Positions 1-64,000 of a DNA stretch of 64,000 nucleotides are shown here, in pieces (the first letter of the stretch is position 1; every line of letters begins with the position of its first letter). Position numbers and translations under genes: made by a program. The stretch spans positions 124,001 through 188,000 of the forward strand of contig NZ_JAHLDU010000007.1 in assembly GCF_018861905.1 (NCBI RefSeq), written 5' to 3'. The DNA comes from Clostridium sp. DSM 17811. GTDB taxonomy: Bacteria; Bacillota; Clostridia; Clostridiales; Clostridiaceae. The notes under the pieces were generated by a model that was not told the DNA's origin, did not search any database, and was given only the letters and a program-made list of their open reading frames with translations.

Positions 1-806
1 ATGGTGAGATAAAGCGTGTTACAATTGCAAGAGCACTGGTAAACGATCCAGATGTTTTGATTGCAGATGAGCCAACGGAAACACTTGACTTAGAAACAAG
101 TATAAAAATCATGGAGATTTTAAAAGAAATTTCAAAGGATAAACTGGTTATCATGGTTAACAATGACTTGGAGATTGCACAGAAGTATTCGACAAGAATT
201 ATAAAACTTTTTGACGGCAAGGTGATTTATGATTCTAATCCTTATCATGTGGTTGTAGAAAAGCCGACAAGGAATGAAAAAGGTAAAAAAACTTCTATGA
301 GTTTATTAACCGCTTTGTCCCTAAGTCTTAACAGCTTGATGACCAAAAAAGGAAAGACTTTCATAACTTCATTTATTGCAAGCAGTGGTATTATAGGAAT
401 TGCACTTATTTTGTTGCTTTCGAGCGGTGCTACGACTTCTAGTATGAAAATTAGGTGTAAATTTATTGTATTTGCATTAATTTCACTTGTGGTATCTTTA
501 ATTAGTATTAGTACTAGCATATATATTTCTGTTTTGGAGAGGACTAAGGAGATCGGTGTATTACGTAGTATTGGTGTTTCGAGAAAAGATATTTTCCTTG
601 TTTTTAATGCCGAAACACTTATTATTGGTTTGGTTTCCGATGTAATAGGTTTTTGCATTATATATGTTTTAGGGATTTTCAAATTGCCTGCGACTTCCTG
701 GATGGTGATTGTTATAATCAGCATGGTAGTTCACCTTATGGCAGGTTTTATTCCTTCAATAATTGCAGCAAAGAAAGATTACTTTCTTGAGTTAAAAAAT
801 AGCTAA
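1..806 (+). pseudogene. ABC transporter ATPase-permease remnant, internally deleted
   Basis: The frame is open from base 3 and enters from outside the window. The first residues are the end of an ABC ATPase: a degenerate signature (GEIKRVTIARAL where GEQQR is usual), then the Walker B stretch VLIADEP and a changed D-loop (TETLD instead of TGALD). After a linker comes one membrane segment (IIGIALILLLS), followed at once by the three C-terminal membrane segments of an FtsX/MacB permease with the typical ERTKEIGVLRSIGVSRKDI motif. The large extracellular domain that normally separates these segments is missing, so the reading frame runs across an internal deletion of several hundred codons. Known family: LolD/MacB-type antimicrobial-peptide or lipoprotein exporters with fused ATPase. 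I infer a decayed, non-functional gene; a short working half-transporter is less likely. Confidence 0.7.
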
Positions 807-876
807 TTAATATAAAAATTATCGGACTATACGTTATTTGAAAGAAAATATTTTATAATATAAAGGAGAGAACATT

Positions 877-2628
877 ATGTCTAAAGTAATAGGTATTGAT
901 TTAGGTACAACAAATTCTTGTGTGGCTGTAATGGAAGGCGGGGAGGCTGTCATAATTCCTAATGCAGAGGGTGGCCGCACAACTCCATCCATAATTGCAT
1001 TTTCTAAAACAGGCGAACGTTTAATAGGTGAGCCTGCAAAACATCAGATAGTTACTAATCATGAGCGTACAATAAGCTCAATAAAGCGTGAAATGGGTAG
1101 TGATTACAGGGCTAATATTGATGGTAAGAAGTATTCACCACAAGAACTTTCTGCAATGATACTTCAAAAACTTAAAACTGATGCAGAAAGCTATCTGGGT
1201 GAAACTGTAAGTGATGCTGTAATTACAGTACCTGCATATTTCACAGATGCACAAAGGCAAGCAACTAAAGATGCAGGTAAAATCGCTGGCTTAAATGTAC
1301 AACGAATCATTAACGAGCCAACAGCAGCCGCAGTTGCTTATGGTGTAGATAAAGAAACACCTCAAAAAGTGATTGTGTACGATTTTGGAGGAGGCACATT
1401 TGATGTGTCTATTCTTGATATCAATAATGGAGTTATTGAAGTACTTGCTACTGCAGGAAATAATCGTTTAGGTGGTGATGATTTTGATAGCTGCGTGGTT
1501 GATTATCTTGCAGATGAATTTAAAAAGGAAAACCATTTTAATATTAAAAAAGACCCTACTGCTATGCAACGTGTAAAGGAAGCGGCAGAAATAGCAAAAG
1601 TTGAACTGAGCGGTATGACATCAACTGAGGTAAATCTTCCCTTTATTACTTCAAATAAGTCAGGTCCAGTACATATGAATATTACATTAACAAGGGCAAA
1701 ATTTGATGAACTTACAATGAAACTTGTGGAGGCCACAATGGATCCGATGCACCAGGCAATGCGTGATTCTGGGCTCAGTATATCAGAAATCAGCAAGGTT
1801 TTACTCGTGGGAGGGTCTAGTCGTATTCCAGCAGTGCAAGCGAGCGTTAAAAAGTTTATAGGCAAAGAACCGTTTAAAGGTATTAATCCTGATGAATGTG
1901 TTGCTATGGGTGCTGCATTTCAAGGTGGGGTCCTTGTAGGTGTTGTAAAAGGCTTATTACTTTTGGATGTAACACCACTTTCTCTAGGTATCGAAACTAT
2001 GGGAGGAGTTTTTTCGAGAATTATTGATCGTAACACAACTCTTCCAATAAAAAGGAGCCAAGTTTTCACTACGAGCGGTAATTTTCAAACTTCTGTTGAA
2101 ATTCATGTTTTGCAGGGTGAACGTGAAATGGCATCTCATAATAAAACATTAGGTAAATTTAAACTAAAAGGTATTCGCCGTGCACTAAGAGGCGTTCCAC
2201 AGATTGAGGTATCATTTAGTATTGATGCAAATGGTATTGTAAATGTATCTGCGAAAGATTTGGGAACTGGCAAAGAACAAAATATTAATATTACTGCTAC
2301 TTCAAACCTTAGTCAGTCTGAAATTGATCAAGCTATTCTTGATGCAAAGCAGTTTTCTAGCGAGGATGCAAAAAATAAAGAAGAAGCCACAATAAAAGAT
2401 CAGGCGGAACAGTTAATTTATAAGGCATCAGTAATTATGAAAAAGCTTGATAAAAATGATAGCTTAGTGATAAAAGAATCTGTTAAAAACACCAAGAAAG
2501 CATTGAAGAGCAAAGATAAAACTCAAATGGTTGAAGCCGTAAATGAGTTATCTAAAGTGTTAGAAGAAATGGATCAGAAAGGGCCACATGATGATATTTC
2601 AGATACCACAGGTAATAATGAAAAATAA
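877..2628 (+). CDS. DnaK (Hsp70) paralogue
   Basis: A 583-residue Hsp70 chaperone that would bind unfolded peptides in an ATP-driven cycle with a J-domain partner. The ATPase domain shows GIDLGTTNS (residues 5-13), [10 protein letters not shown] (about 147), the phosphate-2 motif [10 protein letters not shown] (about 169) and the adenosine motif [11 protein letters not shown] (about 309). The interdomain linker [12 protein letters not shown] lies near 363, followed by the beta-sandwich substrate domain and a shortened helical lid. It is shorter than housekeeping DnaK (about 610-640), and no grpE, hrcA or CIRCE operator lies upstream, so it looks like a second, specialised copy. An AAAGGAGAG ribosome binding site precedes the ATG. 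It heads a cassette with a DUF5685-like protein and its own J-protein. Confidence 0.93.
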
Positions 2629-2668
2629 CAGTTGTAGGTGAAGTATATAAATAAGGCGGGTGAATAGT

Positions 2669-3487
2669 ATGTTTGGTTATGTAGTGGTGAATGCGGATAA
2701 GTTAACAATTGAAGAAAAACAACAATATAGAGCATTTTATTGCGGGTTATGTAAGACACTAGGAACACGTCACGGAATAATAAGCCGTTTCACACTCACT
2801 TATGACATGACTTTTCTTGTTTTGTTTCTTTCTGCACTTTATAAGACTGATACACAAATGCAAACTGAGAGATGCATCATCCATCCTTTGAAGCCACATG
2901 AATATTGTCAAAATGAAATTACAAAGTATGGTGCTGACATGAATGTTGTACTTGCCTATTATAATTTTCTTGACGATTGGACAGATGATAGAAATATACT
3001 TTCACTTAGCGCGGCAAAACTGTTTGAACGTCAATACAAGCGCATTGAAAGGCAATATCCAAATCAATGTAAGGTAATTCGCAAGTGTCTTTGTGAGCTT
3101 TATGAAATCGAAAAATCAGGAGAGCTTAACCCCGATGTTCCTGCAAAATGTTTTGGGGAACTAATGGGCGAAATTTTCGTTTTAAGGGAAGATGAATATG
3201 CTGATAAATTACGAACATTTGGAACATCACTTGGCAAGTTTATTTATATAATGGATGGTTGTATGGATTTAAAGTCTGATATAAAAAATGAGCGATATAA
3301 TCCGATGATAACATCATCATCTGAAAAATTTTATGACATTTTAAATCTGCTTATGGCTGACTGCATTGAAAATTATAAAAGGTTGCCAATTGATCAAGAC
3401 AAGGGATTAATTGAAAATATTCTGTATTCAGGTGTCTGGTCAAGGTATGAAGCAGAAAAAAACAAGGCAAAAGGGGTGCACAAATAA
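2669..3487 (+). CDS. DUF5685-like protein of the chaperone cassette
   Basis: A 272-residue, mostly helical protein of unknown function. The start [12 protein letters not shown] and the motif [10 protein letters not shown] near residue 26 are what I recognise of the DUF5685 family. Two acidic motifs stand out, LDDWTDDRN (about 103) and [17 protein letters not shown] (about 197). Their spacing and composition resemble the two Asp-rich metal sites of helical isoprenoid synthases; this is my inference, not a known activity. The ATG at 2669 is chosen over the GTG at 2660 because the G-rich ribosome binding site lies just upstream. The stop overlaps the start of the J-domain gene by one base (TAATG), which implies translational coupling and a shared task with DnaK and DnaJ. 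Confidence 0.75.
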
Positions 3488-4152
3488 TGATATCAGATCC
3501 TTACGAAGTGCTTGGTGTTTCTTCAAATGATTCAAAAGAAGAAATTACTAAAGCTTATCGCAAACTAGCGAAAAAATACCATCCAGACTTGAATCAAGGA
3601 GATAAAGATGCCACAAGAAAAATGAGTGAGATTAACGCTGCTTACGAACAGATAAAAAGAGGGGAAACTACCCAAAATAATAGTGGAGGAGCTTCTAGTG
3701 ACCAAAGTTCATATGGTAATGGGAATAATTCTTATGGGGGAGAGAATCCATTTAGAGACTTCAACCCTTTTGAAGGATTTGGTTCTTTTAATGGTGGTCA
3801 GAACCAAAGACATGAATATTCCGAATTTGATTCGGTTACTAGTTATTTGAATGCTGGATATTATAATGAGGCACTTAATGTGCTTAACGATATCACAACT
3901 AGGAATGCAAATTGGTACTATTACAGTGCAATTGCTAACTCAGGGTTAGGCAATACAATTACAACACTAAATCACGCAAAAACAGCAGTGCAAATGGAAC
4001 CAAACAATCTTGAATATCAAAGATTATTAAACCAAGTACAAAATGGTGGTCGTGTGTATCAGCAACAGAGTCAGGATTTTGGCATGCCAACAATAAGTTT
4101 AAGTAAGATATGCTTAGGTCTTTGTTTTGCGAAACTGTTCTGTGGGTGCTGA
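3487..4152 (+). CDS. J-domain co-chaperone with Cys-rich tail
   Basis: A 221-residue J-protein. The J-domain (residues 1-60) has the essential HPD motif in [10 protein letters not shown], so it should stimulate the ATPase of the DnaK encoded two genes upstream. A Gly/Asn/Ser-rich linker (about 65-110) is followed by a helical TPR-like segment ([17 protein letters not shown]) and an unusual hydrophobic tail with four cysteines, ending in CFAKLFCGC. The classical DnaJ zinc-finger and C-terminal substrate domains are absent, so this is a class C J-protein. The tail could bind metal or membrane, or be lipid-modified; the sequence does not decide. Confidence 0.88.
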
Positions 4153-4182
4153 TGAGAAAAATATTAATAAGGAGTGAATAGA

Positions 4183-4593
4183 ATGGGAAATTTTAAAAAT
4201 AAGTTAGCACAATTTATGTATGGAAGATATGGTACGGATCAACTGTATATTGCTTTGATTGCTATATATTTTGTTTTGGTAATTGTTAATGCTTTTATTA
4301 GTTCTGATATTATCAGCGTTTTGATGTTTGCTATTTTGATCCTGATTGTTTTTAGAGCATTGTCTCGAAATATTTACAAAAGAAATCTGGAAAATGAAAA
4401 ATTTATGAAGTTTTTTAAACCTATTAAATCAAAAGGATCTTTTGAGCTTCGCAGAATTAAAGAAATTAAAACACATCGTTTTCGCAAATGTCCACATTGC
4501 AAGAAGATGCTTCGTTTGAAACGATTGAGGGGAAAACATACAGTAAAATGTCCTAGTTGCAATAAGGAATTTGAACTTCGTATTCTAGGGTAA
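4183..4593 (+). CDS. membrane protein with C-terminal zinc ribbon
   Basis: A 136-residue protein with two membrane segments (about residues 17-35 and 40-55), a basic stretch, and a C-terminal zinc ribbon with two CPxC knuckles (CPHCKK and CPSCNK). The ATG at 4183 follows AAGGAG at a spacing of 8, so it is preferred to the in-frame GTG at 4174. It is the last gene of the chaperone cassette, 30 bases after the J-protein gene, and is followed by a terminator. The function is unknown; position suggests it links the cassette to the membrane. Confidence 0.75.
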   Translation: MGNFKNKLAQFMYGRYGTDQLYIALIAIYFVLVIVNAFISSDIISVLMFAILILIVFRALSRNIYKRNLENEKFMKFFKPIKSKGSFELRRIKEIKTHRFRKCPHCKKMLRLKRLRGKHTVKCPSCNKEFELRILG

Positions 4594-4600
4594 GTAAAAA

Positions 4601-4645
4601 ATAAGAACTCTTTTTATATTTATTATAAAAAGGGTTCTTATTTTA
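4601..4645. terminator. bidirectional terminator
   Basis: A stem of AAGAACTCTTTTTATA pairs with TATAAAAAGGGTTCTT and is flanked by A and T runs. It separates the plus-strand chaperone cassette from the convergent minus-strand hydrolase gene. Confidence 0.8.
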
Positions 4646-4649
4646 TAGA

Positions 4650-5297
4650 CTACATAAATATCATATTACCGATTTTTATGGAACCTGATTTTTTAATGCC
4701 ATTATTAAAAAACAATGCATTTTTTATTGGATTAGTTCCATTAATTGCTGCAATTGCAGCTTTAACATCGCTCGCAGGTGCAGGTCTTTTAATGTTTCCA
4801 TTTTGTACACAGGTAAATTGATAAGAACCGTTATACTTTTGATTAATTACAGCACTAATTGAATTTGGGAATCTGCTGCTCTTAACCCTATTCATAACTA
4901 CTGCACCCACAGCAACCTGAGCAATATATGACTCTCCTCCGGCTTCCGCAGTTATTAATCTAGCTAGTAAGTTTAAATCGCTTGCTGTGTATTTTTTGGC
5001 ACTTGGTGTTACTGCCTTTAAACTAGATACACTTTTTTTTACAGTAGCGCTAGTTGTCTCTGAAACCTTGAGAACTTGTCCAGGAAAAATAGAATCATTC
5101 CATTTGTTATTAGCTTTCCTTAGAGTAGTTAATGATTCCTTATATTTTTGCGCTATTTTAGATAAAGTATCTCCACTTTTCACAGTATAATTTTTAGTTG
5201 TTAAGGTCGCTGCAAATATATTTTGTGATGAAATTATTGAAATACCAATTGTTAGTGCTGATGTTAAAAAAATTGATTTATAGCTTTTAAATTTAAT
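4650..5297 (-). CDS. LysM plus SleB-type cell-wall hydrolase, probable AUU start
   Basis: A secreted peptidoglycan hydrolase. A LysM domain (YTVKSGDTLSKIAQKYK...) precedes a SleB/CwlJ hydrolase_2 domain with ARLITAEAGGES, holding the family's catalytic Glu, and GAVVMNRVKSSRFP. No ATG, GTG or TTG begins at the signal peptide. Instead a strong AGGAGG (5311-5306) is followed after 5 or 8 bases by ATT codons (5300 or 5297). From there the frame gives a convincing signal peptide (KFKSYKSIFLTSALTIGIS...NIFAA). The first GTG (5183) lies inside the LysM repeat and would lose both the signal peptide and part of LysM. I therefore infer AUU initiation, about 215 residues. A c-di-AMP riboswitch lies immediately upstream, the usual control for such hydrolases. 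A recent loss of the start codon is the alternative. Confidence 0.8.
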   Translation of the reverse strand: MKFKSYKSIFLTSALTIGISIISSQNIFAATLTTKNYTVKSGDTLSKIAQKYKESLTTLRKANNKWNDSIFPGQVLKVSETTSATVKKSVSSLKAVTPSAKKYTASDLNLLARLITAEAGGESYIAQVAVGAVVMNRVKSSRFPNSISAVINQKYNGSYQFTCVQNGNIKRPAPASDVKAAIAAINGTNPIKNALFFNNGIKKSGSIKIGNMIFM

Positions 5298-5312
5298 AAT
5301 TAATTCCTCCTA

Positions 5313-5425
5313 ATGCCTTCCAGGTTAGTTGACGGGTTAGGGTAGAGGTACCCCACTTTGTGAATCAAGTTTCACCCCAAAATTAAATCCCCGGTACTTC
5401 TTTTAGAAGATTCGGCTACTTTGAT
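5313..5425 (-). ncRNA. c-di-AMP riboswitch (ydaO/yuaA type)
   Basis: On the minus strand the leader carries the conserved blocks of the ydaO-yuaA RNA in order: GCCGAATC (5418-5411), ACCGGGGA (near 5395), TTTTGGGGTGAAAC (near 5375), the paired GGGGTACC / CTACCC region (near 5350), and the closing CTAACCTGGAAGGC (near 5325-5313). The RNA ends right at the ribosome binding site of the LysM/SleB hydrolase gene. In known cases c-di-AMP binding switches off expression of cell-wall hydrolases and osmolyte transporters. I recognise it by these blocks; covariance scoring was not possible. Confidence 0.85.
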
Positions 5426-5454
5426 ATAATAATACAGCCCTTAAAAAATGTCAA
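5426..5454 (-). promoter_or_regulatory. sigma-A promoter of the riboswitch-hydrolase transcript
   Basis: TTGACA (5454-5449), a 17-base spacer and TATTAT (5431-5426) on the minus strand form a near-consensus promoter whose transcript begins just before the riboswitch. Confidence 0.75.
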
Positions 5455-5933
5455 TTTGGGCTATTTAAAGATTTACGCCGGGTTTATGTAGAAAAAGTAA
5501 ATAATATGTTTTCTCCTATCCTTACCACAAGGGGGATTAAGAAGTATTTGAAATCGTTATCACATGCTATAAAACTTAAATATATGGGTAATCATTCAAT
5601 AATTGTTAACATATTAAAAAAGTTAATAATGATACCTGATAGCTAATCTGCGGCTATTATTATTTAACCATTTTTAATTTTGTAATAGCTCTCTAATTGT
5701 TAGTAGTTATGGATTGAATCTTATTTGAATTATTTGTAATATCTTTTCATCAGTTAAATGTTGTAGTTCTAAATTTAATACTAACTAAATATTAAATGTG
5801 AACTTTTTGTAAAATTGCAATTAACCCATAATTTTCACATATTTTCGTGCTGTATTTTATTAAAGATAATTTAATGAGGCATTCATGCAGAGATTCAAAA
5901 ATGTACCAAGTGACGTGTGCATGGGGCTAACAG
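5455..5933. other. intergenic stretch, nothing recognised
   Basis: About 480 bases between the hydrolase promoter and the terminator of the deacetylase gene. I see no open frame with a ribosome binding site, no recognisable RNA and no strong repeat here. Confidence 0.5.
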
Positions 5934-5978
5934 AAATAGAGCCCATGGATAAATATTATCCATGGGTTCTATTTTTTT
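5934..5978. terminator. terminator of the deacetylase gene, bidirectional
   Basis: A perfect long stem, AAATAGAACCCATGGATA read on the minus strand, with a short loop and A/T tails on both sides, begins 11 bases beyond the stop codon of the minus-strand gene. Confidence 0.8.
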
Positions 5979-5988
5979 ATAAAATTAT

Positions 5989-6840
5989 TTAATTAAGTGT
6001 TTTAAATGAATATTTTTGAGATTTTAAATATTCAATAACTTGTGGTAATGCTTGGGCAGTTGTTGATTTCGTAAAGAAATCGTGCATTAAAATAACTACA
6101 TGGTCTTTTCCCTCAGTATTCTTTTTTAGGTTACTTAGTAATTTAGATACTGGGATATTTTGTCCTTCTGCATCACCAGTTAAATCATTCCAATCAACAT
6201 AATTGTATCCAGCACTATTAAGTGATTCTCTAAAAGGTTTTAGTTTTCCACCAAATGATCCGCCTGGAAATCTTACTAATTTAGTACTGAAATTACTACC
6301 AAGGATCGATTTTAATATAGTATCACATTTGTTAATATCACTTATAAAAGTGTTAGTGTTAGAGTAAATATAATTATAGTTATGTGAATATGAATGGTTC
6401 CCAATGGAGTGTCCAGCCGCTAATTCTTTCTTTACCAAATTAGGATATTTTATTGCCATATTACCCACTATAAAAAAAGTTGCCTTTATATTATATTTAT
6501 CTAAAGTCTTTAAAATCACAGGAGTATTGTTGTCAGAAGGCCCATCATCAAAAGTAAGATAGGCTACTTTATGTCCATCTGACTTGTAAATATGTTTATA
6601 AAAATCTGCGGTTGGTGGTTTTAACTTTGGTTTTAAAGTCACTTTTTTTGGTGCTACTACACTTTTTTTTAAGCTGTTTTCTGCATTAGCAGGAAGGACT
6701 TTCTTTACTTTACTATTGCTATTAATATAAAATATTAAACATGACAGAATAACTATAATTATAACTGATAGTATTAAACCAAACTTTCTTTTTCTTCTTT
6801 TTCTTATTCTTCTTTTTTTTCTTTTTTCAACATTTATCAC
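5989..6840 (-). CDS. membrane-anchored polysaccharide deacetylase
   Basis: A 283-residue NodB-domain carbohydrate esterase (CE4). A very basic N-terminus (KRKKRRIRKRRKRK) leads into one membrane segment (about residues 22-42), so the catalytic domain faces outward. NodB motifs are complete: TFDDGPS (metal Asp), SIGNHSYSH (metal His pair), RFPGGS, DWNDLTGDAEG and VILMHD. It would remove N-acetyl groups from peptidoglycan or another surface glycan, altering lysozyme sensitivity. The GTG at 6840 is the only start giving the membrane anchor; its ribosome binding site (GGTGAT) is weak. It is monocistronic, with its own terminator. Confidence 0.9.
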   Translation of the reverse strand: MINVEKRKKRRIRKRRKRKFGLILSVIIIVILSCLIFYINSNSKVKKVLPANAENSLKKSVVAPKKVTLKPKLKPPTADFYKHIYKSDGHKVAYLTFDDGPSDNNTPVILKTLDKYNIKATFFIVGNMAIKYPNLVKKELAAGHSIGNHSYSHNYNYIYSNTNTFISDINKCDTILKSILGSNFSTKLVRFPGGSFGGKLKPFRESLNSAGYNYVDWNDLTGDAEGQNIPVSKLLSNLKKNTEGKDHVVILMHDFFTKSTTAQALPQVIEYLKSQKYSFKTLN

Positions 6841-7105
6841 AATTTATCACCAATCATTTCATTATTTGAATTTTAACAAGCAGTATTTACATAATGCCTT
6901 ATAAAAAACCATAATACAAGTAAAACACCCTAAAATGTCATTTTTATGTCATGAACGGAAGTTAAGCGCATCCTAAAGTTTATTTACTAGTGGGTTTTAT
7001 TTGATTACAATGAAAAAATTGTATATTGTTTTATGTCACAGTTTATATTGAGCTGAATAACCTATGGTAGCAGGTTAAACAATGAAACTGCTAGGAGGTA
7101 AAATT

Positions 7106-7357
7106 ATGTATAGTTATTGGCAGTCTGATATGAGCGAAGATGATGAATATAAAAAGCATGGTAGGCATGAATATAATAAATGTGCGAAATATGAATGTTG
7201 TAAGCATCAGAAACCTGAATGCGAAAAGTATAAAAACCCTGAATGCAATAAGTGGGACAAATATGAATGTGAAAAGTGTGAGAAACATGAATGTGAAAAA
7301 TGCAAGAAACATGAGTATAATAAGTGTGAAAAACATGAATGTAACAAGTGCGGTTGA
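7106..7357 (+). CDS. small Cys/His/Lys/Glu repeat protein
   Basis: An 83-residue protein that I cannot assign to a named family. From about residue 20 on it is a degenerate repeat around ECxKCEKHECxKC, with 12 cysteines, many His, and almost every other residue Lys or Glu. There is no signal peptide or membrane segment. The ATG at 7106 has a perfect AGGAGG 7 bases upstream, so it is preferred to the in-frame ATG at 7082. It stands alone between a long A+T-rich leader and its own terminator. The Cys and His density suggests metal binding or disulfide cross-linking, for instance in a spore coat; both are inference. Confidence 0.75.
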   Translation: MYSYWQSDMSEDDEYKKHGRHEYNKCAKYECCKHQKPECEKYKNPECNKWDKYECEKCEKHECEKCKKHEYNKCEKHECNKCG

Positions 7358-7439
7358 TCTTATTTAAAAGTTGGACAAGATATAAGGGAATTCATAAATA
7401 AAGCTATTATTTTATTTGTGAATTATTGATATAGATATC

Positions 7440-7476
7440 AAATGAGCTGCCTTACAAAAGGCAGCTCATTTTTATG
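7440..7476. terminator. terminator after the Cys-rich gene
   Basis: AAATGAGCTGCCTT, a four-base loop and AAGGCAGCTCATTTTT make a 14-base-pair stem with a T tail. Confidence 0.85.
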
Positions 7477-7569
7477 AATTATAAGTTTTGAATATTATTA
7501 ATGAAAAAAATAACCATATGCTTTATAATATAAGTAGATTATATAAGATCTAAAGAAAGGAAAAACCTC

Positions 7570-7641
7570 ATGTTTGAAGAAATATATGGGAGTGCAGTAT
7601 CATTAATAGATATAGATCAGGAGTGGATAGATTTTGAATAA
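7570..7641 (+). CDS. 23-residue leader peptide ahead of the jetA-like gene
   Basis: A short ORF (start MFEEIYGSAVSLI, end QEWIDFE) with AAAGGA upstream of its ATG. Its last codons contain the AGGAG ribosome binding site of the next gene, and its stop (TAA, 7639-7641) overlaps that gene's TTG start at 7634. This geometry suggests a coupled leader peptide. It could instead be the surviving tail of a deleted gene. No homology is recognised. Confidence 0.4.
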   Translation: MFEEIYGSAVSLIDIDQEWIDFE

Positions 7642-9166
7642 TGAATTTAATTATATGGATGAGATAATAAGTGAACATAATGAAAGAATGCAGAACCTAA
7701 AAAAATATTATCCTTTTTTTAAGATTAGGGAGATATCTTTAGATTTATTTAATGAAGGTAAATATAATTTTATTGATATGGGGTACATAGTAGTAGCAAC
7801 ATTAAGATTATTTATAGAAGAAAATAATTTTAATGATATAGGGGTTTCTTTTGAAAAGTTTTCTGATTTTACTACAGAAATTCTAAAACGGGATTATAAT
7901 TTGTACCTAGATGAAAAAGAGAATAGTTTACTTGTAAATTATATTTTCGAGAAAATTATAAATGATGGAAAACCTTTTTCTTATAATTATTTTGATCCTG
8001 TGGAAAAGAAACAAATGTCTTCTAGGATCAAACTAATTGAATCCAAAATATCAGATAATACAATACGGTATTACATAACATCTGAGGCTATTGAGTTTTA
8101 CCTTGATACAAAGGAAATAAAGGATGAAAGTAAAATAAGTATTCAACAGATACTGCTCTCTAAAATGATTGAGTCTAAGAATTTTAAAGGTGGTATTGAA
8201 GTTGTAAAACGTATTAATAATGAAGTTAGTAAACTAATGCAAAGAAAGAATGAGATCTTGAATATCTTGAGTTACAACGTTACTGAGGGAATAAAAGAGG
8301 CAGATGAACTTTTTAATAATAGCATGAAGTGGTTTGATGAGGAACAAGGTCTATTTGATAAGAATAAGAAACTAATAGAAATTGCTCTTGAGAGAATGGA
8401 GGAAAATGAAAGTCACGATACTGAGGATTTCTTGAAAAATAGGGAATATATTTATAATCTAGAAACTGAGATTAAACGAGCTATTTCAAAACATAGTGCA
8501 CTTTTAAATTCTTCTACTGACCTTAAGATAAAATCGGATGAAATTATTAAAAAGGTGACATTAAATAAACTTAGAATGTCTTTTGACTTTAAAACTGTTT
8601 ATCAAAGGACTCTTCTTTTGGATAATGTTGGACTTCTAGCTTATCTTATGAATCCGCTTTTAAAGATAAAGTTTAATAAGACTTTTAATTTAAAAAATAC
8701 AGATGAGCTTTTAACCTACAGACCTAATAATGAGGAAGACATTGAAGAGGTTACAACTTTTGAAGAAACAGAATATATATCACTTGACGATATAGAGGAT
8801 GAAAGAATAGCTTCTAATTTCATAATATTTATGAATTTATTAATGAAATTCCTTTTGGAGAAAGATCAATTTTCCTTAAGAGAGTTTAATTTGTATTTAG
8901 CAGGTAAGTTTAAAGGAGATATCTTAAAAAATGGAGATTATTATTCCTTTATACTACATATTGCGCAAAAAAATTATTATGATTTATCTAAGCTTGACGT
9001 CGACGAAAAAACTATCTTTGATAAAATAATAATTAATTTATTAACACCTGAAAATCGTTATGGGCTTATAGGTCTTAAATTTAGAGTAATCCCAATGCCT
9101 GAGGATGTAATAGAAATATCATCTTTATTTAAAATTACCAATATAAAATTTGAAAGGGTGAAGTAA
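7634..9166 (+). CDS. Wadjet JetA-like (MukF/kleisin-type) protein
   Basis: A 510-residue, mainly helical and acidic protein, first of three coupled genes. I place it in the JetA-like family (NCBI Wadjet JetA family, formerly a DUF) from its size, its helical content, and its position ahead of a 236-residue protein and a 1471-residue SMC-like ATPase; no short diagnostic motif proves it. A long helical stretch (about residues 180-310, SKMIESKNF...KKVTLNKLRMSF) fits a kleisin-like middle region. TTG at 7634 is chosen because AGGAG lies 9 bases upstream and an in-frame TAG (7628-7630) blocks longer forms; the next ATG is at 7655. The product would be the bridging subunit of an SMC complex on DNA. 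Confidence 0.7.
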   Translation: MNNEFNYMDEIISEHNERMQNLKKYYPFFKIREISLDLFNEGKYNFIDMGYIVVATLRLFIEENNFNDIGVSFEKFSDFTTEILKRDYNLYLDEKENSLLVNYIFEKIINDGKPFSYNYFDPVEKKQMSSRIKLIESKISDNTIRYYITSEAIEFYLDTKEIKDESKISIQQILLSKMIESKNFKGGIEVVKRINNEVSKLMQRKNEILNILSYNVTEGIKEADELFNNSMKWFDEEQGLFDKNKKLIEIALERMEENESHDTEDFLKNREYIYNLETEIKRAISKHSALLNSSTDLKIKSDEIIKKVTLNKLRMSFDFKTVYQRTLLLDNVGLLAYLMNPLLKIKFNKTFNLKNTDELLTYRPNNEEDIEEVTTFEETEYISLDDIEDERIASNFIIFMNLLMKFLLEKDQFSLREFNLYLAGKFKGDILKNGDYYSFILHIAQKNYYDLSKLDVDEKTIFDKIIINLLTPENRYGLIGLKFRVIPMPEDVIEISSLFKITNIKFERVK

Positions 9167-9167
9167 A

Positions 9168-9878
9168 TTGGATAACTGGAATATGGAGAAAGCCCTTGAG
9201 CTATTTGCAAAGCTTATTACTGGCGAGAATGTAAGCAGTAGCGAAAATACAGACTTATACGAGGAATACAATTCAAACATAGAAATGTATAATATATTTG
9301 GTAGCATGATTGAAAAGCTAAATTTAACTTTATATCAATATAAGGATGCTTTATTTATTACGGCTGGAGAAAAGAATAATGTGTTTGGTTATACTAATGA
9401 AGAATTAAGGAAGATGTTAGGACTTAAGGTTAATAAAGAATTATACATGTGTTATTTTATTATTTATAATATTATTACACTGTTTTATAAAGATTCTTCA
9501 AGTTACACATTTCAAGAATATATAAAAAGTGAGGATGTTCTGCGAAGCGTTGATGGATCACTTTCAAGTATTATCAGTAAATTGGATGTAATAGTGAAAA
9601 ACGAACTTGAGGAGAATAGTTTTAATGTCATAGCTCTTTTGTGGGATGAACTCCCTTTAACTCACTCGAATGATTTATCAGTAAATGCTAGAGCATATAA
9701 AAACTCGAAGCTAGGGTATATAAAAATTGTATTCAATTTTCTAAAAGAGCAGAACCTTTTTATTGAGGTAGAGGAACGATATTATGCGAACGTTAGATTT
9801 AAGGCACTTATAGAAAATTATTTTGAAGACTTCAGAGGTAGGCTTTACGCGATAATGTCAGAAGGAGGACTTAATTAA
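9168..9878 (+). CDS. Wadjet JetB-like (MukE/KITE-type) protein
   Basis: A 236-residue helical protein between the JetA-like and JetC-like genes. It starts at TTG (9168), one base after the JetA-like stop, behind AAAGGGTG, and its stop overlaps the next ATG by one base (TAATG). The C-terminal third (about residues 170-225: RAYKNSKLGYIKIVFNFLKEQN then a short beta pair) reads like a winged-helix domain, as expected for the small KITE subunit of MukBEF/Jet complexes. Assignment rests on size, order and this pattern; sequence similarity to characterised JetB cannot be claimed from sight. Confidence 0.65.
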   Translation: MDNWNMEKALELFAKLITGENVSSSENTDLYEEYNSNIEMYNIFGSMIEKLNLTLYQYKDALFITAGEKNNVFGYTNEELRKMLGLKVNKELYMCYFIIYNIITLFYKDSSSYTFQEYIKSEDVLRSVDGSLSSIISKLDVIVKNELEENSFNVIALLWDELPLTHSNDLSVNARAYKNSKLGYIKIVFNFLKEQNLFIEVEERYYANVRFKALIENYFEDFRGRLYAIMSEGGLN

Positions 9879-12800
9879 TGCCGCAAATAAACAGGATAAG
9901 AATAAACAATGTTAAATATAATAATGGTACTCAAACATATGATGATTTTAAAATGGAACTTTCTTGTAGCAATACTTTGTATGATCTTGCAAATGGTGGG
10001 GGTAAAAGCCTTTTAATGTTATTGCTTATGCAAAATCTTATACCTAACTGTCATTTAGATGACAAACAACCTATAGAAAAGCTCTTTAGGGGGAAAGATT
10101 CTAGTAGTGTTATTCACTCACTAATTGAATGGCGATTAGATGATGGAGATAAATCAGGATATAAGTATATGACTACAGGTTTTTGTGCTAGGAAAGGTAC
10201 AGAAACATCTGGAAATATCGAAAATAAAAAAGACACAACATCTTTTGACTATTTTAATTACTGTATATTTTATAATACTTATAATGAAAATGATATAAAT
10301 AATTTGCCACTTCAAGATAATAAAGAAAGAATAACCTATGGTGGCTTAAAAAAACAATTAAGGACTCTTCAAAGTAATAATTCTTTCGTTGTGGTTTCGG
10401 ATATCTTTGAGGATAGAAAGGGAGAATATCAAAGGTTTATTAGTGAACATGGTTTATACGAAAGCGAATGGGAAATTATTAGGGGGATAAATAAGACTGA
10501 GGGTCATGTGAGAGGTTACTTTGAAGAAAATTATAGGACATCAAGAAAGATTGTCGAGGATTTACTTATAGAAAAGATTATTCAAAAAGCATTTATGGCT
10601 AAAACTAGTAAGGTAAATGATGAAGAAGAAATGGCAAAAACACTTTTGGATATCAAGGATAAAATCATAGAGTTATCTAAAAAGAAAAAAGAAATCTCAA
10701 ATTATGATAGACAGGCGGGTGTGGTTAACGATTTTATTATTAGGACAAAAACACTTGTTAATGTATATGATGAAAAGGGAAAAATTGAAGATTCTATTGT
10801 AAAAACTTACAATACTCTTGGAAACAATGTAAAAAGTAAATACGAAGAACTTAATTTAATAGAGGCAGAAACAAATAATATTGATAAAGAAGATAAGAAA
10901 ACAGAAAAAGACATTCAAACTATAAAGCTACAAATTATGAAAAATGAGTTAAATACAACTCAAGGTGAGCTTAAAGATTCACAAGGTAAATTTGAAAATG
11001 TTAAATTTAAAGTTGACAATGCTTATAATGAAATTAACCTTAGACAAGTTAAGAATTATTTTGTAGATTTTCTAGAAAATAAAGGCAAATATTCTGAAAT
11101 AAAAGAGGTAATTGATAATATATTTAAAGCCAATGAAACGTTAACATTAGACTTAAATAGACTAGCTTATAACAAAAAAATTAGAGATGAGATTAAACTT
11201 AAGGGGTTAAATAATAAGTTAACTGAATCATTAAGTAAAGTTTATGACTTGTCAAGTAAAGTAAAAGAATTTGTTAGGTTAGAAAGAGATCTTGATAATA
11301 AAATAGCTGTCTCTGAAAGCAACATATTACAATCAAAAGAAAGACTTAAATCACTAAAAGAAAAGGTTAAAGTTCTTAGAAGTAAGCTTAACATTATGAT
11401 CATAGGTGATATAGATGCTGATATTAAAAAAATTGGGCTGGATAGATCACAAACCATTCTAAAGATAAAAGATAATAAATATATATTTGATTCTTTAATG
11501 TTAAAAAATAGTAGCTACAAAATTGATATTGCTAAAAATGAAGAAAAAACAACTTCAATTCAAGGCAAAATAGTAGAATATAATGATTTAATGCAAAAAT
11601 ATGACATAGATAAAATTAAGGTCAATAAATTATTAGAAGTTTATGAGGCTCAGGATGTTTTATCTTTAAGTAATAGTCTAGAAATTAAATATAAAGAGTT
11701 GCTTAGAGCAATACTTGCACAGGAGCAGGAATTACAACAATCATTAGATTATTATACTCAGTTAGATGAGGATAAACCAATGCCCACAACTAAAGAAATA
11801 TTAAAAGTAAAAAAATATATTAATAGGAACTATAATGAAGACGGGATCTTGGGCATAGAATATCTTAAAGACCTCTCAATAGAGGAAAAAGAAACTATTT
11901 TAAGTAAGATACCTTTCTTGCCGTACTCTATTATTGTAACTTATAATCTTAATAAACTTCTTAAGGACGAAAAGTTTAGAGATTATGATTTTGGTAACTA
12001 TGCCATTCCAATTATTAGCTTAGAGACTATTAAAGATGGGCTTGACTTTAATATTAATGGTTTAGATTTTGTCGTAAAAGATAGGTCCAAATTTATAAAT
12101 TCAGATAAAATAAAACAGGAAAAAGATAAAATAGGGAGAGAAATATCAGAGATAAGAACTAACCTGGATCTTCTTAAAAGAAATGAAGAAACCTTAAAAA
12201 TAGATAATACATATATTAAAGAGTTCAAGTTTTCTTATGATAATAAAATCGATGTGATTAAAGAGAATCGTACTAAATTAAAGTCTGAAAAGCTTTCATT
12301 AGAAAATGAAAGGATAGTTTGTAGTAAAGTTATAGATGGACTTGAACTCAAGATGAAAAATATCAATTTAGAAAATATAGATTTAGAAAATAAGTTAACT
12401 ATTTTGGAGAAGGATTTAAGGAATATTAACGAAGTAAAGATTGATTTAGATAACTTGGATTTGGAAGAAAATAAACTTCAGAAATTTGTAGAAAGTTTAA
12501 ATTCTTTAAACTTGAAGCATATGGAAATTAAAAAACAAGTGATAACGGAGGAAAGTAAGCAAAAAAATGAACTTGAGGTAAATAGCCACTTAAAGGTAAA
12601 AATAGATGAAGTAAATGATGAATGGATTAAAATGTATAAAACATATTATAATAACGATAAATATGAAGAATTAAACATAACTGATGATGAAATAGATTCG
12701 AAATTTAGAGGAAGTAAAAAAGCATTAGAAGAAAAAAATTCAGATATAAGGGACAAAGATCAACTCTTACAAAATTACCAAAGTAATATGGATAAAGATA

Positions 12801-14293
12801 GGAGCGAAATTGACAATAGAGAATATTCTATAGATAAGCTTTATGAACTTAAAAATAGAAATGAGATTTTAGTAACAAAGCAAGAAGGATTAAAACAATT
12901 AAAAGAAGAACATAAAATATTAAAAGAAAAGCAAGAAGTGATTAATAAGGATGTTCAAAAGTATACATTAGCCAGGAGTAATATTTGTGGGAAAATTGAA
13001 CTATTAGAAGATAGGTTTTCAAAGGATTTTGGACAATATGTAGCTATTGGAATTGAAGTCTTTAAATTTCAACAATTTGAAGAGGACAATACTCGCAAAA
13101 GAGAAAAACTTGCTTTGAAAAAAGCAGAACTTTTAACATTGCAAATTAAGATTAATAAAGTTATTGAGAAATTAAAAGCTATTATAGTTAATATTGAAGT
13201 AGTTTTAAGATCTAGTAATATTTCTAAAGATAAAACAAATGAGATGATAGACGACACTCAAGATATAAAAAGTTATTATGAAAGTTTAGAAAAGGAATTT
13301 GATAAAGTTTGCATTAAAGAAAAAAACAGTAGAGCAAATTTCGAAAGTAATAAAGAAAAAAACATAAAAACTCTTAAAGAAATGGGAGCTTTTGAAATAG
13401 CCGAAGAATTTTTAAGGAGTGTTAATGCTCCTGTATTAACTAGTGAGTGCAAAGTGCTTATAGAAAATTTAGAAAGTATTAAAGAGCTTATATTTATTCA
13501 AAAGGGAAAAATAGAGAATGATATTAAGGATATGGAGAAAATAAAAGATAATTTTCAAAATCAATGTCTCCAACGTTGCACAGATGTGAAAACAGAGCTT
13601 GATAGATTACCACGTTTATCAAGATTAAATTTGAATAATGAGATAATACAAATGGTTAGTCTTCAGATACCATATGTTAAGGAAGAACAGCAAAAGTTCC
13701 ATATGTCGTTGTACATAGAAGATACAATAAGAAATGTTGATAATATGAATGATAATTTAGACAAAATAAAATATATTAAAAATCAATTAGCTCTTAAAAG
13801 GCTGTTTTCTGTTATTGTAACAGACATGAATAAAATAGTTTTAAAACTTTACAAAAGAGAGCAGATATCAGAGCAAAGTAAAATATTAGAATATGAGCAG
13901 GCAGTTGGTAGTACAGGCCAGTCACAAGGAATATATATTCAATTTTTAATATCCATAATTAATTATATTAAAAACATAAATTCCTTTAATACTGATAATA
14001 ATAAATTAAGAAAAACCATATTTATAGATAATCCATTTGGAGCAGCTAAGGACATATATATTTGGGAACCTATATTTGAGTTTCTAAAAATAAATAATGT
14101 GCAGCTCATTGTGCCAGCCCGTGGTGCTACTCCTGCTATATCTGGAAGGTTTGATGTGAATTATATTCTAGGTCAAAAACTTATTGGTAATAAGCAGCAG
14201 ACGGTAGTAATGCAGGTAAGAAGTCAGGTCTGCGTGGAGCAGGTTGAATTTAAGAAAATAGAGCATGAGCAGATGGGATTTGAATTATCATAA
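9878..14293 (+). CDS. JetC-like SMC/MukB-type coiled-coil ATPase
   Basis: A 1471-residue SMC-like protein. The N-terminal head has the Walker A motif NGGGKSLLMLLL (residues 39-50). About residues 250-1300 are Lys/Glu/Leu/Asn-rich coiled coil, broken near 600-740 by a hinge-like globular region (VTYNLNKLL...DYDFGNYAIPIISLETI). The C-terminal head has a signature-like GSTGQSQGIYIQFL (about 1345) and Walker B TIFIDNPFGAA (about 1381-1391), then LIVPARGAT. An ABC-type head engaging DNA as a loop extruder is the known role of SMC, MukB and JetC proteins. After the Walker B Asp there is Asn where Glu is usual. Its ATG overlaps the JetB-like stop. No fourth (JetD nuclease) gene follows; a strong terminator lies 40 bases downstream. 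Confidence 0.8.
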   Translation: MPQINRIRINNVKYNNGTQTYDDFKMELSCSNTLYDLANGGGKSLLMLLLMQNLIPNCHLDDKQPIEKLFRGKDSSSVIHSLIEWRLDDGDKSGYKYMTTGFCARKGTETSGNIENKKDTTSFDYFNYCIFYNTYNENDINNLPLQDNKERITYGGLKKQLRTLQSNNSFVVVSDIFEDRKGEYQRFISEHGLYESEWEIIRGINKTEGHVRGYFEENYRTSRKIVEDLLIEKIIQKAFMAKTSKVNDEEEMAKTLLDIKDKIIELSKKKKEISNYDRQAGVVNDFIIRTKTLVNVYDEKGKIEDSIVKTYNTLGNNVKSKYEELNLIEAETNNIDKEDKKTEKDIQTIKLQIMKNELNTTQGELKDSQGKFENVKFKVDNAYNEINLRQVKNYFVDFLENKGKYSEIKEVIDNIFKANETLTLDLNRLAYNKKIRDEIKLKGLNNKLTESLSKVYDLSSKVKEFVRLERDLDNKIAVSESNILQSKERLKSLKEKVKVLRSKLNIMIIGDIDADIKKIGLDRSQTILKIKDNKYIFDSLMLKNSSYKIDIAKNEEKTTSIQGKIVEYNDLMQKYDIDKIKVNKLLEVYEAQDVLSLSNSLEIKYKELLRAILAQEQELQQSLDYYTQLDEDKPMPTTKEILKVKKYINRNYNEDGILGIEYLKDLSIEEKETILSKIPFLPYSIIVTYNLNKLLKDEKFRDYDFGNYAIPIISLETIKDGLDFNINGLDFVVKDRSKFINSDKIKQEKDKIGREISEIRTNLDLLKRNEETLKIDNTYIKEFKFSYDNKIDVIKENRTKLKSEKLSLENERIVCSKVIDGLELKMKNINLENIDLENKLTILEKDLRNINEVKIDLDNLDLEENKLQKFVESLNSLNLKHMEIKKQVITEESKQKNELEVNSHLKVKIDEVNDEWIKMYKTYYNNDKYEELNITDDEIDSKFRGSKKALEEKNSDIRDKDQLLQNYQSNMDKDRSEIDNREYSIDKLYELKNRNEILVTKQEGLKQLKEEHKILKEKQEVINKDVQKYTLARSNICGKIELLEDRFSKDFGQYVAIGIEVFKFQQFEEDNTRKREKLALKKAELLTLQIKINKVIEKLKAIIVNIEVVLRSSNISKDKTNEMIDDTQDIKSYYESLEKEFDKVCIKEKNSRANFESNKEKNIKTLKEMGAFEIAEEFLRSVNAPVLTSECKVLIENLESIKELIFIQKGKIENDIKDMEKIKDNFQNQCLQRCTDVKTELDRLPRLSRLNLNNEIIQMVSLQIPYVKEEQQKFHMSLYIEDTIRNVDNMNDNLDKIKYIKNQLALKRLFSVIVTDMNKIVLKLYKREQISEQSKILEYEQAVGSTGQSQGIYIQFLISIINYIKNINSFNTDNNKLRKTIFIDNPFGAAKDIYIWEPIFEFLKINNVQLIVPARGATPAISGRFDVNYILGQKLIGNKQQTVVMQVRSQVCVEQVEFKKIEHEQMGFELS

Positions 14294-14334
14294 AAAACCA
14301 AAACACATAGATTTATAAATCATAGCAGGTCAGA

Positions 14335-14361
14335 GAAAAAAGAGCCAATAGGCTCTTTTTT
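14335..14361 (+). terminator. terminator of the SMC-like operon
   Basis: AAAAAAGAGCC, loop AATA, GGCTCTTTTTT: a textbook rho-independent terminator that closes the three-gene operon without any jetD. Confidence 0.9.
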
Positions 14362-14615
14362 GTTGTATAAATAGATATTTATTGAAAAACTATAGTTGTG
14401 GCTTTGTGCCAAATTTGTTCTAATTAATGGTAATGAACGGTATTTTATTAGCCTGAGGTTACTTTTGGTGCACATGCTAGTAAAACCGATAAGTAAGATT
14501 TTAATAATTATAAAAAAAATGAAAAAGTTTACAAAAAGATATTGCAGAAAGTGCAAATTAGATGTAAAATTAACTTATTAAAGTGAGTTTAAAAAGTATT
14601 TCGGTTTATATTTAA

Positions 14616-14818
14616 ATGAAGGAGAAGGTAAATATTATTATTAAAAAAATTACAGATAGTGAGTTTAAGAAATATGGACATGTTTTAGAAAATTATAATT
14701 GTTCTAAATTAATCGAAAAATGAAAACGACACCATTGCCGAGTGATGCATTAATTAAATAATTAGAAGATTTAGAAACAATACAAGACTTAAAAATAACT
14801 ATTCATAATAAAATATAG
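14616..14818 (+). pseudogene. decayed DUF4867-like gene fragment
   Basis: An ATG behind AAGGAGAAGG... opens a frame reading KKITDSEFKKYGHVLENYN and stops at 14721. The continuation appears in another frame from 14720 (MKTTPLPSDALIK), then meets a stop and runs on as LEDLETIQDLK. I recognise the first part as resembling the N-terminus of DUF4867 proteins, which occur in sugar-metabolism operons. A frameshift, an in-frame stop and the loss of the C-terminal two thirds mark it as a remnant, directly upstream of the transaldolase gene. Confidence 0.5.
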
Positions 14819-14830
14819 GAGGACATAAAA

Positions 14831-15478
14831 ATGAAATTATTTATTGATACAGCAAATGTTGCAGATATTCGTGAGGCGAGTGACATGGGTGTTATTTGTG
14901 GTGTAACTACTAACCCGTCTCTAATTGCAAAAGAAGGAAGAGACTTTAATGAGGTTATAAAAGAAATAGCATCTATTGTAGACGGACCTATAAGTGGGGA
15001 AGTTATTTCTTTAGATTCAAAAGGTATGATAAAGGAAGGAAGAGAAATAGCTAAAATACATAAAAATATGATTGTTAAAATTCCAATGACGCAGGATGGT
15101 CTTAAGGCTGTAAAAGTACTTTCGAAAGAAGGAATAAAAACAAATGTAACGTTAATATTTTCAGCAGGGCAAGCTTTACTTGCTGCAAGAGCAGGAGCAT
15201 CATATGTAAGTCCCTTCATAGGGAGACTTGATGATATAAATGCTAATGCTATGGATTTAATAAGAACTATTGTTACAATATTTAAAGTACATAGAATAGA
15301 TACTGAAATAATTGCGGCTAGCATAAGAACTCCAATGCATGTCACAGATGCAGCAGTTGCAGGGGCACATATTGCTACAGTACCACTTAAAATTATTAAA
15401 CAAATGATAAAACATCCATTGACAGATGCTGGGATAGAAAAATTTGCAAAAGATTGGAAAGAAACTTTTGGTAAATAA
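14831..15478 (+). CDS. transaldolase (FSA/TalC type)
   Basis: A 215-residue small transaldolase or fructose-6-phosphate aldolase-like enzyme. It begins [18 protein letters not shown] with [15 protein letters not shown] (about 28-42); the Schiff-base Lys lies in MIVKIPMT (about 84), and the C-terminus has ASIRTPMHV. It moves a dihydroxyacetone unit between sugar phosphates in the non-oxidative pentose phosphate pathway. An AGGAGG lies 9 bases before the ATG. It is followed 16 bases later by transketolase, so the pair forms one pathway unit. Confidence 0.93.
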
Positions 15479-15494
15479 TAAGGAGGTGCACATA

Positions 15495-17477
15495 ATGAAT
15501 GTAGATAATTTAGCTATTAATACTATAAGAGTACTTTCAGCAGAAGCGGTGCAAAAAGCAAATTCTGGTCATCCAGGGTTACCACTTGGATGTGCGACCA
15601 TGGCTTATACTCTATGGTCAAAGCAAATGAAACATAATCCTAAAAATTCAAAATGGGAAGATAGAGATAGATTTGTACTATCAGCAGGTCATGGGTCTAT
15701 GCTTTTATACTCACTTTTAAACGTATTTGGATATGATTTAAGTGTTGAAGATATAAAAAATTTCAGACAGTTTGGAAGTAAAACACCAGGACATCCAGAA
15801 TATAAACATACAGACGGAGTTGAGACAACTACAGGACCACTTGGACAAGGCATTTGTAATGCAGTAGGTATGGCTATTTCTGAAAGCTATCTTGCAGAGA
15901 AATTTAACAAACAAAATTTTAAGGTTATAGATCATTATACATATACTATAGCTGGAGATGGTTGTTTAATGGAAGGAATTTCAAGTGAGGCATCTTCCCT
16001 TGCAGGAACACTAGGGCTTGGAAAACTTATAATGATGTATGATTCTAATAATATATCGATTGAAGGAAGTACCGATATTGCTTTTAGAGAAGATGTCGCT
16101 AAAAGGTATGAAGCTTATGGTTGGCAGGTTATAAAAGTAGCTGATGGAAACAACACAGAAGAAATAAATGCTGCTATAATTACGGCTAAAAAGGAAGATA
16201 AAAAGCCAACAATTATAATTGTAAAGAATATAATAGGATATGGTTGTCTTGCTAAGCAAGGAAAAGCCAGCGCACATGGGGAACCACTTGGAGAAGAAAA
16301 TATTATTGCATTAAAAGAAAATATAGGATGGAATTATGATCCTTTTACTGTTCCAGAAGAAGTTAAAAAACAAATGGAAAGTTTTAATAAAGTAGCAGCA
16401 TCTAAAGAAGTAACTTGGAACAAGTTATTTGAAGATTATAAATCGACTTACCCAGAACTTGCAAAAGAGTGGGAACTTTGGTTTAGTGGTAAAATAGCCA
16501 CTGATTTATTAGAGAATGAAAGTTTTTGGAGTTTCGATAAACCAATGGCAACAAGACAAGCATCCGGAGTGCTTATTAACAGAATAGCAAAGCTTGTACC
16601 AAACATAATTGGAGGCTCAGCAGATCTTGCTCCTTCAAACAAAACATATATGAAAGATAGAGGAGATTTCTCAGCTGAGGATAGATCTGGAGCAAACATG
16701 CATTTTGGAGTAAGAGAACATGCAATGGCTGCTATCGCCAATGGAATATATCTTCATGGTGGTTTAAAAGTATTTGTATCTACATTCTTCGTATTTAGTG
16801 ATTACATGAAGGGGGCCATGAGACTTAGCGCAATAATGAAATTACCAATAACTTATGTACTTACTCACGATAGTATTGGAGTTGGTGAAGATGGACCAAC
16901 TCATGAACCTATTGAACAATTAGCTGCTTTAAGAGCTATGCCAAATATGGTAGTGTTTAGACCAGCTGATTCTAAGGAAACAGCTGCAGGTTGGTACCTA
17001 GCAATAGCAAAATCAGAAGGACCAGTGTCTCTTGTATTAACAAGACAAACTTTGCCGTTATATAATGGCTCAAGTAAGGAAGCACTTAATGGCGGATATA
17101 TTCTTAAGAATTCTGTAAAAGAAACACCCGATGTAATATTAATTGCTTCCGGCTCAGAGGTTGAACTAATATTTAAGGCATCAGATGAATTAAAGAGAAA
17201 GGGAATAGATGCCAGAGTAGTAAGTATGCCTTCCTTTGAGTTGTTTGATAGACAAAGTAAAGAATATAAGGAAAAGATATTGCCTGGCAATGTAAGAGCA
17301 AGAGTTGCAGTAGAAGCAGCATCTTCATTTGGTTGGCACAAATATGTGGGACTTGATGGAGCCGTAATTTCAATTGATCACTTCGGTGCATCAGGGAAGG
17401 CAGAAGTTTTATTTGAAGAGTTTGGATTTACAGTTAATAATGTGGTTGACACTGTATTGAGATTGAAGAATAAATAA
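15495..17477 (+). CDS. tkt: transketolase
   Basis: A 660-residue thiamine-diphosphate enzyme moving two-carbon units between pentose and hexose phosphates. The ThDP-binding segment GDGCLMEG (about 155-162) with its Asn-containing continuation, the N-terminal catalytic His region SGHPGLPLG, the conserved GPLGQGICNAVG and the pyrimidine-domain motif REHAMAAIANG are all present, followed by the C-terminal domain. The start at 15495 follows AAGGAGGTG; an in-frame ATG at 15444 lies inside transaldolase. Length is normal for the family. Confidence 0.96.
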   Translation: MNVDNLAINTIRVLSAEAVQKANSGHPGLPLGCATMAYTLWSKQMKHNPKNSKWEDRDRFVLSAGHGSMLLYSLLNVFGYDLSVEDIKNFRQFGSKTPGHPEYKHTDGVETTTGPLGQGICNAVGMAISESYLAEKFNKQNFKVIDHYTYTIAGDGCLMEGISSEASSLAGTLGLGKLIMMYDSNNISIEGSTDIAFREDVAKRYEAYGWQVIKVADGNNTEEINAAIITAKKEDKKPTIIIVKNIIGYGCLAKQGKASAHGEPLGEENIIALKENIGWNYDPFTVPEEVKKQMESFNKVAASKEVTWNKLFEDYKSTYPELAKEWELWFSGKIATDLLENESFWSFDKPMATRQASGVLINRIAKLVPNIIGGSADLAPSNKTYMKDRGDFSAEDRSGANMHFGVREHAMAAIANGIYLHGGLKVFVSTFFVFSDYMKGAMRLSAIMKLPITYVLTHDSIGVGEDGPTHEPIEQLAALRAMPNMVVFRPADSKETAAGWYLAIAKSEGPVSLVLTRQTLPLYNGSSKEALNGGYILKNSVKETPDVILIASGSEVELIFKASDELKRKGIDARVVSMPSFELFDRQSKEYKEKILPGNVRARVAVEAASSFGWHKYVGLDGAVISIDHFGASGKAEVLFEEFGFTVNNVVDTVLRLKNK

Positions 17478-17536
17478 TATTAAAAAAAAGGCTATATTAC
17501 ACAATATTGAGGTATAAGTAAATAATAAAATTGATT

Positions 17537-17588
17537 TAAGCGGCTAAAGTCCTAAATTGCAGGGGACTAAGGCCGCTTAATCTTTTTT
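17537..17588 (+). terminator. terminator after transketolase
   Basis: AAGCGGC(C/T)TAAGTCC-type arms (17538-17552 and 17562-17578) form a long stem followed by TCTTTTTTG. Confidence 0.8.
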
Positions 17589-17705
17589 GTAATTTTTGGT
17601 ATTGTAGAAGATGATATATTCATCAATTGCATTATAAAGATGACAAAATACAAAAAATTCTATAAAAGGTATATAAATTAACTTCTAAAAAGCAAACAAA
17701 TAGTA

Positions 17706-17731
17706 TATAATAGTATTACGAACATATGTTC
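17706..17731 (+). promoter_or_regulatory. promoter -10 box and LexA (SOS) operator
   Basis: A perfect TATAAT (17706-17711) is followed by CGAACATATGTTC (17719-17731), which matches the Gram-positive LexA/DinR box CGAACNNNNGTTC. It sits where RNA polymerase starts, 40 bases before the Y-family polymerase gene, so SOS repression is expected. No good -35 hexamer is visible. Confidence 0.85.
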
Positions 17732-17770
17732 TAGGATTTAAAAGTGAATATTAAAGAAAGGAAGAGGTTT

Positions 17771-19027
17771 ATGAGTAGATTGATATTTCATATAGATGCT
17801 AATAGCGCTTATTTATCATGGGAAGCTGCTTATAGACTTCAGCGAGGTGAGTTATTAGATCTAAGATTAGTTCCTTCTGTAATAGGTGGAGATGAAGAAA
17901 GCAGGCACGGTATTGTTTTAACAAAATCAATTCCAGCTAAAAAATTCGATATTCACACGGGAGAAACTTTATATAGTGCTAGGGCGAAGTGTCCTAGTAT
18001 TGTAATAGTGCCACCAAGATATTGGTTGTATATGAAGTGTAGTGCAGCTATGCATCAAATATTTGAGCAGTATACTCCAAAAATTCAGCGGTTTAGTATA
18101 GATGAAAGCTTTCTTGATTTTTCTAACATGGAAGGTTTGTATCCAGATTACATGAAGCTCGCTGAAATTATAAAGGAGCGGGTAAGCAAGGAGCTTGGGT
18201 TCACAGTAAATATAGGGATATCAAATAATAAACTGCTCGCAAAAGTAGCCTCAGATTTCAAGAAACCAAATAGAATACACACGTTATTTCCCCGGGAAAT
18301 TAAAAGTAAAATGTGGCCATTACCAGTTGAAGATCTATTTATGGTGGGTAGAGCAACGACACCTAAATTACATGGTTTAAACATTAATACTATTGGAGAA
18401 TTAGCAAATTATGATTTAAAAATCTTAAAGAACAAATTCAAGAGTCAGGGCCTAGTTATTTGGAATTATGCTAATGGCAATGAATTTTCTGAGGTTAAAA
18501 AGAGCAATTACATTGAAATGAAGGGAATAGGAAATTCTACTACAACTCCATTTGATGTTTACGATAAAGAAACAGCTCATATAGTATTGTTATCATTATG
18601 TGAAACTGTATCTATGCGTTTAAGAGATTCGAAGAATTGTTGCACTGTGGTAAGTATAAGTGTTAGAGGAAGTGATATGATATTTTATTCACGTCAGAAA
18701 AAATTGGCGGTAGCAACTGATTCTACTCGTAAAATATATGAAACAGCTTGCTATTTATTTGACAATATTTGGAAAGAAGATCCAATAAGGCATTTGGGAG
18801 TACATATAACAGACTTTTGTGATAATGATTTTTATCAGTGTTCTTTACTTGATACCTTTAATTATGAGAAAGATAGCAATCTTAATAAAACAATTGATGA
18901 AATTAGGCTAAAATATGGTTCTAAAGCTATCAGTAGATCTTGTTTTCTTCATTCAGGGTTAAATAATATGTGTGGCGGAATGGCAGAGGGGGAGGAAGAA
19001 TACCCAGTAATGAGCGCAATGCTTTAA
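17771..19027 (+). CDS. Y-family DNA polymerase (UmuC/DinB type)
   Basis: A 418-residue translesion polymerase. The first catalytic motif reads FHIDANSAYLSW (usual form HVDMDAFYASVE), the second is SIDESFLDFS (about 115), and a helix-hairpin-helix region follows (PVEDLFMVGRATTPKLHGLNINTIGELA), then the little-finger domain. The ATG at 17771 has GGAAGAGG upstream and is preferred to the in-frame GTG at 17744. The variant first motif marks a clostridial subgroup beside Pol IV. A LexA box in the promoter and a small downstream partner gene point to an SOS mutagenesis operon. Confidence 0.9.
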   Translation: MSRLIFHIDANSAYLSWEAAYRLQRGELLDLRLVPSVIGGDEESRHGIVLTKSIPAKKFDIHTGETLYSARAKCPSIVIVPPRYWLYMKCSAAMHQIFEQYTPKIQRFSIDESFLDFSNMEGLYPDYMKLAEIIKERVSKELGFTVNIGISNNKLLAKVASDFKKPNRIHTLFPREIKSKMWPLPVEDLFMVGRATTPKLHGLNINTIGELANYDLKILKNKFKSQGLVIWNYANGNEFSEVKKSNYIEMKGIGNSTTTPFDVYDKETAHIVLLSLCETVSMRLRDSKNCCTVVSISVRGSDMIFYSRQKKLAVATDSTRKIYETACYLFDNIWKEDPIRHLGVHITDFCDNDFYQCSLLDTFNYEKDSNLNKTIDEIRLKYGSKAISRSCFLHSGLNNMCGGMAEGEEEYPVMSAML

Positions 19028-19042
19028 AAGGAGATTAAATAA

Positions 19043-19306
19043 ATGAAAGTTTTAGCATTACCTATAGAAATGGTTTCTTATACAGATAACAAAGGAAACA
19101 TAAAACCAGTAAGGTTTAGAATGCAAATAGGTGATGAGCCTATGCAAGTTATAAAAATAGATAAAGTTATAGTAAAGGATACTCAGAGATTTGCAGGTAA
19201 CATTATGACTGTTTATAAATGTCAAAGTTTGATTGGCAATTCTATAAAGTTATTTGAGATTAAATATGAGCTTGCAACATGTAGGTGGATATTATATAAA
19301 ATTTAA
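19043..19306 (+). CDS. small conserved partner of the Y-family polymerase
   Basis: An 87-residue protein (start MKVLALPIEMVSYTDNKG), predicted mostly beta, with no signal peptide or membrane segment. It lies 15 bases after the polymerase stop behind AAAGGAG, so both genes share the LexA-controlled transcript. Its function is unknown. It fills the place that YolD-like proteins take beside UvrX-type polymerases in bacilli, but I do not see YolD motifs. Confidence 0.75.
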   Translation: MKVLALPIEMVSYTDNKGNIKPVRFRMQIGDEPMQVIKIDKVIVKDTQRFAGNIMTVYKCQSLIGNSIKLFEIKYELATCRWILYKI

Positions 19307-19361
19307 AGTGGTAAAATATGTAACCAAAGTGTCTTATAAAAAGATACGGCAAAGAATGATG

Positions 19362-19400
19362 AAGATAAAAACAATAGTTAATTCTATTGCTTTTTATCTT
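19362..19400. terminator. convergent terminator
   Basis: AAGATAAAAACAATAG pairs with CTATTGCTTTTTATCTT between the polymerase operon and the convergent kinase gene; both strands have T-rich arms. Confidence 0.7.
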
Positions 19401-19437
19401 AGCTCTCATTCCTTCTAGTGAAAATTTTTAAAAACAA

Positions 19438-20835
19438 CTAAGAATATATATCTGAAAATTCAATTTTAATTTTCTCTATAGGATCATTTATATTATAATT
19501 TTTATTTCTGTGAGACATCTGAGATTCTATGAGCTTAATAGGTAATTTAATATTAAATTCACTTCCAACACCCATTTCACTTTTAACACTTATTTCTCCT
19601 CCATGCATTTCTACCAATGATTTTACTAATGATAATCCTATTCCATTGCCTTCCACAGTCCCCCTAAGAGAATCATCAACCTGGGTATATGTGTTGAAAA
19701 TTTCGTTTAACATGTCCTGTGGTATTCCAATTCCTGTATCCTTTATTTTTATAAGTATATAGTTTTCATTATCGTAAATATTTACATTTATTACACCTTC
19801 AGCTTCAGTAAATTTAATTGCATTTGATAATATGTTCAGCATTATTCTTTCAAATTTACATGAATCAAAAGATGTCATTTTTTCTTCTATATCCGTATCG
19901 AACACTATACTTATTTTCTTCGCTTTTGCATAAGTAACTACAGATAGGGTGATGTCTTCAATAGTTTTTACAATATTTCCATTTGCCAATTCTAATTTAA
20001 AAAAACCAAGTTCAATCTTATTCATATCTATAAGATTGTTAATAAGCTTTATCAATCTATAACAATTTTGCTTCATTACTTTTGAATATTTAGAAAACAT
20101 CTCATAATCAGGAGCTACGGACGTAGTATCATATTTACTATCTAGTAGTTGTAATGCACTGAAAATAATATTAAGGGGTGTTTTTAATTCATGCGACATA
20201 GAAGAAAACATTTCTGATTGATCCATATTGTATTTTCTAGATGCCTCTAATAATCTATTTTGATCTAAAATACTGTTTTTCATTTTTTTTGCATCTAATT
20301 TTAGATTTAATTTTTCATAGCCTATTTGCGAAATTGAATTGGCAATAATAAATACAGCGTCTACAGCCAATTTCAATTTTTGTTCTTCTATAACATTAAT
20401 TTCTCTAAGTGCCTCTAAAAATCCATTTTCACTAGTAGTTGGTTCTTTTATTGTATTTTTAAAATCTGAAACTGATGGCTTGTTTATTAAAAATTGCCCG
20501 CCCAATATAGTTCCTATATGCTCTCCATTTACTAAAATTGGAGCCGCAAAATCTATCAAACCAGCATGACACCTGCTGATGTATGGCTTACCTGATTTTG
20601 CAGCACCTTCTCCACATTTTCGATGAGATTCTGAACATTTATTATTCCCCAATACTGAATTTTGAATAAAATTTGTGCAAAAATTTGTATACCTACTAGG
20701 TTTTGTAACAGGATTACCATTTATATCTACAATAACACTTGCAATATCCATATTTTTTGAAAAGTTATCTTGAAGCTTCTGGAGTAATTCAATATCTAAA
20801 ATATCTGTGATTTCTAGTCGTGATTTATTTATCAT
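19438..20835 (-). CDS. PocR-domain sensor histidine kinase
   Basis: A 465-residue cytoplasmic kinase with no membrane segment. Residues about 12-175 form a PocR ligand-binding domain with its Cys motif (NKCSESHRKCGEGAAKSGKP...CHAGLIDFAAPI). A HisKA dimerisation domain follows with phospho-acceptor His in MSHELKTPLN (about 213), then an ATPase domain with N-box NILSNAIKFTE, G1 KDTGIGIP and G2 GNGIGLSLVKSL. PocR domains sense small hydrocarbon-type ligands in known regulators. No response regulator is adjacent, so it is an orphan. The ATG at 20835 has a nine-G tract in place of a normal ribosome binding site. Confidence 0.9.
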   Translation of the reverse strand: MINKSRLEITDILDIELLQKLQDNFSKNMDIASVIVDINGNPVTKPSRYTNFCTNFIQNSVLGNNKCSESHRKCGEGAAKSGKPYISRCHAGLIDFAAPILVNGEHIGTILGGQFLINKPSVSDFKNTIKEPTTSENGFLEALREINVIEEQKLKLAVDAVFIIANSISQIGYEKLNLKLDAKKMKNSILDQNRLLEASRKYNMDQSEMFSSMSHELKTPLNIIFSALQLLDSKYDTTSVAPDYEMFSKYSKVMKQNCYRLIKLINNLIDMNKIELGFFKLELANGNIVKTIEDITLSVVTYAKAKKISIVFDTDIEEKMTSFDSCKFERIMLNILSNAIKFTEAEGVINVNIYDNENYILIKIKDTGIGIPQDMLNEIFNTYTQVDDSLRGTVEGNGIGLSLVKSLVEMHGGEISVKSEMGVGSEFNIKLPIKLIESQMSHRNKNYNINDPIEKIKIEFSDIYS

Positions 20836-20838
20836 TTT

Positions 20839-20847
20839 CCCCCCCCC
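20839..20847 (-). repeat. G9 homopolymer in a ribosome binding site
   Basis: Nine consecutive G on the minus strand, three bases upstream of the kinase ATG. It is very unlike the A+T-rich surroundings and sits where length changes would alter ribosome binding. Confidence 0.9.
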
Positions 20848-21185
20848 TAAAACTTTTCGTATATTTTGTTATTATATAATTATTTTTTTGTTTAGCATAA
20901 TTTTCATTATTTCCTATATATTATAACATAATTGACAATAAAACAACAAAATTGCAAATTAAATACTTATAGATCTTTTTAGCCTCACACGATGTTATAA
21001 GCTATGGAAAACTTTTTAACAGACTGAATGAAATAAATATTGGTGATAAAATTAATCTTTCTATGTCGAATGGTAATTTCATATATGCCATCACAAATAA
21101 ACCCATATCATTAGATGTGGGTTTACTATATTTAGAATATATTAATCCTACTTATAATATAAAACAAAATTCGCAGCTTTTTGCT
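20848..21185. other. intergenic, weak terminator only
   Basis: About 340 bases between the kinase start and the penicillin-binding protein stop. The arms TAAACCCATAT(C) and GATGTGGGTTTA (21098-21126) form a hairpin that could end the minus-strand penicillin-binding protein transcript. The kinase promoter must lie near 20860-20940; no clear hexamers were found. Confidence 0.5.
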
Positions 21186-23000
21186 TTAGTTTTTCTTAGT
21201 AGCATTTTTGTTAACTGTACTATTAACGTTATCTGGAGATATACCCATTATTGTAAACAACTCAGAAAATATTTTTTTTGATGCTGGTACTGCTGTCTGG
21301 GCTGCATAATAGTTATCTGAGTTAGGTTCCTCTATAGTAACTATTAAGCTTACTTTTGGATTACTGGCAGGAGCAATGCCTGCAAATGATGATATGTATT
21401 TACCGGAGATATAGCCACCGCTGACGCTATCAACTTTATTAGCAGTTCCTGTCTTACCACCTATATGATAACCAGCCATATAGGTTCCAGCGGCAGTTCC
21501 TTTTTTAACGACAGTTTCCAAATATGTTCTTAATAAAGCCGATTTACTACTGCTCATTATAGTTCTTTTGTTAAAATTACTATATTTATTGTCCACAACT
21601 GTTTTACCGTTTATATTATGAGATATTTCTTTCATAACATGTGGCGTTATCAATGTACCTCCATTAGCAACTGCATTAAATGCTGCCATATACTGTATTT
21701 GTGTAACTGCAACACCTTGTCCATATGACATCGTAGCAAGATCAAGTGGTGTAATGCTTTTTAAATCTTTTATTAACCCAGTGCCTTCTCCAGGCAAGTC
21801 TATATTAGTTTTTTTACCAATTCCAGCGTCTTTTGCAAACTTATAAAGATTCTCTTTTCCAATCATTTGTCCAAGAGTTATAAACCCAACATTGTCGGAG
21901 TTTTTTAATATATCTGAAAAAGTTTCAACGCCATACTGTTCTTTATTATCGTTGTACAATGTTTTATTGCCAATCTTAATGCTGCCATTATTTGTGAAAA
22001 GATATTTATCAGTCACAGAATTATATTGGAGTCCAGCAGCAGCCATTATGACCTTGAAGATTGATCCTGGCTCAAATACATCGCTTACAGCTGTATTCCT
22101 CCATGTAGCCTCTGATTGACTGCTTGTATTACCCTTTGCATAAGGTTCATTTAAATTATAACCAGGCGAATTTGCCATTGCTAAAACCTCACCATTATTG
22201 GGATTCATAATTGTTATACTTACAGATTTCGCACCATTTTCTTCTAAAGTTTCCTTAGCAACTCTTTCAGCTAACTCTTGAATTTGTTCATCTATAGTTA
22301 ATGTCAAATTTTTTCCATTTATAGGATTAACCGTAACAGCTTCGGTATAAGGTAATTCGTTACTAAATCTGTCCAGCTGAACCACTTTCACGCCAGGGGT
22401 ACCTGCTAAATAATTGTTATAGCTCAGCTCTACCCCATTAACCCCAGAACCATTTAAATTAATATGTCCTAGTACCTGAGAGAGAAAAGTATCGTTTGGA
22501 TATATTCTTTTAACATCACTTGAAATTATTATTCCTTTGTATTTCAAATTATTAATAGAATCTACTACCTCTTGCTCAACCTGTCTTTTAAGCGATACGA
22601 ATTGAAGTAATTTGCCTTCACTATTCTGGGTATTTAATATTTTTTCAACATCGCTGCTTTTAACATTAAGAATCTTTGCCAATTTTTCAGAGGCTTGTCC
22701 TTCGGGTATTTTATTATCAACTAAATACTTATTTAATACAGTTAAATCAGCATCTATCCTATAGACATTAATGCTTAATGCCAATTGCAGGCCATTTCTG
22801 TCTAGAATTTCTCCTCTATAAGGAGCTATTGTTATACTTTTAGTTTGCTGTTGTACTGCTAGCGTTCTGTAATTAGAACCATGAATGCTCATTACATAAA
22901 ATAATCTGCCCACTAAAGCACTAAATAATAAAGAAAATGCTATACCTATACTAAAAATTCTTTTACATCGAGGCTTTTTTCTTTTCAATTTGTTCACCAA
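21186..23000 (-). CDS. class B penicillin-binding protein (SpoVD/FtsI type)
   Basis: A 604-residue transpeptidase cross-linking peptidoglycan. A basic N-terminus and one membrane anchor (about residues 15-37) are followed by the dimerisation domain with RGEILDRNGLQLA. The transpeptidase domain has the SxxK active site EPGSIFK (about 312), SDN (about 368) and KTG in GGKTGTANK (about 518). No PASTA domains follow, which distinguishes it from many SpoVD proteins. It is monocistronic. It could serve septation, elongation or spore cortex synthesis; SpoVD/FtsI-like is as far as the sequence goes. Confidence 0.9.
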   Translation of the reverse strand: MVNKLKRKKPRCKRIFSIGIAFSLLFSALVGRLFYVMSIHGSNYRTLAVQQQTKSITIAPYRGEILDRNGLQLALSINVYRIDADLTVLNKYLVDNKIPEGQASEKLAKILNVKSSDVEKILNTQNSEGKLLQFVSLKRQVEQEVVDSINNLKYKGIIISSDVKRIYPNDTFLSQVLGHINLNGSGVNGVELSYNNYLAGTPGVKVVQLDRFSNELPYTEAVTVNPINGKNLTLTIDEQIQELAERVAKETLEENGAKSVSITIMNPNNGEVLAMANSPGYNLNEPYAKGNTSSQSEATWRNTAVSDVFEPGSIFKVIMAAAGLQYNSVTDKYLFTNNGSIKIGNKTLYNDNKEQYGVETFSDILKNSDNVGFITLGQMIGKENLYKFAKDAGIGKKTNIDLPGEGTGLIKDLKSITPLDLATMSYGQGVAVTQIQYMAAFNAVANGGTLITPHVMKEISHNINGKTVVDNKYSNFNKRTIMSSSKSALLRTYLETVVKKGTAAGTYMAGYHIGGKTGTANKVDSVSGGYISGKYISSFAGIAPASNPKVSLIVTIEEPNSDNYYAAQTAVPASKKIFSELFTIMGISPDNVNSTVNKNATKKN

Positions 23001-23339
23001 CCTGCCTTATATTTTAGTTTAAAAATATGTATATTAAATCATTTTTCATTAATATATACTATATTATACTACATTACACACAAAAATAACTACAATTGAG
23101 ATGCTAGAAACAGAAAATTGTTCTATTAAAGGAATGATGGCTAATCTCACCTTTAAAATGGATAGAAATAAGAAGGGTAAGCCGTGGCTAAATATTTTAT
23201 TAGGATAAAACAGTGATTTTTACTTATTAAAATTATTTAGGGTAAATATTTAATATCTGATATGTTATAATAAGGTATAGCATGTTGAAGAGAGATAGAT
23301 GATTTTAAATTGTATAAAGAAAATTAGGAGGAGATAATA
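23001..23339. other. divergent intergenic region upstream of luxS
   Basis: This holds the divergent promoters of the penicillin-binding protein and luxS genes. TATAAT at 23266-23271 is the likely luxS -10. A 36-codon frame at 23100-23210 (MLETENCSIKGMM...PWLNILLG) has no ribosome binding site and is probably chance or a fragment. Confidence 0.45.
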
Positions 23340-23807
23340 ATGGAAGTAATATCAAGTTTTCAAGTTAATCATATTAAATTATTAAGAGGTTTTTATGAAT
23401 CAAGGATAGATGGAGACATCATTACTTATGATCTTAGGATGAAAGAACCTAATAGAGAACAAGTTATGTCAACAGGTGCTTGTCATACTATTGAACATAT
23501 AGGTGCCACATATTTAAGGAATAAAGATATAGCTAAAGATGTTATCTACTTTGGACCTATGGGTTGTAGAACAGGTTTCTATATGATCATGAGGAATATA
23601 GATAAGACAAAGGGTATTGAAGTAGTAAAAGATATGATGAAATTTATACTAGCGTTTGAAGGAGAGATACCGGGAGCACAACCAGACCAGTGTGGTAATT
23701 ATTCAGATATGGATCTAATAGGAGCAAAGAAAGATGTACAAGAATATCTTGATACTCTTCTTAATGCAACTTCTTTAAATGTAACTTATCCAGAAATAAA
23801 ATCTTAA
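23340..23807 (+). CDS. luxS: S-ribosylhomocysteine lyase LuxS
   Basis: A 155-residue metalloenzyme that cleaves S-ribosylhomocysteine to homocysteine and the AI-2 precursor. The metal ligands HTIEH (about 53-57) and the Cys in QPDQCGNY (about 121) are present, along with the catalytic Cys in PMGCRTGFY. Length is typical. AGGAGG precedes the ATG. No pfs or methionine-recycling gene is adjacent, and a terminator follows, so it is expressed alone. Confidence 0.97.
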   Translation: MEVISSFQVNHIKLLRGFYESRIDGDIITYDLRMKEPNREQVMSTGACHTIEHIGATYLRNKDIAKDVIYFGPMGCRTGFYMIMRNIDKTKGIEVVKDMMKFILAFEGEIPGAQPDQCGNYSDMDLIGAKKDVQEYLDTLLNATSLNVTYPEIKS

Positions 23808-23863
23808 GATCTTAACGTTACTTATGTATATAGACAGTGCTAAAAATTTAATAGAATATCTAA

Positions 23864-23911
23864 ATAAGAAAGATATACAAATTATATTGTGTATCTTTCT
23901 TATATTTTATA
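23864..23911 (+). terminator. terminator after luxS
   Basis: AAGAAAGATATACAA pairs with TTGTGTATCTTTCTT and is followed by ATATTTTAT. Confidence 0.8.
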
Positions 23912-23963
23912 ATGTAGTATATACATTATTTTAAATACATTACAATAAAGGGGGAGATCTTAT

Positions 23964-25037
23964 ATGAGTTTTCAATTACCAGAGTTCGTGCCGCCAGATT
24001 TCTCTCAGAGTGTTTTTGAGAACGCACCAGATGTTAAAGTAGGGGAGGTTAAGAAAGATGGAGTTGCACCTAGGGGCTTCTTAATAACTTCTATATTTCC
24101 TGAATATTTTAAAATTAAAGGACAATGGGTGCTACCAAATCAAACATCTATAGAATGTACTGCAGTTGTTCGTGGTAACAACACAGTAGAAATTGTGGAA
24201 TTTAGAAATCTTAAAACTTATGACAAAGTTGTTTTAGGGAAAGCTAAAGATGGAAGTGAAGGTGTATATAAGCATACTAGTGGATTTGATAATTTACAAA
24301 GTATTGGAACAGGGAGATCTGTTGAATCTTCATTTTCAAGGGATTATAAAGAATTATATGAATTACTAGAATATGAAAAACAAAATAATGGATATATAGT
24401 TTGGGTTCTAGGCCCAGCTGTAGTTTTTGATTATGATACTAGAGCCGCTTTATCTGTACTTTGCGCCAATGGGTATGTTGATTCTCTTATGGCTGGGAAT
24501 GCCATGGCAACTCATGATCTAGAGGGAGGGTTACTAGGGACAGCCCTCGGTCAAAATATATATACTCAAGAATCTGCTCCAATGGGTCATTATAATCATT
24601 TAGATCTAATAAATGAGGCTAGACGCGCAGGCTCGGTAGAAGCATTACTTGATGAAGGAAATATAAAAGATGGATTTATGAAAACCGCGATAGAGAAGAA
24701 AATACCTATAGTCCTTGCTGGGTCTATAAGGGATGACGGGCCACTTCCTCAGGTTTATCATGATGTATCTTGCGGACTTGATGCTATGAAAGAAGAAACA
24801 GATAAAGCAACAGTAATAATTTGTCTTGCTACTGTTCTTCATTCAGTTGCAACTGCAAATTTGACTTCATCTTATAGAGTTTGCGATGGAAAAGTAAGAC
24901 CAATATATTTTTACTGCGTAGACATTTCTGAATATGCTGTTAATCAAGTATCAGTTGCCAGAGAATACATAGGTATTAAAACGATAGTTACTAATGTTCA
25001 AGATTTTGTAGTTAAAGTTCAAAAAAACTTATGTTAA
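23964..25037 (+). CDS. archaeal-type ornithine cyclodeaminase-like protein (TIGR00300-like), copy 1
   Basis: A 357-residue protein. The N-terminal beta region (DGVAPRGFLITSIFPEYFKI) is followed by a Rossmann-type C-terminal domain: VWVLGPAVVFDYDTRAA, NGYVDSLMAGNAMATHDLE, HYNHLDLINEARRAGSVEAL and VLAGSIRDDGPLPQVYHDV. This order and these motifs recall TIGR00300 / LOR-SDH proteins, including methanococcal ornithine cyclodeaminase (ornithine to proline and ammonia) and the C-terminal domain of cyanobacterial AgrE/ArgZ. The guanidine-modifying dihydrolase domain of AgrE is absent. A GGGGGAG ribosome binding site precedes the ATG. A paralogue follows 46 bases downstream. The assignment is by remembered motifs; substrate is unproven. 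Confidence 0.65.
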   Translation: MSFQLPEFVPPDFSQSVFENAPDVKVGEVKKDGVAPRGFLITSIFPEYFKIKGQWVLPNQTSIECTAVVRGNNTVEIVEFRNLKTYDKVVLGKAKDGSEGVYKHTSGFDNLQSIGTGRSVESSFSRDYKELYELLEYEKQNNGYIVWVLGPAVVFDYDTRAALSVLCANGYVDSLMAGNAMATHDLEGGLLGTALGQNIYTQESAPMGHYNHLDLINEARRAGSVEALLDEGNIKDGFMKTAIEKKIPIVLAGSIRDDGPLPQVYHDVSCGLDAMKEETDKATVIICLATVLHSVATANLTSSYRVCDGKVRPIYFYCVDISEYAVNQVSVAREYIGIKTIVTNVQDFVVKVQKNLC

Positions 25038-25083
25038 TATTGCACTAAAATAAATTATCATATCAATTAGGGGGACAATTTAA

Positions 25084-26169
25084 ATGACTTTTGAGCTACC
25101 AAAGTTTACACCACCAGATTTCGGACATGAATTTTTTATTAAATCTCCGAACTGCAAAATCAAAAAAGTAATTAAAGAAGGGGTTGCTCATAGTGGTTAT
25201 CATGCATTATCAATATATCCTGAGTATTTTAAAATAAAAGGTAATTGGATACTCGCGAGTGGAAGCCGTATGGATAGCGTTGCAATTGTTACTCCGAGTG
25301 GTGGCATAGATATTGTAGAATTTAGAAATTTAAAAATTGGAGATAATGTTGTCGTAGGAAGATCTGAAGATGGAAGTGAAGGTATATATATGTATACTAA
25401 TGGTTTTATTACTCAGAAGGGAGAGGCTGATACCTTTGCATTTAGAACCGGGAGATCAAGAGAAACAGCCTTTTCTAAAGATTACGATGAATTATATAAA
25501 ATTATGCAATATGAAAAGGACCACGAGGGAAAAATAGTTTGGGTCCTAGGACCTTCAATTGCATTAGATTATGAATCAAGAGCTGCTTTTACTTCAATTG
25601 TTGAAAATGGTTATGCTCAAGCTGTTTTATCTGGAAATAACTTTGCTACCTATGATTTAGAAAAGGCAATGTTCAAAACAGTTTCAGGTCAGGAAACCTT
25701 TGAGTCACGTGAAACTGCTCATTATAACTATATTGCAACTATAAATGAAGCTAGAAGAATAGGTTCGCTTAAAGGATTGATAAATTCAGGGTTAGTTAAA
25801 GACGGTATATTAAAAGCTTGCCAGGAAAATGATGTTCCTGTAGTACTTGCTAGTAGTATAAGAGATAGGTATACATTACCAGATGTTTATGATAATGTGT
25901 ATGAGTCTCAAGATGCTATGAGAAAACATACTAGAAATGCAACTATGCTCATATGTTTATCATCAGTACTCCACACGATAGCAGCAGGAAATATGACTCC
26001 ATCATATACTGTAAAAGATGGGGTTGTTAGACCGGTATATATATATTCTATTGATATACAAGAGTTCTCTGTTAACAAATTATCTGACAGAGGAACATTA
26101 GAAGTTAAAACATTGGTTACAAATGTCCAAGATTTTATAACAAATGTAGCGGAAGGATTAATAAAATAA
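25084..26169 (+). CDS. archaeal-type ornithine cyclodeaminase-like protein (TIGR00300-like), copy 2
   Basis: A 361-residue paralogue of the preceding protein, roughly half identical by eye and with the same motif order: EGVAHSGYHALSIYPEYFKI, VWVLGPSIALDYESRAA, NGYAQAVLSGNNFATYDLE, HYNYIATINEARRIGSL and VLASSIRDRYTLPDVYDNV. Several otherwise shared residues differ: HNHL becomes YNYI, GNAMATHD becomes GNNFATYD, and RDDGPLP becomes RDRYTLP. Copy 2 may therefore have a changed substrate or be a partner subunit rather than a duplicate. It is co-transcribed with copy 1 and ends at a terminator. Confidence 0.62.
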   Translation: MTFELPKFTPPDFGHEFFIKSPNCKIKKVIKEGVAHSGYHALSIYPEYFKIKGNWILASGSRMDSVAIVTPSGGIDIVEFRNLKIGDNVVVGRSEDGSEGIYMYTNGFITQKGEADTFAFRTGRSRETAFSKDYDELYKIMQYEKDHEGKIVWVLGPSIALDYESRAAFTSIVENGYAQAVLSGNNFATYDLEKAMFKTVSGQETFESRETAHYNYIATINEARRIGSLKGLINSGLVKDGILKACQENDVPVVLASSIRDRYTLPDVYDNVYESQDAMRKHTRNATMLICLSSVLHTIAAGNMTPSYTVKDGVVRPVYIYSIDIQEFSVNKLSDRGTLEVKTLVTNVQDFITNVAEGLIK

Positions 26170-26226
26170 TATTTACAATTATGTTTGTTTAAATGATAGA
26201 TATTAGAAGTATATATATTTCTATAT

Positions 26227-26258
26227 AAAAAGGAAGCTTTTGTAAGCTTCCTTTTTCA
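26227..26258. terminator. bidirectional terminator
   Basis: AAAAAGGAAGCTT, loop TTGT, AAGCTTCCTTTTT serves the cyclodeaminase-like pair and the convergent Rrf2 gene. Confidence 0.85.
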
Positions 26259-26690
26259 TTATTTATTAATCTTTTCATTGAAATCCGAAACAACATCAAG
26301 CATGGTAACATTTTTTAGAACATTTTCCATTGATTCTTGTGCACTAAACAATGTTACTTCAATAACAGATTGAATGTTTGCACCTATGGGACAATTTATA
26401 TTTGAATTTTGATGAACTTGAAATAAACCACCAGTGTCCACTACATCTACCGCTTTGTATACTTCTAATAAATTTATATCTTCAATATGCTTAGTAAGAT
26501 ATGAACCTCCTGTTCCACGTTTCATATCAACAAGTCCTGCACCTTTAAGCATTCCAAGTATTCTTCTAATTACTACTGCGTTAGTATTCACACTGCCTGC
26601 AATCATATCTGAAGTTGGCAATGGATTTGGATAAATGGATAGAAGAGATAGTATGTGGACTGCTACAGTGAATCGACTACTTATTTTCAT
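26259..26690 (-). CDS. Rrf2-family regulator (YwnA-like)
   Basis: A 143-residue winged-helix repressor. The HTH with AGSVNTNAVVIRRILGMLKGAGLV and the wing RGTGGSYLTK are typical of Rrf2 proteins. It has one Cys (INCPIG), so the three-Cys iron-sulfur site of IscR/NsrR is missing, as in YwnA-type members. The ATG at 26690 follows AAGGAG by 7 bases. It is the third gene of a minus-strand operon behind an NAD(P)H-binding protein (YwnB-like) and a DsbA-like protein, and it probably controls that operon through the dyads upstream. Confidence 0.85.
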   Translation of the reverse strand: MKISSRFTVAVHILSLLSIYPNPLPTSDMIAGSVNTNAVVIRRILGMLKGAGLVDMKRGTGGSYLTKHIEDINLLEVYKAVDVVDTGGLFQVHQNSNINCPIGANIQSVIEVTLFSAQESMENVLKNVTMLDVVSDFNEKINK

Positions 26691-26757
26691 AATCAAACTC
26701 CTTTTTAGCTAAATACAGCTTTTAAATATTATTACATAAATTTATTTCTTCAATAAT

Positions 26758-27384
26758 TTATTTCCTTAATAGAATTTTATCAAGTTCTTCAAAACTGCTA
26801 TAGCCTTGAGCGATGATTGTCCTTTTGTTTCCTTTTTCAAGAATAACTGTTGGAAAACTCTGTACCCCTAATTTTTGACCTTTTTTAAAGCAGTCAAAAG
26901 TTTCTTCACTCAATTCTTGTGAAAGAAATATTTCTTCAAAGTCTCTTTTAGAAATACCAAAACTTTCGGCGATTTTAGTATAAACAGTAATATCATTCAT
27001 ATCTTGACCGTTTACGAAAAATGCTTCTTGAATTTTTTTTAGAAAATCAAAGGACATATCTCTATTTAATTTTTGAAAGAGAACCATTGCCTTTGCACCT
27101 GGCAAGCTATCTAGAACTCTATTACCGCCACCTAATACATTTTTATTAAAGGCTTCACCGAAGTGAACACCAGTTAAGGCCTCTACTCTAACGTTGTTGA
27201 TTTTTATATATTCACCTAAAGAAGTATCCATTTTTTTTACTTCATCACCTACCCACATACCTCCAGGTATTATTTCAAAGTCATATTTATCCTTATGTTT
27301 TTCATGGATTTTAGTAATAACATCACTAAAACCATAACACCATCCACACATTGTATCCATAACATAATATATTTTATTTTTCAT
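26758..27384 (-). CDS. DsbA-family thioredoxin-fold protein
   Basis: A 208-residue cytoplasmic protein without a signal peptide. The active site is MDTMCGWCYGFSD (CGWC near residue 13-16) in a thioredoxin fold with a helical insert, ending in the cis-Pro loop GVQSFPTVIL. This is the DsbA/FrnE-like branch linked to cytoplasmic disulfide or electrophile chemistry. It lies between the NAD(P)H-binding protein (20-base gap) and the Rrf2 regulator (67-base gap), suggesting a redox- or electrophile-stress operon. Confidence 0.85.
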   Translation of the reverse strand: MKNKIYYVMDTMCGWCYGFSDVITKIHEKHKDKYDFEIIPGGMWVGDEVKKMDTSLGEYIKINNVRVEALTGVHFGEAFNKNVLGGGNRVLDSLPGAKAMVLFQKLNRDMSFDFLKKIQEAFFVNGQDMNDITVYTKIAESFGISKRDFEEIFLSQELSEETFDCFKKGQKLGVQSFPTVILEKGNKRTIIAQGYSSFEELDKILLRK

Positions 27385-27404
27385 GTCTTTTACCTCCTAA
27401 AATA

Positions 27405-28040
27405 TTAGTATCCGATAGTAAATCTTTCACGAGAGAATTCTGGATTTTCAACTTCGTTAAGAAGAGCCAGCGCATAGTCCTCAAATGAAATTTTGCTTTC
27501 TCCTTGCTCATCTACAATTAAATTATCTTTGCCAATGTTATATTTCCTAGTTCGGATTCCGGCTTCAAATAGTGCTGCTGGGCTTAAAACTGTCCAGTCA
27601 AGTTCATTTTCATTTTTATAAAGTTCTAAGGCACCGCTGTGTGCTAAGCCGATTGGTTTCCAGTCAGTAGGAAAGCTTTCTGAATCAACCAATTTTAAGC
27701 CAGGAGCAACATATAAACTTCCTGCTCCACCGATAGCGATAAGTCGAGGTACCAAAGCTTTTTTCGTTGCATTTATTAGATTTTTTGTAACAACTAGTAA
27801 ACTACCTTCGTCGCCTGGCTTAGGTCCAAAGGCACTAATAACAAGGTCATTTCCTTTTATCGCATTTACTAAGCTTTTTTCATCAAACGCATCTGCCTGA
27901 ATTATTTTTAAATTGTCATGCTCATTTATATATTTTGATTGATTATGGACAATTGCTGTAACCTCATAATTTCTTGATATAGCTTCATTCAATATCACCT
28001 TACCTACATTGCCATTTGAACCTATAATTACTATTTTCAT
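27405..28040 (-). CDS. NAD(P)H-binding protein (YwnB/NmrA-like)
   Basis: A 211-residue atypical short-chain dehydrogenase. The Rossmann motif IGSNGNVGKVI lies at the N-terminus, followed by IQADAFDEKSLVNAIKG, GNDLVISAFGP, IAIGGAGSLYV and the late DWTVLSPAALFE motif. The start MKIVIIGS at 28040 follows GGAGG by 9 bases; a longer frame upstream runs through the promoter and is rejected. It is the first gene of the operon with DsbA-like and Rrf2 genes, behind a consensus promoter. Its substrate is unknown. Confidence 0.85.
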   Translation of the reverse strand: MKIVIIGSNGNVGKVILNEAISRNYEVTAIVHNQSKYINEHDNLKIIQADAFDEKSLVNAIKGNDLVISAFGPKPGDEGSLLVVTKNLINATKKALVPRLIAIGGAGSLYVAPGLKLVDSESFPTDWKPIGLAHSGALELYKNENELDWTVLSPAALFEAGIRTRKYNIGKDNLIVDEQGESKISFEDYALALLNEVENPEFSRERFTIGY

Positions 28041-28070
28041 ATATATCATCCTCCAATTTATAATTTTAAA

Positions 28071-28090
28071 CATTAAGTTATAACTTAATG
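28071..28090. promoter_or_regulatory. perfect 20-bp palindromic operator
   Basis: CATTAAGTTATAACTTAATG is an uninterrupted palindrome between the promoter and the YwnB-like start. A sister copy lies inside the promoter spacer (28132-28147). Likely bound by the operon's own Rrf2 protein; this is inferred. Confidence 0.75.
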
Positions 28091-28125
28091 ATGTAATTAT
28101 GATGATTACAATTGCTGTTGTACTC

Positions 28126-28154
28126 ATTATAGTTACAACTTAAAAGAATGTCAA
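28126..28154 (-). promoter_or_regulatory. consensus sigma-A promoter with operator in the spacer
   Basis: TTGACA (28154-28149), a 17-base spacer and TATAAT (28131-28126). The spacer contains TTAAGTTGTAACT, nearly the same dyad as the palindrome 45 bases downstream, so a repressor there would block polymerase directly. Confidence 0.85.
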
Positions 28155-28255
28155 TCATTTTTTTATTCTTAATACAGTTTTATTTAGGGGAGTCTATTAT
28201 AAAACTTTATTTAATATAATATTTAAAATAATAATATTAAAAAGGTAGGCAATAG

Positions 28256-29221
28256 ATGAACCCTATAAAATTAAATGAGAATAATGCTTTTCAAATTATT
28301 ATTGGGTTATTAACAGTTTTATTATTAACATTAATTATTTCCATTGTATATTATCAAAATAGAAATCCTATAAAGATAACAATGGGAGGACGGTTTTATA
28401 AGCAGTTTAGTGATAGGGAAGGAAAAGATACAGATAAATATTTTAGACCATCAAAATTACCTTCTATTAATGATAGGTTTAATGATTATAGATTTTTTAA
28501 TAAGTTCTATGATAAAAAGCCCTCTGAAATTACATTACCCAGTAGTCTTTTTAAAACTCCAGAAGATACAATAATTAATTATTTCAGTCTTTTAAGGGAA
28601 GCAGCGAACCCAATAGAAGGGAAGGGAGCAGGCTGTGGAACACTTGGCAATGCTCAAATACCCTACCCAGTAGCATATAATTTTTTATCATCTAGATATA
28701 GAGATAAGTTAAATTACACTGAGTACCTTAAATCTTTTGAAAATATTCTTCATATAAATCTAATAAAACTAAAAAAGGTTCCTGAATTAAATGAAAATTT
28801 AGATAAAATGAAATACTTTGCTGAGATTGAAACTATTAAAGGTACAGAAGATAATATCTCTAATTTTGCTTATTATTATGCTTTTATTGAAATATCAAAA
28901 GAAGGTAATTTGTATAAAATTTCCGATGTTAAACTTTTCGGAGAAGATTTTTTATGTGCACCTTATCATGGTTGGAGTCATAATGCTGAATTTGTAGTGG
29001 ATATTAAATATGGAGATTGGTGTAAACTCGTAAAGGAAAGGTATCCAACAAAACAAGAAGGATATGTAAAAAATATATATTTCAAAGGTACAGATGGTAA
29101 TGATTATAAGTTTATATTTTTTCAATTAACTAATGATACTGATATAGAGATAGCACAATATAAAAAGGATGAAAAGGGGAATTGGAATTTAATAAAGATT
29201 GATCCTGGAAAATGTTTATAG
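28256..29221 (+). CDS. unknown membrane-anchored protein
   Basis: A 321-residue protein with a short cytoplasmic N-terminus and one strong membrane segment (about residues 13-32, IIIGLLTVLLLTLIISIVYY), then an extracytoplasmic domain. Two Cys-Gly and Cys-Ala sites (AGCGTLGNAQIPYPV near 125 and DFLCAPYHGW near 231) could form a disulfide. The domain mixes helix and beta and has no motif I recognise. AAAAGGTAGG precedes the ATG. It stands alone with its own terminator. Confidence 0.75.
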   Translation: MNPIKLNENNAFQIIIGLLTVLLLTLIISIVYYQNRNPIKITMGGRFYKQFSDREGKDTDKYFRPSKLPSINDRFNDYRFFNKFYDKKPSEITLPSSLFKTPEDTIINYFSLLREAANPIEGKGAGCGTLGNAQIPYPVAYNFLSSRYRDKLNYTEYLKSFENILHINLIKLKKVPELNENLDKMKYFAEIETIKGTEDNISNFAYYYAFIEISKEGNLYKISDVKLFGEDFLCAPYHGWSHNAEFVVDIKYGDWCKLVKERYPTKQEGYVKNIYFKGTDGNDYKFIFFQLTNDTDIEIAQYKKDEKGNWNLIKIDPGKCL

Positions 29222-29252
29222 AAAAACATCTATACATAAAATATATCGCCTA

Positions 29253-29288
29253 GAGTAACCCCATATCAATGATATAGGGTTACTTTAT
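29253..29288. terminator. bidirectional terminator
   Basis: AGTAACCCCATATC pairs with GATATAGGGTTACT, followed by TTTATC; it is shared by convergent genes. Confidence 0.75.
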
Positions 29289-30373
29289 CATTGTGTAAGC
29301 ACTATTATGTTTTTGTAATCTACAATAAAAGCTTCACCTTTTTTCATTAAAATATTACCTGAACTATAAGGTTTACCCTCCACGGTTATATAAACTTTTT
29401 TCACCATATAATAATCACCAAATGTATTAGTAATACATTGAAGTATCTGATTTTCATAAGCACTGTAGGTATTCATTTCCTGCGTGAATTCCTTTGAAAA
29501 GTCAAGGTATACCATATTATCTTTATTTAAATAAAGACTTTTAATTTTTGTGTTATCACTAATTAATTTTCCTACATTATTATTTGGAACTTCTCTTAAA
29601 TAGTTCTCAAATATTTTTTTGGTTATATCATTTGTATTAAAGGAAAGTTTTTTATCTGTAACATAATTCATACTGTTCTTTGCATTTGGATAATAGAATT
29701 TAACTGTTTGAACGAGGGGTACCCTTTTCTCTATCTTACTTAATGAAGAAGTTACTTTACCATCATTTGTGTACATTGTCTTAACTAATCCAATATTAGC
29801 TGCATAATAATCTTTGGATGTGGTGTCTTTTCTCACAGTTGTAACCTCTATACATTCATAACTAGCTAATGGAGTTTTTATAGCAACTTTAACATTGGTT
29901 ATGGTTCGTTTACTTCCATCTTTCAATGTCCAAGAAGTACCTTTAGTAAGTGGTTGCTTAAGTAAAATTTCAGGGTTATTATTAATTTGGTAAGTGAAAT
30001 TTTCTCTATAATAAATCTCATTTTTAGAAGAGATAAGTCTTAATTCTCCATCTTTATTTTCGAGTACTTTTATCGCCTCCGTACAACCATTGTTAACTAT
30101 AATCTGTTCTCGATTTCCTATTAAATAGTCCACATAGACAGAATAAGTGTTATATTCATTGCCAGCACCAGTGTACATATACTTTGTGCCTTTTTCAAAA
30201 GGATAGTAGTCACCTATCTTAGCTGCTCGGGAAGTCAACTTTGAATTACAAGCTTTAGGTGTTGTACTACTTATGTTATTTGAAATAGTACTTTTAACTG
30301 TTGATCCTTTGTAACAACAAGTTAGTAAAACAAATGTAACAATAACTAATAAAATGCGAATGCTTTTTCTCAT
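29288..30373 (-). CDS. lipoprotein with C-terminal GerMN domain
   Basis: A 361-residue secreted lipoprotein. The signal peptide ends in a lipobox (VLLTC, Cys 19). The middle (about residues 45-215) is a beta-rich domain starting YYPFEKGTKYMYTG. The last 130 residues form a GerMN domain (SFNTND...DFSKEFTQEMN...QCITNTFGDYYMVKKVYITVEGKP), known from GerM and other sporulation or germination proteins. Likely acts at the cell or forespore surface. The role of the middle domain is not known. Confidence 0.82.
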   Translation of the reverse strand: MRKSIRILLVIVTFVLLTCCYKGSTVKSTISNNISSTTPKACNSKLTSRAAKIGDYYPFEKGTKYMYTGAGNEYNTYSVYVDYLIGNREQIIVNNGCTEAIKVLENKDGELRLISSKNEIYYRENFTYQINNNPEILLKQPLTKGTSWTLKDGSKRTITNVKVAIKTPLASYECIEVTTVRKDTTSKDYYAANIGLVKTMYTNDGKVTSSLSKIEKRVPLVQTVKFYYPNAKNSMNYVTDKKLSFNTNDITKKIFENYLREVPNNNVGKLISDNTKIKSLYLNKDNMVYLDFSKEFTQEMNTYSAYENQILQCITNTFGDYYMVKKVYITVEGKPYSSGNILMKKGEAFIVDYKNIIVLTQ

Positions 30374-30522
30374 ATCAGCACATGCCCCCTGTTTCCTACT
30401 TTATATAAATTCAAATTTACACTAATATTGTACCCATTATTATCAGCTATTATAATACCCTTATTTGCTAAATAATAAAATACAGTTTTAATTGTGGAAG
30501 AGGGCTGTTAAATTGACTATTT

Positions 30523-30678
30523 TTAATATTCATTTGTATAATATTCTAATATATAATTATCTAATATTTGGCTTAATCTTAATACAGATGTATGACTTAA
30601 GCCTTTTAGTACGATAAGGTTTTCTAATTCTTCTCTTAAATTTTCTATAGTAAGCATGATATTACTCATTAACATCAT
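30523..30678 (-). CDS. Spo0E-like aspartyl-phosphate phosphatase
   Basis: A 51-codon gene. The product has two helices: TIENLREELENLIVLKG and a second with LRLSQILDNYILEYY. The SQxLD signature with its conserved Asp defines the Spo0E family, which dephosphorylates Spo0A~P and so delays sporulation. GAAGGG lies four bases before the first ATG (30678); later in-frame ATGs at 30675 and 30669 are possible starts. It stands alone between the GerMN gene and the pectate lyase promoter. Confidence 0.8.
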   Translation of the reverse strand: MMLMSNIMLTIENLREELENLIVLKGLSHTSVLRLSQILDNYILEYYTNEY

Positions 30679-30765
30679 TCCCTTCATAACTTATAATAAA
30701 TTTTATCAACTAATAGATTAATAATGATTGCACTAAAACAGAAATTTATTCTTATTTATAAATAC

Positions 30766-30826
30766 GTTAGGGAAGTTAAATTTAAGGGGGAAAAATAGTG
30801 AAAAATTTAGAAAATTGATTATTAAA
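30766..30826 (+). repeat. dispersed intergenic repeat, copy A1
   Basis: AAGTTAAATTTAAGGGGG followed by AAAAATTTAGAAAATTGATTA closely matches 35291-35353. Each copy contains a ribosome-binding-like G run and a start-like codon, then stops after six codons (KNLEN), so it may be the decayed head of a gene. Confidence 0.6.
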
Positions 30827-30877
30827 GTTAATAACATCTTAATTAACGTAAACTTAGGAATAGGTAGAATTTAATTA

Positions 30878-30906
30878 TTGACAATTATTTACTTTATGTG
30901 TAATAT
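30878..30906 (+). promoter_or_regulatory. sigma-A promoter of the pectate lyase gene
   Basis: TTGACA (30878-30883), a 17-base spacer and TAATAT (30901-30906), about 100 bases before the start codon. Confidence 0.75.
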
Positions 30907-30957
30907 ATTGAATATAAATATATATTGTGATCAAATGTATATTTTTAAAAAGAATAA

Positions 30958-30972
30958 AGTAAACGCTTTCAT
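30958..30972 (-). promoter_or_regulatory. CcpA catabolite-response element (cre)
   Basis: Read on the minus strand this is ATGAAAGCGTTTACT, matching every position of the cre consensus WTGNAANCGNWNNCW. It lies about 45 bases after the expected transcription start, a position suited to roadblock repression of pectinase when preferred sugars are present. Confidence 0.85.
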
Positions 30973-31007
30973 GTTAACGTGAACAAAATAAAAGAGGGGG
31001 TAATCAA

Positions 31008-34000
31008 ATGGCAAAAAAATCATTAACAAGTAATCAAGTTAAAAAAATTTCAAAACAACTAATGTTAGCTGTATTAGCATCATCAGTGGTTATGACAACG
31101 TGTTTAAGTGCCAGCGCTTCAACCTATAATTTAAGTTCTGTATCATTAGAAAACACACAAAGTGTGGGAAATACAGTATCAATATTAGAAAGTAATGGGT
31201 GGTTGGAGTCAGCAAATGTTGAATGGGCTGAGGCTAAAGGTGCAACTGGGTACAATGTTTATTGCAAATTAGCAAGTGCAACAGATTCTGAATATAAACA
31301 ATTAGATAATCAATTAATCAGAAAATATTCATCATATTTTAGAGCTGATGTTTTAGGTCTTTCACAAGGCGATTATGTGATGAAAATAGTGCCTACCATA
31401 AATAATAAAGAAGCTAGTTTAGAACAAGTAATTACAAAAACTATTAAAGTAAAAGCAAATACAAGAGAAGGGTTTGCTTTTGCTTCTGGATCGCCGATGG
31501 GTACAGGCTCAGGTGGATATAAAGATGATGGTACAGTAGCAAGTAATGCTAAAATTGTGTACATTACAGCAAGTAATGTAAATAAAGTAACAGCAAATAT
31601 TATAACAAATATTAAGGGAACCGAAACATTGTGTACAGGTATTACTGATATTTTAGCAAAACGTCAAAAGGGTTATGATAAACGCCCACTTATTATTCGT
31701 ATGGTAGGTGAAATTAAAGCTGCTGATATTACTGGTCTTAATAGTACTGGATATTTACAATTAAAAGGGTGTTACAATGTTACATTCGAGGGCGTAGGGG
31801 AAGATGCTACTGCTTATGGATGGGGAGTTCTTATTAGAGATTGTCACAATGTAGAATTTAGAAATATGGGCGTCATGTTATTCCCAGATGACGGTATTTC
31901 ACTTGATACAGACAATGAAAATATTTGGGTTCATAATAATGATATTTTTTATGGGGCAGCTGGAAGCGATGCTGATCAAGTAAAGGGTGATGGCTCTTGT
32001 GATGTAAAAAAATCAACTTATGTTACAGTTGCATACAATCATTTTTATGATTCTGGTAAATGTTCACTTTGTGGTATGAGTGACACGGAAAATTTCTATG
32101 TAACTTATCATCATAATTGGTTCGATCACTCAGATTCAAGACAACCACGTATTAGAGTTGGGACAATTCATATTTATAATAACTATTTTGATGGGAATTC
32201 AAAATATGGAGTTGGGGTTACAAAAGGTGCGTCAGCTTTTGTAGAAGATAACTATTTTAGAAATTGTAAATACCCAATGTTATCATCGCTACAGGGTTCT
32301 GATATTTCTGGTGGCAGTGTAGGGACCTTCTCAGGTGAAGCAGGAGGTATGATTAAGGCATATAATAATAAAGTAGAAGGAGCAACAAAGGTTATTTATT
32401 CTAAGGATGATGCAACTCAATTTGATGCATATTTAGCATCGGCAAGAAATGAACAAGTTCCAAGCATGTATAAATCTGTAAGTGGAGGAAACACGTATAA
32501 TAATTTCGATACAAGTTCATTAATGTATAAATATGTACCGGATGCACCGGAAAATGTAGAAAGTAACGTTACTACTTATGCAGGAAGAGTAGATGGTGGA
32601 GATTTTAAGTGGAATTTTACAGATGCTGATGATGTAAAATCTGAAGTAAATAATGAATTAATGACTAAAATTAAGAGTTATAAATCTGATTTAGTATCTG
32701 TTGGAGGAAATTTAGTAAGTGAAACAACAGCTTTAGTTAAATCAACTGCAGTTTTAAGTTCTGGTGATAAAGTTACAACAAGTGGTTTAGTTTTAAAAAC
32801 TGATGCTAATATTGCAAATGCAATTTATACTTCACCTTTAGGGACAACAACAGGTACTGGAACACAAGAAAGTCCAATGTCACTTGAAACTGCAATCGCT
32901 TCTGTAAAAGCAGGAGGTACAATTTTATTGATGAATGGTACTTACTCTTATAGCAAGCAATTAACAATACCAGTAGGAAACAATGGGACTGCTAGCGCAT
33001 ATAAAACAATAAAACCTTGCCAAGGCGCAAATGTAACATTAGATTTCTCATCACAACCATATAATATGGTAGATACAAGTTTAAATGCTAGAGGTCTTCA
33101 AATGGAAGGAAATTATTGGCATGTATACGGCATAAGAGTAACTGGGGCAGCTGATAATGGTATATTCCTATGTGGTAACAATAATATTGTAGAGTACTGT
33201 GTATTAGAAGCTAATAGGGATTCAGGACTACAAATTAGCCGTCGTAGTTCTAACCTTGCAACTATGGATTTATGGCCTACTAACAATCAAATCATTAATT
33301 CTACATCATTTAATAATTCAGATCCTAAAACTGGAGAAAATGCTGATGGCTTTGGAGCAAAGCTAACATGTGGTGAAGGGAATGTATTCGATGGTTGTAT
33401 TTCATACAATAATGTAGACGATGGTTGGGATTTATTTTCTAAATCAGAAACAGGTCCAATAGGTGCAGTAACAATTAAAAATTGTATTGCTTTTAGAAAT
33501 GGACAAACAACGGCAGGTAAATACACAAAAAACAGTGATGGTAATGGATTTAAATTAGGGGGTTCAGGTATTGCAGGTGATCACTCAGTTATCAACTGTA
33601 TTTCATTTGAAAATAAGAACCATGGTTTTACAGATAACTCTAACCCTGGAACAATCACAGTAAAAAATTGCACGTCATTTAATAACAGTCAAGCTGATGG
33701 TAAAAAGTCAAACTTTGACTTTGCTAGGACATCTGCTTCACATAATGTTTTTGAGAATTTAATTTCATTTAGCAATACAAAAGTTTCAAGTGATAAATAC
33801 ATTGGCGTTGCAACAAACTGTAGTTTTCAAAATGGTGGCAAATATTATTTTATAAAAGATAAACAAAATATATACTCAAGTAATTTGGCAACTAGAGGGA
33901 CACTAAACTCAGCAGGTGTCAGCGCAGCAGATTTTGTAAGTATAACATCTCCAGCACTAGGTGCAAATGTTCATAAGTTATGGAGAAATGCAGATGAAAC

Positions 34001-34082
34001 AGTTAATACTCAAGGATTACTAATGATGGCAAATTCAAGTGTATACAAAACAATGGGCGCTGTATTTGGTACATCAAAATAA
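31008..34082 (+). CDS. secreted two-domain pectate lyase (PL1 plus PL9)
   Basis: A 1024-residue exoenzyme. A signal peptide (about residues 1-38, ending LSASAS) is followed by a fibronectin-III-like segment (NVEWAEAKGATGYNVYC). The first catalytic domain (about 150-490) is a PL1 beta-helix, with VTVAYNHFYDSGKCSLCG, VTYHHNWFDHSDSRQPRIRVG (catalytic Arg region) and HIYNNYFDG. The second (about 615-1024) is a PL9 beta-helix with GTILLMNGTY, NNIVEYCVLEANRDSGLQIS, NADGFGAKLTCGEGNVFDG and YNNVDDGWDLFSKSETG. Both would cleave polygalacturonate by beta-elimination with Ca2+. Joining two lyase families allows endo attack in two modes. AGAGGGGG precedes the ATG. A cre site and a promoter lie upstream, and a strong terminator follows. 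Confidence 0.92.
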   Translation: MAKKSLTSNQVKKISKQLMLAVLASSVVMTTCLSASASTYNLSSVSLENTQSVGNTVSILESNGWLESANVEWAEAKGATGYNVYCKLASATDSEYKQLDNQLIRKYSSYFRADVLGLSQGDYVMKIVPTINNKEASLEQVITKTIKVKANTREGFAFASGSPMGTGSGGYKDDGTVASNAKIVYITASNVNKVTANIITNIKGTETLCTGITDILAKRQKGYDKRPLIIRMVGEIKAADITGLNSTGYLQLKGCYNVTFEGVGEDATAYGWGVLIRDCHNVEFRNMGVMLFPDDGISLDTDNENIWVHNNDIFYGAAGSDADQVKGDGSCDVKKSTYVTVAYNHFYDSGKCSLCGMSDTENFYVTYHHNWFDHSDSRQPRIRVGTIHIYNNYFDGNSKYGVGVTKGASAFVEDNYFRNCKYPMLSSLQGSDISGGSVGTFSGEAGGMIKAYNNKVEGATKVIYSKDDATQFDAYLASARNEQVPSMYKSVSGGNTYNNFDTSSLMYKYVPDAPENVESNVTTYAGRVDGGDFKWNFTDADDVKSEVNNELMTKIKSYKSDLVSVGGNLVSETTALVKSTAVLSSGDKVTTSGLVLKTDANIANAIYTSPLGTTTGTGTQESPMSLETAIASVKAGGTILLMNGTYSYSKQLTIPVGNNGTASAYKTIKPCQGANVTLDFSSQPYNMVDTSLNARGLQMEGNYWHVYGIRVTGAADNGIFLCGNNNIVEYCVLEANRDSGLQISRRSSNLATMDLWPTNNQIINSTSFNNSDPKTGENADGFGAKLTCGEGNVFDGCISYNNVDDGWDLFSKSETGPIGAVTIKNCIAFRNGQTTAGKYTKNSDGNGFKLGGSGIAGDHSVINCISFENKNHGFTDNSNPGTITVKNCTSFNNSQADGKKSNFDFARTSASHNVFENLISFSNTKVSSDKYIGVATNCSFQNGGKYYFIKDKQNIYSSNLATRGTLNSAGVSAADFVSITSPALGANVHKLWRNADETVNTQGLLMMANSSVYKTMGAVFGTSK

Positions 34083-34131
34083 GTAAAAGCGAAAACTTAT
34101 AAATAGTAGAGTTATTTACAGTAATAATTAC

Positions 34132-34176
34132 AAAAAAACTATGGTAAATCAATAATTTACCATAGTTTTTTATTTT
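34132..34176. terminator. bidirectional terminator after the pectate lyase
   Basis: AAAAACTATGGTAAAT, loop CAAT, ATTTACCATAGTTTTTT. Its right arm also encodes the last codons of the convergent minus-strand membrane protein. Confidence 0.88.
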
Positions 34177-34561
34177 TAATTAATTTTGTTTTAATAAAGT
34201 AACTAAGTACCTCTGTTACTAAAGCTAAAACAGTTCCAACTGCAATTATAAATAGATAACCTATAATACTGGTTAAGTCACCCCAGCCAGGTGAAGTATT
34301 GACCATCACAATATAAAACATATAAATTATAGCTACTATGGTACAAAATGTATAAATTATAAAGAAAATCCGTTTACCTAAAAAACCACCTATGCATGGA
34401 ATTAAACTAGAGGCTACAGATATTATAAGCAAACCCAATATAGGCCTAGATAATAGTTCACTTGCAAGCATGACTCTGGTTGTAAGTAAACTTAAAAATG
34501 TTATTATTGTATAAAAAACAAAAACCATAATCCACTGACGTGTTCCTTTTTTCGGTAAAAT
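34157..34561 (-). CDS. small integral membrane protein, possible AUU start
   Basis: A protein of about 134 residues with four membrane segments and a basic tail (KTKLIKNKKLW). The first ATG (34528) has no ribosome binding site within reach. A perfect AAAGGAGGG (34577-34568) instead sits seven bases before an ATT codon at 34561-34559, in frame with the protein and adding MLPKKGTRQWI before the first membrane segment, a sensible cytoplasmic start. I therefore give the AUU start, with ATG 34528 (123 residues) as the fallback. Family and function are not recognised. Confidence 0.6.
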   Translation of the reverse strand: MLPKKGTRQWIMVFVFYTIITFLSLLTTRVMLASELLSRPILGLLIISVASSLIPCIGGFLGKRIFFIIYTFCTIVAIIYMFYIVMVNTSPGWGDLTSIIGYLFIIAVGTVLALVTEVLSYFIKTKLIKNKKLW

Positions 34562-34654
34562 AACTATCCCTCCTTTAAGTACAAAATGGGTTGTATATTC
34601 TTTGTCATAACATGCATATATATACTATAACATTAAACATTAAGGAGAGAAATT

Positions 34655-35293
34655 ATGAGTAAACATAAAATTGCTAAACATAAGCCTATAGGCCCAACTA
34701 ATGTCCATTCCTATTTTGTTAGTAGTAATCCACCTACATCTTTTAATCCTATTAGTATATATCCAAGTATTGACGAAACTACTTTCGTAGGCCCGTTCTC
34801 TAGTATTATAGGCGATGTAACAATCGACACAGACGTATTTATTGGATGTAATGTAACACTTAGGGCTGATGAGGGTACACCATTTTACATTGGATCTAAA
34901 ACTAATATTCAAGATGGAGTAATATTGCACGGATTAAAAAATATAAAATTTACCGTTAATAAAAAAGAATATTCTATTTATATAGGAAAAGAAGTTAGTA
35001 TAGCTCATGGAGCAATAGTGCACGGCCCATGTGTTATTGGAGATAATACTTTTGTTGGATTTAATGCCATTGTTTTTAATTCTATTGTGGAAGAAGGATG
35101 TTATATTGATTTGGCAGCTATTGTTACAGATGGAGTAAGGATACCAGTTAATAGATACGTTCCTGCTGGAGCTATAATAAATACTCAAGAAAAAGCTAAT
35201 GCTTTAGAAATGCTATCGCAAAGCAATGAGGAGTTCGCAAAAGAAGTAATCAAATCAAATGTCGAACTTTCACAAGCTTATTCTCATTTATAA
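34655..35293 (+). CDS. gamma-class carbonic anhydrase-like protein (CamH/Cam type)
   Basis: A 212-residue left-handed beta-helix protein. It closely follows the layout of methanogen Cam: TLRADEGTPFYIGSKTNIQD, the first Zn His in GVILHG, the other two in SIAHGAIVHGP, then GDNTFVGFNAIVF and a C-terminal helix. The acidic proton-shuttle loop of Cam is shortened to LKNIKFTVNKKEYS without its key Glu, as in CamH proteins, so hydration of CO2 may be slow or the function different. No signal peptide is seen. AAGGAGAG precedes the ATG. Confidence 0.82.
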   Translation: MSKHKIAKHKPIGPTNVHSYFVSSNPPTSFNPISIYPSIDETTFVGPFSSIIGDVTIDTDVFIGCNVTLRADEGTPFYIGSKTNIQDGVILHGLKNIKFTVNKKEYSIYIGKEVSIAHGAIVHGPCVIGDNTFVGFNAIVFNSIVEEGCYIDLAAIVTDGVRIPVNRYVPAGAIINTQEKANALEMLSQSNEEFAKEVIKSNVELSQAYSHL

Positions 35294-35455
35294 ATACTTC
35301 AGAGAGTTTAAATTTAAGGGAGGAGGAATAATAAAAAATTTAGAAAATTAATTATAATATCTAGATTATATTAACGAAGGCAAGCTAGGTATATTATTAT
35401 ATATCTGTTATAATAGAAACAAATATCTGAATATTTGAAAAAATTAGACGAAATT
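35291..35455 (+). repeat. composite intergenic repeat (copies A2 and B1)
   Basis: The left part (35291-35353) repeats 30766-30826. The right part (35381-35455) repeats 39151-39225 at about 85 percent identity by eye and contains TATAAT at 35409-35414. The region lies upstream of the metallohydrolase gene. Confidence 0.65.
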
Positions 35456-35546
35456 CAGCATAATCATTATCTAATGAAAAATAAATTTAAGAATTTTACC
35501 AGAGCATAAAGTAACTATTCACATGATGAAGAGGAGGATTATTATT

Positions 35547-37118
35547 ATGAAAATTCAATTCTATGGAGCAGCAAAAACTGTTACAGGTTCATGTCATATT
35601 TTACACATAAACGGAAAGACGGTTTTGCTTGATTGTGGTTTATATCAGGGCAAAGGTGAAAAAGTATTTGCAAATGAGACATTTGATTTTAATCCTAAAG
35701 AGGTAGATTATGTGATTTTATCACATGCCCATATAGATCATAGTGGAAGAATACCTCTACTTTATAAAATGGGATTTAAAGGAGAGGTTTTATCAACGCA
35801 GGCGACAATGGATTTATGTAGTATTATGCTGCCTGATAGCGGGCACATTCATGAATCTGAGGTTGATTGGAAAAATAAAAAAAGAAAGCGTCAGGGATTA
35901 AAAACTTTAGAACCATTATATACATTTAAATTAGCAGAACTTTCTCTTTCACTTTTTAGAGCATTTCCCTATGATGAGATGATAGATGTTTTTGATGGGT
36001 TAAAAATAAGATTTAGAGATGCAGGACATCTTTTGGGTTCGGCAATTGTTGAATTATATATGACTGAAAAGGATCAAGAAGAAGTAAAACTTGTATACAG
36101 TGGTGATTTAGGTAATTTAAATAAGTCAATTATAAAAGATCCAACCATTATTAATCATACTGATTACCTGATAATAGAGACTACATACGGCAACAGAGTT
36201 CATCCTGAGATTAAGGAAGATTTAAAGGCGTTATTAAAAATAATTAAGGAGACCTTTGCAAGAGGGGGGAATGTTATTATACCTTCATTTGCAGTAGGCA
36301 GGACTCAGGAAATATTATATGAATTAAATAAATATGTAGAAAATGAAGATTTGAAGGATATTAAAGTTTATATTGATAGTCCTTTAGCCATTCAAGCAAC
36401 AAAGGTATTTGAGAGCCACAATGAGGATTATGACAATGAAGCAAAAGAACTTGTAATGAAGGGGGAGTATCCTTTTAGGTTTGATGGTTTGAGATTCTCA
36501 GTTTCTGCAAATGATTCAATGGAAATAAATAAAATTCAAAGCAATGTAATAGTTATCTCCGCAAGTGGAATGTGTGATGCAGGTAGAATAAAACATCATC
36601 TTAAATATAATTTGTGGAGAGAAGAATCATCAATTGTTTTTGTAGGGTATCAAGCAGAAGGAACCTTAGGACGAAATATAGTAGGTGGGGTAAAAACAGT
36701 TAAGATATTTGGAGAACAAATTGCTGTTAAAGCTCACATTTATAACTTAGAGGGATTATCAGGACACGCTGATAGAAATGGATTATTCAACTGGATAGAA
36801 GGGTTTATGGACAAACCAAAGGAAATTCTGCTTGTTCATGGAGATAAAGAAGCTCAGGATAGCTTTAAACAGTTATTGGATTCTAAGGGTTACAGCGCAA
36901 GAATTGTTGAAAGTGGAGAGGAATTTTATATAAACGAAAAAGCTAATAAAGTTAGCAAAATTGAAAAAACTTATGGAAGTGATAAAGCTTATAAAACTTA
37001 TAAAGCTGATGAAGATTTAAGAAAAAAATTGATAAAAGATATTAAATCAATAAATAATATTGAAGGGTTAGAAAAGGGAGATTTGCTTGATATTATAAAA
37101 GATATTATTTATGATTAA
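35547..37118 (+). CDS. beta-CASP metallo-beta-lactamase RNA hydrolase
   Basis: A 523-residue MBL-fold nuclease of the beta-CASP group. It has the GAAKTVTGSCHIL start, the metal motif HAHIDHSGR (about 55), DAGHLLGSA, YSGDLGN, the beta-CASP motif SASGMCDAGRIKHHL, GLSGHADRNGL and the last metal motif LVHGDKEAQDSF. Such proteins process or degrade RNA. The ATG at 35547 follows AGGAGG by 9 bases. The last 60 residues (SKIEKTYGSDKAYKTYKADEDLRK...) are a lysine-rich tail beyond the core fold. Confidence 0.88.
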   Translation: MKIQFYGAAKTVTGSCHILHINGKTVLLDCGLYQGKGEKVFANETFDFNPKEVDYVILSHAHIDHSGRIPLLYKMGFKGEVLSTQATMDLCSIMLPDSGHIHESEVDWKNKKRKRQGLKTLEPLYTFKLAELSLSLFRAFPYDEMIDVFDGLKIRFRDAGHLLGSAIVELYMTEKDQEEVKLVYSGDLGNLNKSIIKDPTIINHTDYLIIETTYGNRVHPEIKEDLKALLKIIKETFARGGNVIIPSFAVGRTQEILYELNKYVENEDLKDIKVYIDSPLAIQATKVFESHNEDYDNEAKELVMKGEYPFRFDGLRFSVSANDSMEINKIQSNVIVISASGMCDAGRIKHHLKYNLWREESSIVFVGYQAEGTLGRNIVGGVKTVKIFGEQIAVKAHIYNLEGLSGHADRNGLFNWIEGFMDKPKEILLVHGDKEAQDSFKQLLDSKGYSARIVESGEEFYINEKANKVSKIEKTYGSDKAYKTYKADEDLRKKLIKDIKSINNIEGLEKGDLLDIIKDIIYD

Positions 37119-37182
37119 AAGTAAGCTAACAATATTTTAAAATAAAATTAATATTTGAACTTTAATTGAATTATAATAAAAA

Positions 37183-37218
37183 TGAAAGTCCTGAATTAAT
37201 TCAAGACTTTTATTTTTT
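37183..37218 (+). terminator. terminator after the metallohydrolase gene
   Basis: AAAGTCCTGAATT pairs with AATTCAAGACTTT and is followed by TATTTTTT. Confidence 0.8.
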
Positions 37219-37252
37219 AAAACTATTTTATTTTGTAAAGGAGAATTTAATA

Positions 37253-39067
37253 ATGAAAACAGCCTTAAAAGAAAGAAAGGATGTAGATAAGTCACTTACT
37301 TGGGATTTATCTTCACTATACAAAACGGAGAAGCAATATAATTTAGCGTTGCAAGGGTTAGAGGAACTTACTCTAGAAATAGAAAAAAACTATAAACAAA
37401 AACTAAACAACGCTAGTATAATAAATGAGTGTTTGGATAAGATGAGACTTATAATGGAAAGCGAAGATCTTGTAGAAAATTATGCAAGTCTTCAAGTTTC
37501 TACAGACCAAGCTAATGTAGAAAATCAAACTAGATATATGAAGTCTATTAACGTATTAGCTGATTTAGAGAGCAGATTAAGTTTTGTAAAAAGCGAAATT
37601 AATGAACTAGATGATAAAATAATAGATCAAGCAATTGAAGAATCAAAAGAAAATGCACATTATTTAAGTGAGATAAAAAGATTTAAAAAACATTCATTGC
37701 ACCCAGAAGTTGAAAAGGCATTATCCGCTTTATCTGGAACACTAGATTCTGCTTATTCAACATATGAGACAACTAAATTAAGTGATATGGATTTTGAAAA
37801 TTTTATTTTAGATGGCATCGAATATCCTCTTAGCTATGTACTTTTCGAAGATGAATGGGAATATGAGACTGATACTAAAATTAGAAGAGCGGCTTTTAAA
37901 GCATTTTCTTCAAAACTCGGAGAATATAAACATACAGTAGCAGCACTTTATCAGACTCAGGTTCAAAAGGAAAAAACAATAGCCTCTCTTAGAGGATTTG
38001 ATTCTGTTATAGATAGTTTATTATTTCCTCAACAGGTAGAGAGAGAATTATATAATAGACAAATAGATATAATCATGGAAAAGTTAGCACCGCATATGAG
38101 AAAATATGCAAAATTGCTCCAAAAAATTCATAATATTAATGAAATGACATTTGCAGATTTAAAGCTTGAAGTAGATCCAACCTATGAGCCAACAATATCT
38201 GTGGAGGAATCAAAAAAATATGTTGAGGGAGCATTATCGGTTTTAGGTGAAGATTATGTAGAGATGGTAAAAAAAGCTTATGACGAAAAATGGATCGACT
38301 TTGTTCAAAATAAAGGGAAATCAACAGGTGGCTTTTGTGCTACTCCTTATGGTAGTCATCCTCTAATTTTATTATCTTGGACTGAGAAAATGAAAGAAGT
38401 GTTTGTACTTGCTCATGAATTAGGTCATGCAGGTCATTTTACGCTAATTAACAAAAATCAAAATATTTTTAATGCTCAGCCATCATTATATTTTATAGAA
38501 GCACCATCTACTATGAATGAGATGCTTATGTCAAATTATCTTATGAAAACAAATGATGAGCCTAGATTTAAGAGATGGGTTTTATCTTCTATGATAAGCC
38601 GTACTTACTACCATAACTTTGTAACACATTTATTAGAGGCAGCGTATCAAAGAGAAGTTTATAAAATAATAGATGCTGGCGGAAGTGTGCAGGCCGAAAA
38701 TCTTAATGAAATAAAAAAAGGGGTTCTTAAAAAATTCTGGGGAGATTCTGTGAAAATTGTTGATGGTGCAGAACTTACATGGATGAGGCAGCCACATTAT
38801 TATATGGGACTTTATCCATATACATATAGTGCTGGACTTACAATAGCTACGCAGGTAAGTAACAGAATTTTAAAAGAAGGTAAGCCGGCTGTAGATGATT
38901 GGAGAAAAGTATTAAAAGCAGGAGGAACTAAATCGCCCATAGAGCTTGCTAAGATGGCAGGAGTAGATATAACAACTGACAAACCTCTATTAGATACTAT
39001 AGAATATATAGGAAATATAATTGATGAAATAATAAAACTTACAGAAGATATGGATGTTATTCACTAA
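37253..39067 (+). CDS. pepF: oligoendopeptidase F
   Basis: A 604-residue M3 zinc metallopeptidase that cleaves short peptides in the cytoplasm. The active site is LAHELGHAGHF (HExxH-type, about residue 387-397), with the downstream Glu in FIEAPSTMNEML and the late motifs YYHNFVTHLLEA and YPYTYSAGL. The start MKTALKER at 37253 follows AAGGAG by 8 bases; the longer frame from 37166 crosses the preceding terminator. Length is typical of the family. Confidence 0.95.
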   Translation: MKTALKERKDVDKSLTWDLSSLYKTEKQYNLALQGLEELTLEIEKNYKQKLNNASIINECLDKMRLIMESEDLVENYASLQVSTDQANVENQTRYMKSINVLADLESRLSFVKSEINELDDKIIDQAIEESKENAHYLSEIKRFKKHSLHPEVEKALSALSGTLDSAYSTYETTKLSDMDFENFILDGIEYPLSYVLFEDEWEYETDTKIRRAAFKAFSSKLGEYKHTVAALYQTQVQKEKTIASLRGFDSVIDSLLFPQQVERELYNRQIDIIMEKLAPHMRKYAKLLQKIHNINEMTFADLKLEVDPTYEPTISVEESKKYVEGALSVLGEDYVEMVKKAYDEKWIDFVQNKGKSTGGFCATPYGSHPLILLSWTEKMKEVFVLAHELGHAGHFTLINKNQNIFNAQPSLYFIEAPSTMNEMLMSNYLMKTNDEPRFKRWVLSSMISRTYYHNFVTHLLEAAYQREVYKIIDAGGSVQAENLNEIKKGVLKKFWGDSVKIVDGAELTWMRQPHYYMGLYPYTYSAGLTIATQVSNRILKEGKPAVDDWRKVLKAGGTKSPIELAKMAGVDITTDKPLLDTIEYIGNIIDEIIKLTEDMDVIH

Positions 39068-39150
39068 AATTTGGGCATATTAGGTGTAGTTGTGGCGTCT
39101 ATTGTTAGGGATACGTTTGTATGAATCAAGCCTTTTAGTATGCTGAAAGA

Positions 39151-39225
39151 CTAGCTAGGTATATAATAATATATCTGCTATAATAGGAATAAATATTTGA
39201 ATATTTCGAAGAATTAGATGAAATT
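39151..39225 (+). repeat. dispersed intergenic repeat, copy B2
   Basis: Matches 35381-35455 from GCTAGGTAT through TATAAT (39179-39184) to GAAATT. It lies upstream of the beta-carbonic anhydrase gene. Confidence 0.65.
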
Positions 39226-39295
39226 AAAATCAAAACATTATTATTTTAAAATAAAAAAGTAATAGAAATAAGATTATATTAAGGATGTGGGTTAA

Positions 39296-39856
39296 ATGAG
39301 TAAATTAGAAAAAATAATTGAGTATAATAAAAATTTTGTAAAAAATAAAGATTATGAGAAATATATAACAACTAAAATACCTAAAAAGAAAATGGTTATA
39401 TTAACCTGCATGGATACTAGATTAACAGAATTATTACCAAAGGCTATGAATATAAAAAATGGTGATGCAAAAATTATAAAGGATGCAGGAGCAACTGTTA
39501 TGCATCAGTTTGGTGGTGTAATGAGAAGTATATTAGTTGCAGTATATGAATTTAAAGCGGAAGATATTTTTGTAGTAGGGCATCATGGTTGTGGAATGAG
39601 TAATTTAGATACAACAGAGGTTGTTAATAAAATGATGGATATGGGAATAAAAAAAGAAACATTGTTAACATTATACAATGCAGGAATTGATGTTAAGCGT
39701 TGGCTTCATGGATTTGAATCAGTTGAAGGATCTATAAAAGAAAGTGTAAGTAGGATAAAAAGTCATCCTCTACTTCCAGAAAACATAAAGGTACATGGAC
39801 TTATTATGAATCCAGAAACAGGAGAAATAGAAGTTGTGATAAATGGTGATGAATAG
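39296..39856 (+). CDS. beta-class carbonic anhydrase
   Basis: A 186-residue zinc enzyme interconverting CO2 and bicarbonate. The zinc ligands are the Cys in LTCMDTRL with its catalytic Asp-Arg pair, and His and Cys in VGHHGCGM. Motif NGDAKIIKDAGA and a C-terminal strand (KVHGLIMNPETGEIEVV) fit the short clostridial subgroup. Upstream, GGATGTGGG is a modest ribosome binding site. It is a separate family from the gamma-type protein 4 kb upstream. Confidence 0.93.
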   Translation: MSKLEKIIEYNKNFVKNKDYEKYITTKIPKKKMVILTCMDTRLTELLPKAMNIKNGDAKIIKDAGATVMHQFGGVMRSILVAVYEFKAEDIFVVGHHGCGMSNLDTTEVVNKMMDMGIKKETLLTLYNAGIDVKRWLHGFESVEGSIKESVSRIKSHPLLPENIKVHGLIMNPETGEIEVVINGDE

Positions 39857-39876
39857 GTACAAAACAAGAATAGGAT

Positions 39877-40821
39877 GTGAAATTTGTGGATAGTGAAAAG
39901 CAACAATTAAGTGTTGAAGTGGCAAGATTATATTATCAGTCAGATTATAGCCAACAACAGATTGCGTTGCAACTTGGAATATCAAGACCGACTATATCTA
40001 GGCTTCTTCAATATGCCAAAAAAAAAGGCTATGTAAAAATTAGTATTATTGATCCATTTGATGATTTAGATAATTTAGCCTATGAATTAAAAGAAAAATA
40101 TGAATTAAATGATGTTCATGTTGTTTTCTCACCTAGGGATGATTATGTTTCTAGCAGAGAATATATTAGTAAAGAAGCAGCAGAATATTTACAAGGAACC
40201 ATAAAGAATGGAGATATTATTGGGGTAAGTTGGGGAACAACAATGTATGAGGTTGCAAAAAGACTTATGCCACAAAGTGTTAAAGGCATAGAAGTAGTTC
40301 AGCTAAAAGGTGGAATTAGTCATTCAGATGTAAATACATACGCCTCAGAAACAATTGCTCTTTTTGCCGAAGCGTTTAAGACAGTTCCAAGATACTTACC
40401 TCTTCCTGTAATTTTTGATAATGCCATCGTGAAACAAATGGTAGAAGAGGATCGTCATATAAAAAGTACTATGGAAATGGGGATTCAAGCTAATGTAGCC
40501 ATTTTTACCGTTGGTACTGTTCGTGATGGGGCTTTACTTTTTCGTTTAGGTTATTTAAATGAAAAAGAGAAAAAGATTTTAATGGAAAAGAGTGTAGGAG
40601 ATATTTGTTCACGTTTTTTTGATGAGAATGGTGAAATATGTGATGAACAAATTAACAATCGTACCATAGGGATATCCATAGATGAGCTTAAACAAAAGGA
40701 GAAGTCTATTTTAGTTGCAGGTGGTAAACTGAAATTGAAAGCTATAAAAGGAGCATTAAAAGCTAAAAGTGCCAATATACTAATTACAGATCAATATACT
40801 GCAAAGAGACTTTTAGAATAA
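39877..40821 (+). CDS. deoR: DeoR deoxynucleoside repressor (SorC family)
   Basis: A 314-residue regulator. The N-terminal HTH reads YSQQQIALQLGISRPTISRLLQYAKKKGYV and the rest is the SorC sugar-phosphate-binding domain (GVSWGTTMYEVAK, VVQLKGG, VGTVRDGAL, GGKLKLKAIKGALK). In Bacillus subtilis the homologous DeoR responds to deoxyribose-5-phosphate and represses the deoC-nupC-pdp operon. The same genes follow here and the matching operator lies at 41512-41550. Start GTG 39877 (weak AGGAT) is uncertain; GTG 39886 is an alternative. Confidence 0.9.
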   Translation: MKFVDSEKQQLSVEVARLYYQSDYSQQQIALQLGISRPTISRLLQYAKKKGYVKISIIDPFDDLDNLAYELKEKYELNDVHVVFSPRDDYVSSREYISKEAAEYLQGTIKNGDIIGVSWGTTMYEVAKRLMPQSVKGIEVVQLKGGISHSDVNTYASETIALFAEAFKTVPRYLPLPVIFDNAIVKQMVEEDRHIKSTMEMGIQANVAIFTVGTVRDGALLFRLGYLNEKEKKILMEKSVGDICSRFFDENGEICDEQINNRTIGISIDELKQKEKSILVAGGKLKLKAIKGALKAKSANILITDQYTAKRLLE

Positions 40822-40863
40822 TATTTGAACATAATTTCATGTATAGCTTTACAAAGTTTCAAA

Positions 40864-40896
40864 AAAGCCTTATTATAAAATTATAATAAGGCTTAA
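40864..40896. promoter_or_regulatory. inverted repeat ahead of cdd
   Basis: AAGCCTTATTATA, loop AAAT, TATAATAAGGCTT: a perfect hairpin between deoR and cdd, ending one base before AAAAAGGAGGG of cdd. The plus strand has no T tail, so it is a poor terminator; it could be an RNA processing or translation-control element, or stop minus-strand transcripts. Confidence 0.6.
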
Positions 40897-40916
40897 AAAG
40901 GAGGGTTATAATTAAT

Positions 40917-41315
40917 ATGGAATATGAAAAATTAGTTTCACAGGCTTTACAGGCAAGAAAAAATGCATATGCTCCTTATTCTAATTTTAAAGTTGGTGCA
41001 GCTGTACTAACTGATGACGGAAAGATATTTACAGGGTGTAATATTGAAAATGCATCATATGGTGCTACTAATTGTGCGGAAAGAACAGCTATATTTAAAG
41101 CCGTTTCTGAAGGTTATAAAACTATTAAAGCAATTGCTATAGTAGGAGTACAAAATGACTATACTTATCCTTGCGGTATTTGTAGACAAGTAATAGCTGA
41201 ATTTGCAACAGACGATACAAAAATAATTCTAGGTAAAAATGATACTGAATATTTAGTTAAAACATTAGATGAAATATTACCAGGAGCTTTTACTAAGAAA
41301 GATTTAGGCAAGTAA
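40917..41315 (+). CDS. cdd: cytidine deaminase
   Basis: A 132-residue zinc enzyme turning (deoxy)cytidine into (deoxy)uridine. The active site has NASYGATNCAERTAIF (zinc Cys, proton-shuttle Glu) and PCGICRQV (the two further zinc Cys). The AAAGGAGGG site is strong. It lies between deoR and the deo operon and feeds pyrimidine deoxynucleosides to Pdp. Confidence 0.97.
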   Translation: MEYEKLVSQALQARKNAYAPYSNFKVGAAVLTDDGKIFTGCNIENASYGATNCAERTAIFKAVSEGYKTIKAIAIVGVQNDYTYPCGICRQVIAEFATDDTKIILGKNDTEYLVKTLDEILPGAFTKKDLGK

Positions 41316-41355
41316 GAAAATATTCTGTTGGCGTATAACACAAATAATCAAACTT

Positions 41356-41417
41356 AAAAGCATATTTATATAATTGTTTTACTTTAAACAATTATATAAA
41401 ATATGCTTTTTGTTTTC
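41356..41417 (+). terminator. terminator after cdd
   Basis: AAAAGCATATTTATATAATT and its near-complement (41386-41410) form a long stem followed by TTTTTGTTTT. It separates deoR-cdd from the deo operon. Confidence 0.8.
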
Positions 41418-41510
41418 AAAATTTATTTGTACGATTTTATAACTATTTTATCCTTAATATAGAAGTTTAAAATAGTCAAAATCTAATTATAAAATATCTT
41501 GAAAAATATA

Positions 41511-41562
41511 GTGAACAAAATTTCAAATTAGTCTTTACAAATGTTCAAATAAGATTTATTAT
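41511..41562 (+). promoter_or_regulatory. DeoR operator and deo promoter
   Basis: TTTACA (41534-41539), a 17-base spacer and TATTAT (41557-41562) form the promoter. The palindrome TGAACAAAATTTCA (41512-41525) is centred near -51, and its half TTCAAAT recurs in the spacer (41544-41550). As I recall, this is the arrangement and almost the exact sequence of the Bacillus subtilis DeoR operator. Confidence 0.85.
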
Positions 41563-41595
41563 AAAAGTATAATAAAGATAAAAAGGAGATTTACA

Positions 41596-42237
41596 ATGAA
41601 TATTGCTACAAGTATTGATCATACTGAACTTAAACCAGATGCAACTAAGGAACAAATATTACAATTAATAAAAGAGGCAAAAACAAACAAATTTTCATCC
41701 GTTTGTGTAAATCCAAAATGGACTAAAGAGGCAAGCCTAGGATTAAAAGATAGTGGAGTAAGTGTATGTGTTGTTATAGGATTTCCACTTGGTGCAAACA
41801 CAACTGAAACAAAAGCATTTGAAGCAAGTGATGCCATTAAAAATGGAGCAACAGAAGTCGATATGGTTATTAGTATCGGTGAACTAAAGGATAAAAATTA
41901 TACATATGTTGAAAATGATATTAAGGCTGTTGTTGAAGTCGCAAAAGGAAAAGCGCTTGTAAAAGTTATTATTGAAACTTGTCTTTTAACAAAAGATGAA
42001 AAAATAAAAGCTTGTGAGCTCGCTAAAAAAGCAGGAGCAGATTTTGTAAAAACATCAACAGGATTTTCAAAAGGTGGAGCAACGGTGGAAGATGTTAAAT
42101 TAATGCGTGAAACAGTAGGGACAGAAATGGGTGTAAAAGCTTCAGGTGGTATTCATACCAAAGAAGAGGCTACGCAGATGATTAATGCTGGTGCAAATCG
42201 TATTGGAACAAGCTCAGGTATTTCTATTATTTCATAA
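41596..42237 (+). CDS. deoC: deoxyribose-phosphate aldolase
   Basis: A 213-residue class I aldolase splitting deoxyribose-5-phosphate to glyceraldehyde-3-phosphate and acetaldehyde. It has [35 protein letters not shown], the region KVIIETCLL, and the Schiff-base Lys in FVKTSTGFS, then [11 protein letters not shown]. An AAAAGGAG site precedes the ATG. First gene of the DeoR-controlled operon. Confidence 0.97.
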
Positions 42238-42250
42238 AAAATGAAAAGGA

Positions 42251-42282
42251 AATTAACAATAATATTACTTATTGTTAATTTC
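42251..42282 (+). other. hairpin between deoC and nupC
   Basis: AATTAACAATAA and TTATTGTTAATT form a 12-base-pair stem. It lacks a T tail, so it more likely stabilises or divides the deo messenger than terminates it. Confidence 0.55.
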
Positions 42283-42345
42283 TAAAATAATTTGCCTTTT
42301 GTGTAAACGTTATATAAATTATGTAAATATTTAGGGGGAATCAAA

Positions 42346-43521
42346 ATGAAATATATTATTGGAATTATAGGTTTAATTGTTGTCTTAGGCCTTGCATGGA
42401 TTACTAGTGCTGATAAAAAAAAGGTAAAATACCGACCTATCGTTGTAATGGTTATTTTACAATTCATACTTGGATTTATATTGCTAAATACTGGTGTTGG
42501 TAATTTTTTAGTAGGTGGAGTAGCGAGTGGGTTCGGCTTATTGCTTAAATGTGCTGCTGAAGGCGTGAATTTTGTATTTGGTGGATTAGTTAATGATAAT
42601 CAATTTACATTTTTTATAAGTGTTCTTTTACCAATAGTATTTATTTCTGCTCTAATTGGAATTCTACAGTATTGGAAGGTATTACCGTTTGTAATTAAAT
42701 ATATCGGATTAGGTTTAAGTAAGATTAATGGTATGGGTAAGCTCGAATCATATAATGGAGTAGCCGCTGCTATTCTTGGTCAATCAGAAGTGTTTATTTC
42801 AGTTAAAAAAGAACTAGAGCTATTACCAGAGCATCGTCTTTATACCCTTTGTGCGTCAGCGATGTCAACAGTGTCTATGTCAATAGTTGGTTCTTATATG
42901 GTTCTTTTAAAACCTAGATATGTTGTAACAGCACTTATTTTAAACTTATTTGGTGGATTTATTATATGTTCAATTATAAATCCATATACAGTAACAGCAG
43001 AAGAAGATATATTAGTAGTTAAAGAAGAAAAAAAGCAATCATTCTTTGAAATGCTTGGGGAATATATTATGGATGGATTCAAAGTAGCCATCATAGTTGG
43101 AGCAATGCTTATTGGATTCGTAGCCATAATTGCTATGATTAATATGGCCTTCAAAGGTGTTTTTGGTATTTCTTTTCAAAATATACTGGGATATGTATTT
43201 TCACCATTTGCTGTTTTAATGGGTGTACCTTTTAAGGAAGCAGTACCCGCTGCAAGTATAATGGCAACAAAATTAGTATCAAATGAATTTGTTGCAATGA
43301 CTAGTTTAGCATCTATACACTTAAGCGCACGAACAACGGCTATTGTTTCTGTATTTTTAGTTTCTTTTGCAAACTTTTCATCTATTGGAATTATTGCAGG
43401 GGCAGTAAAAGGACTTAATGAAAAACAAGGTAATGTCGTTGCTAGATTTGGTCTAAAACTATTATTTGGTGCAACGTTAGTTAGTGTATTAACAGCAACT
43501 GTTGTTGGTTTAATTGTATAA
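42346..43521 (+). CDS. nupC: concentrative nucleoside transporter
   Basis: A 391-residue membrane protein with about ten membrane segments that imports nucleosides with protons or sodium. The family motifs [12 protein letters not shown] and, in the C-terminal half, [12 protein letters not shown] and [22 protein letters not shown] are clear. A GGGGG site precedes the ATG. It supplies substrates for DeoB and Pdp in the same operon. Confidence 0.95.
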
Positions 43522-43544
43522 GACAAAAGAAAGAAGGGGTTAAA

Positions 43545-44726
43545 ATGGAAAAATTTAAAAGAATTCATATTATAGTGATGGATTCAGTCGGTATTGGTGA
43601 ATCACCAGATTCAAAGGATTTTGATGATTTCAATGTTAATACATTAGCTCATATTGCGCAGAAGAAAAATGGGCTTAATATGCCTAATATGGCAGCCCTG
43701 GGATTATCAAATATTTATGAAATAAAAGGCGTAGAAAAAGCAATTCATCCAAAAGCTTATTATACAAAAATGCAAGAAGCCTCTTGTGGAAAAGATACAA
43801 TGACAGGTCACTGGGAGATGATGGGATTATATATTGATAAACCGTTCCGTGTTTTTCTAGATGGTTTTCCAAAGGAGTTAATTGAAAGGATTGAAACTTT
43901 TTCTGGTAGAAAAATTATAGGAAATAGACCTGCTAGTGGAACAGAAATCATAAAAGAACTTGGTGAAAGGCAGCTTAAAACTGGAGAATTAATAGTATAT
44001 ACATCAGGAGATTCTGTGCTGCAAATTGCTGCGAATGAAGAGATTATACCTTTAGATGAATTGTATAAAATTTGCGATTATTGTCGCAAGATAACGCTAG
44101 ACAATCCATATAAGTTAGGACGAATTATTGCTAGGCCATTTGTTGGTAAAACTGCAGATACTTTTAAAAGAACTTCTAATCGTCATGATTATGCGTTAAA
44201 ACCTTTTGATAAAACAGTAATGAATTATTTGAAAGATGATAATCTAGACTCTATTGCAATTGGAAAAATTTCGGATATATTTCTTGGAGAAGGAGTTACA
44301 AAAGCAATTAGAACTACATCTAACATGGATGGTATGGATAAATTAATAACATTATTAGATGAAGAATTTCATGGCATTAGTTTCCTTAATCTAGTGGATT
44401 TTGATGCAGTTTATGGACATCGCCGTGATCCAATTGGTTATGGTGATGCATTAGAAGCTTTTGATAAAAGGTTACCAGAAGTCTTGGAAAAATTACAAGA
44501 GGATGACTTATTATTAATTACAGCAGATCATGGAAATGATCCAACTTATCGAGGAACAGATCATACAAGGGAATATGTCCCACTACTTGCTTATTCAAAA
44601 CGGTTCAAGGAAGGTAAAGATTTAGGAGTACGCAAAACATTTGCTGATATAGGGGCAACTGTTGCTTATAATTTTAATGTTAAGATTCCCAAATATGGCG
44701 AAAGCTTTTTAGAAAAATTAAAATAA
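43545..44726 (+). CDS. deoB: phosphopentomutase
   Basis: A 393-residue alkaline-phosphatase-superfamily mutase converting (deoxy)ribose-1-phosphate to the 5-phosphate. Metal and active-site motifs: [22 protein letters not shown] (phospho-Thr), [16 protein letters not shown] and [21 protein letters not shown]. It begins 23 bases after nupC with AAGAAGGGG. Its product is the DeoC substrate. Confidence 0.97.
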
Positions 44727-44742
44727 AAGGGTGGTAATAAAA

Positions 44743-46044
44743 ATGAGAATGGTAGATGTAATTTCAAAAAAACGTGATGGTAAAGAGTTAACAACACAAG
44801 AAATCAATTTTTTTATAGAAGGCTATACTAAAGGAACTATTCCTGATTACCAAGCAAGTTCACTTGCAATGGCTATTTATTTTCAAGACATGAATGATCG
44901 TGAGAGAGCAGATTTGACTATGGCTATGGTTAATTCCGGAGAAACTATTGACTTATCAAAAATTGAAGGTATAAAAGTAGATAAACACTCAACAGGGGGT
45001 GTAGGCGATACAACAACGCTGGTACTCGCACCGCTAGTTGCGGCTTTGGATATACCTGTTGCTAAAATGTCTGGACGAGGACTTGGACATACTGGTGGAA
45101 CTATTGATAAATTAGAATCTATAAGCGGTTTCCATGTAGAAATTACAAATGATAAGTTTATTGAATTAGTTAACCGTGACAAAGTTGCTGTTATTGGTCA
45201 AACAGGGAACTTAACTCCAGCAGACAAAAAATTATACGCACTTCGTGATGTAACTGGAACTGTTAACTCAATTCCACTAATAGCTAGTTCTATTATGAGT
45301 AAAAAAATTGCATCGGGAGCTAATGCAATAGTACTTGATGTTAAAACAGGCGCAGGAGCTTTCATGAAAACGGACAAAGATGCAGAAAATTTAGCTCATG
45401 CAATGGTTCAAATTGGTAATAACGTAGGAAGAAATACCATGGCAATAATCTCTGACATGTCACAACCTTTAGGATTTGCAATTGGTAATGCACTTGAGGT
45501 AAAGGAAGCAATTGATACATTAAAAGGAGAAGGTCCTGAAGATCTTACAGAACTTGTCCTAACACTTGGAAGTCAGATGGTAGTGCTTGCTAAAAAAGCA
45601 AAAACATTAGAGGAAGCAAGAAAAATGCTTCTTGAAGTAATAAAAAATGGTAAAGCACTAGACAAATTTAAAGTATTTGTTAAAAATCAAGGTGGAGATG
45701 AATCGGTTGTAGATAACCCAGAAAAATTACCGCAAGCTAAATATAAAATTGATGTCCCTGCTTTAACTAGTGGTTTTGTATCTAATATGGTAGCTGATGA
45801 GATTGGAATTGCAGCAATGTTACTTGGGGCAGGTAGAGCAACAAAAGAAGATAAAATTGATTTAGCAGTAGGCCTTATGCTACGCAAAAAAGTTGGCGAC
45901 AAGGTAGAAAAGGGTGAACCTATCTTAACTATATATTCAAATCGTGAAAATGTAGAAGATGTAAAAGCAAAAATATATGAAAATATCTCTATTAGTGATC
46001 ATGCAACTAAGCCAACATTAATCCATGAAGTTATTACTAAGTAG
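44743..46044 (+). CDS. pdp: pyrimidine-nucleoside phosphorylase
   Basis: A 433-residue phosphorylase releasing bases from uridine and (deoxy)thymidine. It starts [17 protein letters not shown] and shows the glycosyl-transferase family 3 motifs [47 protein letters not shown] and [10 protein letters not shown]. The ATG at 44743 is preferred to the in-frame GTG at 44731, which lies within the ribosome binding site. Length equals that of characterised Pdp proteins. Confidence 0.96.
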
Positions 46045-46547
46045 TGGGTGAAAAGGGAAAGTGTATAGATGCTTTAAATTCTAGCGCTATAAGTATTGGT
46101 TTACTATCAGGGGTTTGGATCATACTAAGTACTAAACTTGGACTTATGGCTTGGGTTGGTTTTATGGGATGTACTAGTTATTATGCTGCTGGAAATCGGT
46201 TTATAAAAGGATGGAAGAAATCAGTGATATGTAATATGTCTGGAATATTTTGGGCGATGATTGCTATTCAGTTTTCAAATATGATTCCTATACCAGAACC
46301 AGTAGCTGTTATGACTACCATTATTTCATTTTTTATAATCGCGCAAGCTAAAATTCCATTTTTAGCATTTATTCCTGGAACTTTTGTAGGCTGTGCTTCA
46401 ACTTTTGGGATGAATGGAAATTGGAAAGCTACAATAATAGCTTTATTAATGGGATCAGTCTTAGGAATACTTTCAGATGTTGGTGGAGTGTTAATTAAAA
46501 AACTAACTGAGAGAAAATCAGATAAGACAATATCACAAGTTTCATAA
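46044..46547 (+). CDS. DUF1097-family membrane protein
   Basis: A 167-residue protein with five membrane segments and the motif WVGFMGCTSYYAAG typical of DUF1097. Its GTG start overlaps the last base of the pdp stop codon and has no ribosome binding site of its own, so translation must be coupled to pdp. Position as the last gene of the deo operon suggests a part in nucleoside, base or acetaldehyde traffic across the membrane; this is inference. Confidence 0.78.
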   Translation: MGEKGKCIDALNSSAISIGLLSGVWIILSTKLGLMAWVGFMGCTSYYAAGNRFIKGWKKSVICNMSGIFWAMIAIQFSNMIPIPEPVAVMTTIISFFIIAQAKIPFLAFIPGTFVGCASTFGMNGNWKATIIALLMGSVLGILSDVGGVLIKKLTERKSDKTISQVS

Positions 46548-46568
46548 AAAAATTATTGAGCAAGTTAA

Positions 46569-46614
46569 AAATAAAGTTGACATCATATGAATGATGTTAA
46601 CTTTATTTTTATTT
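46569..46614 (+). terminator. terminator of the deo operon
   Basis: ATAAAGTTGACATCAT pairs with ATGATGTTAACTTTAT, then TTTTATTT. Confidence 0.85.
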
Positions 46615-46675
46615 AAAAAGTTAATAATTTTTAAATTAAGTTGGCTTTAGATATCCTAAATTTAACAAAGATATA

Positions 46676-46702
46676 TAAAGTAATTAATTTATCAAACGAT
46701 AT
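46676..46702 (+). promoter_or_regulatory. sigma-D-like motility promoter
   Basis: TAAA (46676-46679), 15 bases, AACGATAT (46695-46702) fits the sigma-D/sigma-28 pattern TAAA-N15-GCCGATAT apart from the first two bases of the -10 box. It lies 120 bases before a chemoreceptor gene. Confidence 0.6.
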
Positions 46703-46824
46703 ATTAATTGGAGGAGAACGAATTTATAATAATACATATAAGATTAAAATTAAAATACGACAAATCTAGACATTAACAATATAACAATTAGTAGTAGAAA
46801 TTATATTGATTGGAGTGGATAAAC

Positions 46825-48843
46825 TTGATTAAAAAATTGTCTTTCAAAATGAAATTATTATTTACCATTTTACCAGCAGTAATAATTGGAATGCTAGTTC
46901 TAAGTTACACGGCCTTTTATCAATTTAAGAAAACTATGGAAAGCGAAATTATTAGCAGTAGGGTAGAAACCACGAACGGCTTGTCAGAAAATATAAATTC
47001 TTGGTTAAATGGAAAGCTCCTTGAAGTAAGAAGTTCTGCAAATACACCTACAGCCAAATTAATTAATTCAAATTTAGGCGCTGTTGATAAATTTAATTCA
47101 GAGAGAATCAAATTTTTAGAAAAAAATTATCCTGGTGAATACGATAATGCAGCTGCTACATTATTTAATAATGATGGAAAATCTAGGGCACAATATTCTA
47201 ATGGAAAACTCGTAAATGGTGATGTGTCTGAAAAACCATGGTATAAAGGTTTAATGAGTGGTGCACCATATCTTATATCAAATCCGGTAGTCTCAAAAGG
47301 GACTGGTAAAACTTTAGTAGTAGTAGGGGTTCCAATAAAAGACCCATCTGACAAAACTATAGGAACAATTATATCAGGAGTTAATCTTTCTTATATTCAG
47401 GATAAAGTTAAAGATTTTAAATTTGGAGAAAAAGGATATAGTTTATTAATTGGAAAAGATGGAACAATTCTTGTAGATCCAGACAAAGAATTAGTGATGA
47501 AAAAGAAAATATCAGATATAGCGGATGCAAACATGAAAGCGTTAGGTAAGGATATGCTTCAACAAAAATCGGGTATATTCAGATTTAGTAACGATAATGG
47601 GAAATACATAGTATTTTATAATAAAGTTCCTTTAGCTGGTTGGAGTGTAGCTAGTGTAGTAGATGAAAGTGAACTTTTTGCTCCTGCTCAAAGGATGATG
47701 ATAACTTTACTTTTAATTACGTTATTAATTGGAGTTATACTTGCTTTTATAATTGTGTTAATTGCGAAACGAATAGCATCACCTTTAACTAAATTATCTG
47801 AGTTCTCTGAACAAATTGCTTTAGGGAATCTTAGTAATAAATTAACTATGAATCAAAATGATGAAATTGGGCAAGTGGCAAATAGCTTGAATGGCACTGT
47901 AGCTAGCTTGAAAGATATGATAAGATCAATAGGCGAGTCAGCTAGTGAAGTAGGCTTACTGTCAAATAATTTGTCATTAACAACAAAAGAATCCGCACGT
48001 GGAACGGAGGAAGTTTCTCAAACTATGCAAGAAATAGCTAGTGGAGCTGTTAAGCAGGCTGAAAATGCGGGTAAAGCAACAACGATAACAAGCGAGTTAG
48101 TAAAAGATATAAATGAGGTTCTAGAGCAGTGCAGATATATGACAAATGTTGTAGAAAAATCTATGAAAATAAGTAATTCTGGTGCACAAGGTATCAAAGA
48201 TGCAGTAGAAAGTATGGAAACTATAGCTAAAACGAATAGCTATAATGTTGAAAGAACACATAATTTATTAGAACAATCAAAAGAAATTGGGCAAATAGTA
48301 GATGTAATAAGTGATATAGCTGAGCAGACTAATTTGCTGGCGCTTAACGCAGCAATAGAGGCTGCAAGAGCTGGAGAGCATGGAAAAGGGTTTGCTGTAG
48401 TTGCAGATGAAGTGAAAAAACTTGCTGAGCAGTCAGGTGAGGCTTCAAAGCGTATAGTAGAACTTATAAATGGAGTTCAGAACCAAGTTGAAACCATAGC
48501 TGTGACAATGGATAAAGGTACAAATGAAGTAGTGAGTGGTGTTCAAGTTGCAATTCAAGCTGGTAAAAATTTTGATGAGATAGAAAAAGTTTTCGGTGAA
48601 CTAGCTTCTACTGTACGTAATATGTCACAATCTACAAGTGATATGTCTAAGAAATCAGATATTACAGTTGAAGCTATAGATAGCTTTGCAGCCATATCAG
48701 AAGAAAATTCTGCTGCTACAGAACAGGTTACAGCATCCACTGAAGAGCAGACAGCTAGTATGTATCAAATAGGAGAAACAGCCAATAAATTGGATGACTT
48801 GGTTGAAAGACTTAAGGAAACAGTTAATAAATTTAAATTATAA
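46825..48843 (+). CDS. methyl-accepting chemotaxis protein (dCache type)
   Basis: A 672-residue chemoreceptor. Membrane segment 1 (about residues 9-30) and 2 (about 290-312) enclose a double-Cache sensor with [21 protein letters not shown] and [22 protein letters not shown] domain follows, then the signalling coil with the tip motif [21 protein letters not shown] (split here as 20-residue core near 500-520) and [20 protein letters not shown] lies 7 bases before TTG 46825, so the frame's longer start at 46810 is rejected. It signals to CheA/CheW, which are not in this window. Amino-acid-type ligands are common for dCache, but the ligand is unknown. Confidence 0.95.
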
Positions 48844-48873
48844 GATGCCAATTGGCATATATAATGGTGTGAG

Positions 48874-48913
48874 AGGTCGGCTAATCAAATAATGATTAGC
48901 CGACCTTTTTATT
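48874..48913. terminator. bidirectional terminator
   Basis: AGGTCGGCTAATCA, loop AATAA, TGATTAGCCGACCT with T tail, shared by the chemoreceptor gene and the convergent GntR gene. Confidence 0.9.
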
Positions 48914-48926
48914 GCAATGGATATTT

Positions 48927-49592
48927 TTAATCTATAATATGCATATTGAGTGGCATCATTAGATGTTTTACTAATATATTGTATGCAGTATCACCATTGC
49001 CTTGTTTAAGATAATGGAAAAATTGCTCATGCTCATCTAAAGTACTGTCAATACGTCCAGTAAGAGAGAGAGCTGTTGACGTTGTTAATTGGATCAAATA
49101 CATAAGCCTTTGAAATGTTTTACTAAATTCACTATTGTCTACATAATTAATTAATGCAAGATGAAAATTGTGGTCATAATCCATAAAAGATTTATGAGAG
49201 TCATTAGAATCTTTCGTATTTTTCATACGATCTAACAACTTATTTAAAGTTTTTATTAATTGCTGGCCTTTTTTGCTTTCTATTTCACTTGCAATTACAT
49301 GAGTACAAAATCCTTCTATTGCGCATCTTATTTGAATTGATTCTAACATATCTTTTTCATTGAGTTGTCTTATCATAAATCCCTTGCTTGGAATAATTGT
49401 AATATATCCATCTTGGCTAAGGCATTGAAGAGACTCTCTCATAGGAGTTCTTGAAATACCTAATTCTGCCGCTAGTTTTGTTTCCGAGTATAGGACATTA
49501 GTGTTAAGCTTCTTTGTGAGAATTTGATCTTTTACATAGTTGTAAGTCTGAGTTTGTAATGAACTTTTTGTATCAATATTTAAATTAGCCAT
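48927..49592 (-). CDS. GntR-family regulator (FCD type)
   Basis: A 221-residue transcription factor. The winged HTH reads LYSETKLAAELGISRTPMRESLQCLSQDGYI with wing IPSKGFMIRQL, and the helical FCD effector domain contains metal-binding His residues in the usual places (MDYDHNFHLALI, DEHEQFFHYL, LVKHL). The ATG at 49592 has AGGGGAG 8 bases upstream. It is divergent from a four-gene catabolic operon whose promoter carries paired GTATAC dyads. FCD regulators usually answer to organic or sugar acids. Confidence 0.9.
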   Translation of the reverse strand: MANLNIDTKSSLQTQTYNYVKDQILTKKLNTNVLYSETKLAAELGISRTPMRESLQCLSQDGYITIIPSKGFMIRQLNEKDMLESIQIRCAIEGFCTHVIASEIESKKGQQLIKTLNKLLDRMKNTKDSNDSHKSFMDYDHNFHLALINYVDNSEFSKTFQRLMYLIQLTTSTALSLTGRIDSTLDEHEQFFHYLKQGNGDTAYNILVKHLMMPLNMHIID

Positions 49593-49654
49593 AGTGTACA
49601 CTCCCCTATATTACTATCATATACTAAAAAATATTTAAGGTCAATAAAAAACGC

Positions 49655-49690
49655 TTGACAGTATACCGACACACCGGTATACTGGTAATA
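49655..49690 (+). promoter_or_regulatory. sigma-A promoter with GntR operator in the spacer
   Basis: TTGACA (49655-49660), a 17-base spacer and TATACT (49678-49683). The spacer and -10 form the inverted repeat GTATACCG-N6-CGGTATAC (49661-49682), and ACCGGTATACTGGT (49673-49686) is a second, overlapping near-palindrome. A bound GntR protein would exclude polymerase. Confidence 0.85.
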
Positions 49691-49734
49691 AGAAAACAAA
49701 TGGTATTAAAATTAAATTTTAAGGAGGAAATATT

Positions 49735-50421
49735 ATGAACTCATATAAAATGGGAGACTTAAAAGTAATCGATTTAACAAAGGTATTAGATCCTAAAACA
49801 GAAAGTAGAAGGTGTGGACTTACTAGATTTAACACAGGTGGACCAATTCCAGATTTTCATACAATTATGGATTTAACAAGTCATTTAGGAACTCATGTTG
49901 AGTGCCCATATCATCACAATGATAATTGGTCAGATGTAGAGTCACTTCCAATTACTACATTTATGGGAAGAGCAATTTACGTTAACATTACACATATGAA
50001 ACCTAATGAAAAAATTAAAAGGATTGATTTGGAAAAGGCTTGTGGGGATAGAATTAGAGAAGGCGATATAGTGATCTTAGATTCACCTATGAAACTAACT
50101 CCATTTACACCAGCATCTAATACAGGAGACGATAAAAGACTATTTATCTGTCGTGAGACTGCGCAGTGGTTGAAAGATAAAGGAGTGAAATGTGTTGGTT
50201 TTGGTGATGGTGTATCAATTGAAAGCAATAATGAAGATGTAAAAGCTTTTCATGATGTATTGATGGAAGTAAATGTTGTATTTTTAGAAGTGTTAAAGAA
50301 TTTGGAAGAGTTGTCTGTAGATACATTCTTTATGTCATATTCTCCACTTCCGATTATTGGTTTAGATTCATGTCCAATTCGCGCATATGCAATTGAAGGG
50401 TTAATAGAATTTTCTAAATAA
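49735..50421 (+). CDS. cyclase-family (kynurenine formamidase-like) hydrolase
   Basis: A 228-residue member of the cyclase_2 family, which hydrolyses amides or lactones with a divalent metal. The metal motif appears as DLTSHLGTHVECPYHH (usual form HxGTHxDxPxHF, here with Glu for Asp), with downstream VGFGDGVSIE and the His-containing AFHDVLMEVNVVFLE. AAGGAGG precedes the ATG. As first gene of the GntR-controlled operon it probably opens a cyclic acid derivative; the substrate is unknown. Confidence 0.85.
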   Translation: MNSYKMGDLKVIDLTKVLDPKTESRRCGLTRFNTGGPIPDFHTIMDLTSHLGTHVECPYHHNDNWSDVESLPITTFMGRAIYVNITHMKPNEKIKRIDLEKACGDRIREGDIVILDSPMKLTPFTPASNTGDDKRLFICRETAQWLKDKGVKCVGFGDGVSIESNNEDVKAFHDVLMEVNVVFLEVLKNLEELSVDTFFMSYSPLPIIGLDSCPIRAYAIEGLIEFSK

Positions 50422-50436
50422 GGAGGGGGTGCAAAT

Positions 50437-51351
50437 ATGAAAATAGCGGTAATCGGTGCAGGTGCTATGGGGTCTATCTATGGTAGCTACTTATCGAAAT
50501 ATAATGAAGTTTATTTGGTGGATAATAAACAGGATGTTGTAGATGCAATCAATAAAGATGGATTAAAACTTCAGGAAAATGGTTCAGATGTAGTATATAG
50601 GCCAAAAGCTGTTACATCATCAGAAGGAATTGGGAAGGTTGATTTGCTTATCCTATTTGTAAAATCCTTGTATTCAAAAGCCGCCTTAGAAGAAAATAAA
50701 GGAATGATTGATAGCAAGACTTATGTTATGACACTCCAAAATGGTTCTGGTCATGAAGATATTATTTCAGAGGTAGTTCCAGTTGAACGTATTATTATCG
50801 GTACAACAGAAGATAATGGTGCAATTCTTAAACTAGGACATGTTAGACATGGTGGAACTGGAAGAACGAATATTGGAATGCTAGTTGAGGACAAAGATGA
50901 AATGCTTAATACATTAAAAAAATGTTTTGACAAATCTGGTTTTGATACAATGGTTCACGATAATATTCAAAAATTAATATGGGATAAGTTATTTACAAAT
51001 GTATCACTCAGTGCAATTACTGGGGTGTTACAAGTAAAAATGGGCTTTATTGCTGAAAATCCTAGTGCATGGAACTTGGCAAAGCAATTAATAAGAGAAG
51101 CAATAGCTGTATCAAATGAAATGGGGCTAGTATTTGATGAAGAAATAGTAATATCAAAGGTTAAGAAAGCTTCAGAGGACTCTCCTAATGGATGTACTTC
51201 TATTTATACAGACTTAAGAAATGGACGACTAACAGAGGTAGATACAATAAGTGGTTCAGTGGTGTCTGCTGCTAAAAAGTATGGAGTAGAAGTTCCGTCT
51301 CATGAATTTATTGTGAATATGGTTCATGCTATGGAACAACGAAATAATTAA
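50437..51351 (+). CDS. ketopantoate-reductase-like dehydrogenase (ApbA/PanE family)
   Basis: A 304-residue NAD(P)H-dependent 2-ketoacid reductase. The N-terminal Rossmann motif is IGAGAMGSIYGSYL. LILFVKSLYSKAAL and TLQNGSGHEDII follow, then the catalytic Lys in KLIWDKLFTNVSLSAITG and the late DLRNGRLTEVDTISG motif. AGGAGGGGG precedes the ATG, 15 bases after the cyclase. In this setting it more likely reduces or oxidises a sugar-acid intermediate than makes pantoate, as no pan genes are nearby. Confidence 0.88.
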   Translation: MKIAVIGAGAMGSIYGSYLSKYNEVYLVDNKQDVVDAINKDGLKLQENGSDVVYRPKAVTSSEGIGKVDLLILFVKSLYSKAALEENKGMIDSKTYVMTLQNGSGHEDIISEVVPVERIIIGTTEDNGAILKLGHVRHGGTGRTNIGMLVEDKDEMLNTLKKCFDKSGFDTMVHDNIQKLIWDKLFTNVSLSAITGVLQVKMGFIAENPSAWNLAKQLIREAIAVSNEMGLVFDEEIVISKVKKASEDSPNGCTSIYTDLRNGRLTEVDTISGSVVSAAKKYGVEVPSHEFIVNMVHAMEQRNN

Positions 51352-51400
51352 AAAGTTAAGTGATTAATCTTAAAATAATTGAAATAAGGGGAGGTTTAAC

Positions 51401-51865
51401 ATGATATTTTCATCTGTTTATTCAAAGGATGACGTTTCTAAGTATCCAAAAGCTATTCAAGCAGCAATTAAATATTTAAAAGAAAACGATTTTACAACTA
51501 TGAAAGTAGGAGTTTACGAAATTCAGGGAAAGGATATTTACGCACAGGTATTTGATGCACAGACAGAACCAATCGAAAAGAAAAGACCAGAAGTTCATGA
51601 AAAGTATGTAGATGTTCAGTTCATTGCTTCTGGGAAAGAAAGATTGGGATTTACTCCTGATATGGGAAAATATGAAGTTGATGAGAGAATCGATGATAGA
51701 GATTTGATTTTTTATAAGGACGTTGAAAATGAAGGATTTATAGAAGCTACACCGGGATGTTATTGTATTTTCTTCCCGAATGATGTGCATAGACCAGCAG
51801 TAATGGCTGAAGAAGCTATGATTGTGAGAAAAGTTGTTGTAAAGGTAAAAGTAGCATTATTATAG
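51401..51865 (+). CDS. YhcH/YjgK/YiaL-family protein
   Basis: A 154-residue cupin-like protein (DUF386). Motifs: EIQGKDIYAQVFDAQTE, EVHEKYVDVQFIASGKE with the metal-binding His and Glu, and CYCIFFPNDVHRPAVM with the last His. Relatives accompany sialic-acid, N-acetylneuraminate and diketogulonate pathways and may act on sugar anomers. It is third in the GntR operon and supports a sugar-acid substrate. Confidence 0.88.
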   Translation: MIFSSVYSKDDVSKYPKAIQAAIKYLKENDFTTMKVGVYEIQGKDIYAQVFDAQTEPIEKKRPEVHEKYVDVQFIASGKERLGFTPDMGKYEVDERIDDRDLIFYKDVENEGFIEATPGCYCIFFPNDVHRPAVMAEEAMIVRKVVVKVKVALL

Positions 51866-51925
51866 TAAAGAAGATATTGTTTTTCTGATTTATGTAAAAT
51901 GAAATCGGTTTAATAAGAAAGTCAG

Positions 51926-51989
51926 GAAATTTCATCATACTTTTTGCAAATGATATTTATATATGAGCAGGTAAGTATGACGAAATTTC
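51926..51989 (+). repeat. 17-base inverted repeat between yhcH-like and transporter genes
   Basis: GAAATTTCATCATACTT (51926-51942) and AAGTATGACGAAATTTC (51973-51989) are complementary at 16 of 17 positions and leave a 30-base loop. No T tail follows, so it is not an ordinary terminator. It sits within an otherwise continuous operon. Confidence 0.75.
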
Positions 51990-52081
51990 TATAATAAGAA
52001 AAGAAATTGTAAAGGTTAACACTGAAATGTTTTGAATTTAAAAAGCATATTTTTATTTATTTAAGAAAAGGGGATGTAGAT

Positions 52082-53401
52082 ATGAGTCAAAATGCAAAAA
52101 CACTTTCAAATATTCCATGCCAGCGTTGGTTTCGTATTATTCCACCAATCATTATTGTTTATATTGTAGGTTTTATGGATCGTACTAATATAAGTTTTGC
52201 GATAGCAGGAGGAATGAGCAAAGAGCTTGGAATGACTGCAAGTATATCAGGACTCGCTGCAGGTATATTTTTTATAGGATTTCTTTTTCTTCAAGTTCCA
52301 GGAGGATTACTTGCAGAACGTAAGAGCGGTAGGAAACTTATAACTTATGTAGTTATAGTGTGGGGAATTATAGCCACACTTGGTGGGTTTGTTCATAATG
52401 TGAATCAATTACTTATAATCCGTTTTTTATTAGGAGTTTCAGAAGGGTGCGTTTTACCATGTTTGCTTACCATGCTAAGCCATTGGTTTCCCAATGAAGA
52501 AATTGGAAGGGCAAATGCTCTTTGTATAATGAATGTGCCAATAGCATCTATTATAACAGGGCCACTTTCTGGATTTATTTTAGCTAGCTATAGTTGGAGA
52601 TATGTTTTTATAATAGAAGGTATATTATCCTTATCTGTATTATTTGTATGGCTTCCAATGATTAGTGATAGACCAGATGATGCTAAATGGATTTCTAAAG
52701 AAGAAAAAGATTATATAAATAAGAAAATGCTAGAACAAGAAGAAAGTGTAAAAGGAAAAATATCAGAAAAAGTTGGGTTTAAAGAGATATTTCAGAGCAA
52801 AAATATGTGGAAGCTTGTACTATTAAATCTATTTTATCAAACTGGAATATATGGATTTTCATTATGGTTACCTACAACGCTTAAAAATCTAACTAATTCA
52901 GGAATGGCTATGGTTGGTATTTTGTCTATATTTCCTTATATAGGCACTATAATTGGATTATATGTATTTGCTAATCTCTCAGATAAAAGTAAAAATAGAA
53001 AAAAATATATAATTATACCTATATTAAGTTTTGCTTTATGTTTATATTTATCTGTTCTGTTTAAGCAACATATGTGGGTTTCATTTGCATTTTTGGTTGG
53101 CTGTGGAGTATTTTTACAGGCAGCAGCGGGAGTGTTCTGGACAATTCCTCCAACCTTGTTTAGTGGTGATATGGCAGCTGCTTCTCGTGGAATTATAAAT
53201 GCTTTAGGAAATCTAGGTGGTTTTTTAGGACCATATATAGTAGGATGGTTTATTCAAAAATACAACTATAACTTTGCAATATATTTTCTTGTATGTTCAT
53301 TAATAACAGCAGCTTTAATTACGCTATCTTTGCCTAAAAATTTAGGTGGAGCTACTAAAATAAAGAATCAAGAATCAGTTACAAATGTAAAAATTTCATA
53401 A
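52082..53401 (+). CDS. MFS transporter, anion:cation symporter type
   Basis: A 439-residue transporter with 12 membrane segments. The early motif YIVGFMDRTNISFAIAG, GFLFLQVPGGLLAERKSGRK and GVSEGCVLPCLLTMLSHWFPNEEIGRAN are typical of the ACS family, which imports hexuronates, galactonate, tartrate and similar organic acids. The C-terminal half has GIINALGNLGGFLGPYIVGW. AAAGGGGATG precedes the ATG. As last gene of the GntR operon it most likely imports the pathway's carboxylic substrate. Confidence 0.92.
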   Translation: MSQNAKTLSNIPCQRWFRIIPPIIIVYIVGFMDRTNISFAIAGGMSKELGMTASISGLAAGIFFIGFLFLQVPGGLLAERKSGRKLITYVVIVWGIIATLGGFVHNVNQLLIIRFLLGVSEGCVLPCLLTMLSHWFPNEEIGRANALCIMNVPIASIITGPLSGFILASYSWRYVFIIEGILSLSVLFVWLPMISDRPDDAKWISKEEKDYINKKMLEQEESVKGKISEKVGFKEIFQSKNMWKLVLLNLFYQTGIYGFSLWLPTTLKNLTNSGMAMVGILSIFPYIGTIIGLYVFANLSDKSKNRKKYIIIPILSFALCLYLSVLFKQHMWVSFAFLVGCGVFLQAAAGVFWTIPPTLFSGDMAAASRGIINALGNLGGFLGPYIVGWFIQKYNYNFAIYFLVCSLITAALITLSLPKNLGGATKIKNQESVTNVKIS

Positions 53402-53463
53402 GTACTTAAATGTAAAAGGGGATAGAATTAACATATTCTAAAAAGAACATAAAAATACAACAC

Positions 53464-53492
53464 AAGGGGATTCCCAAAGCGAGAATCCCTTA
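53464..53492. terminator. hairpin between convergent genes
   Basis: AAGGGGATTC and GAATCCCTT form a short stem followed by AAAAT; it is weak in T residues on the plus strand. Confidence 0.6.
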
Positions 53493-53505
53493 AAATATAC
53501 CTAGA

Positions 53506-54294
53506 TTAAATTATATTCTTTTTCTTCTTTGAAACATATAATAAGCATATGAAAATAATAACTAATGAAATGATTAATGTAGTGATAATTCCATAATATT
53601 CACCTGCAAAACCACTCGAAGAAACATGTTTTATGAGTATCCCCAAATAAGCCCAAAATATAACTATACCATAAGGGACATCTTTATTTATTATTGTTGT
53701 AGCCATACCAATAATAATTCCAACTAATAAAATAGCTATTGTCCAGATTTGCTCAGATATGCCCCAACCATTCCAGCCTAAACTAACAAGTAGTGTGGTG
53801 GCATTAGCTATTGTTGCTACAGTAATCCACCCAAAATAAACGCTAAAAGGAAGTTTTACAAATAACTTTTCCTTTGTGGTTAGTTTTATGGAGCTTATTT
53901 TATTATTAATTTTAATTAAGCAAACCAGTATTACTATCATTAAAATCATGGAAAGTGGAATAAATTTATACTGCCAGCTAAATATCCATGTTGCATTGGT
54001 TAGTGAAGATATAATAAAATAACCATCAATAAGTTTAACTATAGCTTTAGTATCAGTTTCCTTAAAAAGTCCCAATTGATAAACTATAAATCCAGTAAGT
54101 AATAGGTATATTATTCCCCATATTGCAAATGTAACGCCAGCAGGTGCAAATAGATTAGGATATGAATCAGAAACTCCACCAGTTGTTATTCCATTAATCG
54201 GTAAAATATTTGCTAATGCATTAACAGCAATCATGAGAACAAAACTAAGCACAGTAAAAGTTTTTAGAATTTTTACTCCTCTTTCCTTAGACAT
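53506..54294 (-). CDS. TspO/tryptophan-rich-sensory-like membrane protein
   Basis: A 262-residue protein with about seven or eight membrane segments. FAPAGVTFAIWGIIYLLLTGF near residue 45 and the later YFGWITVATIANATTLLVSLGW are what I recognise of the longer TspO-like group. Its role is unknown; relatives bind porphyrins or isoprenoids. The ATG at 54294 lies 10 bases after GGAGAG; the longer frame's TTG falls in that ribosome binding site. It is a single-gene unit. Confidence 0.72.
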   Translation of the reverse strand: MSKERGVKILKTFTVLSFVLMIAVNALANILPINGITTGGVSDSYPNLFAPAGVTFAIWGIIYLLLTGFIVYQLGLFKETDTKAIVKLIDGYFIISSLTNATWIFSWQYKFIPLSMILMIVILVCLIKINNKISSIKLTTKEKLFVKLPFSVYFGWITVATIANATTLLVSLGWNGWGISEQIWTIAILLVGIIIGMATTIINKDVPYGIVIFWAYLGILIKHVSSSGFAGEYYGIITTLIISLVIIFICLLYVSKKKKNII

Positions 54295-54539
54295 TATTAA
54301 ATCACTCTCCAATGTTATTATTTATAAAGATACTCTTAGTTTACTAAACTTTCTCATTAAATACACCATAAATATGATTCGATTTTTAACATTAATTTTA
54401 TCTGTTTAATTAAACAAAATTAATTTAATGCCTATTACTTAAATATAGAGTGTTTCAGCTGCACACTTTAATAAGAAGTATGGTATTATAATAAACGGAC
54501 AAAAAACCGAAAACATAGTTCATTGGGGAGCGATATAAT

Positions 54540-55277
54540 ATGAAAATTTTTATAAAGAAAAAATGGAAATATTCTTTACTGATTATTCCAATAATAATTA
54601 TAATAGTTATAGCATATTCAAGTGATTATTATAGAGCCATGCCGGAAGCTAAAATTATGCTTCAATCTAATGATAAGGTTAAATATAACGGTTCACCTTG
54701 GATTGAATATACTGTTAAAAACAAAATAGTTACGAAAGGACTAATTATATATCCTGGTGGAAAAGTTGCACCGCAGGCTTATGCACCTTTAGCTGAGAAA
54801 GTAGCGGAGTCTGGTTTTAAAGTTGTAATTGTACCAATGCCATTGAATCTTGCTGTGCTTTCTCCTAATAAGGCAGAAAAAGTAATAGGAAAATATCCGC
54901 AAATTAAGCAGTGGTATATAGCTGGGCATTCCCTTGGAGGGGTTATGGCAGCAAAATTTGCATACAAAAACCAAGATAAAATTAATGGCCTAATACTCTT
55001 AGCGTCATATCCTCAGAAAAGTAACAATCTATCATCAAGTGTAGTAAAAGTTTTGTCAATGTATGGGACTAAAGATGGATTTGTTGGAAAGGATAAGATT
55101 GATGAAACCAGAAAACTATTGCCGAAAAGCACAAAATTGATTCCTATTAGGGGAGGTAATCATTCTCAAAATGGTTGGTATGGATTCCAAAAGGGGGACA
55201 ATACAGCGACAATAACAAGAGATGAGCAACAAAATATTATAGGTAAAGCTATAGTTGAATTTATAAGTGAAAAATAG
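54540..55277 (+). CDS. membrane-anchored alpha/beta hydrolase
   Basis: A 245-residue hydrolase with a basic N-terminus and one membrane segment (about residues 10-27), so the catalytic domain is outside. The nucleophile elbow is AGHSLGG (Ser about 132), the acid is in MYGTKDGFVG and the His in RGGNHSQNGWYG. The fold fits the alpha/beta hydrolase_5 or dienelactone-hydrolase-like group. A GGGGAG site precedes the ATG. The substrate is unknown. Confidence 0.87.
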   Translation: MKIFIKKKWKYSLLIIPIIIIIVIAYSSDYYRAMPEAKIMLQSNDKVKYNGSPWIEYTVKNKIVTKGLIIYPGGKVAPQAYAPLAEKVAESGFKVVIVPMPLNLAVLSPNKAEKVIGKYPQIKQWYIAGHSLGGVMAAKFAYKNQDKINGLILLASYPQKSNNLSSSVVKVLSMYGTKDGFVGKDKIDETRKLLPKSTKLIPIRGGNHSQNGWYGFQKGDNTATITRDEQQNIIGKAIVEFISEK

Positions 55278-55310
55278 GGAGTGATTTGACTTAGTTTGAT
55301 GTTAGAGTTA

Positions 55311-55363
55311 GATAAAAATAGAGTTATTGGATAAATGTCTATCCAATAACTCTATTTTATCTA
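55311..55363. terminator. bidirectional terminator
   Basis: AGATAAAAATAGAGTTATTG and its near-complement (ends 55363) form a stem of over 20 base pairs between convergent genes. Confidence 0.88.
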
Positions 55364-55387
55364 AATATTAATAATTTGCAGTATATA

Positions 55388-56701
55388 TTATGATTCCAAT
55401 ACTGAGTTAGTATCATCTTCATTTATAGCATCTTGTTTTGATTTTATTGATAGGTTGGAGATTACAAAAGCTAGTAAAGTAGGTATAAGCCATGAAAATC
55501 CTGCACTAGCTAGAGGGATAAATTTAATGAATCCAATGCTACCAGCATATGCAGCATTTATGGTGTCTAAAATACTTATAATTAGTGTTGTGTATATAGT
55601 TATAGCAACGACTTTATTATTTTTAACTTTATCACCAAGCAATGTAATGACTATTAGAACAATTACAATTGGGTATAAAATTTGTAAAACAGGACCTGCA
55701 AATGTAACTATACTATCAACGTCGTTTGTAGCTATTAATCCACTTACTACAGCCATAATAATAGCAGCGGTTTTGTAAGATAATTTGTTTTTTGAAAGAT
55801 TAGCAAAGAATTCAGCTCCACTTGCAAGTAATCCTATAGCAGTTGTTAAGCATGCGAGTGCAACACATAAACTAAGAACAACTGAACCAATACTTCCAAG
55901 GTCTAACTTAACAAGCCCTGTAACTAGACTAGTTCTTGCTATATTTTTTGGAAACAAAGTACTTGACTGCGTCCCAAGATACATAAGTCCACCATATACA
56001 AAGGCTAAACCTGTTACGGCGACTATTGCTGATTTTATTGTCATCTTCATTATATCTTTTGCATTTTTATAACCTTTGGCTTTAACAGATGAAATAATTA
56101 TTCCTGCAAATATAACAGAAGCCATAACATCCATTGTTTGATAACCTTCTATTAAAGCTTTTGAAAATCCATTTTTGTAAGATGTATTTACAATTGGTCC
56201 AATAGGGTCTATTATTCCTTTAAATATAATTATAGCGAGCATTAATAAAAGTGCTGGTGTAAGTATTTTACCAACGTTATCAATTATTGAAGAAGGTTTA
56301 AGTACAAATGCAAGCGCTACTAAAAAATACAATATAACTATTATGTTTTGTGATACGGATGGAAACAAAGGATGTATTCCAAGTTCAAAAGTTGTTGCAG
56401 CGGTTCTTGGAATTGCAAGTAACGGTCCTATAACAAGAATTAAAGCTACACTTGTTATTACAGCAAATTTTTTACCTACTCTATTTGCCATTTTTTCGTA
56501 AGTACCATTAATCTTAGCACAAGCGATTATTCCAATTAACGGAAGGCCAACTCCTGTAATAAGGAAGCCTGTAATAGATGTAAAATAAGCACTTCCTGCT
56601 GCTTTTCCGAGGAATGGTGGAAAAATTAGGTTCCCAGCACCAAAAAACATTGCAAATAGTGCAAAACCTATAATTAGGGAATGTTTTGTTGAACTCTTCA
56701 T
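55388..56701 (-). CDS. brnQ: branched-chain amino acid:cation symporter
   Basis: A 437-residue membrane protein with 12 segments. MFFGAGNLIFPPFLG (about 19), GIIACAKINGTYEKMANRVGKKFA and ALACLTTAIGLLASGAEFF are hallmark stretches of BrnQ, which imports Leu, Ile and Val with Na+ or H+. AGGAGG precedes the ATG. The 5' leader (56702-56850) contains a small stem (AAGGTG/CACCTT) with a T run that might attenuate transcription, but I see no T-box motif. Confidence 0.95.
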   Translation of the reverse strand: MKSSTKHSLIIGFALFAMFFGAGNLIFPPFLGKAAGSAYFTSITGFLITGVGLPLIGIIACAKINGTYEKMANRVGKKFAVITSVALILVIGPLLAIPRTAATTFELGIHPLFPSVSQNIIVILYFLVALAFVLKPSSIIDNVGKILTPALLLMLAIIIFKGIIDPIGPIVNTSYKNGFSKALIEGYQTMDVMASVIFAGIIISSVKAKGYKNAKDIMKMTIKSAIVAVTGLAFVYGGLMYLGTQSSTLFPKNIARTSLVTGLVKLDLGSIGSVVLSLCVALACLTTAIGLLASGAEFFANLSKNKLSYKTAAIIMAVVSGLIATNDVDSIVTFAGPVLQILYPIVIVLIVITLLGDKVKNNKVVAITIYTTLIISILDTINAAYAGSIGFIKFIPLASAGFSWLIPTLLAFVISNLSIKSKQDAINEDDTNSVLES

Positions 56702-56965
56702 TTATATGTACCTCCTGATGAATATGTTTATGTAGAAAATATGTATCTAGTCGTGTATTGCTGTGGAGAGGTAGGGGTTATTAACTAAAAAGGTGGCTCT
56801 TTTATGCACCTTAAATTTTATATAGATGTATTATACCACAAATAGTATTGGTATGTGCACTATTAAATTTGACACAAGTATCTATCTGCTTTATAATTTA
56901 ATGAAGATTAAAAATATAATTATTTAATTGAAAAAAATGGTAAAAATAAAGGAGCGAAAAATTAA

Positions 56966-58129
56966 TTGATAAGTATTATTAAAACGGCAATTCTAACTAT
57001 ATTAATATCATTTGCATCAGGATTATTGCTTGATTATTATAAGAACTTAGGACCTAGAATATTATGTAATATTCGAAAAGGTAAACCTACAGATACAACT
57101 ACAGATAGCGAAGAAAATTGTGGATATGTTATTACGGTTAAGAATCCATCAAATAGGACAATTCATGAGTTAACTATAAATATAGGCTCACAAACTAAGT
57201 TAAGGAGTACAGATGCCAAAATAACAAGAGGTTTAAAATTTGATTCATCAATAAATGATAACATTTTAGAGGTTTATATCCCCTTTATAAGTAAGGGTGA
57301 TGAGTTTTCAGTTACAGTTTATTTAGAAAATCAACATAATAAACCTGTTATTGTAATTAAATCACCAGAAAACTTTAAGGAAATATATTCTGGGGAACAA
57401 AATGGAATACTAGCGTTACTGCTAAATATACCGACGAATATAAAACACCTAATATCGAAGGAAACGAAAAAATCTGAAGAAGTACAATCTGAGGAAGTCC
57501 ATTCTGTTGATAAAGATGATTTTACAACAGTTATGAGTAAGGTAACAGGCGATGAACAAATAATAAATAAAAGCAATAGAGAAGTATTTCCTGAAAACAA
57601 GAAGCTTAGTAAGAACAAAAAGAAAATAATTATTGTAGCAATTATTTTAGTTATGATTGCTGGGGTTTCTGGGGAAGTTTATTCTAAAATGACTGCAGAA
57701 ACTACACCAACTCCAACTGTAAAAACTGTTGTTCCTCAAAAGTCAACAGTTGAAAAAGAGTCATCAGGACAATCAACTGGAACTAAAAGTACAAAAAAAT
57801 CTGTAGACAAAACAAATGAAACTACAAGTACCAAAAAATCGGTCGACAAAACAACTGAAACTACAGGTACAAAAGCAGCAACAAAAAAATCAACTGGAAC
57901 TGCAGGTACAAAACAATCAACAGCAGGAACTACACCTGCCGCTGGATCAAAAGATGGAACAACCGAAACTACACCTGCGGCTGGATCAAAAGATGGAACC
58001 ACCGGAACACCAACAGCTGGATCGACAGATGGAAAAACTGAAACTACACCTAATGCAGGATCAACAACGGAGACTACACCTGCATCAGGTACAACAGGTG
58101 GAACTACAAGTGGTACAACGGGCAATTAA
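56966..58129 (+). CDS. membrane protein with Thr/Gly/Lys-rich repeat tail
   Basis: A 387-residue protein of unknown family. One membrane segment lies at residues 4-20, then an all-beta domain (CGYVITVKNPSNRTIHELTI...) of immunoglobulin-like pattern, a charged linker, a second membrane segment (about 219-237, IIIVAIILVMIAGVSG), and a low-complexity tail. The tail first repeats TKKSVDKTxETT, then TTPAAGSKDGTTET-like units. With both ends outside this would place the beta domain in the cytoplasm, or the tail outside as a stalk; the topology is unresolved. TTG 56966 has AAGGAG 10 bases upstream. The repeat DNA can change length by slippage. Confidence 0.7.
   Translation: MISIIKTAILTILISFASGLLLDYYKNLGPRILCNIRKGKPTDTTTDSEENCGYVITVKNPSNRTIHELTINIGSQTKLRSTDAKITRGLKFDSSINDNILEVYIPFISKGDEFSVTVYLENQHNKPVIVIKSPENFKEIYSGEQNGILALLLNIPTNIKHLISKETKKSEEVQSEEVHSVDKDDFTTVMSKVTGDEQIINKSNREVFPENKKLSKNKKKIIIVAIILVMIAGVSGEVYSKMTAETTPTPTVKTVVPQKSTVEKESSGQSTGTKSTKKSVDKTNETTSTKKSVDKTTETTGTKAATKKSTGTAGTKQSTAGTTPAAGSKDGTTETTPAAGSKDGTTGTPTAGSTDGKTETTPNAGSTTETTPASGTTGGTTSGTTGN
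57810..58118 (+). repeat. coding tandem repeats
   Basis: Imperfect direct repeats within the preceding gene: two units of about 50 bases encode TKKSVDKTxETT (57810-57870), and later units of about 40-50 bases encode TTPAAGSKDGTTET (57940-58060). Confidence 0.7.
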
Positions 58130-58240
58130 ATTATTAGTAATATTAGTAGGATTTATAAAAAAACATCCCCAAAATAATATATTAAAATACAATGAGTTGA
58201 ATGTAATATAGCTTAAATAAAAAAGCTGAATCTTAATAAT

Positions 58241-58298
58241 AAGCTCTCTTTAAAGTGGATAGATTAAAAAATCTGTCCGCTGTAAAGAGAGCTTTTGT
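58241..58298 (+). terminator. terminator after the repeat protein gene
   Basis: AAGCTCTCTTTAAAGTGGAT pairs with the segment ending GTAAAGAGAGCTT, then TTGTT. The 58299-58479 remainder holds only a weak sigma-D-like match (TATA-N15-TTCGATAA near 58354-58380). Confidence 0.82.
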
Positions 58299-58479
58299 TA
58301 TGTGAAGGGTCAATAATTTATCAATTGTATACTACTAAAAAAAAATAGGTATATAGAAAATTTTAATATGTTCGATAACTATAATATACAGATAGTAATC
58401 ACTATAAGTATAAAAAGATAATTGAAACAAAATATAATGACTATAGTATTAGAAATAGTTTAAAGGGGTAGATGTAATT

Positions 58480-59355
58480 ATGAAAGATGTAAAAGTTTTA
58501 ATTGTCGACGACTCACCTTTCCAAATAGCATTATTAACAGATGTTCTCACTGAAAGTGGATTTGATGTAGTTGGTGAGGCGAAATCTTTAGAAGAAGTTA
58601 TTGAGGAAGTTACAAGAGTTAGACCAGATCTAGTAACAATGGATATGACTCTTCCAGGAACAGATGGATTTGAATGCACAAGAGCCATCCATAAAATTGA
58701 TAAAGATATTAAAGTTATAATTGTTAGTTCGATGATGGATGATGAACTTGTAAGAAAAGCCAAAAAAACTCATGTGTGTGGATATATTCAGAAACCTGTT
58801 GATTCAGAGGAATTATCCTTATTAATAAATAGAGTTATGGCAGATGAAGAATTATATTTAGAGCTTGAGAAATTATATTCAGATGTATTTAAAGAGGCTC
58901 TATTAAATATTTTCAATAAACTTACAAAGACGGTGCCAGAAATTACAGATGAAAGTAATGATAATATTGCTATACATAGTGAAGGTATATCAATAGTTAT
59001 GGGGATTACAGGTAAATATTCAGGTAGACTAATTTTGGATATGGCCTATGAAACGGCAAAGAGCCTTGCAACAATATTATTAAAAAGAGATCCTAAAAGT
59101 AGTGAAGAGTTGCTTAATGTTATGTCAGAAATAGCTAATATGTTTGCAGGAAATGCGTGCTCAATGATAAATAAGAAAAACAAATTGTTTGGTCTAAGGG
59201 TTGCACCACCAACAATATTTCATGGTGAGTCAATAAATATATCAAAGGCAGAACTAGAGAATACCTTCTCTGCTATTGTAAAATCTCAATTTGGAAATTT
59301 GACTATAAATATAGGGTTTAATAGAGGTGAAGGGGAATGGATGTCAATCATATAA
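58480..59355 (+). CDS. response regulator fused to a CheX-like phosphatase domain
   Basis: A 291-residue two-domain protein. The receiver domain (1-120) has the acidic pair VDDS (10-11), phospho-acceptor Asp 55 in TMDMTLPG, IIVSSM and the Lys of GYIQKPV. The C-terminal half (about 150-291) is a CheC/CheX-like domain with ExxN active-site motif in MSEIANMFAGNACSM. Such a protein could dephosphorylate CheY or itself. It overlaps the next gene, a free CheX, by 19 bases. CheA, CheW and CheY are not in the window. Confidence 0.85.
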   Translation: MKDVKVLIVDDSPFQIALLTDVLTESGFDVVGEAKSLEEVIEEVTRVRPDLVTMDMTLPGTDGFECTRAIHKIDKDIKVIIVSSMMDDELVRKAKKTHVCGYIQKPVDSEELSLLINRVMADEELYLELEKLYSDVFKEALLNIFNKLTKTVPEITDESNDNIAIHSEGISIVMGITGKYSGRLILDMAYETAKSLATILLKRDPKSSEELLNVMSEIANMFAGNACSMINKKNKLFGLRVAPPTIFHGESINISKAELENTFSAIVKSQFGNLTINIGFNRGEGEWMSII

Positions 59356-59804
59356 ATCCAGTTTTAGAATCATTCAACATAATACTACCACAATTAGGGT
59401 TAAATGATATTAAAAAAAATGGAATTAGTGTAAAAGGTAAATATATAAAAAGCAAGGGCGTTGTGATTATTATTGGAATAATTGGAGATGTTAAAGGTAA
59501 TATCATTTATGGTATGAGTGTTGACACTGCAAAAAAAATTGCCTCAATAATGATGATGGGAGCGCCTGTAGATAACTTTGATGAGTTGCCACAAAGTGCA
59601 ATCTCAGAACTTGTTAATATGTTAACGGCAAATGTTGCAATGAATTTTTCAAAGGATAATATAAATATAGATATCTCTACACCAACCCTGATTGAGGGGG
59701 ATTTTACAGCAAGTAGTAATGCTGATAAAGTTCTTTGCGTTGAGATGAGCGTAGATGGAATGATTATTGAAGTTAATATTTCTTTAGAAAAGAATACAAT
59801 ATAG
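59337..59804 (+). CDS. CheX-like chemotaxis phosphatase
   Basis: A 155-residue CheX-type protein. It has the pattern KGKYIKSKGVVIIIGIIGDVKG for the first strand pair and the active-site helix AISELVNMLTANVAM with ExxN, then the C-terminal strands. Known CheX proteins remove phosphate from CheY and reset chemotactic signalling. The ATG at 59337 lies inside the preceding gene (19-base overlap) behind GGTGAAGGGG, which implies coupled translation. Confidence 0.87.
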   Translation: MDVNHINPVLESFNIILPQLGLNDIKKNGISVKGKYIKSKGVVIIIGIIGDVKGNIIYGMSVDTAKKIASIMMMGAPVDNFDELPQSAISELVNMLTANVAMNFSKDNINIDISTPTLIEGDFTASSNADKVLCVEMSVDGMIIEVNISLEKNTI

Positions 59805-59835
59805 AGGTATATATTGTAAATGGCAAAAATAATAA

Positions 59836-59878
59836 TCAAAAGAGAGCAAATTATATTAAATTCGCTCTCTTTTGATTT
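59836..59878. terminator. bidirectional terminator
   Basis: TCAAAAGAGAGC(AAATT) pairs with GCTCTCTTTTGA with T-rich tails; it is shared by convergent genes. Confidence 0.82.
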
Positions 59879-59891
59879 GTTGTTATATAAT

Positions 59892-60998
59892 TTAAATTGT
59901 AATCAATTCATATTCATTACTGCCTAAATTCAATTTTACAGCATGGTCAATTGCCACTTTCCAATTAGTTTCAGGGCTGACATTAGTGAAATGGTCATGA
60001 TTTTTTTTACCATCTTTATCTAGAATACTTCCGGGTATAATAGGTTGTGCATTTACAGCATCAGCGCAAGCAACATCTAGTGCAACAGGATCAAAGGAAG
60101 CAAACATACCTACATCTGGAACAATTGGCACATCGTTCTCTCCGTGACAGTCACAGAAAGGTGATACATCAATGACTAGACTTATATGGAAGCTTGGGCG
60201 ACCATTTAGAACTGCACATGAGTATTCGGCAATTTTTTTATTCAAAATATCATTTGACTCATCTGATGCAGGAATAACAGCATCCATAGGACAGACACCA
60301 ATACAGCGACCGCAGCCAACACACTTATCATGATTAATAGTAGCCTTTTTTTGCGTTACTGTAATAGCATTGTGGGCACAGTTTTTAGCACATTGGCCAC
60401 AGCCTATACAGTCATCATGTGAGATATATGGCTTTCCACTACTATGCATCTCCATCTTACCTGCACGAGATCCACAACCCATACCTACATTTTTAAGAGT
60501 ACCACCAATACCAGCTGCTTCATGTCCTTTAAAATGAGTTAAAGTAATAAATATATCTGCATCCATGATAGCATGACCAATTTTTGCCTCTTTCACATAT
60601 TCACCACCTACAACAGGAACTAAAACTTCGTCGGTGCCTTTTAATCCATCTCCAATTATAATGTGACAGCCTGTAGAGAATGGAGAAAAGCCATTAACAT
60701 AAGCGGAATCTAGATGGTCAAGTGCATTTTTACGACCACCAACATATAAAGTATTGCAATCAGTAAGAAATGGTTTTCCACCCAATTCCTTTACAATATC
60801 TACTATTGTTTTAGCATAATTTGGTCGTAGGTAGGCTAGATTTCCAGGTTCTCCAAAATGAATCTTAATAGCCGTAAATTTTTTATTAAAATCAATTTGA
60901 CCGATCCCAGCAGTTTTAATTAGACGGGTCAATTTTTGTTGCAAATTTTCTTTAAGTGTCGCATGCATATCAGTAAAATATACTTTCGATTTTTCCAT
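59892..60998 (-). CDS. DUF362 protein with two 4Fe-4S ferredoxin motifs
   Basis: A 368-residue protein. The DUF362 part (KIHFGEPGNLAYLRP, FLTDCNTLYVGGRKNALDHL, LTHFKGHEAAGIGGTLKNVGMGCGSRAGK) surrounds a ferredoxin insert with CIGCGQCAKNC and CVGCGRCIGVCPMDAV (about 192-240), each able to bind one 4Fe-4S cluster. The family is widespread in anaerobes; its reaction is not established to my knowledge. No membrane segment. AACCTTGGAGG precedes the ATG. It is a single-gene unit. Confidence 0.9.
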   Translation of the reverse strand: MEKSKVYFTDMHATLKENLQQKLTRLIKTAGIGQIDFNKKFTAIKIHFGEPGNLAYLRPNYAKTIVDIVKELGGKPFLTDCNTLYVGGRKNALDHLDSAYVNGFSPFSTGCHIIIGDGLKGTDEVLVPVVGGEYVKEAKIGHAIMDADIFITLTHFKGHEAAGIGGTLKNVGMGCGSRAGKMEMHSSGKPYISHDDCIGCGQCAKNCAHNAITVTQKKATINHDKCVGCGRCIGVCPMDAVIPASDESNDILNKKIAEYSCAVLNGRPSFHISLVIDVSPFCDCHGENDVPIVPDVGMFASFDPVALDVACADAVNAQPIIPGSILDKDGKKNHDHFTNVSPETNWKVAIDHAVKLNLGSNEYELITI

Positions 60999-61311
60999 GT
61001 TTAATAACCTCCAAGGTTCATATCTTTTTATTCTTAAATAAGAATAGCTTTAGTATTTTAATTGATTTGTTTTTACTAGTATGCTTACTTATTAACCTTT
61101 ATTATATATGATATTACCCAAAAAGAAAACATGCACCTTTATGATAGATACTATACAAAAGGTGCGTGCTTTTTTTGTTTATAAATTATGTAAGTAAGAT
61201 AAATCATATTTACAATTTTTAGTTATTAATTTTAGTTATTGGATATAATTAAAAGTTATAGGATAGAAGACAATATAATTAACTAATACAAACTTAGGGG
61301 TTGATTAATCA
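60999..61311. other. intergenic with orphan hairpin
   Basis: About 310 bases. GCACCTTT (61133-61140) and AAAGGTGC (61158-61165), extended by flanking A/T pairs and followed by GTGCTTTTTTTG, form a terminator-like hairpin that no annotated plus-strand gene precedes. It might end a small RNA or be a relic. Nothing else is recognised. Confidence 0.45.
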
Positions 61312-61953
61312 ATGCCAGATATGTGGATGTGCATAGGAAATATACGAGGGGCTACAGAAGGAAAGTTATTTTTAAGTTATGGAGAAGTTTTTACAGTGAT
61401 AAATAAAATCAGATTAACTAGCATAGATAAAGATATAAAACTATTTGTAAGTAATGATGAAATAAATATATTCTTTAAGCATATAGAGACCAGTTACCCA
61501 GTATATGGGGTTTGGATAACAAAAGGTTATAACAACTGTTTAAGAAAACTATTTAACTTAAAGCCTAAAAAAAAATTAAGTTATAGTAGAGTGGATTTAG
61601 ATATTTTTGATAAGGGTACTCTTCATAGAATTTACATAGAATTATTATTATATCTTTATAAAGTAAAAGCAGATGAACTCCTTATACAATTTTCTACAAT
61701 AATAAGATATCAATTAGAGTCTTTAAAGATGATTTATAAAAACAAAGATTTAGTTAATTTCGATGAAGAATTTGATCAAACCAAAATACAGTTTAGAAAA
61801 ATATATGAATTTTGTAATTCAATAGAACTTAAAACTAAGCAAATTGAATTAGAATATAGAAAGAAAGTAATTAAAGAACAATTGGAAAAAAGAAAAGAAA
61901 TAAATAAATTAAATATACTAATGTTAGACGAAATTAATAAAATGAAAAATTAA
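61312..61953 (+). CDS. hypothetical protein with C-terminal coiled coil
   Basis: A 213-residue soluble protein of no family known to me. The first 75 residues look alpha/beta (MWMCIGNIRGATEGKLFLSYG...). The rest is helical and very basic, ending in a long charged helix (about 155-213, ELKTKQIELEYRKKVIKEQLEKRK) likely to form a coiled coil. TAGGGG precedes the ATG. It stands alone, with a terminator after it. Confidence 0.7.
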   Translation: MPDMWMCIGNIRGATEGKLFLSYGEVFTVINKIRLTSIDKDIKLFVSNDEINIFFKHIETSYPVYGVWITKGYNNCLRKLFNLKPKKKLSYSRVDLDIFDKGTLHRIYIELLLYLYKVKADELLIQFSTIIRYQLESLKMIYKNKDLVNFDEEFDQTKIQFRKIYEFCNSIELKTKQIELEYRKKVIKEQLEKRKEINKLNILMLDEINKMKN

Positions 61954-61968
61954 AGAACTATTGCAAGA

Positions 61969-62013
61969 AAACAACTACTAAAACTTAAAATTTAGTGGTT
62001 ATTTTTATATATT
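61969..62013 (+). terminator. terminator
   Basis: ACAACTACTAAA and TTTAGTGGTT with loop ACTTAAAA, followed by ATTTTTATATTTT. Confidence 0.7.
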
Positions 62014-62097
62014 TTAATTAATCACAATGGAATTAATTAAAACAATGCTGAATTTCAAAATAAAACGAATCGTATTAAAGCTTTTCTAAAACTAATA

Positions 62098-62124
62098 TAA
62101 AGATAAGATAAGCTTAAACGATAA
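62098..62124 (+). promoter_or_regulatory. sigma-D-like motility promoter
   Basis: TAAA (62098-62101), 15 bases, AACGATAA (62117-62124): the same motif and spacing as ahead of the chemoreceptor at 46825, again close to a chemoreceptor start. Confidence 0.6.
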
Positions 62125-62167
62125 TATAGATAACAAAATAATTCAAAAGAATGCAAGGGGTGAGGGC

Positions 62168-64000
62168 ATGACAAAATTTGCAATGAAAAAAAATATAAAT
62201 TTTACAAAGGTTAAAAGCATTAAGACCCTAATACTTATTTCTATTTTACCCGTAGTTTTAATATCATTAGCAATTATTGGTGTTTTTTCGATTTATACTT
62301 CTAAAAAACTCATAACTACAGAAATTCAAAATAGAATGGAACATCAATTGCAAGAAAACATTAATCTAATAGATAAAGATATGCAAAAGCATAGTCAAAT
62401 AGCAGTTGATTTAGCTAAAGTTATTGGAACTAGTAGATTGGAATTAAGCAAGTCAACAATTATAGGAACTCAGAAGGAAGTGCTCTCTACTAATAAAGAT
62501 ACATTGGGAGTGGGGGTTTGGTTTGAGCCATATAAATACAAGAAAGATATAAAATATTTTGGACCTTATGCATACAAAGAAACAGGAACGTCAAAGGTTA
62601 CTGAGGATTATGCTACTCAGCAGTATAATTACCCCACGCAACCTTGGTATATTATAGGTAAAAATACAGAAAAAAATATTGCTTGGAAGGAACCTTACTA
62701 CGATGATAATTTAAAAATGACTATGCTAACAACTACTGCACCAATATATGACAATGAAAATTTTCTAGGTGTAGTAACTGCTGACATGAGCTTAAACACG
62801 ATACAAGAAAACATTAAAAACATTAAAGTAGGTCAGACAGGAAAAGCAATGTTACTCGGAAAAGATGGAACATATTTGTCAGGTATTGCTAGAGAAGTAA
62901 CAATGAAAGGTAAAATCACGGAAGATAAAAATACAAGCATAGCGAAACTCGGAAAGGATATTTTACAAAATAAAGAGGGCGTATCTTATTATGAAGATGA
63001 TAATGGTAAAAATTTTGTATATTACAAACAGATACCAGAGCTCGGATGGAGTTTAGTGTTATCAATTCCACAAAAGGAACTTTATTCTCCAATTAATAAA
63101 CTATTGTTTAATATAATTATACTTATTCTAATTACTTGTGTATTAGTGGTATTTGCGGTTAATGGATTTAGTAGATATCTTACTAAGAATATTAAAGAAG
63201 TAAATGACCTTTCACATGCAATTGCAGAGGGTGATTTGACCCAGATATTAAATGTTAGAACTGAGAATGAACTAGGATCAATGGGAAACAATTTAAATAG
63301 AATGACCAATAATTTAAGAGAAATAGTTAAAAAAGTTACTGAAAGTTTAGAGCAAGTAGTAGCAACATCAGAGGAACTTACAGCAAGTTCTGATCAAACA
63401 CAACAATCAGCACAGCAGGTTTCGCTAGCTATTCAACATGTAGCCCTTGGTAGTGTGGAGCAGGTTACTATAACTAATGATACAACAAAAATTGCAGAAG
63501 AAATATTTACAGGTATGGAACAGATATCAAACAATATACAAGCAGTGACAAATATTTCTTTAGAGTCATTTAAGAGAGCAGAAAAAGGTAATGACATAGT
63601 ATATTCAGCTATAAAGCAAATGAATAATATTAGCGACAAAGTTGCGATGTCTTCAAAGGCCGTGTCAATACTTGGAGATAAATCAAAAGAGATCGGAAGT
63701 ATAGTAACATTAATAACTTCCATTGCTGGTCAGACAAATTTATTAGCACTAAATGCAGCAATTGAAGCAGCAAGAGCTGGTGAACAGGGCAGGGGGTTTG
63801 CGGTAGTAGCTGATGAAGTTAGAAAATTGGCAGAGCAATCTGCATCAGCGGCTGGGAATATATCAAACTTAATAAATGAGATCCAAAAGGAAATAGTAAA
63901 TGCTGTTAAAGCTATGGATAACGGTACAATTGCAGTTAAGGATGGCATAAGTATGGTGAACCAGGCAGGCAAGTCTTTTGGAGCGATATTAGAGGATATA
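62168..64000 (+). CDS. methyl-accepting chemotaxis protein, 3' end outside window
   Basis: 611 codons are present and the frame runs off the window. Membrane segments at about residues 18-38 and 313-335 enclose a double-Cache sensor ([57 protein letters not shown]). HAMP and a signalling domain follow, with the tip [19 protein letters not shown] (about 518) and [27 protein letters not shown] precedes the ATG. The sensor is of the type that often binds carboxylates or amino acids; the true ligand is unknown. Confidence 0.95.

What the first reader, a model, noticed from the sequence alone, without database searches (positions are those of the whole stretch)
7570..14361. A JetABC-like SMC operon without JetD
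Three genes with the sizes and order of Wadjet JetA (510), JetB (236) and JetC (1471 residues) are coupled by a 1-base gap and a TAATG overlap, and terminated 40 bases after jetC. Established knowledge: Wadjet plasmid defence needs JetD, the TOPRIM-type nuclease that cuts extruded small circles. No ORF here resembles it, and terminators flank the set on both sides. This may be a three-subunit SMC machine that works without cleavage, recruits an unlinked nuclease, or serves the chromosome in a MukBEF-like way. It is the best candidate in the window for an undescribed system.
Basis: partly seen in the sequence, partly recalled or inferred. Interest (0 to 1): 0.87.

Follow-up and report, generated by a model that had tools for sequence, protein, structure and literature searches.

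The report
Wadjet operon that lost its nuclease
A bacterial anti-plasmid machine has lost its DNA-cutting subunit by a clean deletion while its DNA-looping motor stays under strong natural selection, which suggests that a defence system is being turned into, or also serves as, a chromosome-handling machine.

Summary
Window 7634-14293 is an intact jetABC operon of Wadjet type III (PADLOC JetA3/JetB3/JetC3, E 2e-95 or lower). JetD profiles find no JetD in the genome. JetD was lost: three relatives carry it as the FIRST gene (D-A-B-C), and window 7570-7641 is an in-frame 23-codon scar of it (first 8 and last 15 codons). Two other species (assemblies of 2 and 4 contigs) share the scar at the same chromosomal site, so the deletion is ancestral. 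Since then jetABC has evolved with dN/dS 0.08-0.20, as in JetD-bearing relatives, all genes full length: the SMC core is selected without its nuclease. In this Clostridium clade 7 of 10 loci lack JetD, through at least four losses. In another GTDB family 50 of 397 genomes hold related JetABC; a JetD profile finds nothing in those 50 loci, 21 of which have recR upstream. Best reading: a nuclease-free, MukBEF/MksBEF-like SMC motor, probably acting on the chromosome; function untested. JetD-free Wadjet-group SMCs are a known kind; this repeated type III conversion was not found in the papers searched.

The parts
7440..7472 (+). stem-loop upstream of the operon, terminator-like
   Evidence: RNA fold of 7436-7478 -21.8 kcal/mol, z -7.3; coordinates; not listed by the consensus scan
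7501..7529 (+). promoter-like site; the leader region resembles that of the JetD-bearing C. frigoris locus
   Evidence: 10 of 12 consensus matches; 52 sites in the region against 45.7 expected, so chance level; upstream DNA side by side
7570..7641 (+). jetD scar: 23-codon in-frame ORF MFEEIYGS + AVSLIDIDQEWIDFE, the start and end of jetD, about 361 codons missing against C. frigoris; its end overlaps the jetA start
   Evidence: a profile of the three relatives' JetD finds the ORF holding it (E 0.0023 among 2300 window ORFs), a broader JetD profile does not
7634..9166 (+). jetA, kleisin-type subunit, 510 aa, TTG start
   Evidence: PADLOC JetA3 PDLC00560 E 6e-182
9168..9878 (+). jetB, KITE-type subunit, 236 aa, TTG start
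   Evidence: PADLOC JetB3 PDLC00571 E 2e-95; Pfam DUF6063 E 3e-46
9878..14293 (+). jetC, SMC-like ATPase, 1471 aa
   Evidence: PADLOC JetC3 PDLC00581 1464.6 bits over residues 1-1470
9986..10009 (+). jetC Walker A LANGGGKS
13898..13936 (+). jetC ABC signature region QAVGSTGQSQGIY
14012..14041 (+). jetC Walker B KTIFIDNPFG
14336..14361 (+). stem-loop after jetC, terminator-like
   Evidence: RNA fold of 14325-14372 -16.0 kcal/mol, z -4.1; coordinates; not listed by the consensus scan

Best explanation
The operon descends from a type III Wadjet operon with gene order jetD-jetA-jetB-jetC. In an ancestor of at least three species one in-frame deletion removed nearly all of jetD and left its leader, its start and its last codons joined to jetA (shown). 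jetABC has been kept intact by purifying selection ever since (shown), so the SMC core must do something useful without JetD (follows). Most likely JetA (kleisin), JetB (KITE) and JetC (SMC ATPase) form a loop-extruding motor that acts on the chromosome beside Smc-ScpAB, in the manner of MukBEF or P. aeruginosa MksBEF (inferred). Without JetD it can no longer destroy small plasmids (inferred).
For: Profiles. jetD in first place in C. frigoris, C. vincentii and C. bowmanii. Same scar in own, G003 and G006, and same chromosomal site as the JetD-bearing C. frigoris. No JetD3 match in any of the 7 JetD-less genomes of the clade. dN/dS within the scar-bearing trio: JetA 0.116-0.155, JetB 0.079-0.116, JetC 0.186-0.195, all nine bootstrap upper bounds at or below 0.26; JetD-bearing pair vinc-bow 0.128, 0.086, 0.199. 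ATPase motifs kept. At least four losses in the clade. Related clade without detected JetD, recR upstream in 21 of 50 loci, JetABC and recR distances correlated (r 0.64, 0 of 2000 permutations, n 20). The own genome also has ScpA.
Against: No experiment. In C. glutamicum MksBEFG, with its nuclease, has no effect on chromosome folding (PMC7083940, passages). The genes are patchy: 50 of 397 genomes of the other family and 10 of 17 genomes of the own genus with any JetA3 match, unlike essential housekeeping genes; 29 of 50 loci there show no recR within the stretch read. Synonymous divergence of jetABC in the trio (0.14-0.21) is higher than in flanking deacetylase, dinB-like and dnaK genes (0.06-0.16), so some exchange cannot be excluded. 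The Clostridium loci sit at several chromosomal places.
Confidence: 0.62

Rival explanations
1. JetABC still acts on extrachromosomal DNA but without cutting: it compacts, silences or missegregates plasmids or phage genomes, in the way that Smc5/6 silences some viral genomes.
For: Wadjet recognises circular DNA, and loss of MksB raises plasmid copy number in C. glutamicum, where the nuclease is present (PMC10586767, PMC10123090, PMC7083940, passages); Smc5/6 silencing is mentioned in PMC7617805 (passage). The Clostridium jet loci occupy several chromosomal places, as defence genes do.
Against: 21 of 50 loci of the other family have recR upstream, and JetABC follows recR in descent. G003, which bears the scar, holds a separate 25,039-base contig with conjugation genes, though one case proves little.
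Confidence: 0.17
2. JetABC recruits an unlinked, unrelated nuclease or other effector in trans and still defends; JetD was replaced, not simply lost.
For: In 34 of 44 loci of the other family with enough sequence a TPR/NTPase-like gene lies downstream of jetC, so partners other than JetD may exist.
Against: No JetD3 match in any of the 7 JetD-less Clostridium genomes. No gene beside jetABC that own, G003 and G006 all share and C. frigoris lacks. The TPR profile finds nothing in the window or in the 45 Clostridiaceae loci scanned. The rest of the own genome was not searched for other nucleases.
Confidence: 0.12
3. A dying remnant: after loss of JetD the other genes are useless and have not yet decayed.
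For: [quoted passage not shown] subtilis (PMC10586767, passage).
Against: Synonymous divergence of 0.14-0.21 since the loss, dN/dS 0.08-0.20, genes full length in three species. Repeated losses with intact cores. A whole related clade without detected JetD.
Confidence: 0.04

Closest known systems
Wadjet type III (JetABCD) of the relatives C. frigoris, C. vincentii, C. bowmanii
   Same: Orthologous JetA, JetB, JetC (72-95% identity); in C. frigoris a like leader region and the same chromosomal site
   Different: jetD, the first gene there, is reduced to a 23-codon scar here
MksBEF of Pseudomonas aeruginosa (JetD/MksG-free condensin)
   Same: SMC, kleisin and KITE without a nuclease; [quoted passage not shown]
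   Different: The passages that I saw describe no type III case; here the loss is recent enough to leave a scar, and repeated
MukBEF of E. coli
   Same: Three-subunit Wadjet-group SMC without JetD (PMC7617805, passages)
   Different: No MukB, MukF or MukE Pfam match here (no positive control run); the host also has ScpA
MksBEFG (Wadjet type I) of Corynebacterium glutamicum
   Same: SMC core of the same group, beside Smc-ScpAB
   Different: Keeps the nuclease MksG and acts on plasmids, not on chromosome folding (PMC7083940, PMC10123090, passages)

Membership tests
Wadjet type III | JetA3, JetB3 and JetC3 proteins in one operon | tested here: met
   PADLOC PDLC00560, PDLC00571, PDLC00581 over full length
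Wadjet type III | JetD nuclease in the operon or genome | tested here: not met
   no PF09983 or PDLC00592 match in the own genome; only a scar at 7570-7641
Wadjet type III | gene order D-A-B-C | tested here: not met
   A-B-C intact and jetD present only as a scar in first place; JetD lies before JetA in the JetD-bearing relatives
Wadjet type III | restricts plasmid transformation | not testable with these tools
   needs experiment
JetD-free Wadjet-group SMC (MksBEF of P. aeruginosa type) | intact kleisin, KITE and SMC genes without JetD/MksG | tested here: met
   kleisin and KITE roles rest on profile names, no structure was obtained
JetD-free Wadjet-group SMC (MksBEF of P. aeruginosa type) | core kept by selection without the nuclease | tested here: met
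   dN/dS 0.08-0.20 after the loss
JetD-free Wadjet-group SMC (MksBEF of P. aeruginosa type) | acts in chromosome organisation | not testable with these tools
   needs Hi-C or segregation assays
MukBEF proper | matches MukB, MukF and MukE families | tested here: not met
   no Muk family among Pfam matches at E <= 0.1
Smc-ScpAB | matches SMC/ScpA/ScpB families | tested here: not met
   no such Pfam match at E <= 0.1; ScpA lies elsewhere, G000:C3

The most novel reading that the evidence does not exclude
Type III JetABC without JetD, with a TPR/NTPase-like partner in one family and often embedded there in the dnaX-ybaB-recR replication and repair cluster, is an undescribed second condensin system of clostridial bacteria; plasmid-defence SMCs turn into chromosome machines repeatedly by deletion of the nuclease, and the window's species group shows one such step not long after it happened.
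Probability: 0.4. Interest if true: 0.82.

Novelty: new variant of a known kind. Interest (0 to 1): 0.63.

Why it matters
How MukBEF and MksBEF arose, and why many bacteria keep a second condensin, is open; a published proposal is that a Wadjet defence system lost its nuclease. Here such losses are recent enough to leave scars, they happened at least four times in one small clade, and a JetD-bearing species with the operon at the same locus is at hand. This turns the proposal into something that can be tested by comparing closely related SMC cores with and without their nuclease. It also warns annotators: a 'Wadjet' label on these genes does not by itself mean plasmid defence.

Tried and rejected
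Considered and rejected: sequencing or assembly artefact (the same scar in three genomes, two of them in 2 and 4 contigs); an unlinked JetD; JetD gained rather than lost inside the Clostridium clade (a C-terminal jetD piece in MAG ES-bin-163, 80% identical to C. vincentii over 50 residues, the 23-codon scars, and short tails in others); plasmid-borne origin (no JetC match in 72,556 plasmid records at E <= 1e-30). The JetD tree did not settle the deep ancestry of the Clostridium JetD, so that the related clade of the other family ever had JetD is inferred from outgroups only. The search for changes clustered at a JetD-binding surface gave nothing firm: no clustering in JetA or JetB (188 and 707 of 1000 random draws as high), mild in JetC (20 of 1000). 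PDB sequence searches found no relative of JetC (E <= 0.1) or JetA (E <= 1). Identity of three contigs of G003 and G006 as known plasmids: the first 20,000 bases of each gave no match in two cases and one 81-base match in the third.

Full report
WHAT IS THERE. Three co-directional ORFs of 510, 236 and 1471 aa lie at 7634-9166, 9168-9878 and 9878-14293. They match PADLOC profiles for Wadjet JetA3 (E 6e-182), JetB3 (2e-95) and JetC3 (1464.6 bits) from end to end; JetB also matches Pfam DUF6063. That the '3' in these names stands for type III is my reading of the names. Stem-loops lie on both sides; the consensus terminator scan did not list them.

WHERE JetD WENT. In three named relatives, C. 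frigoris, C. vincentii and C. bowmanii, the gene directly before jetA encodes 377-384 aa that match JetD3 (E 3e-54 to 1e-57) and Pfam JetD_C (E 4e-10 to 2e-9). Its end overlaps the jetA start in the first two and stops 13 bases before it in the third, so the order is D-A-B-C. Its own dN/dS is 0.17-0.21, so it is a living gene there. At the same place the window has an ORF of 23 codons, 7570-7641, MFEEIYGSAVSLIDIDQEWIDFE: the first 8 residues equal the start of C. frigoris JetD and the last 15 match its end with three differences. About 361 codons are gone, in frame. A profile of the three relatives' JetD finds the ORF that holds this scar (E 0.0023 among 2300 window ORFs); a broader JetD profile does not find it. 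No JetD is found elsewhere in the genome with JetD_C (0 matches at E <= 1) or JetD3 (0 at E <= 0.01).

AN OLD, SHARED DELETION. Two further genomes, G003 (2 contigs) and G006 (4 contigs), hold the same 23-codon scar with 6, 7 and 10 differences in 72 bases between the pairs. In own, G003, G006 and the JetD-bearing C. frigoris the operon sits between the same deacetylase gene and, further on, the same dinB-like gene (dinB is named by recalled sequence likeness); in own and G003 other genes stand between jetC and dinB. The four form a clade with the scar-bearing three together (100/100 and 99/99 support; 100/100 and 99.6/100). One deletion before these species split explains this.

SELECTION AFTER THE LOSS. 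All divergence among own, G003 and G006 happened after the deletion. NG86 dN/dS is 0.116-0.155 for JetA, 0.079-0.116 for JetB and 0.186-0.195 for JetC at dS 0.14-0.21; the highest of nine bootstrap upper bounds is 0.260. The JetD-bearing pair C. vincentii - C. bowmanii gives 0.128, 0.086 and 0.199. Flanking genes in the trio give 0.33 (deacetylase), 0.17-0.19 (dinB-like) and 0.016 (dnaK, own-G006 only). All three jet genes are full length in all three species. Walker A, signature and Walker B regions are kept; one position beside Walker B differs in G003. Against this stands that dS of jetABC is higher than that of the flanks (0.06-0.16), so exchange between relatives cannot be excluded.

REPEATED LOSS. 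In 206 genomes of the same GTDB family, JetA3 matches at 49 places in 44 genomes; two belong to one locus cut by contig ends, so 48 loci. Ten belong to the window's subfamily: 3 have jetD, 7 do not. None of the 7 genomes has a JetD3 match anywhere at E <= 0.001, though two are incomplete. Of the other 38 loci 35 have JetD beside JetA (33, 2 by coordinates), 2 lack it (G056:C6, G108) and 1 is cut by a contig end (G195). In two of the 33, L070 and L078, a later test found no single JetD ORF of 250 aa. The contrast of 3 to 7 with 35 to 2 gives p 6e-5 without regard to phylogeny. The scars differ: shared 23-codon scar in the trio; 50 residues of the JetD C-terminus in MAG ES-bin-163; a few codons of tail in C. 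akagii and G011; none seen in C. lacusfryxellense. With the tree (G011 sister to C. bowmanii, 100/100; C. akagii with the MAG, 100/99) and JetD ancestral to the clade, four losses follow. A count without G011 on starred branches forces three changes of any kind, which alone could be one gain and two losses; the scars speak for losses. In the large FastTree C. akagii and the MAG branch in succession (0.736), which with losses only would make five.

A RELATED CLADE WITHOUT JetD. In family f24 50 of 397 genomes, in 40 of 334 genera, hold a JetA of this kind, all at E below 1e-100. I read all 50 loci (48). A JetD profile that finds 15 of 15 held-out controls (loci first picked by a related profile) finds 0 of 50 at E < 0.001; in two loci (L108, L172) fewer than 200 bases before jetA are held. 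Genome-wide absence of JetD was tested only for two of these genomes. recR lies upstream in 21 of 50, in 18 of them 29-368 bases before the jetA match, with ybaB in all 21 and dnaX in 20. For 20 of them recR and JetABC distances correlate (r 0.64, 0 of 2000 permutations), as for vertical descent. JetC is an open frame of 1457-1528 aa in 47 of 48 loci that hold it, the other being cut by a contig end; JetA is short in L187 (411 aa). On the tree of 62 loci the f24 loci and the Clostridium clade group apart from five outgroup loci. Of 44 loci with at least 2.5 kb beyond jetC, 34 have a large protein with weak TPR and AAA-like matches downstream: 18 of 19 recR-linked, 21-322 bases away, and 16 of 25 others, 38-2390 bases away, only four of these within 120; 8 of the loci supplied the profile. 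Off recR the link is therefore looser. The window and the other Clostridiaceae loci scanned do not have it.

HOW IT PROBABLY WORKS. Shown: ancestral jetD in the Clostridium clade, its deletion, and selection on the rest. Inferred: JetA, JetB and JetC form an SMC motor that extrudes DNA loops, as proposed for the type I core; without JetD it does not cut. That its substrate is the chromosome is suggested by the recR neighbourhood and vertical descent in the related clade and by published JetD-free relatives. Rivals are nuclease-free plasmid control, a replaced effector, and slow decay; the last is hard to hold against the data.

WHAT IS KNOWN. I read passages and one section of PMC10586767: MksBEF of P. 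[quoted passage not shown] most work so far was on type I. Passages and one section of PMC7617805: several Wadjet-group members lack MksG/JetD; their list (Data S1) was not open to me and may contain these loci. Passages of PMC7083940 and PMC10123090: in C. glutamicum the complex with its nuclease acts on plasmids and not on chromosome folding. Passages of PMC12287153: a clostridial Wadjet hinders plasmid transfer. One passage of PMC10512200. No paper found describes repeated JetD loss in type III operons or their place beside recR (searches: open-access library only; of the papers listed I opened six).

VERDICT. A real and interesting case: a new variant of a known kind (JetD-free Wadjet-group SMC), recently and repeatedly converted, with a function that can now be tested.

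Noticed in passing
L143 10820-13882 and the like gene in 34 other loci of L109, L143-L190: In another GTDB family a large protein with weak TPR repeats at the N-terminus and an AAA/NTPase-like C-terminus lies downstream of jetC in 35 of 50 loci, also away from recR; a candidate fourth subunit, no Pfam match or mostly weak ones in the 4 scanned.
   Followed up: partly
window 14012-14041; other JetC loci: Walker B reads D-N, where most ABC and SMC ATPases have D-E (recalled), in 60 of 63 JetC (one D-A, two not matched by the pattern), and the signature is GSTGQSQG in 57 of 63, JetD-bearing species included.
   Followed up: partly
L068 (G108), L062 (G056), L110 (G531), L111 (G475): JetA3 loci outside this subfamily that also show no JetD beside jetA; G108 is 93% identical in DNA over 6.8 kb to G104, which has jetD.
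   Followed up: partly
L098, L103 (G003 second contig, 25,039 bases); L099-L101 (G006): Scar-bearing G003 has a separate 25 kb contig with TrbL, coupling-protein and TraG-type ATPase matches, a size that a complete Wadjet would be expected to restrict; G006 has further contigs of 77, 46 and 45 kb of unsettled nature.
   Followed up: partly
window 7082-7357: A 91-aa Cys/His/Lys-rich repeat ORF (KHECEKCKKHE...) just upstream of the operon, no Pfam match.
   Followed up: no
window 15444-17477; L055 11870-13861; L109 reverse strand, after the TPR gene: A transketolase-like gene (by eye) lies downstream of jetC in the window, in G003 and in a genome of another family; chance or old gene order.
   Followed up: no
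L007 4900-4970: In C. lacusfryxellense no jetD scar is seen; jetA is preceded by an ATG after a jetD-like ribosome-binding stretch, possibly a jetD-jetA start fusion.
   Followed up: no
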